In this document: one piece after another, positions 1-64,000 of the stretch | How positions within the stretch are numbered: the stretch's first letter is position 1 | How the letters are laid out: the number at the start of each line of letters is the position of its first letter | Source of the DNA: Tannerella sp. | GTDB taxonomy: Bacteria; Bacteroidota; Bacteroidia; Bacteroidales; Tannerellaceae | NCBI GenBank assembly: GCA_031276175.1 | Contig: JAISNP010000109.1 | Coordinates: 20,208 to 84,207 of the forward strand | Length of the DNA: 64,000 bases | Direction: 5' to 3' | Position numbers and translations under genes: made by a program | Notes under the pieces: model-generated | Databases searched by the model: none | Told to the model about the DNA's origin: nothing | The model's input: only the letters and a program-made list of their open reading frames with translations

Positions 1-2
1 GG

Positions 3-2123
3 AACAGCGGGGATGAGGATTCGTACCGGATTCCGCAGGGAAATCACGTGCTGGATTTTTACCAGTCGGGAGGCAGGGATTCCACAGGGCTTTATTTGGG
101 GAGCAGGTACTACGGCGCGTCGTTCGACGTGGCGACGGCTTTTGTTAACCGCACGTTGGGGATAGAAGAGATTCACGTGACGCGGCATCTTTTTAATGCT
201 TTTTTCGGCTGGACGGCGATACTGTTTGCCGGGCTGATTGCCTGCCGTGTGGGGGGCTGGCGGGCGGGCGTGATGACGATGGCGCTGCTGTTTCTCTCGC
301 CGAGGTTCCTCGGACATGCGTACAATAATCCCAAAGATATTCCTTTTGCGGCGGCGATTACTGCGGGGTGCTATTTCATGATGCGGTTTTTCGGCCGGTT
401 CCCGGATGTGAAGATTAAAACCGCAGTCTGCCTTGCCCTTTCCATTGCGCTGGCCGTAAGCATACGTATCGGGGGGCTGATATTGTTCGGTTATTTCGGC
501 GTTTTCGGACTGATATATCTTGCGGATATTTATTTTGCCGGGAGGAAACAAGATCCGAAAGAGGCCGTGCGCCTGCTCGGAAGGCGCGTGCCTCGGTTGC
601 TGCTTTATGGCTTTGCCATTTGTGTGACCGGGTATTTTGCGGGGCTGATTTTGTGGCCTTACGCCCTGATGTCGCCCGTTGCCCATCCGCTGGAGGCTTT
701 CAAGGCGATGTCTTTCTATTCGACTTCCCTGGGGCAGTTGTTCGAGGGGTATTACACCATGTCCGCCGACCTGCCGCGGTACTATACGCCGAAGTATATT
801 TTGATTACGACGCCCCTTGCCGTCACGCTGGGAGCGATGGTTTACCTGTTTGCCGGGGGATTGAAGCGCGCCGTCCGTCCGGCGACTTTTATGATTTATT
901 TTGCGTTCGCGTTCCCCGTGTTCTGGATCGCGTATACCGGCGCTAACGTGTATGGCGGGTGGCGCCATGCGTTGTTTGTCTGTCCGCCGATGGCCGTTGC
1001 CGCAGGATTGGGATTCAACGCCCTGGCGGAACGGGCGAAGCGGCGGTACCTCAAGACGGCGCTGATCGCATTGCCGTTTGCACTGCTGGCGATGCCTGCG
1101 GCGCATATTGTCCGTAACCATCCGCATGAATACGTGTATTTCAATGCGCTCGCCGGGGGGATAGACGGGGCTTACGGGAATTATGAGACGGATTATTACT
1201 TCCACTCCACCCGCGCGGCGGCGGAATGGGTAAAGGCAAATGCCCGCAAGTCGGGGCTGGAGACGGGCGACAAAATCGTCGTAGGGAGCTGGCATTCGGC
1301 GTCGGTGGAATATTTCCTGCGGAAAGACACGGCACGGTTTCGCACCGCCTTCGTGCGCTGGCGCGAACGCAGCACGACGGACTGGGACTATGCCATATTC
1401 CCTCTTGTGGGCATGACGCCGCAGATCATTAAAAGCGCCCACTTCCCGCCGTCGAATACCGTCCACACGATAAAGGTGGACGACAAGCCCATTTGCCTCA
1501 TACTGAAACGTAGCGACAAGTCGGCGTACCGCGCCGCGCTTTTGCGGGAAAAATATAACGACAAAACCCTCGACGGCGAACAGCGCAGGAAGCTGTTTGT
1601 GGAAGCCATGACCGGATACCTCCGTGCGGTCGAAGCGGAGCCGGACGAATTTTATCTGCTGATTACCCTGGCACAGGAATGTTTCAATGCCGGCAGCATA
1701 GATATGTCGGCGCACTATCTGAACCAAGTGATAGAATACTGTGCGGACGAGTTTAACCTGAATTTCGCCGCCTCCATGTATGAACAGTATGCGGAGCGGA
1801 CAAAGGACCTTCAGTATGCGGAACAGATGGCGGCATTTCGCCGGCGGATGGTATCCGACTTTCCCCGCAAGCCGAAGTATTATTATGACCTTGCAATGAT
1901 ATACGCCGGGAAAGGCAATGCCGCCGCCGGGAAAAAACTGATGGACGACTGCATGAAGAAAAACGGCTATCTCTTCGATTCGTATTACTACATGGCCTAT
2001 TATCTGTCGCATACCGGCAACCGCGAAGCTGCCCTGAAGATTCTGGACAAGTGCAGGGCAAAATTTCCTTCCTACGCTTCCGTCGTGCAGGAAACGCGGC
2101 TGCGCATCGAGCAAGGACAGTGA
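3..2123 (+). CDS. Multi-TM glycosyltransferase family 39 (PMT)-like membrane protein with C-terminal TPR-like region; 5' end lies outside the window
   Basis: Frame is open from base 3; many hydrophobic segments, motif FLSPRFLGHAYNNPKDIPF, TPR-like C-terminus. Annotated ORF start at 48 (GTG) is probably internal. Confidence 0.6.
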   Translation, partial: NSGDEDSYRIPQGNHVLDFYQSGGRDSTGLYLGSRYYGASFDVATAFVNRTLGIEEIHVTRHLFNAFFGWTAILFAGLIACRVGGWRAGVMTMALLFLSPRFLGHAYNNPKDIPFAAAITAGCYFMMRFFGRFPDVKIKTAVCLALSIALAVSIRIGGLILFGYFGVFGLIYLADIYFAGRKQDPKEAVRLLGRRVPRLLLYGFAICVTGYFAGLILWPYALMSPVAHPLEAFKAMSFYSTSLGQLFEGYYTMSADLPRYYTPKYILITTPLAVTLGAMVYLFAGGLKRAVRPATFMIYFAFAFPVFWIAYTGANVYGGWRHALFVCPPMAVAAGLGFNALAERAKRRYLKTALIALPFALLAMPAAHIVRNHPHEYVYFNALAGGIDGAYGNYETDYYFHSTRAAAEWVKANARKSGLETGDKIVVGSWHSASVEYFLRKDTARFRTAFVRWRERSTTDWDYAIFPLVGMTPQIIKSAHFPPSNTVHTIKVDDKPICLILKRSDKSAYRAALLREKYNDKTLDGEQRRKLFVEAMTGYLRAVEAEPDEFYLLITLAQECFNAGSIDMSAHYLNQVIEYCADEFNLNFAASMYEQYAERTKDLQYAEQMAAFRRRMVSDFPRKPKYYYDLAMIYAGKGNAAAGKKLMDDCMKKNGYLFDSYYYMAYYLSHTGNREAALKILDKCRAKFPSYASVVQETRLRIEQGQ

Positions 2124-2242
2124 AAAAGATTTGTTTCCGACACGATGTTGGCCTAAGTTAAATATGATTATTTATATAAAACACATTTTGAATAAAGAAA
2201 GATTCAAAGTAATTTCGTGTCCGTTTTTTTCATAAATCGTAT

Positions 2243-3100
2243 ATGAGGCAGTTAAAAATAAATCCGTCAATTACCAAACGAGAAAGCGAATCTATCGAAA
2301 AATATCTTCCCGAAATCGGAAGACAAAGACTTATCTCGGCCGAAGAAGAAGTTGAACTTGCCCAAAGAATCAAACAGGGAGACAAGGCGGCAATGGACAA
2401 ACTTGTGCTTGCAAACCTGCGTTTTGTCGTTTCGGTGGCAAAGCAGTATCAAAACCAGGGCATCACTTTGCAGGACCTGATCAGCGAAGGAAATCTGGGA
2501 CTGATAAAAGCCGCGGAAAGATTTGATGAGACACGAGGGTTTAAGTTTATTTCTTATGCGGTGTGGTGGATCCGGCAAAGCATACTTCAGGCTTTGGCCG
2601 AACAGTCGCGGATGGTACGCCTGCCTCTCAATCAGGTCGGGAATTTAAATAAACTTGCCAAAATGACTGCAAAGTTCGAACAGGAGAACCAGCGTAAGCC
2701 GTCGAACGAAGAACTGGCGGACATACTGAATATTTCAACCGAAAAGCTTTCCGATTTATATAATTTTTCAAACCGCCATGTTTCGGTAGACGCCCCTTTT
2801 ACGGAAGAGGGCGACAACAATCTGCTTGACGTGATTGTCGACAGAGACGCCCCCATGGCCGATAAAAATCTGATTCACGAATCGCTGTCGAAAGACATCA
2901 ACCGCACCCTCTCCACCTTGAACGACCGCGACAGGGAAGTGATCAAATGGTCTTTCGGCATCGGTTGCCGTGAATTGACGCTGGAAGAAATCAGCGGCAA
3001 ACTCGGTCTGACACGCGAGCGTGTAAGACAAATCAGAGAAAAAGCAATCAAAAAGCTGAAAAACAAAAGTCATATCCTGCTAAAAAGCTATTGGGGATAA
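2243..3100 (+). CDS. rpoD: RpoD/SigA-type sigma-70 family RNA polymerase sigma factor
   Basis: Regions 1.2-4.2 recognisable: [74 protein letters not shown]. Confidence 0.9.
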
Positions 3101-3157
3101 GACACCGCCGCAGCCGGTTTCTTCATCTTCATCTGCATTTCCAAAACCACGAAAAAA

Positions 3158-3988
3158 ATGGCCGGAACTACCGTACAATTGATTAATACGGGCTTTTTTT
3201 ATGCCGACGGAGGCTCCATGTTCGGGGCGACGCCGCGTCAGGCATGGAAAAGGCGCTATCCCTGCGACGAGCAAAACCGTTGCCTGCTTGCCATGCGCGC
3301 CGGTCTGGTGATTACCGGTTGCGGACGCATCATTCTTATCGACAACGGCGTAGGAGACAAACACATTGAGAAGTTGAAAAACACATCTTACCGGTTTTTC
3401 GATTTGGTCGACATCCGCGAGGCGCTTAACGCGAGGGGCATTGCTCCCGGACAAGTGACCGACGTGGTACTCACGCACCTGCATTTCGACCACTGCGGCG
3501 CTACGACACGCTATGAAAACGGACAAACGACGCCCACCTTTCCCGAAGCGACATGCTGGGTAAGCCGCGCGCAATGGCAAAACAGCCTGTCCCCTAACCC
3601 GCTTGAGGCCGATTCTTATTTTCACGAAAATATCAGCGCCGTCGCGACGACCGGGAAACTGCGCCTGATTGATTCCGACTGCGATTTGTGCGAAGACGTC
3701 CGGCTGCGGCTTTACGGCGGGCATACGCCCGGACAGATTGCGCCTTACGTCGGGACAGACGAAAAGACGATGGTTTTTGCGGGCGACGTGATTCCCATCG
3801 CGGCGCAGGTATCACCTTTGTGGATTTCGGCTTACGACACGCATCCGCTGACATCGTACTACGAAAAACTGCGCATGTTGGACGAAGCTGCCGACAGGAA
3901 ACAAACGATCGTGCACTACCACGATGCCTGTAAGCCCTGCTCGACCGTACGGAAAATCGGGAATGCCATAATTCGTCGGGACGATTAG
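3158..3988 (+). CDS. Metallo-beta-lactamase fold hydrolase
   Basis: THLHFDHCG metal-binding motif, later GGHTPGQ and FAGDVIP motifs. Confidence 0.85.
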   Translation: MAGTTVQLINTGFFYADGGSMFGATPRQAWKRRYPCDEQNRCLLAMRAGLVITGCGRIILIDNGVGDKHIEKLKNTSYRFFDLVDIREALNARGIAPGQVTDVVLTHLHFDHCGATTRYENGQTTPTFPEATCWVSRAQWQNSLSPNPLEADSYFHENISAVATTGKLRLIDSDCDLCEDVRLRLYGGHTPGQIAPYVGTDEKTMVFAGDVIPIAAQVSPLWISAYDTHPLTSYYEKLRMLDEAADRKQTIVHYHDACKPCSTVRKIGNAIIRRDD

Positions 3989-3994
3989 ATCCGT

Positions 3995-4272
3995 CACGTC
4001 CTGTCGGAAGATTCTCCCGCGCGTTTGATTAATCGCATCACGGATAGTCTTGACATAAGCCGCATGGCAGATACTTATCGCGGGGGAGGGGCAAGTTCCT
4101 GTCATCCCCGGATGATGTTTAAGGTGATTATCTTCGGGGATTTGAACAATATTTACCCGTGTCGCAAAATAGAAAATGCCCTGACCGGCAGGGGGAGTTT
4201 CATGTGGCTTACGTGCGGTTGGACTCCCGGCCGTAACACCGGCAACCGCTTTCGTTCTTCCCGTTTATCAGA
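3995..4272 (+). pseudogene. IS1182-type transposase N-terminal remnant
   Basis: INRITDSLDISRMADTYRGGGASSCHPRMMFKVIIFGDLNNIYPCRKIENAL; DNA closely matches the intact transposase start at 63930-64000 (ttgattaa..agtcttgacataagccgc..gcagatacttatcgcggagg). Confidence 0.8.
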
Positions 4273-6331
4273 ACTTGTATTTAATCATCAGATTCAGGTC
4301 GGTGCGTTTTTTGCCTGCAATGGCTTCGAGGTCGCTACCGATGGCTTCGCGATCGATGTAGTGCATTTGTACGATTTTGACGGAGAGCGCCAGCCGTTCC
4401 GTTAAAAAATACCGCACGACGGCGGCACAGCGGAATCCTTCGCCGTAGAGGAGCGACGGGTTGTAGACGTACTGAAGTTTTTTCTCGCGCGAACCGATGC
4501 GGCTGTCATAATCGTCGGTATCGAAGTATGCGATAAACAAATCGGCCTGCAGTCGCGCGGAAGGCTTCCATGCAATGCTTTGCGAGAAGGCAAACCCGCG
4601 GCTTTCTTTTCCCCGCATTTTGTCGTAGAGGCAGACGTCGACCGACGTGCGTGCGGACAGGGCCGGTTGCGGGTTGAAAACGAAATGCCCCCCGACGCGG
4701 TGTTGCGTGTAGGGGAGCGCTTCGGTTTCGTGGAGTTCGCCTGTGGTTCGGTTGGCGTATTTTTGGCGGTACCGGTACCGGAGGTAAGCGGAGTATTTGT
4801 CGGCGGCGGTATAATCGACCTGCACCATGTATTCCGTGCCGGACGAGGGGGCGTCGACTCCGTATTTCAGCCACGGGAAGCGGAATAAGTCGGCATATCC
4901 CGAAAAACTCCAGTGCGCCGCGGGCGTAAACTTCAATCCTGTATGCAGTCCCTGTTCGTTCCGCACATCGCTGTTCTGCGAAAAAGCCCTGCCGTACAGC
5001 GCCTGATAGTCGGGCGCGTAGGATCGGAACAGTACGAAGGCGGACAGGTACGAAACAGGCGTCCACTGCATCGTGTTCAGCGTAGCCCACGCGCCGTTTT
5101 TGGAAACGGCCGTTTCGCCGGACAGCCAGACGTTGTCGTGAAGGAAGCAGTAGTCTATGCTTGCGTTCACGTTTCGCGTGCCCCTGAAATAATATACGTT
5201 ATACGGATGCGGTTCGGGCGCGACGGTCAGGCGTCCGTAGTCGTGTGTCAGCGCGGTCACTCCCACGGCAAACGTCGGGGCTTCGTAACGGATATTCCCG
5301 CCGAAGACGTGCGATGTAATCGTATTTTTCTTCTCCATGTCGCTTTCGCGGCGATGCAGTCCGTCGGTTTTGAACGACGTGATCATGCCGTCTTCCACAT
5401 TTCCGTCTTCTCTGCGGGCGGAAAAGAAAACGGAGGCGTCGATGTTTTTCCGGCTGACAGTCGCTGCAAATCCCCGGAAGAAACTGCTTTCGTTTGCAGA
5501 ATAATGGCGGCGGAACCCGTTGTTCCGGTTTCCTGCGTGTGTCTGAATGGCGTACATCCGCGGGTTGAAATCGTGGCTGAGCGTCAGCCCCTGTCCGAAC
5601 GAAGCCTTGTAGTCGCCCACGACAAGCGTTTTGAGCCATTTCATATTGCGCAGCAACAAGTGTGCGGAATAATAGTCGTATCCCCTGTTGCGGCTGTTCA
5701 TGAACGGTTCACCGGCATCCTTTTCCATGACAATTCCGGCCTGCAGGCGGTCGTCGAAAGCATATGAGTAGCGTAAATTATGATAAAACGGCTGACCGAG
5801 GTACCGGCTGTCGGGCGACTGCAGCAATACGCTGTCGGGCGCCGGCAGGTATCCCTGTTTCAGCGGAAAGGTACGGTCGAACCGTAGCACAAACTCATGC
5901 GAGCCGTACTTCGTCAGGTTGCCGATATTCGGAGGCAGCTTGCCGGGCGTCACATCGCCGGCATACACAAAGGGCAACAACAGGTCGATAGTCGGCCAAT
6001 CCAGTTCTTCGATGCCTTTCAGTTCGTATACCGTCGCCATGTTTCCGTAACGCTCCCTGTACGCGATGATGCTTTCAATCTGGCGATCGGACAGGAACGG
6101 CAACTGTTTCAGCATTTCCGCCGTGACGGTATTCAGGTTGAACGGATGCTCCGCGAGATACGACAGTTCGGCAAACAGCGCTTCCGCCTGCCCGTCGTCT
6201 TCCGATTCTTCCGCAAGTCTTTCGATAAATTCCACCCACTTTTCCGCCGTCCTGTTTTCCTGTCCTGCTGCACCGGAGAATGAAACCAGCAGGATTGCAA
6301 GCGTCACCGTAGGCAGCCGTTTCATTATCAT
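4268..6331 (-). CDS. Helix-hairpin-helix (ComEA-like) domain protein with predicted outer-membrane beta-barrel C-terminus
   Basis: Signal peptide; FNLNTVTAEMLKQLPFLSDRQIESIIAYRERYG HhH motif; alternating beta-strand pattern ending in KYKF. Confidence 0.7.
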   Translation of the reverse strand: MIMKRLPTVTLAILLVSFSGAAGQENRTAEKWVEFIERLAEESEDDGQAEALFAELSYLAEHPFNLNTVTAEMLKQLPFLSDRQIESIIAYRERYGNMATVYELKGIEELDWPTIDLLLPFVYAGDVTPGKLPPNIGNLTKYGSHEFVLRFDRTFPLKQGYLPAPDSVLLQSPDSRYLGQPFYHNLRYSYAFDDRLQAGIVMEKDAGEPFMNSRNRGYDYYSAHLLLRNMKWLKTLVVGDYKASFGQGLTLSHDFNPRMYAIQTHAGNRNNGFRRHYSANESSFFRGFAATVSRKNIDASVFFSARREDGNVEDGMITSFKTDGLHRRESDMEKKNTITSHVFGGNIRYEAPTFAVGVTALTHDYGRLTVAPEPHPYNVYYFRGTRNVNASIDYCFLHDNVWLSGETAVSKNGAWATLNTMQWTPVSYLSAFVLFRSYAPDYQALYGRAFSQNSDVRNEQGLHTGLKFTPAAHWSFSGYADLFRFPWLKYGVDAPSSGTEYMVQVDYTAADKYSAYLRYRYRQKYANRTTGELHETEALPYTQHRVGGHFVFNPQPALSARTSVDVCLYDKMRGKESRGFAFSQSIAWKPSARLQADLFIAYFDTDDYDSRIGSREKKLQYVYNPSLLYGEGFRCAAVVRYFLTERLALSVKIVQMHYIDREAIGSDLEAIAGKKRTDLNLMIKYKF

Positions 6332-6337
6332 TAAGGA

Positions 6338-7192
6338 TTAAAATAACAGGGATAAACCCATGCCGAGATTTGCGCCCAGTATGGAATGATAAATCATGAC
6401 CGTATCAACCTCGATGTTGTTGAGCCGAAAACTCATTCCCAGCGAAGGGCGGAGCGGCGTCGTCCGTACGCCCGCCCTGAGCCGGAAATCGTCGGAGATG
6501 AGATATTCCGTTCCGAACGATGCCGAGAACGGCGTTTCTTCGCAATGTGCGATTCCGGAAGTGATCCGCGCCTCGTTCGTCATGTTCCAGTTAACGTTCA
6601 GTTCCGCCAGATATGCGCCGATGCGCCTGCTGTCGACACCTGCTTCGTTCAGCGGGACGGAGGGGAAGTTGATCACCGACACTCCCGCCGACAGGTTTTC
6701 GGAAGGCCGGAAAGTAACTCCGATGTCGGTTGAAATGCGCGCAACGTCCGATTCGAAGATTTCCGACTGCATGACCGTATATTGCACGCTTATGCCCAAA
6801 GCCCACGATGCATTCAACTGCTTGCCTGCCGAAAGACGGAACAGGCTCTCGCGATACTCGTCGTATCCGAACGAAGCCACGTGCAGTCCGACGGGAAGCA
6901 CACGGTTGGGAAAGCAGAATCCGCTGCTGATCGTAGCCAACTCTTTCAGCGAATAACGGCTGTAATAATCGACGCGTACCGTTTTCTTCGTCTGCATCCC
7001 CAGCAGCGAGGGGTTGAAAAACGCCGAATGTGCACCTCCGTTGCCTCCCATGCCCAGCGTTCCGACGTCGGGCAATCGCAGGTTGTCGGTCGCCGGAACG
7101 GAAAAACACCGGAACCATACGGCAAATATAATGATCAGCCATTTCTTCATGTGCGTAAAATATATGTGGATAACATTTGTTGTTCGGGACAA
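6338..7192 (-). CDS. Outer membrane beta-barrel protein (PorV/FadL-like), paired with the HhH protein
   Basis: Signal peptide, DVGTLGMGGNGGAHSAFFNPSLLG, amphipathic beta-strand pattern, C-terminal GLSLLF. Confidence 0.55.
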   Translation of the reverse strand: MSRTTNVIHIYFTHMKKWLIIIFAVWFRCFSVPATDNLRLPDVGTLGMGGNGGAHSAFFNPSLLGMQTKKTVRVDYYSRYSLKELATISSGFCFPNRVLPVGLHVASFGYDEYRESLFRLSAGKQLNASWALGISVQYTVMQSEIFESDVARISTDIGVTFRPSENLSAGVSVINFPSVPLNEAGVDSRRIGAYLAELNVNWNMTNEARITSGIAHCEETPFSASFGTEYLISDDFRLRAGVRTTPLRPSLGMSFRLNNIEVDTVMIYHSILGANLGMGLSLLF

Positions 7193-7207
7193 AGATAATG
7201 ATTTTAA

Positions 7208-7262
7208 ATGAATATTGCATTCATTGCCTGATCAGCCTGAAGGGCTATATTTTCATAGCCTT
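7208..7262. repeat. Partial copy of dispersed intergenic repeat (see also 38041, 47229, 60553)
   Basis: tgaatattgcattcattgcctgatcagcctgaagggctatattttcata matches the 5' part of the other three copies. Confidence 0.7.
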
Positions 7263-7439
7263 AAGTTTGCGGTTGAAAAAATCGGGGTTAAATATTTACT
7301 TTTGTTGTATGAAAGTAAGGATTTGATCGACCGGCAAAGGTAAACTATTTTCATAACGAGACATTAAAGTCTATCTGCGGAAAGAGACCTTTGTCGGTCA
7401 AGTTGAGGATACTGTGTAGAATATCAGGCTTTTAATCCT

Positions 7440-8188
7440 GTTTAAATTTTAACGAAATAAAAGCATAAAGGGTTTCCGTATTTGGCACATAGATATTTTC
7501 TTTGAAGTGACAAAACTAAAAAAGAAATGTATCCAACAGACACAATTACTCTTGAATTTCCGGGAACAGAACTTTCCCGATGAGAGGATACTGCATTTAC
7601 GTACTTCGTACCTCCCATGGTCATATTCCCATTCCTCCGACACGCTCTCTGCAGGACAGGTTTTAAAACCAAATACCGCTTCTTCGTACAAATTTCCTTG
7701 ATTCTCTTTCAAGGCCAACAGGTAATGACCGCCTTTTGTCTTGATCTTTTCGCTATATCACGTTTTTTTTGTCCTGCGCACACCCGATTCTCCGATACCC
7801 ACGCATTGACTGTGTATAATCCTTTGTTGCCACGGCTGCATGGAGATGTTCCTCTGAGTTTTTTCCCGTCCAAACAAATTTGTTTTTCCGACAATAACCC
7901 GATAAGGTCTTTGCCGTAATCGTTCAAACATACCCGTAATACTTCCGGCTCCAACATCGGAAATACCCGACGGAAAGTGTCGTGCGACGGTATCCCATTA
8001 GGCAAGGATACATAGGGGTGTAAAAACTCTTTGTGGGTACGGGCAAATAAAACCATGTCTTCGTAATCTTTCCCGCTACTCAGGTAAGTAAATAAGCCTG
8101 TCAACAATATGTACGACAACTTGTGCAAACACTTTTTTTCTATTCGAAAATCTTTTACCTCCGACAGGTATGCTTGTATCGTTTTCAT
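7440..8188 (-). pseudogene. ISAs1-family transposase remnant, frameshifted
   Basis: LSEVKDFRIEKKCLHKLSYILLTGLFTYLSSGKDYEDMVLFARTHKEFL...GIPSHDTFRRVF then a frameshift into ALKENQGNLYEE...EEWEYDHGRYEVRKCSILSS. Confidence 0.8.
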
Positions 8189-8288
8189 GCCCCAAAGTTA
8201 GTAATTTCGTGCGTTTGCCCGTCGTACGGGATTGTTTTTGCAAAACACACAATTTATTGTTCATTTCGGAGTTATCAATTATCATACG

Positions 8289-9251
8289 ATGAAACGGATT
8301 TATTTTTTTATAGTTGCTATAAGTGCGTGTGCATCCGTGGCGAGGGCGCAAACGGACGATGCGATGCTCAGCCAGTATTTCGCGGCATTGAATTACTACA
8401 ACCCTGCGTATGCCGGCAAGTCGGGCGAGTTGAATACGATGGCGTTGTACCGTATGCAATGGCTGGGAGTTACGAACGCCCCCAGGTCGATATGCGTGGC
8501 GGCGGATATGCCTTGGAAATACGGGAAAATACAGCAGGGCATCGGCATCGTCGTAGTGAGCGACAAACTGGGACTGGACGAAAACCTGAGCGCGGGAGTG
8601 CAGTACGCATACAAGCGCAAACTGGGTAAAGGCACGCTCGGCATCGGGCTTCAGGCGGGCATACTCAACAAAGTGTTCAGGGGCGACAGTATCAACATCC
8701 CTTCGGGTAGCGAGATTGTTACGCCCGACGATGAAGCTCTCCCTCAAACGGAACTGGACGCTATGGGGATCGACATGACTGCCGGCATCATGTACTACGG
8801 CGACCGCTATTTCGTGGGAATCGGTTCCGCACATCTGACGGCACCTACGCTCAATCTCGACGAAAATACGGAACGAAAAATCGAACGCACCTATAATTTA
8901 ACGGCCGGATACAATATGCAATTAAAAAATACGTTACTTGAATTGCAACCTTCCGTACTGGTACTGACGAACCTGCAAATGGTTTCGGCAGACGTAACGG
9001 CAAGAGCGGTATATAACAAAATGTACAACGGTGGACTGGGGCTGCGTATCAGCGACAACGGGAAACTCAACAGCGCAACACTTTACCTTGGCGCCTTCAT
9101 CAAAGGATTCCGTGTGGGTTATGCGTTCGAATTTCCGACTTCCGCAATGAATGCAAGCGCCGGAAGTCATGAATTTGCAGTCTCATACCACCTGAAACTG
9201 AACAACAGAAAAGGATTAAAAAACAAACACAAAAGCATAAGGATCTTGTAA
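8289..9251 (+). CDS. porP: PorP/SprF family type IX secretion system membrane protein
   Basis: Signal peptide, AQTDDAMLSQYFAALNYYNPAYAGKSGELNTMALYRMQWLG motif; directly upstream of gldK-N. Start corrected to ATG 8289. Confidence 0.9.
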   Translation: MKRIYFFIVAISACASVARAQTDDAMLSQYFAALNYYNPAYAGKSGELNTMALYRMQWLGVTNAPRSICVAADMPWKYGKIQQGIGIVVVSDKLGLDENLSAGVQYAYKRKLGKGTLGIGLQAGILNKVFRGDSINIPSGSEIVTPDDEALPQTELDAMGIDMTAGIMYYGDRYFVGIGSAHLTAPTLNLDENTERKIERTYNLTAGYNMQLKNTLLELQPSVLVLTNLQMVSADVTARAVYNKMYNGGLGLRISDNGKLNSATLYLGAFIKGFRVGYAFEFPTSAMNASAGSHEFAVSYHLKLNNRKGLKNKHKSIRIL

Positions 9252-9282
9252 GAGGAACTTAAAAAAATAGAATGAGCCAATC

Positions 9283-10716
9283 ATGAAGAAAATTGTTTTG
9301 ATACTTGTATCAGCCACATTGCTGGCATCATGCGGAAAACTGTTTTCCGGCGACGGCAGCGAATTGACAGGAGTCAAACTGGCGTCGTTCGCCGAGCCTG
9401 CACCTTACGGAATGGTATTGATTAAACGCGGTTCGTTTGCGATGGGCCCTGCCGACAATGACAGCCTCTGGGGCTTCAATGCCGGAACGAAAGGCGTCTC
9501 CTTCGAAGCGTTCTGGATGGACGAAACGGAAATCACAAACGCCAAATACCGACAATTCGTATATTGGGTGCGCGATTCCATCATCCGTACACGTCTGGCA
9601 GACCCGGCCTACGGCGGGAACGAATTGTTTATGATTACGGAAGACAGATACGGAGACCCCGTCACCCCGCATCTGGATTGGAACCGCCCGATTCCCTGGC
9701 GCCGAGCCAACGAAGACGAACTGCGTGCCATCGAAAGCGTCTATTACACGCACCCCGTAACAGGCGAACGGAGTCTGGACAAAAACCAGATGAACTACAA
9801 ATACGAATGGTTCGACCACACCTCTGCCGCACTGCGCCGCAACAATCTGAATCCCGCCGACCGCAACAGAAATACGGACATCCCGTTCAACCCGGAGGAA
9901 GTGGTAATGATTTCGAAAGATACGGCATACATCGACGACAACGGCAACGTGATCAACACGACCGTTACGCGCCCGCTCGGCTCGCCGTTCGACTTCCTGC
10001 ATACCCGCATCACCAATATCTATCCCGACGAAACAAGCTGGGTGAACGATTTCAGAAACGCTTACAACGAACCGTATCTGAAACTGTACTTCAATCATCC
10101 GGGATACGACGACTATCCGGTAGTCGGCATCTCGTGGGAGCAGGCCAATGCCTTCTGCGTATGGCGCACGGAATCTTACAAGAAATCGTCGAATCTGCCC
10201 GCCGGACAAGTGATTGAGCCGTTCCGCCTCCCGACGGAAGGCGAATGGGAATATGCGGCGCGTTCCGGAAAAAGCGAAAACAAATACCCGTGGGCGGACG
10301 CATCGTTGCAGAACGAAAAAGGCTGCTTCATGGCAAACTTCAAACCCGGCGACGGAAACTATACGGACGACGGCCATTTGGTTACTTCACGCGTAGCATC
10401 GTTCGCCCCGAACGAATTCGGGCTGTACGACATGGCCGGCAACGTGGCCGAATGGACATCTTCTATCTATACCGAAGCCGGGCTAAGCCAGGTGAACGAC
10501 CTCAACCCCGACCTGCGTTACAGTGCGGCCAAGGAAGATCCCTATGAGATGAAGAAAAAAGTCGTCCGCGGAGGTTCATGGAAAGACGTCGCGCAGTTTA
10601 TCCGTTCCGACATGCGCACGTTCGAATATCAGAATGAAACACGCTCGTACATCGGATTCCGGTGCGTGCGGACGCAGGTAGGTTTTTCGAATGTCAAAGG
10701 GAAAAAGAGTAAATAA
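9283..10716 (+). CDS. gldK: Type IX secretion lipoprotein GldK/PorK (SUMF1/FGE-sulfatase fold)
   Basis: Lipobox LLASCGK; GSFAMGPADND, FRLPTEGEWEYAARSG, NVAEWTSS, VVRGGSWKD. Confidence 0.93.
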   Translation: MKKIVLILVSATLLASCGKLFSGDGSELTGVKLASFAEPAPYGMVLIKRGSFAMGPADNDSLWGFNAGTKGVSFEAFWMDETEITNAKYRQFVYWVRDSIIRTRLADPAYGGNELFMITEDRYGDPVTPHLDWNRPIPWRRANEDELRAIESVYYTHPVTGERSLDKNQMNYKYEWFDHTSAALRRNNLNPADRNRNTDIPFNPEEVVMISKDTAYIDDNGNVINTTVTRPLGSPFDFLHTRITNIYPDETSWVNDFRNAYNEPYLKLYFNHPGYDDYPVVGISWEQANAFCVWRTESYKKSSNLPAGQVIEPFRLPTEGEWEYAARSGKSENKYPWADASLQNEKGCFMANFKPGDGNYTDDGHLVTSRVASFAPNEFGLYDMAGNVAEWTSSIYTEAGLSQVNDLNPDLRYSAAKEDPYEMKKKVVRGGSWKDVAQFIRSDMRTFEYQNETRSYIGFRCVRTQVGFSNVKGKKSK

Positions 10717-10748
10717 TGCGAACTATAATATAATGAAAATAATAAAAC

Positions 10749-12065
10749 ATGGGAAAGTACAGGCGGTATAAGAACAAAATGGAGATGTTTCTCTCCAGCG
10801 AAAGAGGGAAACGTGTGCTGAACTTCTGTTACAGTTGGGGAGCATCCATTGTCGTGATCGGGGCAATGTTTAAGATTGTGCACTTGCCGTATGCAAATCA
10901 GATTCTATGCATATCCCTGATTTGCGAGGCAGTGGTATTCTTTATTTCGGCATTTGAACGGCCGGCGAGCGAATACAATTGGGAAGAAGTATTCCCCGTC
11001 CTCAAGTCTAAAAATCCGCTGGATCGTCCGGACTTCGGCAAAGAAGGCGCTACGTCCGGCGGCGGAGTGATAGTCGGAGGCATGGTAGCCGGCGGCGGCA
11101 TTGTCGGAGGCGACGCTGTCGAAGGTGGTGTTGTCGGAGGCGGCGCTGTTGGAGGTGGTGTTGTTGGTGGTGGCATTGTCGGGGGCGGTGTTGTCGGCGG
11201 TGGCATTGTCGGTGGTGGCATTGTCGGAGGCGGTGTTATTGGCGGCGGTGTTGTCGGAGGACAAGGTGGCGGCGGAACTGTCATTATCGGTAATATCCCG
11301 CAGGGCGGCGACGCAATAGCAGATGGAACAGTAGCGGGAGGAGCAATATCAGGCGGCGCAGTGGGCGGTGGCACGGTTGTCATCGGCGGCGGAGCAACGC
11401 CGGTACAGCGACCCACGCCCGAACAGACTGCCGACGCAGGACTGAAAACGATGGGACTGAACGTTTCCGAAGAAGACGCGCAAACACTCGCCGCCAGTAT
11501 CAAAAAGCTGGGCGAAGCAGCCGAACAGATTGCCAAAATGGCCGATATGACCGAAGCCACCCAATCGTATGTCGAGCAGATTACGACGGTAGCGCAAAAT
11601 CTGGAACGCTTCAACACCGTGGCGCTTTCGCTGGGCGAAGTGTCGGACTCACTGGTCTCCTCGTGCAAAGCCATATCGGGAACGCAAAACGAAGAAAATC
11701 CCGGAGACATGACACCGGGCTACGTGCAGCAGATGGAATACCTGAACGAAAACCTGTCGGAACTGAACAGGTTCTACGAAACACAACTGAACGGACTGCG
11801 TCCGCAAATGGATACGATTCACCACATCAATGCCGGACTGAGCCGCATCCGCGACATGTACGACAGTTCGGTTGTGGACAGCAGCGCTTTCCGCGTCGAA
11901 AACGAACGCATGGCGCAGTTACTCGGACAGCTCAACCAGGTATACAGCCGCCTGTTGCAAGCCATGACGCTCAACGCAAATCCGGGCGGCATACCTTACC
12001 CGCCACAGCAACCGCCTTATCCGGGCGGATACCACCAGTCGCCATATTCCAATCCGGTGCGGTAG
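10749..12065 (+). CDS. gldL: Type IX secretion inner-membrane motor protein GldL/PorL with Gly-rich repeat insertion
   Basis: N-terminal two-TM segment YSWGASIVVIGAMFKIVHLPYANQIL, position between gldK and gldM; C-terminal coiled-coil region. Confidence 0.9.
   Translation: MGKYRRYKNKMEMFLSSERGKRVLNFCYSWGASIVVIGAMFKIVHLPYANQILCISLICEAVVFFISAFERPASEYNWEEVFPVLKSKNPLDRPDFGKEGATSGGGVIVGGMVAGGGIVGGDAVEGGVVGGGAVGGGVVGGGIVGGGVVGGGIVGGGIVGGGVIGGGVVGGQGGGGTVIIGNIPQGGDAIADGTVAGGAISGGAVGGGTVVIGGGATPVQRPTPEQTADAGLKTMGLNVSEEDAQTLAASIKKLGEAAEQIAKMADMTEATQSYVEQITTVAQNLERFNTVALSLGEVSDSLVSSCKAISGTQNEENPGDMTPGYVQQMEYLNENLSELNRFYETQLNGLRPQMDTIHHINAGLSRIRDMYDSSVVDSSAFRVENERMAQLLGQLNQVYSRLLQAMTLNANPGGIPYPPQQPPYPGGYHQSPYSNPVR
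11055..11400 (+). repeat. About 15-bp coding repeat (GGGxV pentapeptides) inside gldL
   Basis: Translation VGGGAVGGGVVGGGIVGGGVVGGGIVGGGIVGGGVIGGGVVGG. Confidence 0.9.
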
Positions 12066-12101
12066 GGAAACAACATGTCTCAGCAACAAACAGAATAAAA
12101 T

Positions 12102-13667
12102 ATGGCCGGAATATCAAGCAACCCCAATTCGCCCCGTCAGAAAATGATCAACCTGATGTATCTGGTATTTATTGCCATGATGGCGCTCAACGTGTCGTCG
12201 GAAGTACTGGACGGTTTTGAATTGGTGGAAGACAGCCTGCAAAAAACAATTACCCACGCCGCACACCGCAACGAAATCGTGAAGGAGGAACTGGACTTCT
12301 ATTACCGTACCAATCCCGAACGTGTAGGAGAATGGCACAATAAGGGCAGCGAAGTCAAGCGGCAATCCGACGAACTGTACGATTACATTCAGTACCTCAA
12401 GGAACAAATTGTGAAGAAAACGGACGGCAGCGACGGCGACGTGGACAACATCAAGCACAAGGAAGACCTTGAGGCCGCATCGCGCGTCATGCTGGCGCCG
12501 GTCGTGGGCGAAGGCAGGAAGTTGAGGGAAAAGCTCGAATCGTATCGCACCTTCGTGGCGGGAACGGTGGCGGATACGGCAAAGACAGCCGTCATCGAAT
12601 CCGTCCTTAACCTGCGAACCCCGTCGAAAGGCGGCATCACCGCAGCCAATTGGGAGACGGCGCTGTTTGAAAGTATGCCCGTAGCGGCAGCCGTCACGAT
12701 ACTGACCAAACTGCAAAGCGACGTGCGCTACGTCGAAGGCGAGGCGCTGGCCTATATCCTGAGCGGCGTCGACGAAGGCGCCTACCGCGTCAACGACGTC
12801 AAGGCTATGGTCATCCCACAAAGCCAGATTGTCATGCAGGGCATACCCTTCAAAGCGCAGATAGCCCTCGTAGCGATGGACTCGACGCAGCATCCCAGGG
12901 TGTTTGTCAACGGCGCGGAACTGCCCGAATCGGAAAACGGCATGTATACAGGCTCCTCCGCCGGCATTGGCGAGCATAAATTCTCCGGCGAAGTGGTCAT
13001 CAACGGCGCCGACGGCTCGCCCCGCAGCTATCCGTTTGCCGATTCCTACTTCGTGACGGAACAGACGGCAACGATCGCCCCCGTGCTGATGAACGTGCTG
13101 TATGAAAGCATTGACAACGACATCGAGGTCGCCATCCCCGGCGTACCCAGCGGAAGCGTAAGGACAACCATTTCGGCAGGCACGATGAGGCAGAAAAGCG
13201 GCAACGTATGGACAGCCCGTCCACCCTCCGGCGCATCGAAGGTCGACGTCACCCTGTCCGCCGTTTCGGGAGGCCGTTCCATTTCAATGTCCCGTGAATT
13301 TAAAGTACGCCCCCTGCCTCCGGCCACGCCTTTCATTACGTACAAGGATGCCGAAGGCGCCACGCGCAAATTCACGGGCGGTTCCATTGCCAAACGCTAT
13401 CTGGTAGACGCCGGAGGCATCATGGCTGCTATCGACGACGGCATACTCGACGTGCCCTTCACGGTGACAAGTTTCGAACTCGTATTCTACGACTCAATGG
13501 GCAACGCGCTGCCCGAAGTGTCGCAAAGCGCCTCGTTCACCGATCGACAGAAAAACATGATTCGCAATCTGGCGCGCGGCAAACGGTTTTATATCACCAA
13601 CGTCAGGGCAAACGACCCCGGCGGCAAGCAGCAGCGGCTTGCAACCATCGAAGTAATCGTAAACTAA
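12102..13667 (+). CDS. gldM: Type IX secretion motor protein GldM/PorM
   Basis: NSPRQKMINLMYLVFIAMMALNVSSEVLDGF N-terminal TM motif; cluster position. Confidence 0.95.
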   Translation: MAGISSNPNSPRQKMINLMYLVFIAMMALNVSSEVLDGFELVEDSLQKTITHAAHRNEIVKEELDFYYRTNPERVGEWHNKGSEVKRQSDELYDYIQYLKEQIVKKTDGSDGDVDNIKHKEDLEAASRVMLAPVVGEGRKLREKLESYRTFVAGTVADTAKTAVIESVLNLRTPSKGGITAANWETALFESMPVAAAVTILTKLQSDVRYVEGEALAYILSGVDEGAYRVNDVKAMVIPQSQIVMQGIPFKAQIALVAMDSTQHPRVFVNGAELPESENGMYTGSSAGIGEHKFSGEVVINGADGSPRSYPFADSYFVTEQTATIAPVLMNVLYESIDNDIEVAIPGVPSGSVRTTISAGTMRQKSGNVWTARPPSGASKVDVTLSAVSGGRSISMSREFKVRPLPPATPFITYKDAEGATRKFTGGSIAKRYLVDAGGIMAAIDDGILDVPFTVTSFELVFYDSMGNALPEVSQSASFTDRQKNMIRNLARGKRFYITNVRANDPGGKQQRLATIEVIVN

Positions 13668-13688
13668 ATTTCCAAACAAATACAAACT

Positions 13689-14744
13689 ATGAAGCGTATC
13701 TATTTTATACTGGCTCTGGCGATATGCACCCTGACGGCGTCCACGGCGATGCAGGCGCAGGACAACCGCCGCACGCCGCAGGCGCGGAGAGGCGCCGACC
13801 GCAACAGGGAACGAAACGAAGACAAGGCGCCATCCGAACTGACCGCAAGGGCGCAGCAGATGAACGAACTGATGACGCAGGACATAGGACACGCCCGATG
13901 GATGCGTGTAATTTACAGAGACCTGGACCTGCTGAACGAAAAAAACGCCCCGCTGTACTATCCCACTACTCCGGTAAACGGCGTTTCCAACCTCTGCGCA
14001 ACCATCTTCCGCCTCGTGTCCGAAGGCAAACTCCCCGCATACGAATATGTGGACGGATACGAAATATTCGACGAGGCGCATCTGATAGATTTCAAGGAAG
14101 TACTGGATCGTTTCGAAATCATGTACGAAACCGACACCGTCAACAACCGGCAGCATTACGTCGTCAACGAAAGCGACATCCCCTCCCTGGAAGTAAAATC
14201 GCTCTACGCAAAAGAAGCATGGTTCTTCGACCAGAACAACTCGGTCTACGACGTGAAAATCCTCGCCGTATGCCCCTTCATCTACCTGAACCGCGACTTT
14301 GGGGAACAGCGCTCGCCCATGTTCTGGATACGTTACGAAGACCTCCGCCCCTACGTCATGAATACCTATATCATGACCTCGAATATTAACAACGCCAAAA
14401 CGTTTACGATAGACGACTACTTCCGCCTCCGGATGTTCGAAGGCGAAATATTCAAAACGGAAAACCTCCTGAACATCCCTCTCAATGCCTACGTCCCCGA
14501 AGACTCCATCAAGTTCGAACAGGAACGCATCGAAAAGCAACTGGCCGACTTCAAGGAATCGCTGTGGTTCAAGCCGGACACAACCCAGTTGCTTGCCACG
14601 GACAAGAAAGCGAAAAAGGCGAACGCCCGCGCACAAAAAAAGGCGGCTAAAGAAAAAGCGTCCAAACAGACAGACGAAAAACAGTCCAAACAACCCAAAG
14701 CCGAAAAATCGGCGCCCGCGCGCAGCGTCAGACGCGGACGGTAA
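13689..14744 (+). CDS. gldN: Type IX secretion protein GldN/PorN
   Basis: ARWMRVIYRDLDLLNEKNAPLYYP; cluster position; basic low-complexity tail. Confidence 0.92.
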   Translation: MKRIYFILALAICTLTASTAMQAQDNRRTPQARRGADRNRERNEDKAPSELTARAQQMNELMTQDIGHARWMRVIYRDLDLLNEKNAPLYYPTTPVNGVSNLCATIFRLVSEGKLPAYEYVDGYEIFDEAHLIDFKEVLDRFEIMYETDTVNNRQHYVVNESDIPSLEVKSLYAKEAWFFDQNNSVYDVKILAVCPFIYLNRDFGEQRSPMFWIRYEDLRPYVMNTYIMTSNINNAKTFTIDDYFRLRMFEGEIFKTENLLNIPLNAYVPEDSIKFEQERIEKQLADFKESLWFKPDTTQLLATDKKAKKANARAQKKAAKEKASKQTDEKQSKQPKAEKSAPARSVRRGR

Positions 14745-14760
14745 TCGAAAACCGGGAACA

Positions 14761-15723
14761 TTGAGAATCATACGTAATGCAGCGAAAGCGTCGGACCGGA
14801 AATGGGTGGCGACAGTCGGGTTTTTCGACGGCGTACACCGCGGACATCGTTTCCTCATCGACTCAATGTGCGAGCTGGCAGCAAGGAAACGCCTCCACGC
14901 TGCCGTACTCACCTTTCCCGCACATCCGCGCGAAGTGCTGCGGAAAGATTTCGAACCTTCGCTCCTTAACTCATTTGACGAAAAAACGGCGCAACTGGCC
15001 ACGACCGGCATCGACGCCTGCTTTCTCCTCGACTTCACGCCCGAACTGGCCGCTCTGCCGGCGCGCGACTTCATCGCCGGCGTCCTGTCGCAACAATGGC
15101 ATGTCGACACGTTGCTGGTGGGATACGACCATCGCTTCGGGCACAACCGCACCGACGGTTTCGAACAGTACGCGGCGTACGGCCGGGCATGTGGAATGGA
15201 AGTCCTCCGCGCCGGGATCTGCCGCGCCGGCGAAGAAGCCGTCAGCGCCTCCCGCATCCGTCAACTCCTCTCCGAAGGCAACGTAGAAGAAGCCGCGCAA
15301 CTCCTCACCTATCCCTATCCTCTGAAAGGACGCGTCGTACACGGAAGCCGCACGGGGCGCGAACTGGGATTTCCGACCGCCAACATCGAAGCCTCCGACC
15401 GCCGGAAAATCATCCCCGGCGCGGGAGTATACGCCGTCCGCGTATCCCTCTGCGACGGCCGGAGATACAAGGGTATGCTTTCCGTCGGCAACCGTCCCAC
15501 CTTCGGCAGCGAAAAAAACTCCGTCGAGGTACACTTGCTCCACTTTTCGGACACGATTTACGACTGCGAAATCGAAATCGCCTTCATCCGGCGCCTCCGT
15601 GCCAACAGGAAATTCGACACTCCGGCCGCCCTCGCCGCGCAACTCACCGAAGACTGCCGCACGACGGACTTGATATTATCACAACCCATTCTCTCCGGTC
15701 GTGACGGACAGGAGCACGAATAA
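14761..15723 (+). CDS. ribF: Bifunctional riboflavin kinase/FAD synthetase
   Basis: VGFFDGVHRGHRFLI, VGYDHRFGHNRTDGF, GRELGFPTANI, GMLSVGNRPTF. Likely TTG start at 14761. Confidence 0.9.
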   Translation: MRIIRNAAKASDRKWVATVGFFDGVHRGHRFLIDSMCELAARKRLHAAVLTFPAHPREVLRKDFEPSLLNSFDEKTAQLATTGIDACFLLDFTPELAALPARDFIAGVLSQQWHVDTLLVGYDHRFGHNRTDGFEQYAAYGRACGMEVLRAGICRAGEEAVSASRIRQLLSEGNVEEAAQLLTYPYPLKGRVVHGSRTGRELGFPTANIEASDRRKIIPGAGVYAVRVSLCDGRRYKGMLSVGNRPTFGSEKNSVEVHLLHFSDTIYDCEIEIAFIRRLRANRKFDTPAALAAQLTEDCRTTDLILSQPILSGRDGQEHE

Positions 15724-15801
15724 CACATCATACCTGCATATAATGAAACCATCTCGACATATTCATAATTAATAGGTATTTCCGCATATGTGCGAACCGT
15801 A

Positions 15802-15809
15802 TACTTTTG
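15802..15809 (+). promoter_or_regulatory. Candidate Bacteroidetes -7 box (TAnnTTTG) upstream of hmuR
   Basis: TACTTTTG about 48 nt upstream of ATG 15857. Confidence 0.4.
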
Positions 15810-15856
15810 CAGCGACAAACAAGCTTACATCCGTATCCCTGAATGAAAAAATCGGA

Positions 15857-17851
15857 ATGAAGAAATATATCGTACTGACCGCTTTTTTACTGTCTGCCGC
15901 CTGTAATGCCTTTTCGCAGTCTTCCGACGCAAGGGCATCCGCCGACAGCGTCCGCCCGTTGGGGATAGACGAACGCACGCATTTCCTGGACGAAGTAGTC
16001 GTCACCGGCACGCTGACCTCCCGGACGCTGAAGAATACCCCGGTGCTGACGCGCGTCATCCCCGGCGCCGACATCCGCCGGTCGGGAGCCGTCACGGCGC
16101 TGGAGGCGCTGGAGAATTTCGTCCCCGGCGTCCACTTTACGCCCAACCCGATGGGCGACAATATCCAAATCGCGGGATTGGACAACAAGTATATCCTTGT
16201 GCTTGTCGACGGCGAACGTCTGGTGAACGAACGCACGGAAAACGTCAACTTCTCGCGCCTGAACGCTTCCGACATCAAGCGAATCGAAATCATCAACGGC
16301 GCATCGTCCGTACTCTACGGCTCGAACGCCATCGGGGCGGTCATCAACATCATTACGGCCGACGTGGATAAACCGCTGCTCGGGTCGGTGCGCGTGCGCT
16401 ATTCCAAATACAACAGTTTTGTGGCCGATGCCACGTTCGGGTTCCGGATAAAGGGGTTTTCTTCGAAGACCACCCTGTCGGCCAAAAACTCGGACGGATA
16501 TACGGCTCGCTCGCAGCCCGGCGAAGACGGACAAACGACGCAGTACACCATGTATCCGTATTCCGACCTCTCGCTCTCGCGGGTCTTCAAATACGAAACC
16601 ACGCGCCTGACCGCCGAACTGAAAGGCGCGTACTACCGCAACGAACAGTGGTTCCTGCACAAATACCAGACGCGGGTGGACGTGAATCACACGCTGGGCG
16701 CAAAAGTGCGCTACACGCCCCCCTCGGCTGCGCATACGCTCACCCTCTCCGGGAACAGCGACAATTACGGCGGACATCAGGTATACAAGATGCGCCGCGA
16801 TTCGTCGGTCTACGTGAACGGCTCGCGCTACACGGCCTTCCGACTGATCGACGCATGGGACGTCACGGACAAAATACAACTCGTGAGCGGCGCGGAAATG
16901 AATCTCGAACATACTTTCAGCTATAACCAGTTCGGGTTCGACCCTGCAAAGAGGCGCGCTTCGAACGCCAACGTCTTCGCGCAGGGCGAGTTCAGGACGG
17001 ACAACGGACTGGAAGCCCTGGCAGGAGCGCGGTATACGCACCATTCGCAGTTCGGCGGATACCTTTCTCCCAAAATCTCGCTGATGTACCGCACGGGCGG
17101 ATTCCGTTTCCGCGGAAATATCAGCAACGGATACAAGGCGCCTACGCTGAAGGAACTCTACATGAACTTCCCGCACAAAATCGGCGAAGACATCCCCTTC
17201 TGGATTATCGGCAACGACGCCCTCGTGCCCGAAGAATCGTGGTACAGGGCTGTTTCGGTCGAATACATCGCGCCCGGAATCAACGCCTCGGTGACGGCGC
17301 ACGACAACTCCATCAGGAATAAAATCAACACAACGCAGTTTTGGGACGAAGCGCTGAGCCGCACGGAGATGAAATACGAAAACGTGGAAGACGCGCGCAT
17401 CACGGGCGTCGACTGCGCGCTGCAATGGGATTTCCTGAAGCGCTTCCACCTCAGAAGCGGATATTCGTTTGCCCACGCCGTCGACGTGGCTACCGGCCGC
17501 CAACTGTCGGGCAACAGCAAGCATACGGCAACGCTAAGCCTGATGTTCGGCAACGCGCGCCTCCCCTTCCTCCCGTCTTCCGACAGCCCCTACACCCTCT
17601 CGCTGCTTGCGCGATTCATGTCGCCGCGGAATTTTTATTCCGTCGATTTGATTACGGGAGAGGTCAACGACGATTCGACCGGCAGCTATTTCATCTCCAA
17701 CTTCGTGTATTCGCAGCAGTTTGCCTTGCACAAAGATTTAAAGGCCGAATTTCAGTTCGGCATCAACAACCTGTTCAACCACGTCAACCGCGATTTCCTT
17801 TCCAACAATCCCGGAAGGATATTTTTCGTCGCTTCGGGAATAAGATTTTAA
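15857..17851 (+). CDS. hmuR: TonB-dependent heme/hemoglobin receptor HmuR-like
   Basis: Plug domain (VVVTGTLTSRTLKNTPVLTRVIPGADIRRSG), barrel, C-terminal GIRF; genomic context with HmuY-like and CobN-like HmuS. Confidence 0.85.
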   Translation: MKKYIVLTAFLLSAACNAFSQSSDARASADSVRPLGIDERTHFLDEVVVTGTLTSRTLKNTPVLTRVIPGADIRRSGAVTALEALENFVPGVHFTPNPMGDNIQIAGLDNKYILVLVDGERLVNERTENVNFSRLNASDIKRIEIINGASSVLYGSNAIGAVINIITADVDKPLLGSVRVRYSKYNSFVADATFGFRIKGFSSKTTLSAKNSDGYTARSQPGEDGQTTQYTMYPYSDLSLSRVFKYETTRLTAELKGAYYRNEQWFLHKYQTRVDVNHTLGAKVRYTPPSAAHTLTLSGNSDNYGGHQVYKMRRDSSVYVNGSRYTAFRLIDAWDVTDKIQLVSGAEMNLEHTFSYNQFGFDPAKRRASNANVFAQGEFRTDNGLEALAGARYTHHSQFGGYLSPKISLMYRTGGFRFRGNISNGYKAPTLKELYMNFPHKIGEDIPFWIIGNDALVPEESWYRAVSVEYIAPGINASVTAHDNSIRNKINTTQFWDEALSRTEMKYENVEDARITGVDCALQWDFLKRFHLRSGYSFAHAVDVATGRQLSGNSKHTATLSLMFGNARLPFLPSSDSPYTLSLLARFMSPRNFYSVDLITGEVNDDSTGSYFISNFVYSQQFALHKDLKAEFQFGINNLFNHVNRDFLSNNPGRIFFVASGIRF

Positions 17852-17854
17852 CCT

Positions 17855-18553
17855 ATGAAACATTTATCACCCATATTAAAAGGATTGAAGCGCGCCGCGC
17901 TCGTCGTCGCCGTACTGACGGGGATGGCGGCGTGCCGTATCGACCGCCTTTGGGACAAAGACTTCATGTTCGAAACGGTCGAGCCGCAGGACGGCATGTT
18001 CGTCTACGATTGCAGCAGTTACACCGAGTGGCATTTCTTCTCGTTTGCCGAAGGCGGCGTGATCGGGAAGTGCGACGCCGGCGACGACGCAGCCTGTGAC
18101 ACGTGGCGGAAACGGACGGACTGGGATTTGGCCTTCCACCGCCAGAACGTAAAGACCAACAGCGGCGCGTCGGGAGCAGGGCAGGGGGGGATACTGAAAT
18201 ACGGGCAGGCCGTCTTCGATTTCGACGCCGTGACCGAAGCCCCGGAAGAGGGCTACATGACCGATACGCCCGACTCCATCGTCTACGACATGAGCCGGAT
18301 GACCGTCGGCGACATCGGATACATCCGCACCGGGCTGGCGCAGCCCGTCAAAGACTGGGCGACGCTGACGGACATGATGAACAGCGTATGGACGTACCTG
18401 CAGGCCGTCTTCGTCGTCAGAACCGCCGACGGTAAGTACGCCCGTATTTATCTCCGTAACTTTAAGAACGACATCGGCGTGTCCGGCACCATCACCATGC
18501 AGTACGTCTATCAGGCCGACGGCACAATCAATCTCGATATAAAACAAAACTGA
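17855..18553 (+). CDS. hmuY: HmuY family heme-binding lipoprotein
   Basis: Lipobox-like LTGMAAC; TEWHFFSFAEGGVIG, WRKRTDWDLAFHRQNVKTNSGASGAGQGG. Confidence 0.85.
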   Translation: MKHLSPILKGLKRAALVVAVLTGMAACRIDRLWDKDFMFETVEPQDGMFVYDCSSYTEWHFFSFAEGGVIGKCDAGDDAACDTWRKRTDWDLAFHRQNVKTNSGASGAGQGGILKYGQAVFDFDAVTEAPEEGYMTDTPDSIVYDMSRMTVGDIGYIRTGLAQPVKDWATLTDMMNSVWTYLQAVFVVRTADGKYARIYLRNFKNDIGVSGTITMQYVYQADGTINLDIKQN

Positions 18554-18592
18554 TACAGACACATTATTTACTAATCCTTTAATTCTTATTTT

Positions 18593-19507
18593 ATGAACAA
18601 AAAAATTACCTTTTCACTACTCGGCATACTTCTCGTTGCAAGTATGTCGGCTCAGGTCAAAACCTGTCACCTGAACATCAGCGGCGGAAACTACAAAGGC
18701 GCTCCGGTTCCGGACTACACGCGCTGGTACTACTTCTCCTTCGCACAGGGCGACACCATCGGCTCGAGCGCGGCCGTACTCACCGACGTCGGCTCCTCAC
18801 GGGCAGGCGCCGAAGTAATCGACGAAGCCTGGAAGGCGCGCACCGACTGGGACATCGCCTTCCACGCCTGCGACATCCGTACCAACGGCGGCGACGCAGG
18901 CAGCGGACAGGCCGGGGCGCTGCTTGTCGCAGACACGTCGAGCGCCGCGCCCCTCGCCGACGTCTTCGCCGCCCTCCACGAAGCGCCCGCCGCACAATAT
19001 GCGCCGGACGAACTCCTGACCGGGACGTTTATCTTCGGAATGGAATTCATGCCGCCCCTGCGCGCCACGCAACTCCTTGCCTCGGCTGCCGCCCACGGAT
19101 GGGCAACCGTCGGCATGGAAGGAAGCGCCGAAAGTCCGAGGATCATCGTATTCAAAACAGCCGGCGGCGAGTACGTCAAGGTACATCTGAAAAAATTTGT
19201 CGACGCCGACGGCAACCCCGGTTTCATCGAATTCGACTACGCCTCCATTCCCCCCGCAGAAGGCATGGGGATTGAAACGCCCCCCGCAGCAGCCGCCACC
19301 GTATATTCCGCCGACGGCGCGCTGTATGTCGACGCCGCCGGACGGACGGACGTGTATGTGTACACCGTTTCCGGTGCCCTTGCCGCACATGTGCGCGTAC
19401 AGGCCGGGCGGACGCCCATACCCGTGCAAGCCCCGACGGAAGGCGTGTATATCGTAAAAACCGTTTCAGACGGCGCGGTATCCACGCAGAAAGTAGTTTT
19501 GAAATAA
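18593..19507 (+). CDS. Second HmuY-like protein with T9SS-type C-terminal sorting domain
   Basis: TRWYYFSFAQGDTIG, WKARTDWDIAFHACDIRTNGGDAGSGQAG as in HmuY; C-terminus VYTVSGALAAHVRV...GVYIVKTVSDGAVSTQKVVLK resembles a Por secretion tail. Confidence 0.75.
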   Translation: MNKKITFSLLGILLVASMSAQVKTCHLNISGGNYKGAPVPDYTRWYYFSFAQGDTIGSSAAVLTDVGSSRAGAEVIDEAWKARTDWDIAFHACDIRTNGGDAGSGQAGALLVADTSSAAPLADVFAALHEAPAAQYAPDELLTGTFIFGMEFMPPLRATQLLASAAAHGWATVGMEGSAESPRIIVFKTAGGEYVKVHLKKFVDADGNPGFIEFDYASIPPAEGMGIETPPAAAATVYSADGALYVDAAGRTDVYVYTVSGALAAHVRVQAGRTPIPVQAPTEGVYIVKTVSDGAVSTQKVVLK

Positions 19508-19558
19508 AACGCGCCCTGCCGGTCGCAACCCGGCAACGTCGAAAAGCAAGTATTTATT

Positions 19559-19648
19559 GAAACACGGAAGCCCCGTGTACGCAAAGGGTGATTCGCCGAA
19601 GCGAATCGTCAAGCCAAACCCTCCGTATACGCACTGCTTCCGTGTTTC
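19559..19648. other. Long imperfect inverted repeat / structured RNA candidate inside the hmu operon
   Basis: GAAACACGGAAGC ... GCTTCCGTGTTTC (13-bp perfect arms) enclosing GATTCGC-CGAA-GCGAATC. Confidence 0.75.
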
Positions 19649-19657
19649 GCGCATTAT

Positions 19658-19720
19658 CCGGAAACCTTTCGGGAACTCCCGGAAAACTCCGGGGAGTTCC
19701 CGAAAAGCGTCCGGCAAGGC
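19658..19720. repeat. 21-bp periodic intergenic array (3 units)
   Basis: ccggaaacctttcgggaactc / ccggaaaactccggggagttc / ccgaaaagcgtccggcaaggc; GGGAACTCCC...GGGAGTTCCC inverted arms. Confidence 0.65.
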
Positions 19721-19786
19721 AAAAGAGGCCTCTTTTTAATCCTCGTCATCTTATAATAATCACGAAAGAACGAATCACAGGAGAAT

Positions 19787-22700
19787 ATGAAAACAGGAAA
19801 AAAACGAATTATTATATCGGCGGTCGCGTGCATCGCCGCGCTGTGCATCTGGGTGGTGTGGGAACGCACGGCTTCCGCCACGCGAATCGCGCTGGTGAAC
19901 TTCCAGCCGTTTCAGACGTCGAGCATCGTCAAGTCGAACGACGACCCGTTTGTGCGCTACGACGCCGTTCCCCTCGAAGAGACGGCGAAGCTCGGCCGCT
20001 ACGACTTTATGCTGGCCTTCGGCATGGGCCTGCAAATGACGGTCGAACAGCGCGCCGCCATCCGGGAGATGGCCGACCGAGGGCTGCCCGTCTACGTCTA
20101 CGGCGCCACTTCGCCCGAAAACAACATCTGCAACCTCGACAGCGCGGACATGCAGTGCATCGGCGACTACCTGAACCACGGCAACAAACGCAACTACCGG
20201 AGCCTCGCCCGATACGTCCGGCAGCGCATCGACGGAAAGCGGTTTTTCGTCAACGCGCCCGACACGGCCTTCCGAAGCGCCTCCGACGTGCTTTATCATC
20301 TGGACGAAAACGTAGCCTTTGCGCAGGTGGCCGACTACGAAGCGTATCTTAAGGAAAACGGTTTCTACACGCCCTCCGCGCCGCGGATTGCCGTCGTCGG
20401 AGGGCTGAACGATCCTTTCGGCGGAAACCGCGACAATATAGACAGCCTGATTGTCGCCCTCCAGCGTGACGGGATGAACGTCTATCCCGTGCTTTCGTTC
20501 ATGAAACGCCTGGATTTCCTGCGGGATATACAGCCCGACGCCGTGATTTACTTTGCGCACGGACGGATGGTGATGGGGCAGGCCGACGAGGCCGTCGAAT
20601 GGCTTAAGGCGCGCAACATCCCCGTTTTTGCCCCGCTCTCGCTCCTGCAGACTAAGGAGGAATGGGAAGCCGACGCGATGGGCATGTTCGGGGGATTCAT
20701 GTCGCAAAGCATCGTCATGCCCGAACTCGACGGGGCGATTTATCCCTACGTGCTGAATGTGCAGGAAACAGACCGCGACGGGCTGTACCTCTTCAAGGCG
20801 ATACCCGAACGGCTGCATACGTTTACGCAGATTGTAAAAAACTTCGTCGCCCTGAAACAAAAGCGCAATGCCGACAAGAAGATTGCGGTGTATTACTTTA
20901 AGGGCGCCGGGCAATCCACCCTCGCCGCGCAGGGATTAGAAACGGTTCCCGCGCTGTACAACTTCCTGAAAAGGCTTCAGGCGGAGGGCTACCGGGTGGA
21001 CGGACTGCCTGCCGACGTCCGCAGTTTCGAGAAACTGCTGATGACGCAGGGCGCCGTCCTCAGCCCTTATGCCGAGGGCGCGTTCGACGATTTCATTGCG
21101 CACGGGCAGCCGGCGACGGTCGAAAAGGCGGAGTACGAATCGTGGGTAGCCCGCTCGCTGCCGGAAGCGCTTTATGACGACGTGGTGCGCGCATACGGCG
21201 AAGCGCCGGGCAGCTACATGGCCGTCCGGCAGGACGACCGCGACTTCATCGCCGTAGCCCGCATTCGGCTGGGCAACATCGCGCTGCTTCCACAGCCGAT
21301 GGCCGGAACGGGTAGCGACGCCTTTGCCGTGGTGCACGGCACGCGCTCCGCTCCGCCGCATCCCTACATCGCTTCTTACCTCTGGACGCAGCACGACTTC
21401 AAAGCCGACGCCATCCTGCATTTCGGTACCCACGGGAGCCTCGAATTTACGCCGCAGAAGCAGGTAGCCCTTAGCGGCAACGACTGGCCGGACTGCCTCG
21501 TGGGCGCCGTGCCGCATTTCTACTACTATACCATCGGGAATGTCGGCGAAAGCATGATGGCCAAACGACGCGCCTATGCCGCGACCGTCTCCTACCTCAC
21601 CCCGCCTTTCACGGAAAGCCGGATGCGCGGACAGTTTAAGGCTTTGCAGGACAAAATACGCGCCCTGCACGCCGCCGCCGAAAACCGCCGCCCCGCCGCC
21701 GCCCTCGAAGTGAAGAAAATCGCAGTAGCGATGGGGTTGCACCGCGACCTTCGGCTGGACAGTGCGCTGACCGTGCCGTATTCCGACGACGACGTGGCAC
21801 GCATCGAAAACTTTGCCGAAGAGATTGCAAACGAAAAGATGACCGGGCAGCTTTACACGTCGGGCGTACCCTACGACGACGCGAAGATCCGCTCCACCGT
21901 GCTTGCCGTCAGCGCCGACCCCATTGCATACGGCCTTGCCGCGCTCGACCGCCTGCGCGGGACGGTGGACGACGAACAGTTGAAGAACAAACCGCTTTTC
22001 ACGCAAAACTACCTCGTCCCGGCGCAGCAGCTTGTCGGGCGTATACTGGACGGCGTCCGTGCCGACGACGAATTGATATGCGCCGTAGCCCGTATCACTC
22101 CCGACGAACTGCGCGAAGCCAAAACCATCCTCGCCCCCGTCCGGCGCGCGATGCCGTCGGGCATGTCTGCCGGCAGCGCGCCTTCCGCCTCCACCGGCGC
22201 GGCAGGGGGAAAGAAACCCTCCTCCGGCGGCGGCCACCCCTCGTGGATACCGAAGATAGGGAAACGGCCTGCCGAAACGACTTCCTCCGCGCCGGCGACG
22301 CCCGACACCGCGAAAACGACGCCCGCCATGCCGCCCGCCGTCCCTCAACCTCCCGCATACACCGCCGAGCAGAAAGCTCGCGCCCGCGCCGTATCGGAGG
22401 TCGAACGCGCCGTTCGCTACGTGACGGCCTGTAAAAAAGCGCTGGAAGAAAGTCCCGAACAGGAGCTTCGCTCGCTCCTGAACGCCCTCGCCGGCGGATA
22501 CGTAGCCCCCTCGTCCGGCGGCGACGCCGTGGCGAATCCGAACGCCCTGCCCACCGGACGCAACCTCTATGCCGTCAACGCCGAGGCGACGCCCTCCGAA
22601 ACGGCCTGGGACAAGGGCGTAGCGCTCGTCGACGCCCTGCTGGAACAGTACAAAAAGCAGCACGGCGATTATCCCCGCAAGGTCAGCTACACGTTCTGGA

Positions 22701-24046
22701 GCAGCGAATTTATCGAAAGCGAAGGCGTCACCGTTGCGCAGGCGCTCTATATGCTGGGCGTGGAGCCGGTGCGCGACAGCTACGGGCGCGTGTCCGACCT
22801 GCAACTCATCCCCTCCTCCCGGCTGGCGCGACCGCGCATAGACATCGTCGTGCAAACGTCGGGACAGTTCAGGGATTTGGCAGCCTCCCGCCTTGCCCTC
22901 ATAAGCCGCGCGGTCGAAATGGCGGCCTCCGCCGGCGACGACGACGCGGGCAACTTCGTTGCCGCCGGCGCCGTAGATACCGAGCGGCTGCTGGTCGAGC
23001 AGGGCGTCCCGCCGAAAGCGGCGCGCGAGATGTCGCTGCACAGAATCTTCGGCGGCGTCAACGGCATGTACGGAACGAACATACAGGGCATGGTAACGGC
23101 GGGCGACCGCTGGGAGACCGAACAGGAAATTGCCGATACCTACATCCGCAACATGGGCGCCGTATACGGCAGCGATAAAAGCTGGGGGCAGTATCACGAC
23201 GGGCTGCTGCGCGCCGTGCTCCGGCATACCGACGTCGTCGTCCAGCCGCGCCAGAGCAATACCTGGGGCGCGCTCAGCCTCGACCACGTCTACGAATTTA
23301 TGGGCGGCCTCAACCTGGCCGTCCGGCAGGTGACGGGCAAAGACCCCGACGCCTGGTTTGCCGACTACCGCAACCGCAACCACGTCCGGATGCAGGAACT
23401 GAAAGAGGCCATCGGGGTGGAAGCGCGCGCCACCGTCTTCAACCCGGCCTATATCCGCGAAGTAATGAAAGGCAACGCTTCGAGCGCGGCGCAAATCACC
23501 GAAGTAGTGACGAACACCTACGGTTGGAACGTGATGAAGCCGGACGTAATCGACCGGGAGATGTGGGACAAGTTGTACGACGTATACGTAAAAGACGAAT
23601 ACGCCCTTGGGACGGAAGACTTTTTCAGGCGCGAAAACCCCTTCGCCCTTCAGGAAATCACAGCCGTGATGCTCGAAACGGCACGTAAAGGCATGTGGCA
23701 GGCCGGCGAACAGCAGTTGCGCGACATCGCCGACCTGCATGTCCGTCTGGTGGATGAATTCGGCCCGTCCGCCTCCGGCTTTTCCGGCGGGAACGCCCGG
23801 TTGCAGGACTTCATCGCCCGCAACGCCGACCCGCAGGCCGCAGGCGAATACCGTCAACAGCTGCGAAAAATGCAGACCTCCGCTCCCGACGACGACACGC
23901 AGCGTGGGCTTACGCTGAAAAAAGACGGCGACGCGCAGCCCGGCGACGACGGGAAAGGCGTGCCGAACGGCGCGTACATCGTTCCGGCCATACTTGTCCT
24001 GTTTGTCGTCCTGCTGGCGCTCCTGCGGAAAAAAAGGAAGGGTTGA
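19787..24046 (+). CDS. hmuS: CobN/Mg-chelatase-like HmuS (heme-utilisation) with N- and C-terminal TM anchors
   Basis: CobN-like HFGTHGSLEFTPQKQVALSGNDWPD, DRWETEQEIADTYIRNMGAVYGSDKSWG; C-terminal TM IVPAILVLFVVLLALLRKKRK; operon context. Confidence 0.88.
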   Translation: MKTGKKRIIISAVACIAALCIWVVWERTASATRIALVNFQPFQTSSIVKSNDDPFVRYDAVPLEETAKLGRYDFMLAFGMGLQMTVEQRAAIREMADRGLPVYVYGATSPENNICNLDSADMQCIGDYLNHGNKRNYRSLARYVRQRIDGKRFFVNAPDTAFRSASDVLYHLDENVAFAQVADYEAYLKENGFYTPSAPRIAVVGGLNDPFGGNRDNIDSLIVALQRDGMNVYPVLSFMKRLDFLRDIQPDAVIYFAHGRMVMGQADEAVEWLKARNIPVFAPLSLLQTKEEWEADAMGMFGGFMSQSIVMPELDGAIYPYVLNVQETDRDGLYLFKAIPERLHTFTQIVKNFVALKQKRNADKKIAVYYFKGAGQSTLAAQGLETVPALYNFLKRLQAEGYRVDGLPADVRSFEKLLMTQGAVLSPYAEGAFDDFIAHGQPATVEKAEYESWVARSLPEALYDDVVRAYGEAPGSYMAVRQDDRDFIAVARIRLGNIALLPQPMAGTGSDAFAVVHGTRSAPPHPYIASYLWTQHDFKADAILHFGTHGSLEFTPQKQVALSGNDWPDCLVGAVPHFYYYTIGNVGESMMAKRRAYAATVSYLTPPFTESRMRGQFKALQDKIRALHAAAENRRPAAALEVKKIAVAMGLHRDLRLDSALTVPYSDDDVARIENFAEEIANEKMTGQLYTSGVPYDDAKIRSTVLAVSADPIAYGLAALDRLRGTVDDEQLKNKPLFTQNYLVPAQQLVGRILDGVRADDELICAVARITPDELREAKTILAPVRRAMPSGMSAGSAPSASTGAAGGKKPSSGGGHPSWIPKIGKRPAETTSSAPATPDTAKTTPAMPPAVPQPPAYTAEQKARARAVSEVERAVRYVTACKKALEESPEQELRSLLNALAGGYVAPSSGGDAVANPNALPTGRNLYAVNAEATPSETAWDKGVALVDALLEQYKKQHGDYPRKVSYTFWSSEFIESEGVTVAQALYMLGVEPVRDSYGRVSDLQLIPSSRLARPRIDIVVQTSGQFRDLAASRLALISRAVEMAASAGDDDAGNFVAAGAVDTERLLVEQGVPPKAAREMSLHRIFGGVNGMYGTNIQGMVTAGDRWETEQEIADTYIRNMGAVYGSDKSWGQYHDGLLRAVLRHTDVVVQPRQSNTWGALSLDHVYEFMGGLNLAVRQVTGKDPDAWFADYRNRNHVRMQELKEAIGVEARATVFNPAYIREVMKGNASSAAQITEVVTNTYGWNVMKPDVIDREMWDKLYDVYVKDEYALGTEDFFRRENPFALQEITAVMLETARKGMWQAGEQQLRDIADLHVRLVDEFGPSASGFSGGNARLQDFIARNADPQAAGEYRQQLRKMQTSAPDDDTQRGLTLKKDGDAQPGDDGKGVPNGAYIVPAILVLFVVLLALLRKKRKG

Positions 24047-24049
24047 GGT

Positions 24050-24757
24050 ATGGAAGAGGTCGTCACGATACTGCTTTTTTTCATACTGGTAAACTGCCTG
24101 TTCAAGCTCAGCTTCTGGAAATGGTGGCAGGCGGCGGCGTTCGGCCTCGTCTGCGCCCTCTTTGTAGTCGGCAGTTGCCGGTGGGCGATTTTGCAGTCCA
24201 AAACGCAGCTGGCCGACTTGCTCCGCAATGCGGGGGCGATGCAGGATGCGGCCGTGTGGGTGACGGTGGAGTCGGCCGTCTGCTTTGCGTTCTGCTTTGC
24301 GAGGCTGCGCGAGGTATTCGGGCGTCCGCACAGGGCGAGGCTGCGCGTGTTGCACGCATATCCGGGGCTGCTCGTGTTCCCGGCGCTGTTTTATCTTCAG
24401 ACGCAGGCCGTTTTTCATTTGCCGGGCACGGATTTTATGGTTGTATCAACCCTGCTGGCCGCCTTTGTTTTCGCTGCCGTCCCCCTGTCGGCAGCCCTGC
24501 TCAGGCGGATGTATCCCGACGAGGCGCTCCGGCTTGAGGCGCATTTTCTCGTCAGCCTGTTCGTATGTATCACCGGACTGATTGCGACCGTGAACGGGAA
24601 CGTCGCGTATGCCGCCGTCGAACAGTCGTCGGACGCCGGGGCGATGCTGCTCACGCTCGGCCTTTTTGCCCTGTTTTTCGCGGCGGGCGTCTTAATCCAC
24701 AAATACAAATGGAGGTTCGGGAAATCCCGGAACTCCGGCACATTCATTCACAAGTAA
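24050..24757 (+). CDS. hmuT: Integral membrane protein, HmuT position
   Basis: Multiple TM helices; located between hmuS and the MotA/TolQ/ExbB-like gene. Confidence 0.65.
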   Translation: MEEVVTILLFFILVNCLFKLSFWKWWQAAAFGLVCALFVVGSCRWAILQSKTQLADLLRNAGAMQDAAVWVTVESAVCFAFCFARLREVFGRPHRARLRVLHAYPGLLVFPALFYLQTQAVFHLPGTDFMVVSTLLAAFVFAAVPLSAALLRRMYPDEALRLEAHFLVSLFVCITGLIATVNGNVAYAAVEQSSDAGAMLLTLGLFALFFAAGVLIHKYKWRFGKSRNSGTFIHK

Positions 24758-24771
24758 TATATTATGACATT

Positions 24772-25374
24772 ATGGAGATAATTACAAAAGCTTTGTTTTG
24801 GGTAGCCAACAGCCTGCTGATTCCGGACATTCTTATTCTGCTGGCGCTGTTTTTCCGTTCCCTGCTGCTGACCGGGAGTTTTTATAACCAGTACATGGTG
24901 AAGCGCAAAAACGACAGGGCGCTGGGCGATAAAATCAAGCGGCTGACGCCCGCCGGCATCGCGGAGCTGAAAGCCGCCTTGCCTGCAAGAGACGACTCCC
25001 TGTTCGTCAAATACCTTCGCGACCTGCTCACCTCCCCTCCGGGCGAGGCGTATGCCGACTTTCTCATTTCCGGCTTCGAAAACGAGGCGGGTAAAGACCT
25101 GTCCCTCTCCCGCATCCTGACCAAGATAGGGCCGGTGCTCGGACTGATCGGCACCTTGATTGCGATGAGTCCCGCGCTGGTCGGGCTTTCCGCCGGCGAC
25201 ATCGGCGGGATGGCATACCACATGCAGGTCGTGTTCGCCACCACGGTCATCGGGCTGGTCATAAGCGCCGTCGGGCTGGTTACCCTCCAATTCAAGCAAC
25301 GCTGGTATGCAAAGGAGGCCGACAGCCTCGAATACGTATCCCGCATACTCACGCTCAACCCCTCCGGGATATGA
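24772..25374 (+). CDS. hmuU: MotA/TolQ/ExbB proton channel family protein (HmuU position)
   Basis: LSRILTKIGPVLGLIGTLIAMSPALVGLSAGDIGGMAYHMQVVFATTVIGLVISAVG; start ATG 24772. Confidence 0.85.
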   Translation: MEIITKALFWVANSLLIPDILILLALFFRSLLLTGSFYNQYMVKRKNDRALGDKIKRLTPAGIAELKAALPARDDSLFVKYLRDLLTSPPGEAYADFLISGFENEAGKDLSLSRILTKIGPVLGLIGTLIAMSPALVGLSAGDIGGMAYHMQVVFATTVIGLVISAVGLVTLQFKQRWYAKEADSLEYVSRILTLNPSGI

Positions 25375-25715
25375 AAAAGCCCTCCCGACGCAAAAACAGG
25401 CTCACGGCCGAAGACGATTCCGATCCCCTGAGCGTAGCAGTCAACCTCTTCGACGTGGCGATGGTCTTTGCCGTGGCGCTGGTGGTAGCCACGGTGATGC
25501 ACCTGAACATGACGGAAGTCTTTACGCAGGAAGACTTCACCGTCGTAAAGAATCCGGGGAAAGAAAACATGGAAATCATCACCCGTGAAGGCGGCAAAGT
25601 AAGCCGGTACACGCCGTCGGACAATCCCTCCACCGGCAAAAAAGGCAAACGTGTCGGCATAGCCTACGAACTGGAGAACGGGGAAATCATCTACGTACCG
25701 GAAACGGAGAAGTAA
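25371..25715 (+). CDS. hmuV: DUF2149-type protein (HmuV position)
   Basis: DDSDPLSVAVNLFDVAMVFAVALVVATVMH; last gene of the hmu-type operon; overlaps hmuU stop. Confidence 0.75.
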   Translation: MKKPSRRKNRLTAEDDSDPLSVAVNLFDVAMVFAVALVVATVMHLNMTEVFTQEDFTVVKNPGKENMEIITREGGKVSRYTPSDNPSTGKKGKRVGIAYELENGEIIYVPETEK

Positions 25716-25835
25716 CGGGGAAAAGCGGGGATGCGCGCACGGCAAAAACGCCGGACAGCATTGCCCCGCCGCACGGGACGGGGGAGTTTGTCGCACGGGA
25801 CACTCCGCGGAGGCAAATTCAACGGAATTTTTCGT

Positions 25836-26662
25836 GCCGGAGGTTCCGGGAACAAAAATGCTCGGGGAAATTTTCGTCCCGGAGGTTCCGGGAACAAAAA
25901 TGCTCAGGGAATTTTTCGTGCCGGAGGTTCCGGGAACAAAAATGCTCAGGGAAATTTTCATGCCGGAGGTTCCGGGAACAAAAATGCTCGGGGAAATTTT
26001 CGTGCCGGAGGTTCCGGGAACAAAAATGCTCAGGGAAATTTTCGTCCCGGAGGTTCCGGGAACAAAAATGCTCGGGGAAATTTTCGTCCCGGAGGTTCCG
26101 GGAACAAAAATGCTCGGGGAAATTTTCGTCCCGGAGGTTCCGGGAACAAAAATGCTCGGGGAATTTTTCATGCCGGAGGTTCCGGGGACAAAATTGCTCA
26201 AGAAATTTTTCATGCCGAAGGTTCCGGGGACAAAATTGCTCAAGAAATTTTTCATGCCGGAGGTTCCGGGGACAAAATTGCTCAAGAAATTTTTCATGCC
26301 GGAGGTTCCGGGGACAAAATTGCTCAAGAAATTTTTCGCTCCGAAGGTTCCGGAGACAAAATTGCTCAAGAAATTTTTCGCTCCGAAGGTTCCATGGACA
26401 AAATTGCTCAAGAAATTTTTCATCTCGGAGGTTCCGGGAACAAAAATGCTCAGGGAAATTTTCGTCCCGGAGGTTCCGGGAACAAAAATGCTCGGGGAAA
26501 TTTTCGTCCCGGAGGTTCCGGGAACAAAAATGCTCAGGGAAATTTTCGTCCCGGAGGTTCCGGGAACAAAAATGCTCAAGAAATTTTGTGTGCCGAAGTC
26601 TCCGGGAACAAAAATGCTCTGGAAATTTTATGTGCCGAAGTCTCCGGGAACAAAAATGCGCA
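25836..26662. repeat. 42-bp tandem repeat array, about 20 units, two unit subfamilies
   Basis: Consensus gccggaggttccgggaacaaaaatgctc(g/a)gggaaattttcgt; central block carries ggggacaaaattgctcaagaaatttttcatg. Confidence 0.97.
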
Positions 26663-26753
26663 TAGAAGTCGGAAAAAACAAAAGATTTTTCACCGGATCG
26701 CGTCCGGTAATTCCGCTAATCCCGCTCCGGTACGCCGCGATAGGGCGCGCGCT

Positions 26754-28076
26754 TCATATCCGCCTGTCGCGCCACGGTGCGAAACGGAAATACAGCACGC
26801 TCCCTGCGAACATGCCGGCAAAATAAACCGGCTCGGCAATGAAACAGACGTGTACGGGCAGATGCATCCGTATCCCCGCCACGTAGATAAAAAGCGTATA
26901 GACGACAAGCGTCGCCATCTCGACGACCAGAGCCGGGCGCGTATTGCCGGCGCCCGACAGTGCATTGAAGACCACGCTTGCCGCCGAAGCTACAAGCGTC
27001 GCCACGGCAACCACCTGCAACGAGGCTACGGAATCGGCTATCAGCGACGCATCGTTCGTATAAATACGCAATACGGCATGGGGAAACAGTCCGGTCACGG
27101 TCGAACAGACAAGCATCACGCCGAGCGACATCATCGCCGTCCGGCGCACAAGGGGAATGACCTGCCCGCTGCGCCCGGCGCCCATCGTATTACTGACAAG
27201 CGTATTGACGGCGGTGGAAAACGCATTGACGGGGATGAACAGCACGATGTACATGCTGCGGACAATATTGGCCACCGCCAGCGACCGCAGTCCGAGCCGC
27301 TCGACGACGAGGAAGAACAGGAAAAAAGTACTCATCGACACGAAATGCTGCATCATCATGAAAACGGAAACCCGGAGGATACGCTTCATCAGGCCGAAAT
27401 CGAACACACGCAGCCGCGTCAGGCCGTACTTCCGGCGGTCGACGGTCAGAAAAGTATACGTCAGGAAAAACACGACCGAAACGCCTTCGGCAACCACCGA
27501 CGCCAGCGCCGCGCCGCGCACGCCCATCTGCGGAAAGCCGCCGTGCCCGAATATCAGCGCCCGGTCCAGCGCCACATTCGTCAGCGACATCAAAAGCGCA
27601 TTGAACGTAAGCGCCCTCGTGCGCGTAAGGCCTACAAAAAGCGCGCGGAACATCACGTGTACAAACGAAAAGAAAAAACCGTACACCCGTATATCCAGAA
27701 AATCCATCGTCGCCTCCAGCACGGCTTCCGACGAAATCAGCCACCGCATCAGCTCCGCGCCCGTCCGGCGGGTGAACGCAAACAACCCTGCGGCAAGCAT
27801 AAAAAGAAACGTAATTCCTCCGAACAGTACCGGCCCCACGGCGGCAAACTGCCCTTCGCCGTTCCGCCTTCCGATGATGATCTGCGCACCCATGCTGAAC
27901 CCGAACGCAATCGTGAAGGCGCAGATGTAATACAACCCGCCCATCGCCGAAGCGCCCAGTTCCACTTCGCCCACCCTTCCCAGAAAAGCCGTATCGGTTA
28001 CGTTGATGACATTCTGCGCCAGCAAACTCAGCAACACGGGGAAGGCGACCTTTAATATATCCCTTTTCCTGTACAT
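26754..28076 (-). CDS. MATE family efflux transporter
   Basis: PVLLSLLAQNVINVTDTAFLGRVGEVELGA; 12-TM pattern. Confidence 0.9.
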   Translation of the reverse strand: MYRKRDILKVAFPVLLSLLAQNVINVTDTAFLGRVGEVELGASAMGGLYYICAFTIAFGFSMGAQIIIGRRNGEGQFAAVGPVLFGGITFLFMLAAGLFAFTRRTGAELMRWLISSEAVLEATMDFLDIRVYGFFFSFVHVMFRALFVGLTRTRALTFNALLMSLTNVALDRALIFGHGGFPQMGVRGAALASVVAEGVSVVFFLTYTFLTVDRRKYGLTRLRVFDFGLMKRILRVSVFMMMQHFVSMSTFFLFFLVVERLGLRSLAVANIVRSMYIVLFIPVNAFSTAVNTLVSNTMGAGRSGQVIPLVRRTAMMSLGVMLVCSTVTGLFPHAVLRIYTNDASLIADSVASLQVVAVATLVASAASVVFNALSGAGNTRPALVVEMATLVVYTLFIYVAGIRMHLPVHVCFIAEPVYFAGMFAGSVLYFRFAPWRDRRI

Positions 28077-28098
28077 TCGGTTATTATGCGCGTCTCAC

Positions 28099-28132
28099 AA
28101 AAAAAAGGGGGATTCCCGTTTCCGGTATCCCC
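28099..28132 (-). terminator. Rho-independent terminator downstream of panD
   Basis: Minus strand GGGGATaCCGgaaaCGGgaATCCCC followed by a T-run. Confidence 0.7.
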
Positions 28133-28246
28133 TGCCGTGACAGGGTTTCGCCCCTTGCCTGTTCCGACGGATTGTTTCGCCTGTTCCGTTCCGTCGGTGA
28201 GACGGAATCGAACGGGAGACGGAAGCTTGTCCGTCCGCCCGTCCGC

Positions 28247-28597
28247 CTATGTCGGTCGATTGGTAGCCGTATCGGGGAAAACCACCTTCGGGCGGAACGT
28301 CCGCGCCTCGGCAAAGTCGATCTGCGCATACGACAGGATGATGACAATATCGCCCGGCTGTACCCTCCGCGCTGCCGCGCCGTTCAGGCATATCGTTCCC
28401 GAGCCGCGTTCTCCCCTGATTACATACGTCTCGAAACGTTCTCCGTTGTTGTTGTTCAGCACATGCACCTTCTCATATTCAACCAGACCGGCCGCATCCA
28501 TCAAATCCTCGTCGATCGTGATGCTGCCCACATAGTTTAAATTCGCATCCGTTACCGTGACGCGATGAATCTTCGATTTCAGAACCTCGATATACAT
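28247..28597 (-). CDS. panD: Aspartate 1-decarboxylase
   Basis: [38 protein letters not shown]...[20 protein letters not shown]. Confidence 0.95.
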
Positions 28598-28615
28598 TAA
28601 TTACTTCCTGATAAA

Positions 28616-29491
28616 TTACAGTTTATAAATCTTGCCGTACCGCACGTTGTCTATCAACCGCACATCGCCGCAAAAAACAGCGATACACCCTGCGATGTCT
28701 TCCGGTTCATACCAGTCCCGGACGGGTAAAAGCGTCTTTGCATCTACGATTTCAAAATACTCTACACGTAACGGAGGCACGCCGTTCAATGTGTTCACTA
28801 CATGTTCGATTACCTCCTCCACCTTTTTCCCGTACACAAAGGTACGACTTTCTTTCAACGTAGCGGCAATCAGAGGCGCAACTCGCCGTTGCTCCGGCGT
28901 TAGACGTACATTCCGGCTGCTCATCGCCAGGCCGTCGTGTTCGCGCACGATCGGGCACGGCACGATTCGTACTCCAAGCCCCAACTGTCGCGTCATCTCT
29001 CTGATTACGGCAATCTGCTGAAAATCCTTTTCCCCAAAATACGCGCTCTGCGGCTTTACAATTTCGAACAGACGGCTGACCACCTGCGCCACGCCGTTGA
29101 AGTGCCCCGGACGGAAGGCGCCTTCCATCACCTCCGCCACCCTGCCCAGGTCGAACCGGCGCGTGTCCGGTTCGGGATACATCTCTTCCACCGACGGCAT
29201 GAACACGCAGTCGCATCCCGCCTCTTCGAGCGCGGCACAATCCTTTTCCGGCGTACGCGGATAGGCCTCAAGGTCGCGTATGTCGTTAAACTGAGCGGGA
29301 TTCACAAAAATACTGGCCACGCACACGTCATTTTCGGCTACGCACGTCCGCACCAGACTCATGTGCCCTTCGTGCAAAGCGCCCATCGTCGGTACAAAAC
29401 CGATTCGCCTGCCGACCTGCCGTTCCACGGCAAGAAATGCTTCCAGATCATCCTTCTTTTCAACAATTTTCATCATGCTGTAATTATTCAT
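28616..29491 (-). CDS. panC: Pantothenate synthetase
   Basis: [61 protein letters not shown]. Confidence 0.95.
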
Positions 29492-29593
29492 CGTTCCTGT
29501 TGCAAATCACAAAAGACGATTGCAAAGCAACAAAATAAATCAATACAGGAATACATACACAGAAGTTAATTATGTTTATAATACGGAAAACAC

Positions 29594-29626
29594 TTTGATA
29601 ATCGAAACTTATTTTTAGTATCTTTG
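29594..29626 (+). promoter_or_regulatory. Bacteroidetes-type promoter (-33 TTTG, 21-nt spacer, -7 TATCTTTG)
   Basis: TTTG at 29594-29597 and TATCTTTG at 29619-29626, 28 nt before ATG 29654. Confidence 0.7.
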
Positions 29627-29653
29627 TAGGCGATTTATACAATCAGTCAAAGA

Positions 29654-30469
29654 ATGGATGCTAAAAAGATTTTATTCATAACTCAAGAAATCTCACCATA
29701 CTCCCCTGACTCCGAAATTGCATTGCTATGCAGGGAACTTCCGCACGGGATACAGGAGTACGGAAAGGAAATCAGGATATTTATGCCGAGATACGGCTGT
29801 ATCAACGAGCGGCGAAACCAGTTGCACGAAGTTATCCGGTTATCGGGTATGAATCTGATTATCGACGACACCGACCATCCGCTGATCATTAAGGTAGCAT
29901 CGATTCAGTCGGCACGTATGCAGGTCTACTTCATCGACAACGAAGACTTTTTCCACCGCAAGGCCACCCTCTCGGACGAGAACGGCAACGAATTTGAAGA
30001 CAACGACGAGCGAACGATCTTCTTCGTCCGCGGCGTATTCGAAACCATCAAGAAACTGCGCTGGATTCCCGACCTGATTCACTGTCACGGATGGTTTACC
30101 GCACTCACTCCGCTTTATCTCAAACGGATGTATCTGGACGAAATGCGCTTCTCGAACACAAAAATCATCTATTCCGTATACGACGACAAATTCAGCAACC
30201 CGCTCAGGAATGAATTTGCGGGCAAACTGATACATGACGGCGCAACGCAGGAAGACATGAAACTTCTCGCGTCTCCCGATCACTGCTCGCTGACCAAACT
30301 CGCCGTGCATTTTGCCGACGCCGTCATTCAGGGAAGTCCGCAAATCGACGACGAAGTCCGGAGCTTCATCTCGCAATCCGGGAAACCGTTTATATCTCAT
30401 CAATCATCGACCAATTACATAAATACATACAACGAACTTTACGATTCGCTAATCAATTTTAAAAAATAG
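29654..30469 (+). CDS. Glycogen/starch synthase catalytic-domain-like protein (GT5 N-terminal domain only)
   Basis: KKILFITQEISPYSPDSEIALLCRELPHGIQEYGKEIRIFMPRYG; PDLIHCHGWFTALTPLYL. Confidence 0.85.
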   Translation: MDAKKILFITQEISPYSPDSEIALLCRELPHGIQEYGKEIRIFMPRYGCINERRNQLHEVIRLSGMNLIIDDTDHPLIIKVASIQSARMQVYFIDNEDFFHRKATLSDENGNEFEDNDERTIFFVRGVFETIKKLRWIPDLIHCHGWFTALTPLYLKRMYLDEMRFSNTKIIYSVYDDKFSNPLRNEFAGKLIHDGATQEDMKLLASPDHCSLTKLAVHFADAVIQGSPQIDDEVRSFISQSGKPFISHQSSTNYINTYNELYDSLINFKK

Positions 30470-30472
30470 GAC

Positions 30473-31849
30473 ATGAATATCAGACAATATATAACAGCCC
30501 TGACCGGGCTGTGCGGCCTTTTGCTTGCATCCTGCGACGACGGCATAATGGATCCGGTCGGCAATACCATCCTGCCCGACGAAGACAAGGTCACGGTATA
30601 TGCCGACACGTTTCAAATCATCGCCTCCACCGTAGAGTACGATTCGCTCTATGCCAGAACCAATTCCGGCTACCTCGGCGAATTTTACGACCCGCTCTAC
30701 GGCCGGTTGAAATCCGACTACCTCTGCCAGTTCTACTGCAAGGAAGGATTCCGTTTCTATCAAACACCCGACAACGGACGGATTGATTCCGTCTCGCTCG
30801 TCATAATGTACGACCAGTGGAAAGGCGACCCGAATATTCCCATGCAAATATCCGCATATCCCGTCGTCCGGGAGCTGACGAAAAACTTTTACACCAATAT
30901 CGACCCGACGGTTTTTTGCGACATGCGAACTCCGGCAACCTCGCAGGCATATTCTGCGCAAAGCGGAACAATAATCGACTCGCTGACGACCACAGGCACG
31001 TATTTAAGAGAACATAAACTTCCGCTGTCCGTCGAATGGGGACAGAAATTGTATGACGAAACGATAAACAATCCCTCCTCGTTCAACGATCAGGAGTCGT
31101 TCAACCGGTATTTCCCCGGACTCTATATCACCACCGACTACGGTAGCGGAAACATGCTTTACGTCTACTATACGCAAATCAGAATCAACTATCATACCAC
31201 GCTGCAAAGCAGTGCGGGCGAAGATTCCATCGTCAACATCACGGAAGTATTCAACGTCAGCAAGGATGTCATCCAGTTGAACCGCTTCCAAAGCACGGAT
31301 ACGGAAAAACTGCTCGAAAACAACAACAACTACTCGTATATCAAAACGCCTGCCGGCATCTTTACGCATCTCGTCATTCCTTCCGTAGAAATCGACAAAA
31401 TACTCAAAAACCGGATCGTCAACTACGTTTCGTTAAACCTGAAATACATGCCGCAGGAAGATCTGCCGTATGCGCTCACACCGCCGCCCTACCTGCTGCT
31501 GCTGCCGGAAGATTCGATTGGTACGTTTTTTGAAAACAGGAATATAGAAAACAACATCACGTCGTATGTTTCCAACTATTCCGGTTCTTCGTCGGTCGGA
31601 TATAACGAAGCGGGGCGCGTCTATCCGTTTCCCAACATATCAAATTTGCTGAGCTATCACATCTCACTCAAGCCCGACGAAGATCTGCGGCTCCTCGTCG
31701 TACCCGTAAACCGTACCGTCGGCACGAGCGGTTCAAATACCTACACTACGGCGCTCAGTCATTATCTTGCGCCGTCGGGACTGGAGATACGCAAGGATGG
31801 AGATAACATGAAAGGAGTAATTATATCAAGCTACCTGTACGGGAAGTAG
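30473..31849 (+). CDS. DUF4270-like lipoprotein
   Basis: Lipobox LLLASCDD; ARTNSGYLGEFYDPLYGRLKSDYLCQFY pattern. Confidence 0.75.
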   Translation: MNIRQYITALTGLCGLLLASCDDGIMDPVGNTILPDEDKVTVYADTFQIIASTVEYDSLYARTNSGYLGEFYDPLYGRLKSDYLCQFYCKEGFRFYQTPDNGRIDSVSLVIMYDQWKGDPNIPMQISAYPVVRELTKNFYTNIDPTVFCDMRTPATSQAYSAQSGTIIDSLTTTGTYLREHKLPLSVEWGQKLYDETINNPSSFNDQESFNRYFPGLYITTDYGSGNMLYVYYTQIRINYHTTLQSSAGEDSIVNITEVFNVSKDVIQLNRFQSTDTEKLLENNNNYSYIKTPAGIFTHLVIPSVEIDKILKNRIVNYVSLNLKYMPQEDLPYALTPPPYLLLLPEDSIGTFFENRNIENNITSYVSNYSGSSSVGYNEAGRVYPFPNISNLLSYHISLKPDEDLRLLVVPVNRTVGTSGSNTYTTALSHYLAPSGLEIRKDGDNMKGVIISSYLYGK

Positions 31850-31869
31850 CCGATGAATGACGCGCGCGT

Positions 31870-32763
31870 TCAGCGTCTGATGTCCGGATTACGCAATACG
31901 TCGCGAATCTTTTCGCCGGTCGGGATGCGCGTCGGCGTCAAAGGCAGGCGCAGTTTGTTTTCGATGAATCCCATCATGTTCAGCATACTTTTCACCCCGG
32001 CGGGATTGCCGTCCACGACAAGCAGTTCGAACAGTTCCGTGAAACGCGAGTGTATTGCGCGCGCATTCTCGCAGTCGCCTGCCAGCGCCAGTTTGACCAT
32101 TCGACCAAATTCATTAGGAAGGGCGTTACCGATCACGGAAATCACGCCGACGGCGCCCAAAGCGATCAGCGGGAAAGTAATGGCGTCGTCTCCCGATATG
32201 ACTTGAAAATCGGCAGGCTTGTGTTTAATAATATCGTTAATTTGGATAATATTGCCCGACGCCTCCTTGACTGCAATCACGACGTCAAATTCGCGTGCGA
32301 TACGGAGTGTAGTCTCTGCCGTCATGTTCACGCCGGTACGTCCGGGCACATTATATAATACGAGCGGTAAAGGCGTAACCTCCGCCAGCGCCTTGTAGTG
32401 CCGATAAAGCCCTTCCTGCGAAGGTTTGTTGTAGTAGGGCGTAACCGACAGTATGGCGTCAATGCCCTTAAAATCGTCATGTTTCAGTTTGTCGACAAGC
32501 GCGCGCGTGCAGTTTCCGCCCACACCCATTATGACGGGCACGCGGCGGCGAACCCTCTCCACGATGCGGCTGACGATTTCTTTCTTCTCCTCTTCGGTCA
32601 GCGTCGGCGTCTCGGCTGTCGTGCCCAATACTACCAGATAATCCGTCCCGCTCTGTATCTGATATTCCGTCAGACGCATTAATGCGTCGTAATCCACACT
32701 CTCGTCTTCCTTAAACGGCGTTACCAGCGCAACACCCATTCCTCTTAAATTCATACGTATCAT
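31870..32763 (-). CDS. dapA: 4-hydroxy-tetrahydrodipicolinate synthase
   Basis: GMGVALVTPFKEDESVDYDAL, LGTTAETPTLTEEEK, YYNKPSQEGLYRHYKA, LYNVPGRTGVNM. Confidence 0.95.
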   Translation of the reverse strand: MIRMNLRGMGVALVTPFKEDESVDYDALMRLTEYQIQSGTDYLVVLGTTAETPTLTEEEKKEIVSRIVERVRRRVPVIMGVGGNCTRALVDKLKHDDFKGIDAILSVTPYYNKPSQEGLYRHYKALAEVTPLPLVLYNVPGRTGVNMTAETTLRIAREFDVVIAVKEASGNIIQINDIIKHKPADFQVISGDDAITFPLIALGAVGVISVIGNALPNEFGRMVKLALAGDCENARAIHSRFTELFELLVVDGNPAGVKSMLNMMGFIENKLRLPLTPTRIPTGEKIRDVLRNPDIRR

Positions 32764-32813
32764 TGGAATAATTTCTTTCGGTTATTTTGAGAAACAAAAA
32801 TAAGCAACTTCCC

Positions 32814-35755
<2,942 letters not shown>

Positions 35756-35880
35756 TCGCTGTAAAAACGATGTGACATGCTTCTTCAAGCGACTGACATA
35801 CTCAACATCCGGACCCCGTCCTTCCCGAAACGGAAAACGGACGCTGCCCCCGCAATAATGGATTCCTTTCAATTCCATAT

Positions 35881-35890
35881 GGGGGGGGGG
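35881..35890. repeat. G10 homopolymer tract
   Basis: ccatatggggggggggtataaaatg. Confidence 0.98.
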
Positions 35891-36053
35891 TATAAAATGC
35901 TATTTATCGGTATGTTGTAAAGACCACGCGGTTTTTTTCTTCCTCCCCGCCGGAAGATCGTTTCCCCAAACGCTTTCCCCTTCTCCCGCCGTAGCGCATT
36001 TCCCTTTGCGACGGAAATCTTTTCATAAACCCTCTGCATCTCTCCTCCGCGCC

Positions 36054-36180
36054 GCGCGGAAAACGTTTTTTTTCACGACAAACGACGCTTTTCTCCGGGA
36101 GACAGACTTTTTCCCTGCCGAAACAGACACGCTCCCTGTGGAAAAAAACATTTTCCCTGCAGGGCAACTGGAAAACCTTC
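36054..36180. repeat. Degenerate 21-bp periodic array (6 units)
   Basis: cgggagacagactttttccct / gccgaaacagacacgctccct / gtggaaaaaaacattttccct etc.; ORFs on both strands show 7-aa periodicity. Confidence 0.65.
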
Positions 36181-36411
36181 ACCGTCTCCACCACTCCGGC
36201 AGGCCGGGATTTCGGTGTACGGCGGTATACGCCTATAGCCCTGTTGCGGCGCAAGAATTTGAAATCGCAAACACGGGCACGACGCTGACCGGCACAGACG
36301 CCGCAGCGTTTGAAATCAACACGGCGTTCAGCTGCACAAGTATTGCAGCGGGCGGCACGGCAACCGTCAGCGTAAAACCGAAAATGAATAATATAAAAAT
36401 GAATAAGGATG
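36181..36411 (+). pseudogene. Remnant of a choice-of-anchor D (ASH/HYDIN-like) surface domain
   Basis: QEFEIANTGTTLTGTDAAAFEINTAFSCTSIAAGGTATVSVKP without a plausible complete ORF. Confidence 0.5.
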
Positions 36412-37131
36412 AATAACTTTGAGAATTTCCCTAAAAAAAGAGAGGCTTTGCCCATAGCATATCAAAGAATCTATGAAAAGCAGTATTTACAGAATCGCAC
36501 CGGCAAAACAAAAATGTCTTTTTTATCACAGAAGATGGAAGCATGGTTGCATAAATCGGTTGCAAAAACAAGTGATACAAATAAGAAAACGTTGGAAATT
36601 GGGGCCGGAACGCTTAATCAATTGAAATACGAGAAAAAATCGACGTATGATATTGTTGAGCCATTTGCTGCATTGTATAAAAATGCTGCCGAATTGAACA
36701 GAGTAAATAAAATATATAATGATATTTCTGAAATAGAGGGAAATAAAAAATACAGTCGAATTATTTCATGTGCCTGTTTTGAACATATATTAAACCTGCC
36801 TGAAGTCGTGGCAAAAACCTGTCTTTTGTTAGATAATGCGGAGGGGGTATTATGTGTTTCTATTCCAAATGAAGGAAGATTCCTTTGGAAATTGGGTTAT
36901 AGACTTACAACCGGACTTGAATTCGGGAGGAAGTATAATTTGGATTATGAAGTGATTATGAAACACGAACATGTAAATACGGCTGATGAAATAGAGTCTG
37001 TTTTAAAATATTTTTTCAATCAAACCAAAATGAAACTGTTCGGAATAAATAAAACCTTTGCTTTATACAGATATTACGAATGTAAAAAACCGGATATAGT
37101 AAAAGCGCAAGAATACTTAAAGCAGTTATAA
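36409..37131 (+). CDS. Class I SAM-dependent methyltransferase
   Basis: KKTLEIGAGTLNQLKY motif I; ACFEHILNLPEVVAKTCLLLDNAEGVLCVSIPNEGR. Confidence 0.8.
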   Translation: MNNFENFPKKREALPIAYQRIYEKQYLQNRTGKTKMSFLSQKMEAWLHKSVAKTSDTNKKTLEIGAGTLNQLKYEKKSTYDIVEPFAALYKNAAELNRVNKIYNDISEIEGNKKYSRIISCACFEHILNLPEVVAKTCLLLDNAEGVLCVSIPNEGRFLWKLGYRLTTGLEFGRKYNLDYEVIMKHEHVNTADEIESVLKYFFNQTKMKLFGINKTFALYRYYECKKPDIVKAQEYLKQL

Positions 37132-37164
37132 ATCGGTTATTCATGTTATGTACAATCAAAAAAA

Positions 37165-37227
37165 GACTGTAACTCTACTCCTGCTCCCGGGGAATCTCCC
37201 GGTCTACTGAGGGAGCGCCTTACAGTC
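37165..37227. other. Nested inverted-repeat structured element between convergent genes
   Basis: GACTGTAA...TTACAGTC arms enclosing GCTCCC...GGGAGC and CCGGG...CCCGG. Confidence 0.65.
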
Positions 37228-37292
37228 CCTTCGGGTAATGCGATCTTGTCCGAATTAGATGCATTTCAGATTGTCGCACCCTCCGACTTCGT

Positions 37293-38009
37293 TTAGTTTA
37301 CAAACCGGTACTTTATCAATGTCCAGATAGCAATGATCCCGTCCGTCCATCTTAACTTTTTCCCTTCTTCTATCAAACGCGGATAGTAATTAATCGGCAC
37401 CTCCCGAATTTTGATTCCGCGCTTCGCTGCCTTTGCCGTCACTTCCGAACAAAATTCAAATCCGTTACACTTCAACGGAATGGATTTGAGAAAGGTCGCT
37501 TCAAAAAATTTGTAACAGGTAGATTCATCCGTTAAATGTTGACCGAATAAAAGATTGGCAACGCAAGTGACTAACCGTCCGCCCCAATAAAAAGAAAAGT
37601 ATAAATGTCCGTTTTGTCTGTTTTTGGGATTCAAAAAACGGGATCCGTACACCACTTTCAGGTTTTCGTTCAGGATGGTTTCCAGTAAAATATTATAGTC
37701 TTCCGGCTCGGTTTCCAGATCTGCATCCTGTATAATGACATAGTCGCCTGTTATTTCTTTAAGTCCTTTACGGATTGCGGCGCCTTTCCCCTGATTTTTT
37801 TCCTGATTGATCAGCCGGATGTTTTCATCCGCATGAGACCGGATATAATCTTTTACAAGTTCTTCCGTCGTATCATGTGAGCCGTCATTTATAATGACAA
37901 TTTCTTTTTGAATATTGCGGATCAATTTGACGTTCACTACTTTTTGCAACAACAGGGCAATTGTTTTTTCTTCGTTGTAGGCAGGAATGATTACAGATAA
38001 TATCTTCAT
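37293..38009 (-). CDS. Family 2 glycosyltransferase (DPM1-like)
   Basis: LSVIIPAYNEEKTIALLLQKVV, GKGAAIRKGLKEITGDYVIIQDADLETEPEDY. Confidence 0.92.
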   Translation of the reverse strand: MKILSVIIPAYNEEKTIALLLQKVVNVKLIRNIQKEIVIINDGSHDTTEELVKDYIRSHADENIRLINQEKNQGKGAAIRKGLKEITGDYVIIQDADLETEPEDYNILLETILNENLKVVYGSRFLNPKNRQNGHLYFSFYWGGRLVTCVANLLFGQHLTDESTCYKFFEATFLKSIPLKCNGFEFCSEVTAKAAKRGIKIREVPINYYPRLIEEGKKLRWTDGIIAIWTLIKYRFVN

Positions 38010-38040
38010 TGTATTAAGCTTTTAACCGATTTTATTTTAA

Positions 38041-38292
38041 TGAATATCGTATTCATTACCGAATAAGCCCGAAGGGCTTTATTTTCATCACCGCAATGCC
38101 GACGGCTTGCGGTGTGGAGACGAAACCTGATCCTGCTGCCTGTAAGGCAGGACGCCGAGCATAGCGCGTTGTCTTGCCTTACAGGAAACGGTTGCGGAGC
38201 GACTTGCGTGCCGACGGTCGTCGACCGCAGGTTATGAAGATTGCGGCTTTCAGTCGGCTGAGGTATCATATCCGATGTACAATATTTATTTT
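38041..38292. repeat. Dispersed structured intergenic repeat, longest copy
   Basis: Begins tgaatatcgtattcatt..gcccgaagggct, ends gaggtatcatatccgatgtacaatatttattttt; shares its 5' part with 7208, 47229 and 60553 and its 3' end with 47229. Confidence 0.85.
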
Positions 38293-39674
38293 TTCCCATG
38301 CTTGGATACAGGGAATACAAAATCATCAATCTTCTCAAAAAGCAGGCTTATGTTCCGGCCGGCGGCTACATAAAACCACAGCAGCGGTACAAACGAAAAC
38401 AGGAAGCGCTTGTATGAATACCTCATCACGTTTTCCAGCGAATCCCAAACATAATCAATCTGGTAAATCAAAATGGTGTAAAACAGCCATGCCAGAAATA
38501 TCAGCAACAGGGAAACGACCTGATCTCTTTTTTTGAAAATATGCCACACGTTGGAAAGCAGGACAATCAGGAATGCAGCGAAGGTAAAACCGTAATATAC
38601 CGGATTGCCGAACAGCGCCCACATCTCCCGTCCGATAGTGGCCATCTTTTCGCCGTCCCAATAGGGTTTGGGAATGATTGCCTGTTCCATCTCCATATGA
38701 TTTATCTTCAGGAAAACCTGCCAGAACACAAAAGGGAACAGGCATAACACAGTAAACAGAATGAAATCCCTGTATTGTTTTGTTTTTATACTTTGGAAGC
38801 ACAGCAGGCAGCAGGCAGCTCCGATAAACGCCAGTCCTTCGTTGCGAGTCCAATTGTTCAACATCAGCAATACGGCCGCGAGCCATAAGAAGGAGGGAAT
38901 TTTTTTGTAGTACCACGCAACAAAAAACAGAAGCCCCAAAGACGCATACAAGGCATGGGTAAAATTTATTCCCGACATGGAAGAAAATCCCAGCATCTCC
39001 GGCGTGATGATCACAAAAAACGTAGTCAATGCAGCCAGCGTATGCGTAACAAAACGACCGGTTACGCCGTAGAACGCGAAAATAAACGAGACAAATATCA
39101 GCGCATTAAAAATCTTGGACGTTTCCGCCCCCAGCATGTACACGTAAGCGTATCCCAGTTGTGAAAGCGGAGTATAGGCTATGGCCACGTTCTTGCTTTC
39201 CTGAAAATTTTCTCCCGTATACAGCGAAAGATCTTTGATAGTCCCCTCGTGCGCCACGGCCATGCCGATTAAATTAAATCCCCTCACGCTGTCCGTGTCG
39301 AAAGTAGGGAAATACATGGTCTTCGTGATGTTCATTACGCATACAATCGCCAGCGCACCACACGCAAGAATCCACAGCCAGTTGATTTTAGGACGCGAAA
39401 AAACGCGCAGCTGCGCAATCCGTTCTCCAAGCGAACGGCGCAACGAATACAGCCGGACGCACAATGCCGCAATACATGCGAGGGACGCGAGGATAACCGT
39501 CGTCGCCGTAATCCGTATGCCGACAAAATCCAGACACACCATCAGGAACGTCTGTACGCCGATCCCCACCGGGAAGGCCAATCCCAGCGCTTCCGTCCAT
39601 TTTAACTGCCGTGAAATGCTCAACACTACGCCGAGGCCAAGCAGAATACTGATAAGTAAACCTGTGACTAACAT
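38286..39674 (-). CDS. Multi-TM membrane protein, glycosyltransferase-C-like
   Basis: About 10 hydrophobic helices; adjacent to GT2. Confidence 0.5.
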   Translation of the reverse strand: MLVTGLLISILLGLGVVLSISRQLKWTEALGLAFPVGIGVQTFLMVCLDFVGIRITATTVILASLACIAALCVRLYSLRRSLGERIAQLRVFSRPKINWLWILACGALAIVCVMNITKTMYFPTFDTDSVRGFNLIGMAVAHEGTIKDLSLYTGENFQESKNVAIAYTPLSQLGYAYVYMLGAETSKIFNALIFVSFIFAFYGVTGRFVTHTLAALTTFFVIITPEMLGFSSMSGINFTHALYASLGLLFFVAWYYKKIPSFLWLAAVLLMLNNWTRNEGLAFIGAACCLLCFQSIKTKQYRDFILFTVLCLFPFVFWQVFLKINHMEMEQAIIPKPYWDGEKMATIGREMWALFGNPVYYGFTFAAFLIVLLSNVWHIFKKRDQVVSLLLIFLAWLFYTILIYQIDYVWDSLENVMRYSYKRFLFSFVPLLWFYVAAGRNISLLFEKIDDFVFPVSKHGKK

Positions 39675-39686
39675 ATTTTTTGGGTT

Positions 39687-40268
39687 TTAGCGATCCGGAT
39701 GTTTTTTTGGAAATAAGGCAAATGCGGGTTTATCCGCCACTTCATATTCAAGGTCTTCATAACCGTGACCGGCAATAATGGCCACATGCGTGACCTGATT
39801 GTACAGCGGGTTCGTGTCCTTTTCGTCTTTATAAAGCGCCAGACGCGGGTACACGAAATGCGTCACCCAGCTTTTGTTCGTTATATCATATCCTAATTTC
39901 ATGTTTCCGCTTTGCTCCGTGATATGTTCCCGCAGCGGAAAGAGGATCACGGCATCTTCGGGCGTATTTTTCCTGATATGGTTCAAGTAGCTGAAATCGA
40001 AACCCATTTTCATCTGATTGCGTTCCTCCAGGCTTGCATTGCGATTGGCGCGGATGAAATTCCAGTTTCCCTTCAGCAACCCGTTCCATGCCCAATTGTA
40101 TCCCTCGTTCATGGGCAGGGCGATATACAGCAAAAGGCATCCCGCTATTGCAACCCCCATGCTTCTAATGCCAAAGGCCTTACTCCACCAGTCGTTTGCC
40201 GGCGCCTGCCTGTTTTCCGGCCGGGCGACCGGCGATTGAGATTTTTTCTTACGAACAAGTTTGGTCAT
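39687..40268 (-). CDS. Membrane-anchored hypothetical protein linked to the preceding GT-C-like gene
   Basis: One N-terminal TM plus soluble domain; 13 nt from the downstream gene. Confidence 0.5.
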   Translation of the reverse strand: MTKLVRKKKSQSPVARPENRQAPANDWWSKAFGIRSMGVAIAGCLLLYIALPMNEGYNWAWNGLLKGNWNFIRANRNASLEERNQMKMGFDFSYLNHIRKNTPEDAVILFPLREHITEQSGNMKLGYDITNKSWVTHFVYPRLALYKDEKDTNPLYNQVTHVAIIAGHGYEDLEYEVADKPAFALFPKKHPDR

Positions 40269-40321
40269 ATATTCTGTTTTATGCTATGATATGCGCAACA
40301 GGAAATGCGGGCTGTTTCCCT

Positions 40322-40426
40322 GAGGAAGCAGTCTTGCGTGCAAAAGGGTTTTTCTCCGCAGAAAAAATGCGGATTCCCCTGCGGGAAAAAATACTTTTCC
40401 CGCAGACGGAAAACCCGTGCATGCGA
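40322..40426. repeat. 21-bp periodic array (5 units) with perfect hairpin
   Basis: Unit boundaries at 40322/40343/40364/40385/40406; CTGCGGGAAAA-aatac-TTTTCCCGCAG at 40379-40405. Confidence 0.65.
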
Positions 40427-40538
40427 CTATCGGAAGATTTTGCCGGAGATATGAAAAAGGATGGTTTGAAAATTTGTCCCTGTGCAGGCGAAAAGGATTC
40501 GCCCCATTGGACGGATTGAAAATAATTACAAAGAAACG

Positions 40539-40547
40539 CCCCCCCCC
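40539..40547. repeat. C9 homopolymer tract
   Basis: aaacgcccccccccttaacatatattc. Confidence 0.98.
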
Positions 40548-40657
40548 TTAACATATATTCAATGTTTCGGGCGGGAAACTTTACCTCCGTCAAAACAAGG
40601 AGGGCTACGGCGTAGGATAATGCGGAAAGAAACATTCGTTTAATCGTAATTTTGCGG

Positions 40658-40665
40658 CAAAGATA
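40658..40665 (-). promoter_or_regulatory. Candidate minus-strand -7 box TATCTTTG
   Basis: RC of caaagata; would transcribe the C9 tract and 21-bp array as leader of 39687-40268. Confidence 0.4.
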
Positions 40666-40838
40666 GTTCTTTTAATTTAAAATTGAAGATAAAGTTCGAA
40701 AAATACCGCACTCCCGGCAGCCTGTACGGCGCGTCGGTTGATATATCCGCTTAATGCTTTCGTAATCAATAAAATTTAGTCGCACATATTCAATCGCTCG
40801 ATTCTCCGTCCGCTATGCTGCGACCGGTTTTTCAACCG

Positions 40839-40922
40839 CGAGGTTGAAAGACCGAACCTCAAGGTTAAAAGACCGAACCTCGAGGTTGAAAGATCGAACC
40901 TCGAGGTTGAAAATCCGTTTTC
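40839..40922. repeat. 21-bp tandem array (4 units)
   Basis: cgaggttgaaagaccgaacct x4 with the 12-bp palindrome AACCTCGAGGTT. Confidence 0.95.
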
Positions 40923-40992
40923 CGGAAATAAAAGACCTGTATGTAGCGCCGATTCCGTAATTCCGTGAAACCGGCGTCTCCTGTCCGCAGGC

Positions 40993-41991
40993 TTATTTGA
41001 CGGGATAATTGGTATAATACTTATCAATACATTTCTTGAACAGCGTCAGGCTTTCGACGGATGCTTGTATGGGTTCTGCTTTTCCTTCGAATTCGAGGGT
41101 GATGTAACCCCGGTAGTCCGCATCGTAGAATATCTTGAAGATGTGGTCGTAGTCCAGATCGAGCGAATACCATGTGCCGCCGCCCTGATAGGTTTTGCAG
41201 GAGACAAAGGCGCAGTCTTTGATGACCTGTTCGATTTTGCTGTACGGGTTTTCGAGGAAATTACCCGTGTCGAGGAGGAACTTGAGCCATTCGGAGTTCA
41301 CGCTGTTTTTGATGCGGATCATGCCTTCGGGCGTGCCGGCTATTCCCCAGTGATTTTCGAGCGCCATGACTACGCCGCATTTTTCGGCTGTGGGGATGCA
41401 CTTGTAGATGCTGTCCTGTACCCATCCGAAGCCGTCGTCGAGGGTATATCCTTCGATAAGCGGCTCAATGCCCCGCGCTTTCATCAGGTCGTTGAACGAG
41501 CCGGTCGTGCCCCATGTGCCCGAATTGAGGCGGATGGCCGGGATGCCCATGTTGTAAGCCAGTTCGATGCACCGGATGGTGTGTTCTACCATGCGTTGGC
41601 GGTATTCGGGATGCGGGTCGACGAAGTCTTGATGTATGGAGAGGCAGGCCAGCGCCACTCCGTTGCGGTAAGCCGTCTGTTTGAGCTTCTGGCAGTAGGC
41701 GTTGTCTTCGCTCGGCATACTCCGGTGGAGGATGTCGACGGCGTCGATGCCGAAGTCGGCTGCCGTGAGGATGCTTTTTTCGATTCCGTCCGGGTCTCGG
41801 CGGAAGCTTTGCAGACTGTATGTGGAAACACACAGTTTGGGACGTCCCTTTACGCCTTCGGCTGTTTTTGCTGCCGCGGGGGGGGGCGATTCGAGAGATG
41901 GGGCTTTCATGCCGGGAAAGACTGCGCTGCTTACTGCGCCTGCTATGCTGCCTGCTCCGGCAGCGAGAAATGATCTGCGTGATAGTTTCAT
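40993..41991 (-). CDS. Tat-signal sugar phosphate isomerase/epimerase
   Basis: MKLSRRSFLAAGAGSIAGAVSSA twin-arginine; TIM-barrel AP-endonuclease family 2-like sequence. Confidence 0.85.
   Translation of the reverse strand: MKLSRRSFLAAGAGSIAGAVSSAVFPGMKAPSLESPPPAAAKTAEGVKGRPKLCVSTYSLQSFRRDPDGIEKSILTAADFGIDAVDILHRSMPSEDNAYCQKLKQTAYRNGVALACLSIHQDFVDPHPEYRQRMVEHTIRCIELAYNMGIPAIRLNSGTWGTTGSFNDLMKARGIEPLIEGYTLDDGFGWVQDSIYKCIPTAEKCGVVMALENHWGIAGTPEGMIRIKNSVNSEWLKFLLDTGNFLENPYSKIEQVIKDCAFVSCKTYQGGGTWYSLDLDYDHIFKIFYDADYRGYITLEFEGKAEPIQASVESLTLFKKCIDKYYTNYPVK
41878..41886. repeat. C9 tract (G9 on + strand) inside the Tat-isomerase CDS
   Basis: Encodes the PPP of ESPPPAAAKTAEG just after the signal peptide. 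Confidence 0.95.
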
Positions 41992-42040
41992 GATGAGTTC
42001 TGTTTTAATTTTGAAATAGTTTTATTTAGTGTGTAAATGT

Positions 42041-42074
42041 AAGAAAAATGTATCCTTGCGGATACACTTTTCTT
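42041..42074 (-). terminator. Bidirectional-looking rho-independent terminator after susD
   Basis: AAGAAAAaTGTATCC-TTGC-GGATACAcTTTTCTT. Confidence 0.75.
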
Positions 42075-42091
42075 GTAATTTAACCTGTGTG

Positions 42092-43624
42092 TCAGTATCC
42101 CGGATTTTGTTTCAGATTCGGATTGATTGCTATTTCGTTGCTCGAAATGGGGACAAGGTTGTCGCGATTGATGTCGTAGCCGTTTGCGAATTTAGTTTCG
42201 ATTTTTTGCCCCAGGGCGCCGACGACGTCGCAGGGATAGTATTCCGGCCCGGCGTTCCAGCGTTTGATGTCGTCCCAGAACTGGCCTTCGAGGGCAAGCT
42301 CGATGCGTCGTTCGTGGCGCAGTATTTTGCGCGCTTCGGCCTGATTCAATCCTTTTTCTACGGGTTTTATTTTCACGTCGTCGCGTTCCGTGCGGATACG
42401 GTTGATGATGTCGATGGCGGCATTTATGTCTCCGCCGGTTTCGATCAGCGCCTCCGCGCGGCAGAGGAGCACGTCGCCGTAGCGTACAACCATAAAGTCG
42501 AGGTCGGACTGATACTCTACCACCTGCCGGGTCTCAATCGTATATTTGCGGATGCCGAAGCCTACCTGCTGTCCGGTATGGTTCTTGATTTCATCCGGAT
42601 AGAGTTGTCCCTGGAAAGAGGCGCCCGGGCGCAGCACGGTGAAATCCAGACGCGGATCGCGGTTTGCATACGGATTTGCCGGGTCTATCGGCGAGCCGTC
42701 GATCGTTTCGTATTCGTCTACCAGCAGTTGGGTGGGCGCCGTCGAGTTGGAGCCGTCCATGCCGTATTTCAGGTTTTGCGGCTGGAAGTAACGGTCGAAG
42801 CAACTGCCCTGGCTGTTGGGGCCTCCCATAAAGCCGAGGGCAAACAGCGTCTCGATGTTTCCTTCGTTTTCGGGCTGAAACAGGCCGTAGTACGACGGGA
42901 ACAGGCCGTATTTCCCCAGTCCGTCAATCTTGTCGCAATATTCCAGCACCTTGTCCCATTGCGACGTGTAGAGGTAAGCCTTCATTTTCATTCCGTAGGC
43001 TGCCCCCAGGGTAGCCTGTCCTGCTTTTCCGTCTTTAGGGAGGCGTTTAATGGCTTCGTCGAAATCCTTGTGCGCCTGTTCCCAGGATTCTTCCGTCGTG
43101 TTGCGCGTCAACTCTTTCGATTCGGCGGGGGTGAGCGTCTTTGTTACAACAGGCACACCGCCGTAGGTACGGGTCAGAAGGTCGTAGGCCACGCCGCGCA
43201 GGAAGTAGGCTTCGCCGATAATCCGTTCCTTCTCGGCGTTGTCGAAGCCGGGGATCTTGTCGATGTTTTCGAAAAGATAATTGGTACGGTATATCAGTTG
43301 ATAACAGTCTCTCCAGCGGTTGGGTACAAACAGCGTCATGTTCGGCGTGATTGTTCCGTTTCCGATTTGCGCCATGCGGGTTTCCCAGTTAGCCCACTGG
43401 TAGGCGTTGGGCGTACAGGCGTCGATGCCGGGGCCATAGCCGTAGAGGAAGTACGAGCGGAGCGAAGCGTAACAGCCGTTGAGCGCCAGTGTAGCGTCTT
43501 CGGGCGTTTGCCAGAAGATGGCGTCGGTGATCTGGTCGTCGGGCGCTACATCCAGATAGCTTTCACATGCATTAAAACTCAGTAATATGACGGCAGAAAA
43601 TATGCCGGTGAATATCTTTTTCAT
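42092..43624 (-). CDS. SusD/RagB family nutrient-binding outer membrane lipoprotein
   Basis: LLSFNACESYLDVAPDDQITDAIFWQTPEDA; NYLFENIDKIPGFDNAEKERIIGEAYFLRGVAYDLL; RHERRIELALEGQFWDDIKRW. Confidence 0.95.
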   Translation of the reverse strand: MKKIFTGIFSAVILLSFNACESYLDVAPDDQITDAIFWQTPEDATLALNGCYASLRSYFLYGYGPGIDACTPNAYQWANWETRMAQIGNGTITPNMTLFVPNRWRDCYQLIYRTNYLFENIDKIPGFDNAEKERIIGEAYFLRGVAYDLLTRTYGGVPVVTKTLTPAESKELTRNTTEESWEQAHKDFDEAIKRLPKDGKAGQATLGAAYGMKMKAYLYTSQWDKVLEYCDKIDGLGKYGLFPSYYGLFQPENEGNIETLFALGFMGGPNSQGSCFDRYFQPQNLKYGMDGSNSTAPTQLLVDEYETIDGSPIDPANPYANRDPRLDFTVLRPGASFQGQLYPDEIKNHTGQQVGFGIRKYTIETRQVVEYQSDLDFMVVRYGDVLLCRAEALIETGGDINAAIDIINRIRTERDDVKIKPVEKGLNQAEARKILRHERRIELALEGQFWDDIKRWNAGPEYYPCDVVGALGQKIETKFANGYDINRDNLVPISSNEIAINPNLKQNPGY

Positions 43625-43651
43625 ATCGCTTTTATATTTGAAATTAAATAA

Positions 43652-46600
43652 TCAGAATGTTACATTCAAACCGAAAGAAAATACGCGCGGTACGGGGTAT
43701 TGATAGTATCCGTTGCCCATCGTGTCTCTTTCGGGGTCAAATCCTTCATAGTCCTTTGTCACCAGTGTGAATACTTCGGAGACATTGACATAGGTATACA
43801 GCCGTTGCAGAGACAGTTTATTTGTGATTGCCTTGGGGACGGCATATCCCAGCTGGACGTTTTTCAACTTCAGCCACCACATGTCGGCCGTCCAGAACGA
43901 ACTGGCGTAGTCGCGCAGCCATGCGTTGTTGATAGTGATTCGCGGCATGGTGGCGCTTGGTTTTTCGGGCGTCCAGCGGTCATGCCATCTGTTGAAGATG
44001 GGGCCTCCGGAGACGGCCAGCGGTTGCGACCATGCGTTGTTGAAGTAAGCCGTATATCCGGCCGAACCGGAGAAGGCAAGGTTAAGGTCGAAGTTCTTCC
44101 AACTGACCGAGCCGTTCAGTCCGTAGGTATATTTGGGGATGCTGTTTCCCAATACGGTCATATCGGCGTTGTCTATTTTGCCGTCGCTGTTGATATCTTT
44201 GTATCTCAAGTCGCCGGCAACCGGTTTATAGCTGTTGGCATGTAAATGCTGCGCGCCTTCTTCGTTGCTCTGGTATACGCCTTCGCAAATGTATCCGTAG
44301 ATGGAGTTGAAAGAATAGCCTTCGCGTATCAGCCATAACTGGTCGGGCGATTTCCCGCCTTGAAACTTGGTCACCTTGTTATTTACCAGCGTAAAGTTAG
44401 CTCCGATCCGGTATGAAAGGCCTTGCGATTTAACGCGATCCTGCCATGTGGCGTTCAGTTCGAAGCCTCTGTTTTCGACTTCTCCGATGTTTTCGGTCGG
44501 CGGCGTCAGGCCTCCCATCGTTTGCGGAAGCGGAAGGGCTACCAGAATATCGGATGTCAGTTTGTAGAAATAGTCGGCTTCGATATTCAGTCTGCTGTTC
44601 AGCACGCTTGCATCCAGCCCGATGTCGGTAGTCGTGGTAGTCTCCCACGTCAGGTTGTAGTCGGACAGTCCCGTCACGGCGGCGCCGGGCGCGAACGTGT
44701 TGCCGTAGTTGTAACTCCGGTTGTTATCCTGGGTTACAATCGTCAGGTAGGGGAAATAATCGGAATTATTCCGGCTTCCCGTATTTTGATTGCCCAGTTG
44801 CCCCCATGAGGCGCGCAGTTTAAGGTTGCTGAAGATATTCAGGTTCTTGATAAACGATTCTTCTCCCAGACGCCATCCGGCGGAGAAAGAGGGGAAATAG
44901 CCCCAGCGATTCTCTTCGGCAAAGCGTGAAGAGGCGTCCGCACGCACATTTACTTCAAACAGATACTTGCTCATCAAAGCATAGTTTACGCGCCCGAAGT
45001 ACGAGAGCATACGCCATTCGTATTTGTTTCCTTCGCCTTCGATATTGCCCGTACCGGCGCTCACCTGATGCAATTCGTTTTTCGGCGGGTCAATCCGGCG
45101 TGCCAGCGTGTAGCGTTTGCTCAGGCTTTCCTGCTGATAGCCTGCTACGCCGCTGATTTCGTGTATTCCGTTGAACGTGCGGTTAAAGTTCAGGTTGGCA
45201 AAGAACGTGTCGTACCACTCGTCGTTTGTCCGGCGCTGGTTGGTAACGGTCGTCACGTAGTCTAACGATTTGGTCATTCCGTTTCCTTCCAGATCCAGAT
45301 AGCAGTAATTGGGCTGGTTGTACATGTCGCGTGTATTATTGGTATACTGTCCGCTATAGTTTGCCGTCAGGTTCAATCCTTCCATAAAGGTTACGGTTGC
45401 AAACACGTTTCCCCGGAAAAAGTGGTTCAATGTGCGGCGTTCGCCGTTGTACAGGTCGGGGAAGGGGTTGCGGGTGTCTACAATCGGCTGTCCTGCCCGT
45501 TCGCCGGACAGGTATACGGCCTGCGACGCGCCGAAAGTCTCGCCGTCCTGCAGGTAAGGCGTGGCAAAAGGATGCCCGTTGGCCACCATATACAGGGCGC
45601 GGTTGATGCCGCTCATTGAGTTGCCGGTAGTTTCGTTTCCTCCCGGTTCCAGATTGACGCGCCGTTGCATACGTGCCCTTGCGCCGATGCGCAGCCAGTT
45701 GTTAATCTTCGTTTCGTTATTTACATTAAGGCTGTATCTTTCGGCGGAGGTGTTGTACAGGATGCCGTTGTTGTTCATGTAGGACAGCGATACGTACGTA
45801 GTGGCGTTTTTGCTTCCCATATTGGCCGACACCGTGTGTTGCGTGGTAAAGGCTTCGCGGAAAATTTCCCTGCTGAAGTCCGTATTCGGATATTTGTAGG
45901 GGTCTTTTCCGTTACGGAAGGCTGCAATCACATCGTCGGGAAACAGCGCCGAGCCGCCTGTGTTGGTAAGCGCTTCGTTCCACAGGGTCATGTAGTCGGC
46001 GCTGTTGGAAATAATATCCACACCGCGCGCCAAAGCCTGTACACCGGCATAGCCGTTATAGGTCAGCGACACTCTGTCGGCCTCGCCCTTTTTCGTCTCA
46101 ATCAGGATGACTCCGTTGGCTGCACGCGAGCCGTAAATGGCGGCCGAAGCGGCGTCTTTCAATACCGTCAGCGATTCGATGGCATTCGGGTCTACTTCCG
46201 ATATTCTGCCTTCGATACCGTCGATCAGCACCAGCGGATTCGGGTCGCGGCTGTTGGACGATGTGCCTAACGAGCCGTATCCGCGGATACGGATAGTGGC
46301 GCCGTCTTCGCCCGGATTACCGGAAAACTGTGTAGCCCATACGCCGGGGACTTTCCCCTGCAACACTTGCGAGACATCGGTGATCGGACGGTTTTCCAAC
46401 TCCTGGTCGTACTTCACGGTAGTTACGGCGCCGGTAAGGTTCACTTTTTTCTGTGTGCCGTAGCCTACTACTACTACCTCGTCCACATTCACGGTCGCGC
46501 TTGCCAGTTCTACATTAATTACCGTGCGTCCGTTGATGGGGATCACCTGGGTTTCCAACCCGATGTATCGAAATTCCAGCGTCCCGTTTCGCGGCGCGCT

Positions 46601-46789
46601 GATCGAATAATTGCCGTCCACGTCGGTAATCACCCCTGTCGAAGTGCCTTGTACGGCGACGGTTCCTCCGATAACGGGAATATTACCCGTTTCGGTCACT
46701 TTCCCGGTTACATTAATCGTTTGTGCAAACAATGGGGCGATACCCCACGACAACATAACCGTAAACAAAAAAAGTACTCTCTTTGTCAT
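43652..46789 (-). CDS. SusC/RagA family TonB-linked outer membrane protein
   Basis: Carboxypeptidase-like N-domain, VDEVVVVGYGTQKKVNLTGAVTTV, LKDAASAAIYGSRAANGVILIETKKG, C-terminal FGLNVTF. Confidence 0.96.
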   Translation of the reverse strand: MTKRVLFLFTVMLSWGIAPLFAQTINVTGKVTETGNIPVIGGTVAVQGTSTGVITDVDGNYSISAPRNGTLEFRYIGLETQVIPINGRTVINVELASATVNVDEVVVVGYGTQKKVNLTGAVTTVKYDQELENRPITDVSQVLQGKVPGVWATQFSGNPGEDGATIRIRGYGSLGTSSNSRDPNPLVLIDGIEGRISEVDPNAIESLTVLKDAASAAIYGSRAANGVILIETKKGEADRVSLTYNGYAGVQALARGVDIISNSADYMTLWNEALTNTGGSALFPDDVIAAFRNGKDPYKYPNTDFSREIFREAFTTQHTVSANMGSKNATTYVSLSYMNNNGILYNTSAERYSLNVNNETKINNWLRIGARARMQRRVNLEPGGNETTGNSMSGINRALYMVANGHPFATPYLQDGETFGASQAVYLSGERAGQPIVDTRNPFPDLYNGERRTLNHFFRGNVFATVTFMEGLNLTANYSGQYTNNTRDMYNQPNYCYLDLEGNGMTKSLDYVTTVTNQRRTNDEWYDTFFANLNFNRTFNGIHEISGVAGYQQESLSKRYTLARRIDPPKNELHQVSAGTGNIEGEGNKYEWRMLSYFGRVNYALMSKYLFEVNVRADASSRFAEENRWGYFPSFSAGWRLGEESFIKNLNIFSNLKLRASWGQLGNQNTGSRNNSDYFPYLTIVTQDNNRSYNYGNTFAPGAAVTGLSDYNLTWETTTTTDIGLDASVLNSRLNIEADYFYKLTSDILVALPLPQTMGGLTPPTENIGEVENRGFELNATWQDRVKSQGLSYRIGANFTLVNNKVTKFQGGKSPDQLWLIREGYSFNSIYGYICEGVYQSNEEGAQHLHANSYKPVAGDLRYKDINSDGKIDNADMTVLGNSIPKYTYGLNGSVSWKNFDLNLAFSGSAGYTAYFNNAWSQPLAVSGGPIFNRWHDRWTPEKPSATMPRITINNAWLRDYASSFWTADMWWLKLKNVQLGYAVPKAITNKLSLQRLYTYVNVSEVFTLVTKDYEGFDPERDTMGNGYYQYPVPRVFSFGLNVTF

Positions 46790-46845
46790 TTGCTTTCAAT
46801 TTACTGTTAAACATATTAGAACTAAAAAAACATTACATACTATGA

Positions 46846-46881
46846 TAAAAAAGGCTATTGCGCCTGTACGGTGCAATAGCC
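46846..46881 (-). terminator. Intrinsic terminator-like hairpin in the susC leader
   Basis: Minus strand GGCTATTG-caccgtacaggcg-CAATAGCC-TTTTTT, about 60 nt upstream of the susC ATG. Confidence 0.75.
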
Positions 46882-46941
46882 TGATTATGGGCAAAACGAA
46901 ACTTGCGAATATAATTGATTGATGTGTAGTTAATTGTGCAT

Positions 46942-46950
46942 GGGGGGGGG
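46942..46950. repeat. G9 homopolymer tract upstream of susC
   Basis: gtgcatgggggggggcgatttg. Confidence 0.98.
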
Positions 46951-47228
46951 CGATTTGACACATGCACATCCGCATTATACGAACAGTCGTATGCTTTGCA
47001 GACATTGCAATATGGCAGTCAAATACTTTCCAATGTTTCATTTTGAAGCGGATTTATATTCCGTTGGCAAAGATATGTATTTTTTTTCGACAGGCAAAAA
47101 ATAGAAAATTTTATCCGTTTCTTTTTCCGGATTTCCGGGGCGCTGTGAAAAACATAGATTAATCTGCGCCGTAAAAACCGGTTTGCAAAGCGCTTCCCGC
47201 CCGGCGTCCGCGTCGGTCATGTTTCATT

Positions 47229-47352
47229 TAATGTATCTCGGATTCATTGCCTGACAGCCTGAAAGGCGATATTTCCATAACCGCAATGCTTGCGGTGCAG
47301 AGATGAAAACTGCTCCTTGAGGTATCACATCCAGTATACATATAATTATTTT
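47229..47352. repeat. Dispersed structured intergenic repeat, internally shortened copy
   Basis: aatgtatctcggattcattgcctgacagcctgaaaggc...gaggtatcacatccagtatacatataattattttt. Confidence 0.8.
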
Positions 47353-47370
47353 TCGGGTGTATGGATGAAA

Positions 47371-47472
47371 AAAACATGCAGGAGATGGTTTTCATCTCCC
47401 ACGAGATGGTTTTCATCTCCCACGAGATGGGTTTCATCTCCTACGAGATGGTTTTCATCTCCTGCATGTTTT
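47371..47472. repeat. 21-bp tandem hairpin array (4 units) bounded by 17-bp inverted arms
   Basis: gagatggttttcatctcccac x4; AAAACATGCAGGAGATG ... CATCTCCTGCATGTTTT. Confidence 0.97.
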
Positions 47473-47674
47473 CCGGCGATTGCCGGGAATATGCTTGCTT
47501 TTTTCATATTTACTGTTTACGTTTCTGTTCATCCGAGTTCATCTTTATCCATAGGAGACTTTTTTTTAAAATGCAATATCCGTGTACAGAATATTGCCTG
47601 TTTTCCTGACTTTTACCGTTGTCTTACGCCGGCTCCGCGTGGATTCCGGCGCTTGGTTTCATACGGAAAAGCAT

Positions 47675-47682
47675 TACTTTTG
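47675..47682 (+). promoter_or_regulatory. Candidate -7 box TACTTTTG for hflX
   Basis: TAnnTTTG 21 nt before ATG 47703. Confidence 0.45.
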
Positions 47683-47702
47683 TCCGCAAAAACGAATGTG
47701 TT

Positions 47703-48920
47703 ATGAAAGAATTTATCATTACGGAAGAAAAGACCGAAAACGCGGCGCTGGTCGGACTTGTTACGCCCGAACAGAGTGAACGTCAGGCAAAGGAATACCT
47801 CGACGAACTGGCTTTTCTGGCGGAAACGGCCGGTATCAAGCCTGTGAAACAGTTTTCGCAGCGTCTGGACAGACCCAATTCCGTCACGTTTGTGGGAAGC
47901 GGAAAACTCCGGCTAATCAAGGAATATGTCGTCGAAAACGAGGTGGGAGTCGTGATTTTCGACGATGAACTGACGGCCAAACAACTGCGCAACATTGAGA
48001 AGGAACTTCAGGTGCGTATCCTTGACCGTACGCACCTGATTCTCGATATTTTTGCCCGCCGGGCGCAGACGGCGCACGCAAAGACGCAGGTCGAACTGGC
48101 GCAGTATCGCTACATGCTTCCCCGACTGACGCGGTTGTGGACGCACCTGGAGCGGCAGCGCGGCGGCGGAGCGCTTATGCGCGGCCCGGGCGAAACGCAG
48201 TTGGAAACCGACAAACGCATTATTCAGGACAAAATATCCAAACTGAAAAAAGACCTCGAAGAGATAGACCGCCAAAAATCGTCGCAACGCAAAAACCGCG
48301 GCAAAATGGTGCGCGTCGCGCTGGCAGGCTATACCAACGTGGGTAAATCTACGCTGATGACGCTCCTGAGCAAGTGCGACGTCTTTGCCGAAAACAAACT
48401 CTTTGCCACCCTCGATACTACCGTGCGCAAGGTGATTATCGACAATCTCCCCTTCCTGCTCTCGGACACGGTCGGCTTCATCCGCAAACTGCCTGCCGAG
48501 CTTGTGGAATCGTTCAAATCAACGCTCGACGAGGTGCGCGAGGCGGATTTGCTTCTGCACATCGTCGACATTTCGCACCCGACGTTCGAGGAACAGATAG
48601 ACGTGGTAGACAAAACGCTTGCCGAAATCGGCTGTGCGGACAAGCCCGTCGTCATCGTCTTCAACAAAACCGACGCCTTCTCCTTTGTGCCTAAAGACGA
48701 GGACGACCTCACCCCGCGCGAACGCGAAAACATCCCTCTGAGCGAACTTAAAGATACGTGGATGGGAAAATTGTCAGGCAACTGCATCTTTATCTCCGCA
48801 AAGGAACGTACAAACATCGAAGCGCTGAAAGCCCTGCTCTACGAAAAAGTAAAAGCCATACACGTGCAGCGTTTCCCCTATAACGATTTCCTGTTCGACC
48901 ATTACGGCGAAGACGACTAA
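47703..48920 (+). CDS. hflX: GTPase HflX
   Basis: RAQTAHAKTQVELAQYRYMLPRLTRLWTHLERQRGGGALMRGPGETQLETDKR, VALAGYTNVGKSTLM. Confidence 0.96.
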   Translation: MKEFIITEEKTENAALVGLVTPEQSERQAKEYLDELAFLAETAGIKPVKQFSQRLDRPNSVTFVGSGKLRLIKEYVVENEVGVVIFDDELTAKQLRNIEKELQVRILDRTHLILDIFARRAQTAHAKTQVELAQYRYMLPRLTRLWTHLERQRGGGALMRGPGETQLETDKRIIQDKISKLKKDLEEIDRQKSSQRKNRGKMVRVALAGYTNVGKSTLMTLLSKCDVFAENKLFATLDTTVRKVIIDNLPFLLSDTVGFIRKLPAELVESFKSTLDEVREADLLLHIVDISHPTFEEQIDVVDKTLAEIGCADKPVVIVFNKTDAFSFVPKDEDDLTPRERENIPLSELKDTWMGKLSGNCIFISAKERTNIEALKALLYEKVKAIHVQRFPYNDFLFDHYGEDD

Positions 48921-50500
48921 AACTGAAAATAGATAAACGGTACGATTCCCGCACTTTTGAACTGCACTACCGTGAAGACGGCAATCACGAGGTAAAGCGT
49001 CTGCAGGAGCAGGGGCGAACGTTCGACAATCCGCCGCATCGCGCCGTCCGCCCGTGCAGGCAGAAAGTGAACGGCATAGCCCAGCAGAAGCAAAAGCGTT
49101 ACCACGGGATAGCCCGCGACAAACTGCGGCAGTATTTCGGGATGAAAGGCGGTGAAAATCCGTTGCAGCACCTCGCATCCCGTGCCCGTCGAGTCGGCGC
49201 GGAAAAATATCCATCCGAAACAGACGAGGTGAAACGTCGCCGCGATGCCTGCCGCGCGGCGAAGGAACGACATCTTCCGCTGCCTCTTCTCCGCCCGCCC
49301 GGAACGCCTCGTTAACCACTTGTGGACGGCCAGCGAAACGCCGTGAAAAGCGCCCCAGAGCATGAATCGCCACGACGCGCCGTGCCACAGGCCGCCCAGC
49401 AGCATGGTCAGCAGCAGATTGACGTATGTACGAAATGCACCTTTGCGGTTTCCGCCCAGCGGGATATACAGATAATCTTTCAGCCAGGTGGAAAGCGAGA
49501 TGTGCCAGCGTCGCCAGAACTCGGTGATGTCGGCCGAACGGTACGGCGAGTCGAAATTTATCCGAAAGCGAATCCCCATCCACAGCGCAAGCCCGATGGC
49601 CATGTCGGAATAGCCCGAAAAGTCGCAATAAATCTGAAGCGCATAGCCGTATACGCCGAACAGGTTTTCGAGACCGGTATACAGGGCGGGAGCGTCGAAA
49701 ACACGGTCGACGAAATTGACGCTGATATAGTCCGATATGACGCACTTCTTCAGCAGCCCGCATATGATCAGGTACAGCCCTTCGCCCATATGCTCGCGCA
49801 GGAGGACGGGCTTTTTGTACATCTGGGGAATAAAATCGCAGGCGCGCACAATCGGCCCCGCAACCAGTCCGGGGAAAAAAGAGATATAGAACAGATAGTC
49901 CGCCCACCGCTTCAGCGGCACGACGCGGGCGCGGTAGACGTCGATGATGTAGCTCATGGACTGGAACGTGAAGAACGAGATGCCTATCGGCAGAAAGATG
50001 TCGACAGGCTCGAAGACAAGCCGTTCCCATGCGGCAATATGAAGCGCACTGCCCACGGACTGCAATATCGTCAGGACAAGGCTGTACACGAGATTGGCAT
50101 ACTTGAATACCGACAGCATACCGAGGTTGATGCACATGCTGGCGGCGACGAGCCATTTCCGCTTCCCGCCCGCGCCGCCACATGCCCCGATGCCGCGCGC
50201 AATGAAGAAGTCGGACGTTGCCGCGAATATCAGCAGCGCAACCCACAGCCCGCTCGTCTTGTAGTAGAAATAGAGCGAAAAGAGCGTGACGTAGACGATT
50301 CGCGCCGTCGTATTGCGGCGCAGTATCGTAAATATCATGTAGAAGACGATGAAGAGAAACAGGAAAAGCCCCGTGCTGAACAGTATCGGCGAATCGGGAT
50401 GGTAGAGCAACAGGTCGCGGCACTTTTCAAGGTCGAATGTCGCCGACATGCCGCCGATGAAATCGTTCACGTAATTTAATGCGCGGTCAATCGCCTCCAT
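48917..50500 (-). CDS. MBOAT family O-acyltransferase (AlgI-like)
   Basis: LPIGISFFTFQSMSYIIDVYR, FFPGLVAGPIVRA, CDFSGYSDMAIGLALWMG, FWRRWHISLSTWLKDYLYIPLGGNR, GLWHGASWRF. Confidence 0.95.
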   Translation of the reverse strand: MEAIDRALNYVNDFIGGMSATFDLEKCRDLLLYHPDSPILFSTGLFLFLFIVFYMIFTILRRNTTARIVYVTLFSLYFYYKTSGLWVALLIFAATSDFFIARGIGACGGAGGKRKWLVAASMCINLGMLSVFKYANLVYSLVLTILQSVGSALHIAAWERLVFEPVDIFLPIGISFFTFQSMSYIIDVYRARVVPLKRWADYLFYISFFPGLVAGPIVRACDFIPQMYKKPVLLREHMGEGLYLIICGLLKKCVISDYISVNFVDRVFDAPALYTGLENLFGVYGYALQIYCDFSGYSDMAIGLALWMGIRFRINFDSPYRSADITEFWRRWHISLSTWLKDYLYIPLGGNRKGAFRTYVNLLLTMLLGGLWHGASWRFMLWGAFHGVSLAVHKWLTRRSGRAEKRQRKMSFLRRAAGIAATFHLVCFGWIFFRADSTGTGCEVLQRIFTAFHPEILPQFVAGYPVVTLLLLLGYAVHFLPARADGAMRRIVERSPLLLQTLYLVIAVFTVVQFKSAGIVPFIYFQF

Positions 50501-51830
50501 AGGTTTCGTGCGGTTGATTCAGTTTAAGCCGGATCAGGCTTTTGTAGAGCAGCTTCCCCTGTTCGCAGTATCCGTCGATGCTGTAATGTATCCGGTCGCG
50601 TCCGAGCAGGTTGGCCTTTTTCCATTTTTCGCACGAGTTGACGCCGCCCGTCGCACCGTACATGTCGAAACACGCGATGCCTTCGCTGCCGGCATACTCG
50701 CAGATGGCCGTGGCGACTTTCAGGATGTTGCGGTTACGCTCGTGCCGCTTCCGTACGCGGCGGAACGATTCGGCAGGGGTTGTAATCAGGATGGCCGTTC
50801 CGGGCAGGATGTGTTTTACCAGTCGGACGAAGCTGTCCATTTGCAAAACGAACCGTTCGGGATGAAATCTCGATTCCGGAACAAACGATTCGTTCGTGCC
50901 CAGGGTGATAATGAGCAGCGAGGGTTTGAGCGCCGCCAGCCGCCGGACGTATTCCGGACGGGAGTAGTTGGCAAACATGGCGCCGTTTTGCCCCACGGCA
51001 TGATACAGGATGCCCGGACGGCCGTTGGACAGCGAGAAACCGTAGTAGCAGTTCGTCGCCGGCGATTCGCGGCGGCCGGCGTGCAGGTGTATCCCGTCCG
51101 TTTCGCCGGCAATGCGGAACGTGTCGGCAACAACGTCCGTCCCGTCTCCCCAACAGACGTCGACGGAAAGGCTGTCGCCGCAGGAGGGCAGCATCGGGGC
51201 GGCTCCGCTGTCGCGATACATCACCAGCCGGTTGAACGTGTATCCGGCGCCGTTTACGGGCGAGATGCGTATGGCGAAGTCAACGTCGTCCGACGGCGTG
51301 CGGATGCCCATCCCGCCCGGTCCCAGCGGACAGAGGGGATCTTTCTGAATACATCGTCCGATTTCCCATTCCCGTATGCTTGAGGTGATGAAATAGTCTT
51401 TCGGTTCGTTGCTCTTTGCCAGCTTGAGCGGCGAGATCCATCCGCGCCCGGCATTGCCGAATGTCTCCTGAAGCATACGCATGATCTGTCCGCTGTAAAA
51501 TCCGGCCTGCACGTGCGAATCGCCGAGATGCACTACGTTCACCACCGTATCTTTACCGGCCAGCAGCATTTCGAGTTCGTCCAGAAAGGCGTCCAGCGAG
51601 TGGGACGCATCGACAATGCGGCACAGCGAATCCACCGCAAAGTCAATTCGCGGGCAAACGCTGTCGACCGGCATTGCACGCGCATACGGCCGCTCGTCTT
51701 CAAACTCATTTGCCGGGACGTGCCCGTAAAACGAACCGGCAAACGCTGCCGCCGCAACCGGCAGGGCAATAAGCACGCCCGTGAGGTCAATCCCTAACTT
51801 CTTCCATTTCATCATATAATTTTTTTTCAA
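50487..51830 (-). CDS. SGNH/GDSL-type hydrolase-like protein, polysaccharide O-acetylation partner
   Basis: VVHLGDSHVQAG, LIITLGTNESF, DRIHYSIDGYCEQG; overlaps the MBOAT gene. Confidence 0.8.
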   Translation of the reverse strand: MKKNYMMKWKKLGIDLTGVLIALPVAAAAFAGSFYGHVPANEFEDERPYARAMPVDSVCPRIDFAVDSLCRIVDASHSLDAFLDELEMLLAGKDTVVNVVHLGDSHVQAGFYSGQIMRMLQETFGNAGRGWISPLKLAKSNEPKDYFITSSIREWEIGRCIQKDPLCPLGPGGMGIRTPSDDVDFAIRISPVNGAGYTFNRLVMYRDSGAAPMLPSCGDSLSVDVCWGDGTDVVADTFRIAGETDGIHLHAGRRESPATNCYYGFSLSNGRPGILYHAVGQNGAMFANYSRPEYVRRLAALKPSLLIITLGTNESFVPESRFHPERFVLQMDSFVRLVKHILPGTAILITTPAESFRRVRKRHERNRNILKVATAICEYAGSEGIACFDMYGATGGVNSCEKWKKANLLGRDRIHYSIDGYCEQGKLLYKSLIRLKLNQPHETYGGD

Positions 51831-53217
51831 ACATCAAAGCATCGTACAGCGCTGCGGCAATCTCGCGTCCGCCGCGGAAGCTCAGGTGCGTATAATCTTT
51901 TCCGGCCAGATGTTTTTTGACGAATCGCGCCATTCCGTCTTCGCCTCCCATTGCGTGGAAAGTGCTCCAGAACGGCAGTCCCTCCTTCCGGGCAATCCTG
52001 TACTGCGTATTCCACAAGGATATGATGGCGGGCATCGTGCGGTATGCACCGTCGTAGTAATGGCTCCGGTCGGATACGCTCAGCAGCAGAATGTCGCTAT
52101 CCGGAAAACAGCGTTTCAGATGCCTGACCGTCTTCTCCATCTCTTCTTCGTACCACGTGTAGTTCTTCACATTTCCGGCAGCCACGTTCAGGCCGTATTG
52201 CACGACAATCAGGTCGTAGGTGCGAATCGCGTTCCATGTCCGGCAGACGTCTTCGTCCAGCGCCGTCCATACGATTCCCGCATTGCCGCGCAGCGAAAAG
52301 TTATCTACAACGATCCCCGTACTGTCCTCCAGCGCAATGCCCAGCGCCTGCAGCCCCTTCGCGCGGTAAAAACGGAATTGCCCGTCCGTAAAACTCCCGC
52401 GCTTCTCGTACTGCATGATTGAATCGGTTTCCGGCAACACGTCGTCGACCGTATCCTCCGCCTTGTTGCACGTCAGCCGCACCTTCGCATGAAGGTTGCG
52501 GGAGTAAATGAACTTCAGCGACGACACATTTCCCAGACACGGATAAGTATCCGTCGTTTCAAACGACACGGACGCCTCGTCGTTCCCTGCCTCAAACAGC
52601 AATCCGGACAGCACGTATTCTCCGTACGACCTGTTCGACAGGATGGAATACGTCTGCCAGCCCTTTGCACGCTGACGGATGGTCGGACGGTATTGCTCCA
52701 CATGCGAAGCTATAGGTACAAACCCGACGCCATGCCCGCCGAAATGCGCCTGCATCATCGCACGAAAATCGGCTACAACAATATCGCCCTCAATAAACGA
52801 ATCGCCCATAAAGGCAATACGCACGGGACGCTCCATCGTCCCCACGCGGTTCAGCGACCCGAAGAAACGGCGCAAACCCGTCCGGCCCACCGAAAAGTCC
52901 TTGATGCGCAGATTGGCCGTGTCCGGCCCGACGCCGGCCAGCAACGACATATACAGCGAGTCGCGCCTTAACAGCATAAGCGAATCGGATTGATGAATAT
53001 ATGCGGAATCGGGAATAAAAAAAAGATTCGCCGCCGGATTCGACAACAACGTATCTCCACTCACGTATCCCGTCCGGCGGCGAATCTCCGACAGCATGTC
53101 TACCTTTTTAATCGTCAAACCCAGTATTTCTTCCGGTAGCCTGTACAACGCCATACAAACGATCCATGTAACAATCAGTATGAAAAGTAACCTGCCGAAA
53201 TGATTTTTCCCCGTCAT
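51787..53217 (-). CDS. Second SGNH/GDSL-type hydrolase-like protein
   Basis: IAFMGDSFIEGDIVVADFRAMMQ, LIVVQYGLNVA, DYTHLSFRGGREIAAALYDAL. Confidence 0.8.
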   Translation of the reverse strand: MTGKNHFGRLLFILIVTWIVCMALYRLPEEILGLTIKKVDMLSEIRRRTGYVSGDTLLSNPAANLFFIPDSAYIHQSDSLMLLRRDSLYMSLLAGVGPDTANLRIKDFSVGRTGLRRFFGSLNRVGTMERPVRIAFMGDSFIEGDIVVADFRAMMQAHFGGHGVGFVPIASHVEQYRPTIRQRAKGWQTYSILSNRSYGEYVLSGLLFEAGNDEASVSFETTDTYPCLGNVSSLKFIYSRNLHAKVRLTCNKAEDTVDDVLPETDSIMQYEKRGSFTDGQFRFYRAKGLQALGIALEDSTGIVVDNFSLRGNAGIVWTALDEDVCRTWNAIRTYDLIVVQYGLNVAAGNVKNYTWYEEEMEKTVRHLKRCFPDSDILLLSVSDRSHYYDGAYRTMPAIISLWNTQYRIARKEGLPFWSTFHAMGGEDGMARFVKKHLAGKDYTHLSFRGGREIAAALYDALMFEKKLYDEMEEVRD

Positions 53218-53655
53218 GTACTGCTTTCTATAAAACGCGGCAAAGATAAACATAAATCGGTACTGCTACAAATCCGTTGCCTTCCCCGGAAGTTCCGTAG
53301 AGAAGAAGATAACCCTCATAGCATCCTGAATTATTTTTATAGTATGCGATTCACTATTGGGCGGCATTGCGCACTGATCCTGATCCCTGACCCGTTATAT
53401 TCGGAGTGCGGAATGGTTTGTCATCCGCATTCCGATTTTTTTATGAAGCCTCCTTCGGGTGCGTTGCAGGGAAGATATTCTTCCTGTGGCCTGCGACAGA
53501 TCGCAAAATGAAAAAGAATAGCACGAACAGGATGAAATTTCGCCCCACAGAAAAAGAGGCCTCAAATCCTTGTGGCCTTACTTCTCGATTTTTTTTGTTT
53601 TTTTGTGCGCAGTTTGAGAAAAAAGTTCTACATTTGCCGCGATAATAGTAAAAAC

Positions 53656-53796
53656 ATGCGTCGAGACGAACATAATCTTGCAAAATGCGTGAATACCCAA
53701 ACATTCGGATACTCGCAGAGTGATCTTTTCCCATTGTACGGCGAAAAGAGCAAGTTCGTCCCCCCCCCTGTTAATATTATTTATCAAACGATATGA
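53656..53796 (+). CDS. Small ORF containing a C9 tract
   Basis: MRRDEHNLAKCVNTQTFGYSQSDLFPLYGEKSKFVPPPVNIIYQTI; candidate TACATTTG -7 box at 53629. Confidence 0.3.
   Translation: MRRDEHNLAKCVNTQTFGYSQSDLFPLYGEKSKFVPPPVNIIYQTI
53760..53768. repeat. C9 homopolymer tract
   Basis: gttcgtccccccccctgttaatatt. Confidence 0.98.
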
Positions 53797-53797
53797 T

Positions 53798-54175
53798 ATG
53801 AATACAACTCCGTTACCGGACGGGATGTATTTGGTTTCCGGGCAAGTTTGTCCGGGAAAGCGAGGATATGCCTGTCTCCATGTGTTAATTTCCGGCCGCA
53901 GCTTGCAGGAAGCCTTTAGCCGCAGGATAATCGTCGGACGCAAACTTGCCGCAAACATTTATTCCCCTAATAATTACCTTTCGCAGCCTGCGGGAAGCCT
54001 TTATCCGCATGACGATCATCTCCCGCAGCCTGCGGGAAAACATTATCCGCATGAGAACCGTCCTCTGCAGCCTGCGGAATGTTTTTTACCGCATGCACAC
54101 CGTGTAACACAGCGGCGCTATAATATATATGTATACGGAACGATTAACGGTAACTTCAAAATAAAATCATCATGA
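53798..54175 (+). CDS. Hypothetical ORF spanning 42-bp periodic repeats
   Basis: MNTTPLPDGMYLVSGQVCPGKRGYACLHVLISGRSLQEAFSRR then 14-aa periodic PQPAGKHYPHENR units. Confidence 0.35.
   Translation: MNTTPLPDGMYLVSGQVCPGKRGYACLHVLISGRSLQEAFSRRIIVGRKLAANIYSPNNYLSQPAGSLYPHDDHLPQPAGKHYPHENRPLQPAECFLPHAHRVTQRRYNIYVYGTINGNFKIKSS
53897..54100. repeat. 42-bp periodic array (about 5 units)
   Basis: cgcagc(c/t)tgc starts at 53897, 53939 (degenerate), 53982, 54024, 54066; TCCCGCAG-C-CTGCGGGA palindrome. Confidence 0.8.
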
Positions 54176-54924
54176 CTACTTCAAGTGAAAAATTGACCAG
54201 AGTAAAAACGCAAGCTCTCCCGAACGAAATGCACTTTCGCTTCCACACCGAAAACGACGGTATTTATGCCCGCTACGGCATTGAGCCGTTAGGTATTCAG
54301 CATTTTATCGAGCCGTTTCGCTCCGGGCTTTCCGCACTGGATACGGCGCTGGAACGCATCCGCAAAAGCGTGAATACGGAACGCATCGCCGTTGCCGACC
54401 ACGATTTCGACTTTACTTTTTCAGGCATGTTCGACTATACCCGTTCATGCCGTCAGCACTTTGATCCGCAGGTACGGCAGGCGGCCGAAAACCTGAGCGT
54501 CGTCTTTGAACACTACGGCAACATCGGTCGCGAAGCATACCGGCAGGAACTGGCCTCGTCGTTCAACCTGTTGCAGGACCTGCGGGCACGCGACGCCGAC
54601 GTAAAGGCGTTGACCCTCGAACCGTGGCTCAAAGCGCATGAAGAGGCTGCCCGTACGCTGGCCGCACTCCTCGACGAACGTACCGGCGAAACGGCGCAGC
54701 AAACGGAACTGCGCGTAAGGCAGGTACGCCGCGAACTTGATGCCGTATATCAGCAGATCACCGACCGCATCGACGCAATGATAAACCTCTACGGCAAGGA
54801 CTTCGTAAAAGGATTCGCAGCCGAATATAACGCACATGCAGCCGAATACAAAAATGAGCTTGCCCGGCATCTGGGACGGATACATGCGAAGAAACGCAAC
54901 GAATCGCCGCTTCAAAATCAATAG
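54172..54924 (+). CDS. DUF6261-like hypothetical protein
   Basis: ALPNEMHFRFHTENDGIYARYGIEPLGIQHFIEPF...RIAVADHDFDFTFSGMFDYTRS; all-helical. Confidence 0.6.
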   Translation: MTTSSEKLTRVKTQALPNEMHFRFHTENDGIYARYGIEPLGIQHFIEPFRSGLSALDTALERIRKSVNTERIAVADHDFDFTFSGMFDYTRSCRQHFDPQVRQAAENLSVVFEHYGNIGREAYRQELASSFNLLQDLRARDADVKALTLEPWLKAHEEAARTLAALLDERTGETAQQTELRVRQVRRELDAVYQQITDRIDAMINLYGKDFVKGFAAEYNAHAAEYKNELARHLGRIHAKKRNESPLQNQ

Positions 54925-54955
54925 CAATTAAATCACTTATACAAATTAAAACAGT

Positions 54956-56137
54956 ATGAATTCTTTATTAAAACAGATTCTCTCATTTGCAGCTACAGTA
55001 GCTACATCGGTCATCATTTCCGTCATCGTTACGCTCCTTATCATTTATCTTTGGTATCGCAAAATCGTTTCTGATTTTGTCAAGGGATTTGATACCGAGT
55101 ATGTTTCTCCTTTCTCACATTTTCAAAATGACATGAAATCTACCGTCACCGACGCGTTTAACACTCTTGCAGGATACACACTCCCTTCGGAGAGTTCCCC
55201 CGAGCAAATCAGGCATGGTAAGTCGAATACGGAGCAGTATCCTCAAATTATTGCTTCTTACGCTTCAAAATCACATTCGGAGCAAACAATAATCTTTCGA
55301 AAGGCTTTTAAACTGCTACCGGACAGCGGATTGTTCGTTGTTAATAAGGAGACAAATGAAGTGGTTTGGATTCCAAATCCTCACCTTATCTATAGTAGTA
55401 TAGGTGGTGGCGGTACTCCTTATTCTAGTGGTACGCCTTTTGCTAATATGACGGACGATTTAACAACTGACAAATACTTAAGGGCTATGACTATAAAAGG
55501 TAGAGGAATATGGCTTGACTGCTATGAATGCAGGGAATGGAGTAATTATATTGACAAATGGGAAAAAGTAAAAAAAAAGAAATTCAGAGCAAGTCCGGAA
55601 TACGAAAAGGAAAGAATGGAATTATTGAATGACCTTTTCGAGATGTATCGTAACCCCGAATATTCTTTTGGTTTCAGTAATGCACTGAGGAGGGAGTGTG
55701 TGGCTTACGATATAAATAATAGCGAAGACCAACTTAGTGAATCCTTTGAACCTATATATAAAAAAGATACAAGTGCTGTGCAATTTATTTCAGCCACGGA
55801 ATTATATGCGGAATACAAAACGGATGAAAAAGCGGCAAACAATAAATACAAATTCAAAAGGCTTGCCGTAATCGGAGTAGTGGCTGAAGTGGGTTACGGT
55901 GAATATCAACACAGAAATAAAGTATGTGTGGAATTGATAACGGATAAAGAATTTGGGGTGTTCAATTTCATTCATTGCTATTTTTCGAACGAAATTGAAA
56001 AATATAAGGCGCTCAGAGATTTATCGGAAGGTGAAAAAGTAATCATTGACGGGATATGTACCGGTTTAAGTTTTGCATCCGTCGAAATAGATATTTGTTC
56101 CTTTTACCGGACGGATGGTATATTACATGAATATTAA
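54956..56137 (+). CDS. Membrane-anchored protein with C-terminal tRNA_anti-like OB-fold
   Basis: N-terminal TM; ATELYAEYKTDEKAANNKYKFKRLAVIGVVAEVGYGEYQHRNKVCVELIT...LSEGEKVIIDGICTG. Confidence 0.6.
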   Translation: MNSLLKQILSFAATVATSVIISVIVTLLIIYLWYRKIVSDFVKGFDTEYVSPFSHFQNDMKSTVTDAFNTLAGYTLPSESSPEQIRHGKSNTEQYPQIIASYASKSHSEQTIIFRKAFKLLPDSGLFVVNKETNEVVWIPNPHLIYSSIGGGGTPYSSGTPFANMTDDLTTDKYLRAMTIKGRGIWLDCYECREWSNYIDKWEKVKKKKFRASPEYEKERMELLNDLFEMYRNPEYSFGFSNALRRECVAYDINNSEDQLSESFEPIYKKDTSAVQFISATELYAEYKTDEKAANNKYKFKRLAVIGVVAEVGYGEYQHRNKVCVELITDKEFGVFNFIHCYFSNEIEKYKALRDLSEGEKVIIDGICTGLSFASVEIDICSFYRTDGILHEY

Positions 56138-56152
56138 AAAAACAGCAATATT

Positions 56153-57235
56153 ATGAACAGAGAACAAATAACAAAAGAAAAAAAATCTTTTTATAAACAA
56201 GTCTGGTTCTGGATCGTGAATGGTATAATGGTTGGAATAGTGTTGATCATAATTGTCGGGCTAAACAGTGCAACCGAAACGACTGAAACATCTGAAACTG
56301 CAACACTCCGTACAATTGAAAGTGAACCTTCAAATGCTAAAACTACTGCAAGCAAAAAAGAAGTTGATTTGATAATCAATCGCGCCGAAGTATATACTAA
56401 CGATTCATCCGTTATTAAACCGGATCCCGGAAAGAAATTTGTGAAAGTTATTTTTACGATCACAAACAATAATAAGAAAAATCCATATGACGAAAACTAC
56501 ATTTTCACTCTGGAGAATTTAGATTTTTTATTAGTAGTAGAGGGTGAAAGAATTCATGCCTTAATGGCATTTTTTGATGATACGGATAAAGCGGCGAATC
56601 CGGATTATTTATCAAACGAGCTTGAGTTTCCGATAGGCGCTACATATACCAAAAGTTTATTGTTTGAGGTGCCTGAAAATGCAACTGCCGGAACGTTGAG
56701 ATGTATGGCGGAGGCTAAAGTTAATTTTTCCGGTTCCGGTGACGATAAAAATGAAACAACAACCCATACAATACCAAGAAAAACGTCAAGCCATGCCACT
56801 GCAAGCAAAAAAGAAGTTGATTTAATAATCAATAGCACCGAAAAATACAGTAATTATGAGTCAAACATTCAACCGAAGCCCGGAAAAAAATTCGTGAAAG
56901 TTGTTTTTACAATCACAAACAATAATAAGAAAATAAAAGGAATAGTTGAAGACTATGATCCTGTTATTGGGAGTTTGTATTTTTTATTAGAAGTCGGTGA
57001 TGAAATAATTGATGCCAAAATGACACTTTTTGATGATGCGGATAAAGCGGCAAATCCTGATTATTTATCAAATACGTTTGAGTTTCCGATAGGCGCCACA
57101 TATACTAAAAGTTTATTGTTTGAGGTACCTGAAAATGCGACTGCCGGAACGTTTAAACATACTGGTCATCCATATCATACTTATTATTATGAAAGCGAAG
57201 TAGAAGTGGAAGCGGAAGCTAAAGTTAATTTCTAA
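56153..57235 (+). CDS. TM-anchored protein with two DUF4352-like domains
   Basis: Two copies of KKEVDLIIN...KPGKKFVKVIFTITNNNKK...DDADKAANPDYLSN.FEFPIGATYTKSLLFEVPENATAGT. Confidence 0.7.
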   Translation: MNREQITKEKKSFYKQVWFWIVNGIMVGIVLIIIVGLNSATETTETSETATLRTIESEPSNAKTTASKKEVDLIINRAEVYTNDSSVIKPDPGKKFVKVIFTITNNNKKNPYDENYIFTLENLDFLLVVEGERIHALMAFFDDTDKAANPDYLSNELEFPIGATYTKSLLFEVPENATAGTLRCMAEAKVNFSGSGDDKNETTTHTIPRKTSSHATASKKEVDLIINSTEKYSNYESNIQPKPGKKFVKVVFTITNNNKKIKGIVEDYDPVIGSLYFLLEVGDEIIDAKMTLFDDADKAANPDYLSNTFEFPIGATYTKSLLFEVPENATAGTFKHTGHPYHTYYYESEVEVEAEAKVNF

Positions 57236-57311
57236 CATGGCGGTAAGAAACAAAAACATTGTAAATAACATATGAATAAAAGACACAAGATTTAAAAAAA
57301 ACAGCAACATT

Positions 57312-58373
57312 ATGAACAACAAACAAACAACAAAAAAGGAAGAGCCTCTCCACAAACAATCCAGGTTCTGGATGGTGATAGCGATTTGTAAAATCAAGTT
57401 CTGGATAGTGAGCGGCGCAGTGTTAATCGGAATTTACGGGATAATTGGTGAAACAGGAATTTCAACATCCCATACAAGTAAAAGTAAAACTCCAAGCGCC
57501 GAATCCGACGCCGGGAAAAGCAAAAACAAAGTTGATTTAATGATCAATCGTGCCGAAGAATACAGTAATTACTCGTCGTATATTCAACCGGATCGCGGAA
57601 AGAAATTTGTAAAAGTTATTTTTACAATCACAAACAATAATAAGAAAAGCATATTCGGCAATCCTACTGTAGGAAACCTGGATTTTTCATTAGTGGTAAA
57701 CGGTGAAAAAATCAATGCATTAATGATATTGCTTGATGATGCGGATAAAGCGGCGAATCCGGATTATTTATCCAACACACTTGAGTTTCCGACAGGCGCC
57801 GCATATACTAAAAGCTTATTGTTTGAGGTGCCTGTAAATGCAACCACCGGAACGTTGAAATATGGTTTATATTCAACCGAAGCGGAAGCTAAAGCCAATT
57901 TCCCCATTTCCGTGAACGAGAAAAATGCAACAACAACAGGTACAAGACCAAGGGAAACTTCAAGAGCCGAAACCGGCGCCGGGAAAAGCAAAAACAAAGT
58001 TGATTTAATAATCAATCGAGCCGGGGAATACAGTAATTACTCGTCGATTATCCAACCGGATCCCGGTAAAAAATTCGTAAAAGTTATTTTTACAATCACA
58101 AACAATGGTGAAAAAAGCATATTCGGCGACCCCACTGTAGGAAGCCTGGAATTTTCATTAGTGATAAACGGTGAAAAAATCAATGCCGTAATGATGTTGT
58201 TTGATGATGCGGATAAAGCGGCGAATCCGGATTATTTATCCAACACACTTGAGTTTCCGATAGGCGCCGCATATACTAAAAGTTTATTGTTTGAGGTGCC
58301 TGTAAATGCAACTGCCGGAACGTTGAAATATGGTTTATATTTAACCGAAGCGGAAGCTAAAGTTAATTTCTAA
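57312..58373 (+). CDS. Paralogue of 56153-57235 with two DUF4352-like domains
   Basis: Same domain repeated twice plus N-terminal TM; shared 3' flank (aagaaacaaaaacattgtaaataa). Confidence 0.7.
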   Translation: MNNKQTTKKEEPLHKQSRFWMVIAICKIKFWIVSGAVLIGIYGIIGETGISTSHTSKSKTPSAESDAGKSKNKVDLMINRAEEYSNYSSYIQPDRGKKFVKVIFTITNNNKKSIFGNPTVGNLDFSLVVNGEKINALMILLDDADKAANPDYLSNTLEFPTGAAYTKSLLFEVPVNATTGTLKYGLYSTEAEAKANFPISVNEKNATTTGTRPRETSRAETGAGKSKNKVDLIINRAGEYSNYSSIIQPDPGKKFVKVIFTITNNGEKSIFGDPTVGSLEFSLVINGEKINAVMMLFDDADKAANPDYLSNTLEFPIGAAYTKSLLFEVPVNATAGTLKYGLYLTEAEAKVNF

Positions 58374-58409
58374 CATGACGGGAAGAAACAAAAACATTGT
58401 AAATAAAAC

Positions 58410-59054
58410 ATGAATAGAATGAGAACTTTATTTTTAATTTGTATACTTATCTTGCCCTATGAGGTGGTTTCAGGTACATGTATAAACATGGAATGGAGAA
58501 TTGTCCGCTCTCTTGCGGAACAGAACTGCGCTGTTAGTAATACAGGTGATGCAGCGGTTTTTAAAACGGTATTTCCAAACAACGGCAACATCGAAAATTG
58601 CGACACACCGCATCGTTATGCAACCGGATATTCGGCAAAGGATACTGTCGACCGGTTAAAATACGGGGAAGAGCAGGAAGAATTGCAAGAAGATCAGGAG
58701 AAACTTCGTCGTAAAAAAGCATATATCTCAAAATATGGAGAATACTACGGAAGTTTAATTAGTGAAGCGAAAGTTGATGTTGGAATGAGCAGGGCAATGG
58801 TAAATGAAATCTGGAATAAGAGCTTTTTCAATATCAGTATATCGGTACATAACGGCCTGTCAATTGAGATGTGGGAATTTGATCAGGAAAAAATGAATAT
58901 GGAAATAATAAAGGAAGGAATGAGGAGAGAAAATGGAGTCGAAGAAGCCCTTATGATGTTATTTGCAACAACTATGGCATTGGAATTTGATAAATCGAGC
59001 GTACCCCGCTTATTAATATTTACAAATGACAAATTGACGGACATTTACCGATAA
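58410..59054 (+). CDS. Hypothetical secreted protein
   Basis: N-terminal signal-like segment; SEAKVDVGMSRAMVNEIWNKS motif. Confidence 0.45.
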   Translation: MNRMRTLFLICILILPYEVVSGTCINMEWRIVRSLAEQNCAVSNTGDAAVFKTVFPNNGNIENCDTPHRYATGYSAKDTVDRLKYGEEQEELQEDQEKLRRKKAYISKYGEYYGSLISEAKVDVGMSRAMVNEIWNKSFFNISISVHNGLSIEMWEFDQEKMNMEIIKEGMRRENGVEEALMMLFATTMALEFDKSSVPRLLIFTNDKLTDIYR

Positions 59055-59133
59055 ATGAAATATTTTATTAAAATAAAAAGGAATGTCGATGCCTTTACCA
59101 AGTAGACGGAATTAAATCATTTATTAAAACATT

Positions 59134-59683
59134 ATGACAGAAGTAAAAGGAACTTCAAATGTCCCATTGATTATGGGAATTATCGGTGGAGTATTAGGAC
59201 TCCCCTCGGCAATTTGCGCCGGATTATGCGTAGCTTTTATTGAAACAGCGGCAGAACAAGAAGAAGCGCCTTTAGGCGCAATTATTTTAAAAATTTTTTA
59301 ATTCATTAAATATTGTTTATTATGCAAGGTTGTTTATGGGTCATCTTTCATACTTTTACTTGTGGTGTCTTCTTGATTCCTCATATCTTACAAAAGTATT
59401 TTAATAAAAAGTAGTCTATTTATAGCTAAATAGCCAAAATGGCTAAACGAGATTTTATTAATTTTGTATTGTTCGGTATTATCGGGTCAATTTTTGGGCT
59501 AATAGGTGTATTGCTCGGGAAAAAATACTTGAAGGTGCCGGCAGAATGATGATTTTAGCCGCTGTAATATTGGGAATTATAGCATATGTTAATTTGTTTA
59601 ACATGTTGCCATTAATTGAAACTATTCTGTTTTTGATAGGCGGAATTTTCTGTTTCACTCAAAAAAAAGAGATGTCTAACTAA
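59134..59683 (+). pseudogene. Split DUF4064-like small membrane protein (short ORFs 59134-59301, 59439-59549, 59546-59683) with an unrelated 30-aa ORF (59322-59414) between them
   Basis: NVPLIMGIIGGVLGLPSAICAG; FGIIGSIFGLIGVLLGKKYLK then frame change to GAGRMMILAAVILGIIAYV...LFLIGGIFCFTQKK. Confidence 0.5.
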
Positions 59684-59695
59684 AGCACATAATGA

Positions 59696-59747
59696 CTCCA
59701 TAAAGTTCATAAAAACCACCTGTAAGCCCTTTTATGACTTTGTGGAG
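59696..59747. terminator. Strong long hairpin between small-protein cluster and lgt-like gene
   Basis: CTCCATAAAGTTCATAAAA ... TTTTATGACTTTGTGGAG. Confidence 0.5.
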
Positions 59748-59793
59748 CATTTTGTTGCGAATGATTGTTTGCCATAACATCCCATAATTTCAA

Positions 59794-60548
59794 ATGTATC
59801 GATATCTGCCTGTAGGAGATAATACGGTTATCCCGATGTACAATATGTTGATCGCTATCGGTGCGATTCTGGGTTTTCTGTATCTGGAAAAGGAAATAAA
59901 AAAGCAATGTATTGACTTTAAAACCGATAAAAGAATTTATATTTCGCTGATAATATCTTTGTGCTTTGGCTTTACAGGCGCTAAATTATTTGAATTGTTC
60001 TATCATGGGACTGCGTTAAATATGCAAACATTTCTTGCCGGCGGAATTACTTTTATGGGTGGATTTGTAACAGGTGCGACAGTCTTTATGTGCATAGCCA
60101 CAATTCTTAAAATAAATAATTTGACTACATATAATTTGATTATTCCTTCCGTTGTTATTACGCATTTCTTTGGCAGAATAGGTTGTTTTTTGCAGGATGT
60201 TGCTATGGGAAACAGACAGATTCTATTTTTGGTGTAGTTTTTCCGGACAATTCGTTGCCTTCAGTGCATTTAGGGACAGATATTCATATACATCCGACGC
60301 AATTGTATGAAGCTTTATGTCTTGCCTTATTATTTGTCATAATGAGAACGACACATATAAAGTATAGAATGTCGATATATTTGATCGGATATGGCGTATC
60401 GCGTTTTTTTATTGAGTTTTTGAGAGCCGACGATAGAGGATACATACAAGCAAGCATTTTGACACCCTCACAACTGTTAAGCGTTATATTTTTTATAGTT
60501 GGACTTGTAATTCCGGTATCTTCTCTTTTCTATAAAAGACAAAATTAA
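59794..60548 (+). pseudogene. Prolipoprotein diacylglyceryl transferase-like (Lgt paralogue), frameshifted in a T6 run
   Basis: ORF1 ...HFFGRIGCF|LQDVAMG; ORF2 FFAGCCYGKQTDSIFGVVFP...HPTQLYEALCLALLF; one extra T restores the frame. Confidence 0.75.
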
Positions 60549-60552
60549 ATTT

Positions 60553-60735
60553 AACGAATATCGTATTCATTGCCTGATAGCCTGAAGGGCTATATTTTTA
60601 TAACCGCAATGTCGGCGGCTTGCGGTACGGAGACGAAACCTGCTCCTGCTGCCTGAAAGGCAGGACAGGGAGCACGGTACGTTGTCTTGCCTTACAGGCC
60701 ACGGTTGCGGAGCGACTTCCGTGGAGGTGCTCCCA
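60553..60735. repeat. Dispersed structured intergenic repeat copy
   Basis: acgaatatcgtattcattgcctgatagcctgaagggct...ctgcctgaaaggcag...ttgccttacaggccacggttgcggagcgacttccgtg. Confidence 0.85.
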
Positions 60736-60758
60736 AAACGCATAGCCTCATTTATATT

Positions 60759-61999
<1,241 letters not shown>

Positions 62000-62224
62000 T
62001 CAGTTGCGAAACAGTTCGCGATGGTCGTCCACAAGTAATTTTCCTAACATAATTTTCCGGTTTTTGACTGCAAAGCCACAATAATCGGGCGAAAACGCCA
62101 ATTTTTTTACAATCATTTTATTGACAGTCAATGTAATAATGAATTAATAAGGACTGACTATATATTTCGGCGAAAATTTATTTGCCATACTGTTGATAGC
62201 CTCTGTGTCATATAAAAATCAATT

Positions 62225-62401
62225 TAGGTTTAATAATGGATAATCATTTTTAAAAATCGTTTGCTGTCCTTTTACGGTAAACCTAACTGCAACCGTATCC
62301 CTGCTTACTTGAAACCGATAGGCTTCCACGGTTACCGATTCATTGCTGTTGTAATACGCCGTTAATATCCGCTCTTTAAACAACTCATCCGAATAAAATT
62401 T
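62225..62401 (-). pseudogene. Possible remnant of an HTH/transposase-associated ORF
   Basis: Minus-strand open frame FYSDELFKERILTAYYNSNESVTVEAYRFQVSRDTVAVRFTVKGQQTIFKNDYPLLNLN without a clear start. Confidence 0.25.
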
Positions 62402-62488
62402 TCTTTCTCGTCTTACATATATTTACTATCTTTAGTATTTTTTACAAAACTATTTTAGGACAAGACAACTGCCTTAGCCCTACTGCAA

Positions 62489-63577
62489 TTACTTAAATTT
62501 GTCGCCAAAACGGATTTGGGCATCGGCGATGAACTGCTTGATGCGTTGTTCGTCGTCTTTCCGGCAAATCAACAACACATTTCCTGATTCGACTACAATA
62601 TAGTCCTTTAATCCTTGAATGACCGCCAGACGATCGGGCTTATCTATTGCGATAATAGAATTTTCCGTCTCGTAAGTCAATATTTTTGCTCCCCTCAGGA
62701 TAGCATTGTTATCTGCCGACGTACGCGGTGCAATATCGAAAACCGAACCCCACGTACCCAAATCAGCCCAACCAAAATCTACCCCCAGCATATAGACATT
62801 ATCCGCCTTCTCCATTACACCGTAGTCGATCGAAATATTCGGGCAAAATGGAAAATTTTCCTCTATAAAAGCGATCTCTTCCCGCGTATTGAATTTGTTC
62901 ATTGCCAAATCAAAACGTGATGAAATATCAGGCAAAAATTTGCGAATAGCTGACAATATACTATCCACACTCCAAATAAACAATCCCGAATTCCAAAAAA
63001 ATTCTTCACTCTCATAAAAAACCCTAGCCAATTCATAGTCGGGTTTTTCCATAAAAGTTTTAATCTTTACGAAATCGCCCAGACATTCATCGCCACGCTG
63101 TATATATCCATATGCCGTATCGGGACGACTCGGCTTAATACCCAAAGTAACTAATGCGTCTTTATCTTTCACAAAATCAATGCTTTTAGCAATAGAAGAA
63201 AGAAATACATCCTCTTTCAAAATCAAATGATCCGAAGGAGCAACAACAATATTCGCTTTCGGATTAATCGCCTTGATACGATAAGCCGCATAGGCAATAC
63301 ATGGCGCCGTGTTACGTCGCACCGGCTCAAGAAGGATTTGATTGTCGCGAAAAGCAGGAAACTGTTCTTTCACTAACGACACATAGCGTTTATTAGTAAC
63401 TATATAAATATTTTCCACCGGGATAATTCCGGCAAAACGGTCGACCGTCATCTGCAGGAGAGAACGTCCATTACCGAAAAAATCAAGAAATTGTTTAGGC
63501 ATGGATTCCTTGCTCAATGGCCAAAAACGGCTTCCAATGCCACCACTCATAATTACACAAAAAGTGTCTTTCATCAT
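62489..63577 (-). CDS. Mannose-1-phosphate guanylyltransferase
   Basis: CVIMSGGIGSRFWPLSKESMPKQFLDFFGNGRSLLQMTVDRF; VAPSDHLI; FMEKPDYELA; NSGLFIW; DYGVMEKADNVYML. Confidence 0.95.
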   Translation of the reverse strand: MMKDTFCVIMSGGIGSRFWPLSKESMPKQFLDFFGNGRSLLQMTVDRFAGIIPVENIYIVTNKRYVSLVKEQFPAFRDNQILLEPVRRNTAPCIAYAAYRIKAINPKANIVVAPSDHLILKEDVFLSSIAKSIDFVKDKDALVTLGIKPSRPDTAYGYIQRGDECLGDFVKIKTFMEKPDYELARVFYESEEFFWNSGLFIWSVDSILSAIRKFLPDISSRFDLAMNKFNTREEIAFIEENFPFCPNISIDYGVMEKADNVYMLGVDFGWADLGTWGSVFDIAPRTSADNNAILRGAKILTYETENSIIAIDKPDRLAVIQGLKDYIVVESGNVLLICRKDDEQRIKQFIADAQIRFGDKFK

Positions 63578-63756
63578 TTATACCTTTAATAAAACATGTT
63601 TTAATTGATAACGAAAGATATGCGATTTTATTCTCAAAAAAAACATAAAATGAATATGCGATTGTCAAACAAGTATATATCAACGCATAATTAAGGAGAA
63701 TATTCAAACGGGCAAGTTCAATTAGTAAATGCAACTAAAAGTAAGAAAAAATCGCT

Positions 63757-64000
63757 GAGGCTGTATCAAAAGCAAAACGCCTCTTTATTTATTTTGTCAT
63801 ATCCATTAAATTCAGCAACTTAGCGGCAAAAAATAAAAGACATGGCTAAACCTGTATTTAAATCATATTCCCAGGGTCAGACAGTTCTTTTTCCTGCAAG
63901 CCTTGACGAAAAGTTACCCGAAGATTCACCCGCACGTTTGATTAACCACGTGGTGGACAGTCTTGACATAAGCCGCGTGACAGATACTTATCGCGGAGGC
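63757..64000 (+). mobile_element. Left end of an IS1182-type insertion sequence (truncated by window end)
   Basis: ctgaggctgtatcaaaagc end-like sequence; transposase start at 63843. Confidence 0.65.
63843..64000 (+). CDS. IS1182-type transposase, N-terminal part
   Basis: MAKPVFKSYSQGQTVLFPASLDEKLPEDSPARLINHVVDSLDISRVTDTYRGG; continues past the window. Confidence 0.85.

Follow-up and report, generated by a model that had tools for sequence, protein, structure and literature searches.

The 42-bp tandem array at positions 25834–26673 of the window (the whole 64,000-nucleotide stretch of Tannerella sp. DNA that was analysed) is probably the minisatellite core of a family of non-autonomous, MITE-like, palindromic intergenic elements. 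The dispersal of the family, its tail module, the edge variants shared by different arrays, the dyads with compensatory changes and the absence of any coding sign are directly supported. We infer that the element moves by transposition and that hairpins drive the expansion of its arrays. Two alternating dyads, P1 and P2, set about 21 bp apart, would form serial hairpins on either strand; copies that end in tail modules would spread from one intergenic site to another; and slippage or unequal recombination between units, together with exchange with sister arrays, would give rise to the A-B-A block order. Arrays occur in all kinds of intergenic region and show no A/T phasing, and the window array has no internal terminator-like site, so a mobile hairpin-rich spacer is favoured over a barrier; the element is most probably a spacer that the cell tolerates. 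Both the dispersed family and the genome-wide period, described below, go beyond the original prediction, which considered a single array.

Unit-by-unit alignment gives twenty 42-bp units, and TRF calls the array at 25824–26659 (period 42, 19.9 copies, 92% matches, score 1122), which is far above chance, as 20 dinucleotide shuffles of the window gave scores of at most 59 and 0.2 arrays per shuffle. A degenerate left-edge unit (CGGGACACTCC...CAAATTCAACGGAATTTTTCGT; 25792–25833, plus strand), which is like a 41-bp subfamily from other sites of the genome, precedes units 1–8, which TRF and unit comparison assign to subtype A (25834–26169, plus strand). By unit comparison, and also on the plus strand, units 9–14 are subtype B (AAAATTGCTCAAGAAATTTTTC; 26170–26421), A returns in units 15–18 (26422–26589; 15–17 are A and 18 is an A/B-like hybrid), and units 19 and 20 are edge variants (26590–26673), the last of which continues into the tail. 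The predicted 20-unit array with A-B-A blocks and degenerate terminal units is thus confirmed by TRF and by unit-wise comparison. The 42-bp units are all contiguous, with no CRISPR-type unique spacers between them. Four more intergenic arrays of period 21 or 42 bp, unrelated in sequence to the main array, are present in the window at 35457–35712, 40834–40912, 47382–47462 and 53982–54077.

To the left of the array, Pfam identifies a CobN-like gene (19787–24046), a MotA/ExbB gene (24709–25374) and a DUF2149 gene (25371–25715), all on the plus strand, the last being the immediate neighbour, and to its right a MATE efflux transporter gene (26754–28076, minus strand), so the array does lie, as had been stated, between convergent hmuV-like and MATE genes. 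The CobN-ExbB-DUF2149 order matches what we take to be an hmu-like operon, by comparison with the P. gingivalis hmu operon, and this together with Pfam makes "hmuV" a plausible name for the DUF2149 gene. The nearest public loci to the window are in "Tannerella" MAGs, which we read from their isolate names as being of termite-gut origin. In several relatives (L030, L031, L044, L047, L049, L054 and L057), the orthologous MATE gene is followed directly on its 3' side by arrays of 21–22 or 41–44 bp units with unrelated sequences. The 3' side of the MATE gene was considered as a special array site and rejected, since the array rate there is about that of other intergenic regions.

Arrays related to that of the window are present in the same genome on C5, C118, C90, C111, C47/C27, C144, C9 and C108, giving at least nine loci in all, and every family locus that is uncut by a contig end lies between genes. 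C47 and C27 look like the two contig ends of one site; several family copies stop at contig ends, and the true copy number may be higher. Five or more congeners (G002, G023, G024, G027 and G031) carry related arrays, and none was found in the other genera searched. Unit 18 of the window array is letter for letter a unit of C118, with its nearest within-array neighbour four bases away; a single base separates unit 19 from a unit of C5, with the nearest neighbour of unit 19 within the array seven bases away. The proposal that the A-B-A blocks arose by duplication or conversion is therefore supported, these two units being closer to units of other loci than to their own neighbours, and such sharing of edge units supports conversion between loci or the spreading of array edges. 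None of the other arrays examined holds a close copy of subtype B (the nearest has six differences), so this subtype probably arose and multiplied within the window array.

The tail module, GAAGTCGG-AAAAAACAAAAGATTTTTC-ACCGGATCGCGTCCGGT, occupies about 44 bp at 26665–26708 on the plus strand and was located by pattern search; read from the MATE side it contains a terminator-like hairpin. A pattern derived from the right edge of the window array, GAAGTCGNNAAAAN{0,1}NARAA, has four matches in the 2.79 Mb genome and none in a reversed control, and all four are at ends of family arrays: C85 (the window, at 26665), C118 and both ends of C111. Exact matches to ACCGGATCGCGTCCGGT itself (26692–26708) were confined to two places in the genome, C85 and C111. 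Only one side of the window array bears the tail, and several other family arrays lack it. At C111 (L076:1–411) the two tails lie within a 71-bp perfect inverted repeat whose left copy begins exactly at the contig end, and this left repeat could be a real terminal repeat or an assembly fold-back. The orientation of the C111 array flips mid-array. Short modules are common to the flanks of different arrays in G027, and no common flank was seen at the other family arrays on C144, C9, C108 and C90. No target-site duplication was readable at the family arrays and no partner transposase was found; a search by the tail-end motif alone recognised no insertion sequence bearing it.

Each 41/42-bp unit carries a pair of dyads spaced about 21 bp from each other. 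The first, P1, has the sequence CCCGGAGnCTCCGGG (CCTGGAG-CTCCAGG in G031), and P2 occurs as AATTCC-GGAATT, AATACAC-GTGTATT and AAAATTCC-GTG-GGAATTTT. In the window array P1 is good and P2 is imperfect. Among 18 array consensuses the dyad cells pair in 81.5% of cases, against 30–63% when slid by one to three columns, in an alignment (A2) in which the gap of the 41-bp units was set manually in the middle of P2, a choice that favours pairing. These consensuses contain 24 compensatory double changes, and their covariation score is 0.240 against a shuffle mean of 0.157, a value reached by none of 500 shuffles; related rows inflate this shuffle test, and the slide control is the safer one. On either strand the predicted RNA folds more stably than its shuffles (z-scores −6.5 and −8.3), and because of this an effect of the array on transcripts that cross it is possible. 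Rfam gave only sub-threshold matches, so a known RNA family is not supported, and a scan for sigma-70-type promoter-like sites found none. An origin from a phage or plasmid was rejected, as no match was found.

The closest known elements are the minisatellite-bearing MITEs BrickBuilt (23-nt) and 464/PgRS (41-nt) of P. gingivalis. BrickBuilt is an intergenic P. gingivalis MITE with 23-nt tandem arrays of variable copy number, present in 19 copies in ATCC 33277; it has leader and tail modules, long stem-loops by prediction and, in some copies, short inverted ends; its ends resemble ISPg1/ISPg9, its promoter activity has been demonstrated, and BrickBuilt_8 is flanked by convergent gcvT and DUF2149 genes (PMC4596501). 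The 464/PgRS element, as cited in the same paper (PMC4596501), is MITE-like, with 10–20 copies and 41-nt tandem repeats, and 22-nt arrays in P. gingivalis are also mentioned there. Like BrickBuilt, the window family belongs to the same order, has uninterrupted short-unit arrays without spacers, occupies many intergenic sites within a single genome (at least nine) and has a non-repeat tail outside the array at C85, C118 and C111 that is absent at several arrays. The window array resembles BrickBuilt_8 in lying on the 3' side of a DUF2149 gene; the parallel is striking but could be coincidental. Unlike the 23-nt unit of BrickBuilt (AGAYCATARTATCCTCTCRTRTG), the unit here is 42/41 bp, and no similarity to the printed consensus was seen; BrickBuilt ends are like ISPg1/ISPg9, and the window family has no known related IS. 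Some BrickBuilt copies have inverted ends, and in the window family an inverted repeat was seen only at C111, with its left copy at a contig end. The window family works like BrickBuilt and is not BrickBuilt. Its 41-bp unit length in most copies is that of 464/PgRS, and 464/PgRS comes from another family of the same order.

Bacterial intergenic minisatellites are usually regarded as slippage accidents of arbitrary unit length. In about 299 kb of the window's own genome (20 contigs chosen by number plus the window, so that the period statistics are those of sampled stretches), 31 of the 33 intergenic arrays found by TRF have periods of 20–23, 42, 63 or 83–85 bp. When each sequence cluster is counted once and short units must have about three copies, arrays within these bands number 22/22 in the own genome and 36/42 in 400 kb taken from G030, a closed congener, the bands covering 18% of the periods 10–200 and 33% of 18–90. 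Genus-wide, with genes called by a simple self-written codon-model caller, 120/146 intergenic arrays are in band against 10/37 coding arrays (Fisher p 4e-10, a descriptive value, since the bands were set after the first lists had been seen), and in 400 kb of other Bacteroidota the count is 1/9 intergenic arrays. Array density is uneven, with few in the other congeners sampled; extrapolation would give about 300 arrays in the own genome and about 650 in G030. Higher-order repetition of a 21- or 41-bp unit is expected to yield multiples such as 63, 84 and 123.

We put forward tentatively, as an idea that is less likely than not to hold, that termite-gut Tannerella-like bacteria carry hundreds of unrelated intergenic satellites whose period is quantised at about 20.5–21 bp (21, 41/42, 63, 84, 123–126, 168), near whole pairs of helical turns; no report of such a period was found in the open-access literature. 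With a common period and no detectable shared sequence, descent from one array is hard to invoke, and a mechanism or selection is indicated. If true, the period would imply either an unknown fixed-step amplification machinery or selection for a fixed dyad geometry, the window array being one product. The 22-, 23- and 41-nt repeats of P. gingivalis may be the same phenomenon, and this cultivable relative makes the question testable. We also note that the G030 stretches (L129–L148) are only about 66% coding by the simple caller and contain dense 41/42-, 84- and 123-bp arrays with several shared families, and that an ACCGGATGGCGATCGGC-like motif at 41-bp steps in G000:C104:195–416 is another 41-bp array.

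The spacing of the dyads about 21 bp apart, kept through compensatory change, and the recurrence of the same period in unrelated sequences would also fit a helically phased DNA-binding or nucleoid-organising array, in which a dimeric protein occupies dyads repeated at intervals of two helical turns and its binding is the reason why the array is maintained. This is unlikely, since most arrays share no unit sequence with others (29 singletons among 40 own-genome arrays, including nine family-selected ones), so that no single sequence-specific binder fits, and there is no 10–11 bp A/T phasing. Curvature by phased A-tracts was rejected, as no 10–11 bp A/T autocorrelation was found.

A bidirectional 3' transcription barrier between the convergent genes, the role suggested in the original prediction, is less probable still. 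It would accord with the convergent placement, the stable predicted RNA folding of both strands and the terminator-like hairpin on the MATE side; however, a scan for terminators gave none within the array, that hairpin being in the adjoining tail, and arrays are not concentrated in convergent regions and are at least as common in divergent ones. In the sampled own-genome stretches they occupy 9/21 divergent, 9/53 co-directional and 3/13 convergent intergenic regions, and in G030 13/23, 39/107 and 4/24, respectively. The barrier role is thus not supported.

Like REP/BIME repeats, the window family consists of dispersed, intergenic palindromic units in tandem; unlike them, it is strictly tandem with a fixed 41/42-bp period and has no link to its own genome's RAYT (REP-associated transposase). 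That a RAYT drives the array, as with REP/BIME repeats, is quite improbable. The genome does have one Y1_Tnp (RAYT-like) gene on C38, flanked by REP-like palindromes and with a 41-bp palindromic array nearby, but those palindromes differ from the repeats of the window family, and no REP/RAYT-type transposase flanked by the family's own repeats was found. G015, a 99% complete genome, shows seven intergenic arrays within 29 kb and lacks Y1_Tnp, as do G002 and G023, which carry the family. The C38 gene lies at 1429–1992 within L108:699–2519 (G000:C38), with repeated GCGAGATTCTATCTCGC-type palindromes on both sides, and the 41-bp palindromic array that precedes it is unrelated to the window array.

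The long open frames noted earlier (plus strand 25731–28055 and 25834–26826, minus strand 24882–26579) exist mechanically, with at most one stop in five of the six frames through the array, and a repeat gene on either strand, with predicted peptides such as VPEVPGTKMLGEIF, is the least credible reading: repetition of a stop-free 42-bp unit leaves a frame open at no cost, the 41-bp unit of most relatives breaks any frame, pN/pS is 0.71–1.68 across the six frames (51 units, three loci) with purifying selection in none, and a Pfam scan of the plus 25834 and minus 24882 ORFs gave no match. The 42-bp array is therefore probably non-coding, and the non-coding view taken originally is upheld by pN/pS and by the 41-bp relatives. 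Within a coding region, the window contains a 30-bp tandem repeat at 11101–11260.
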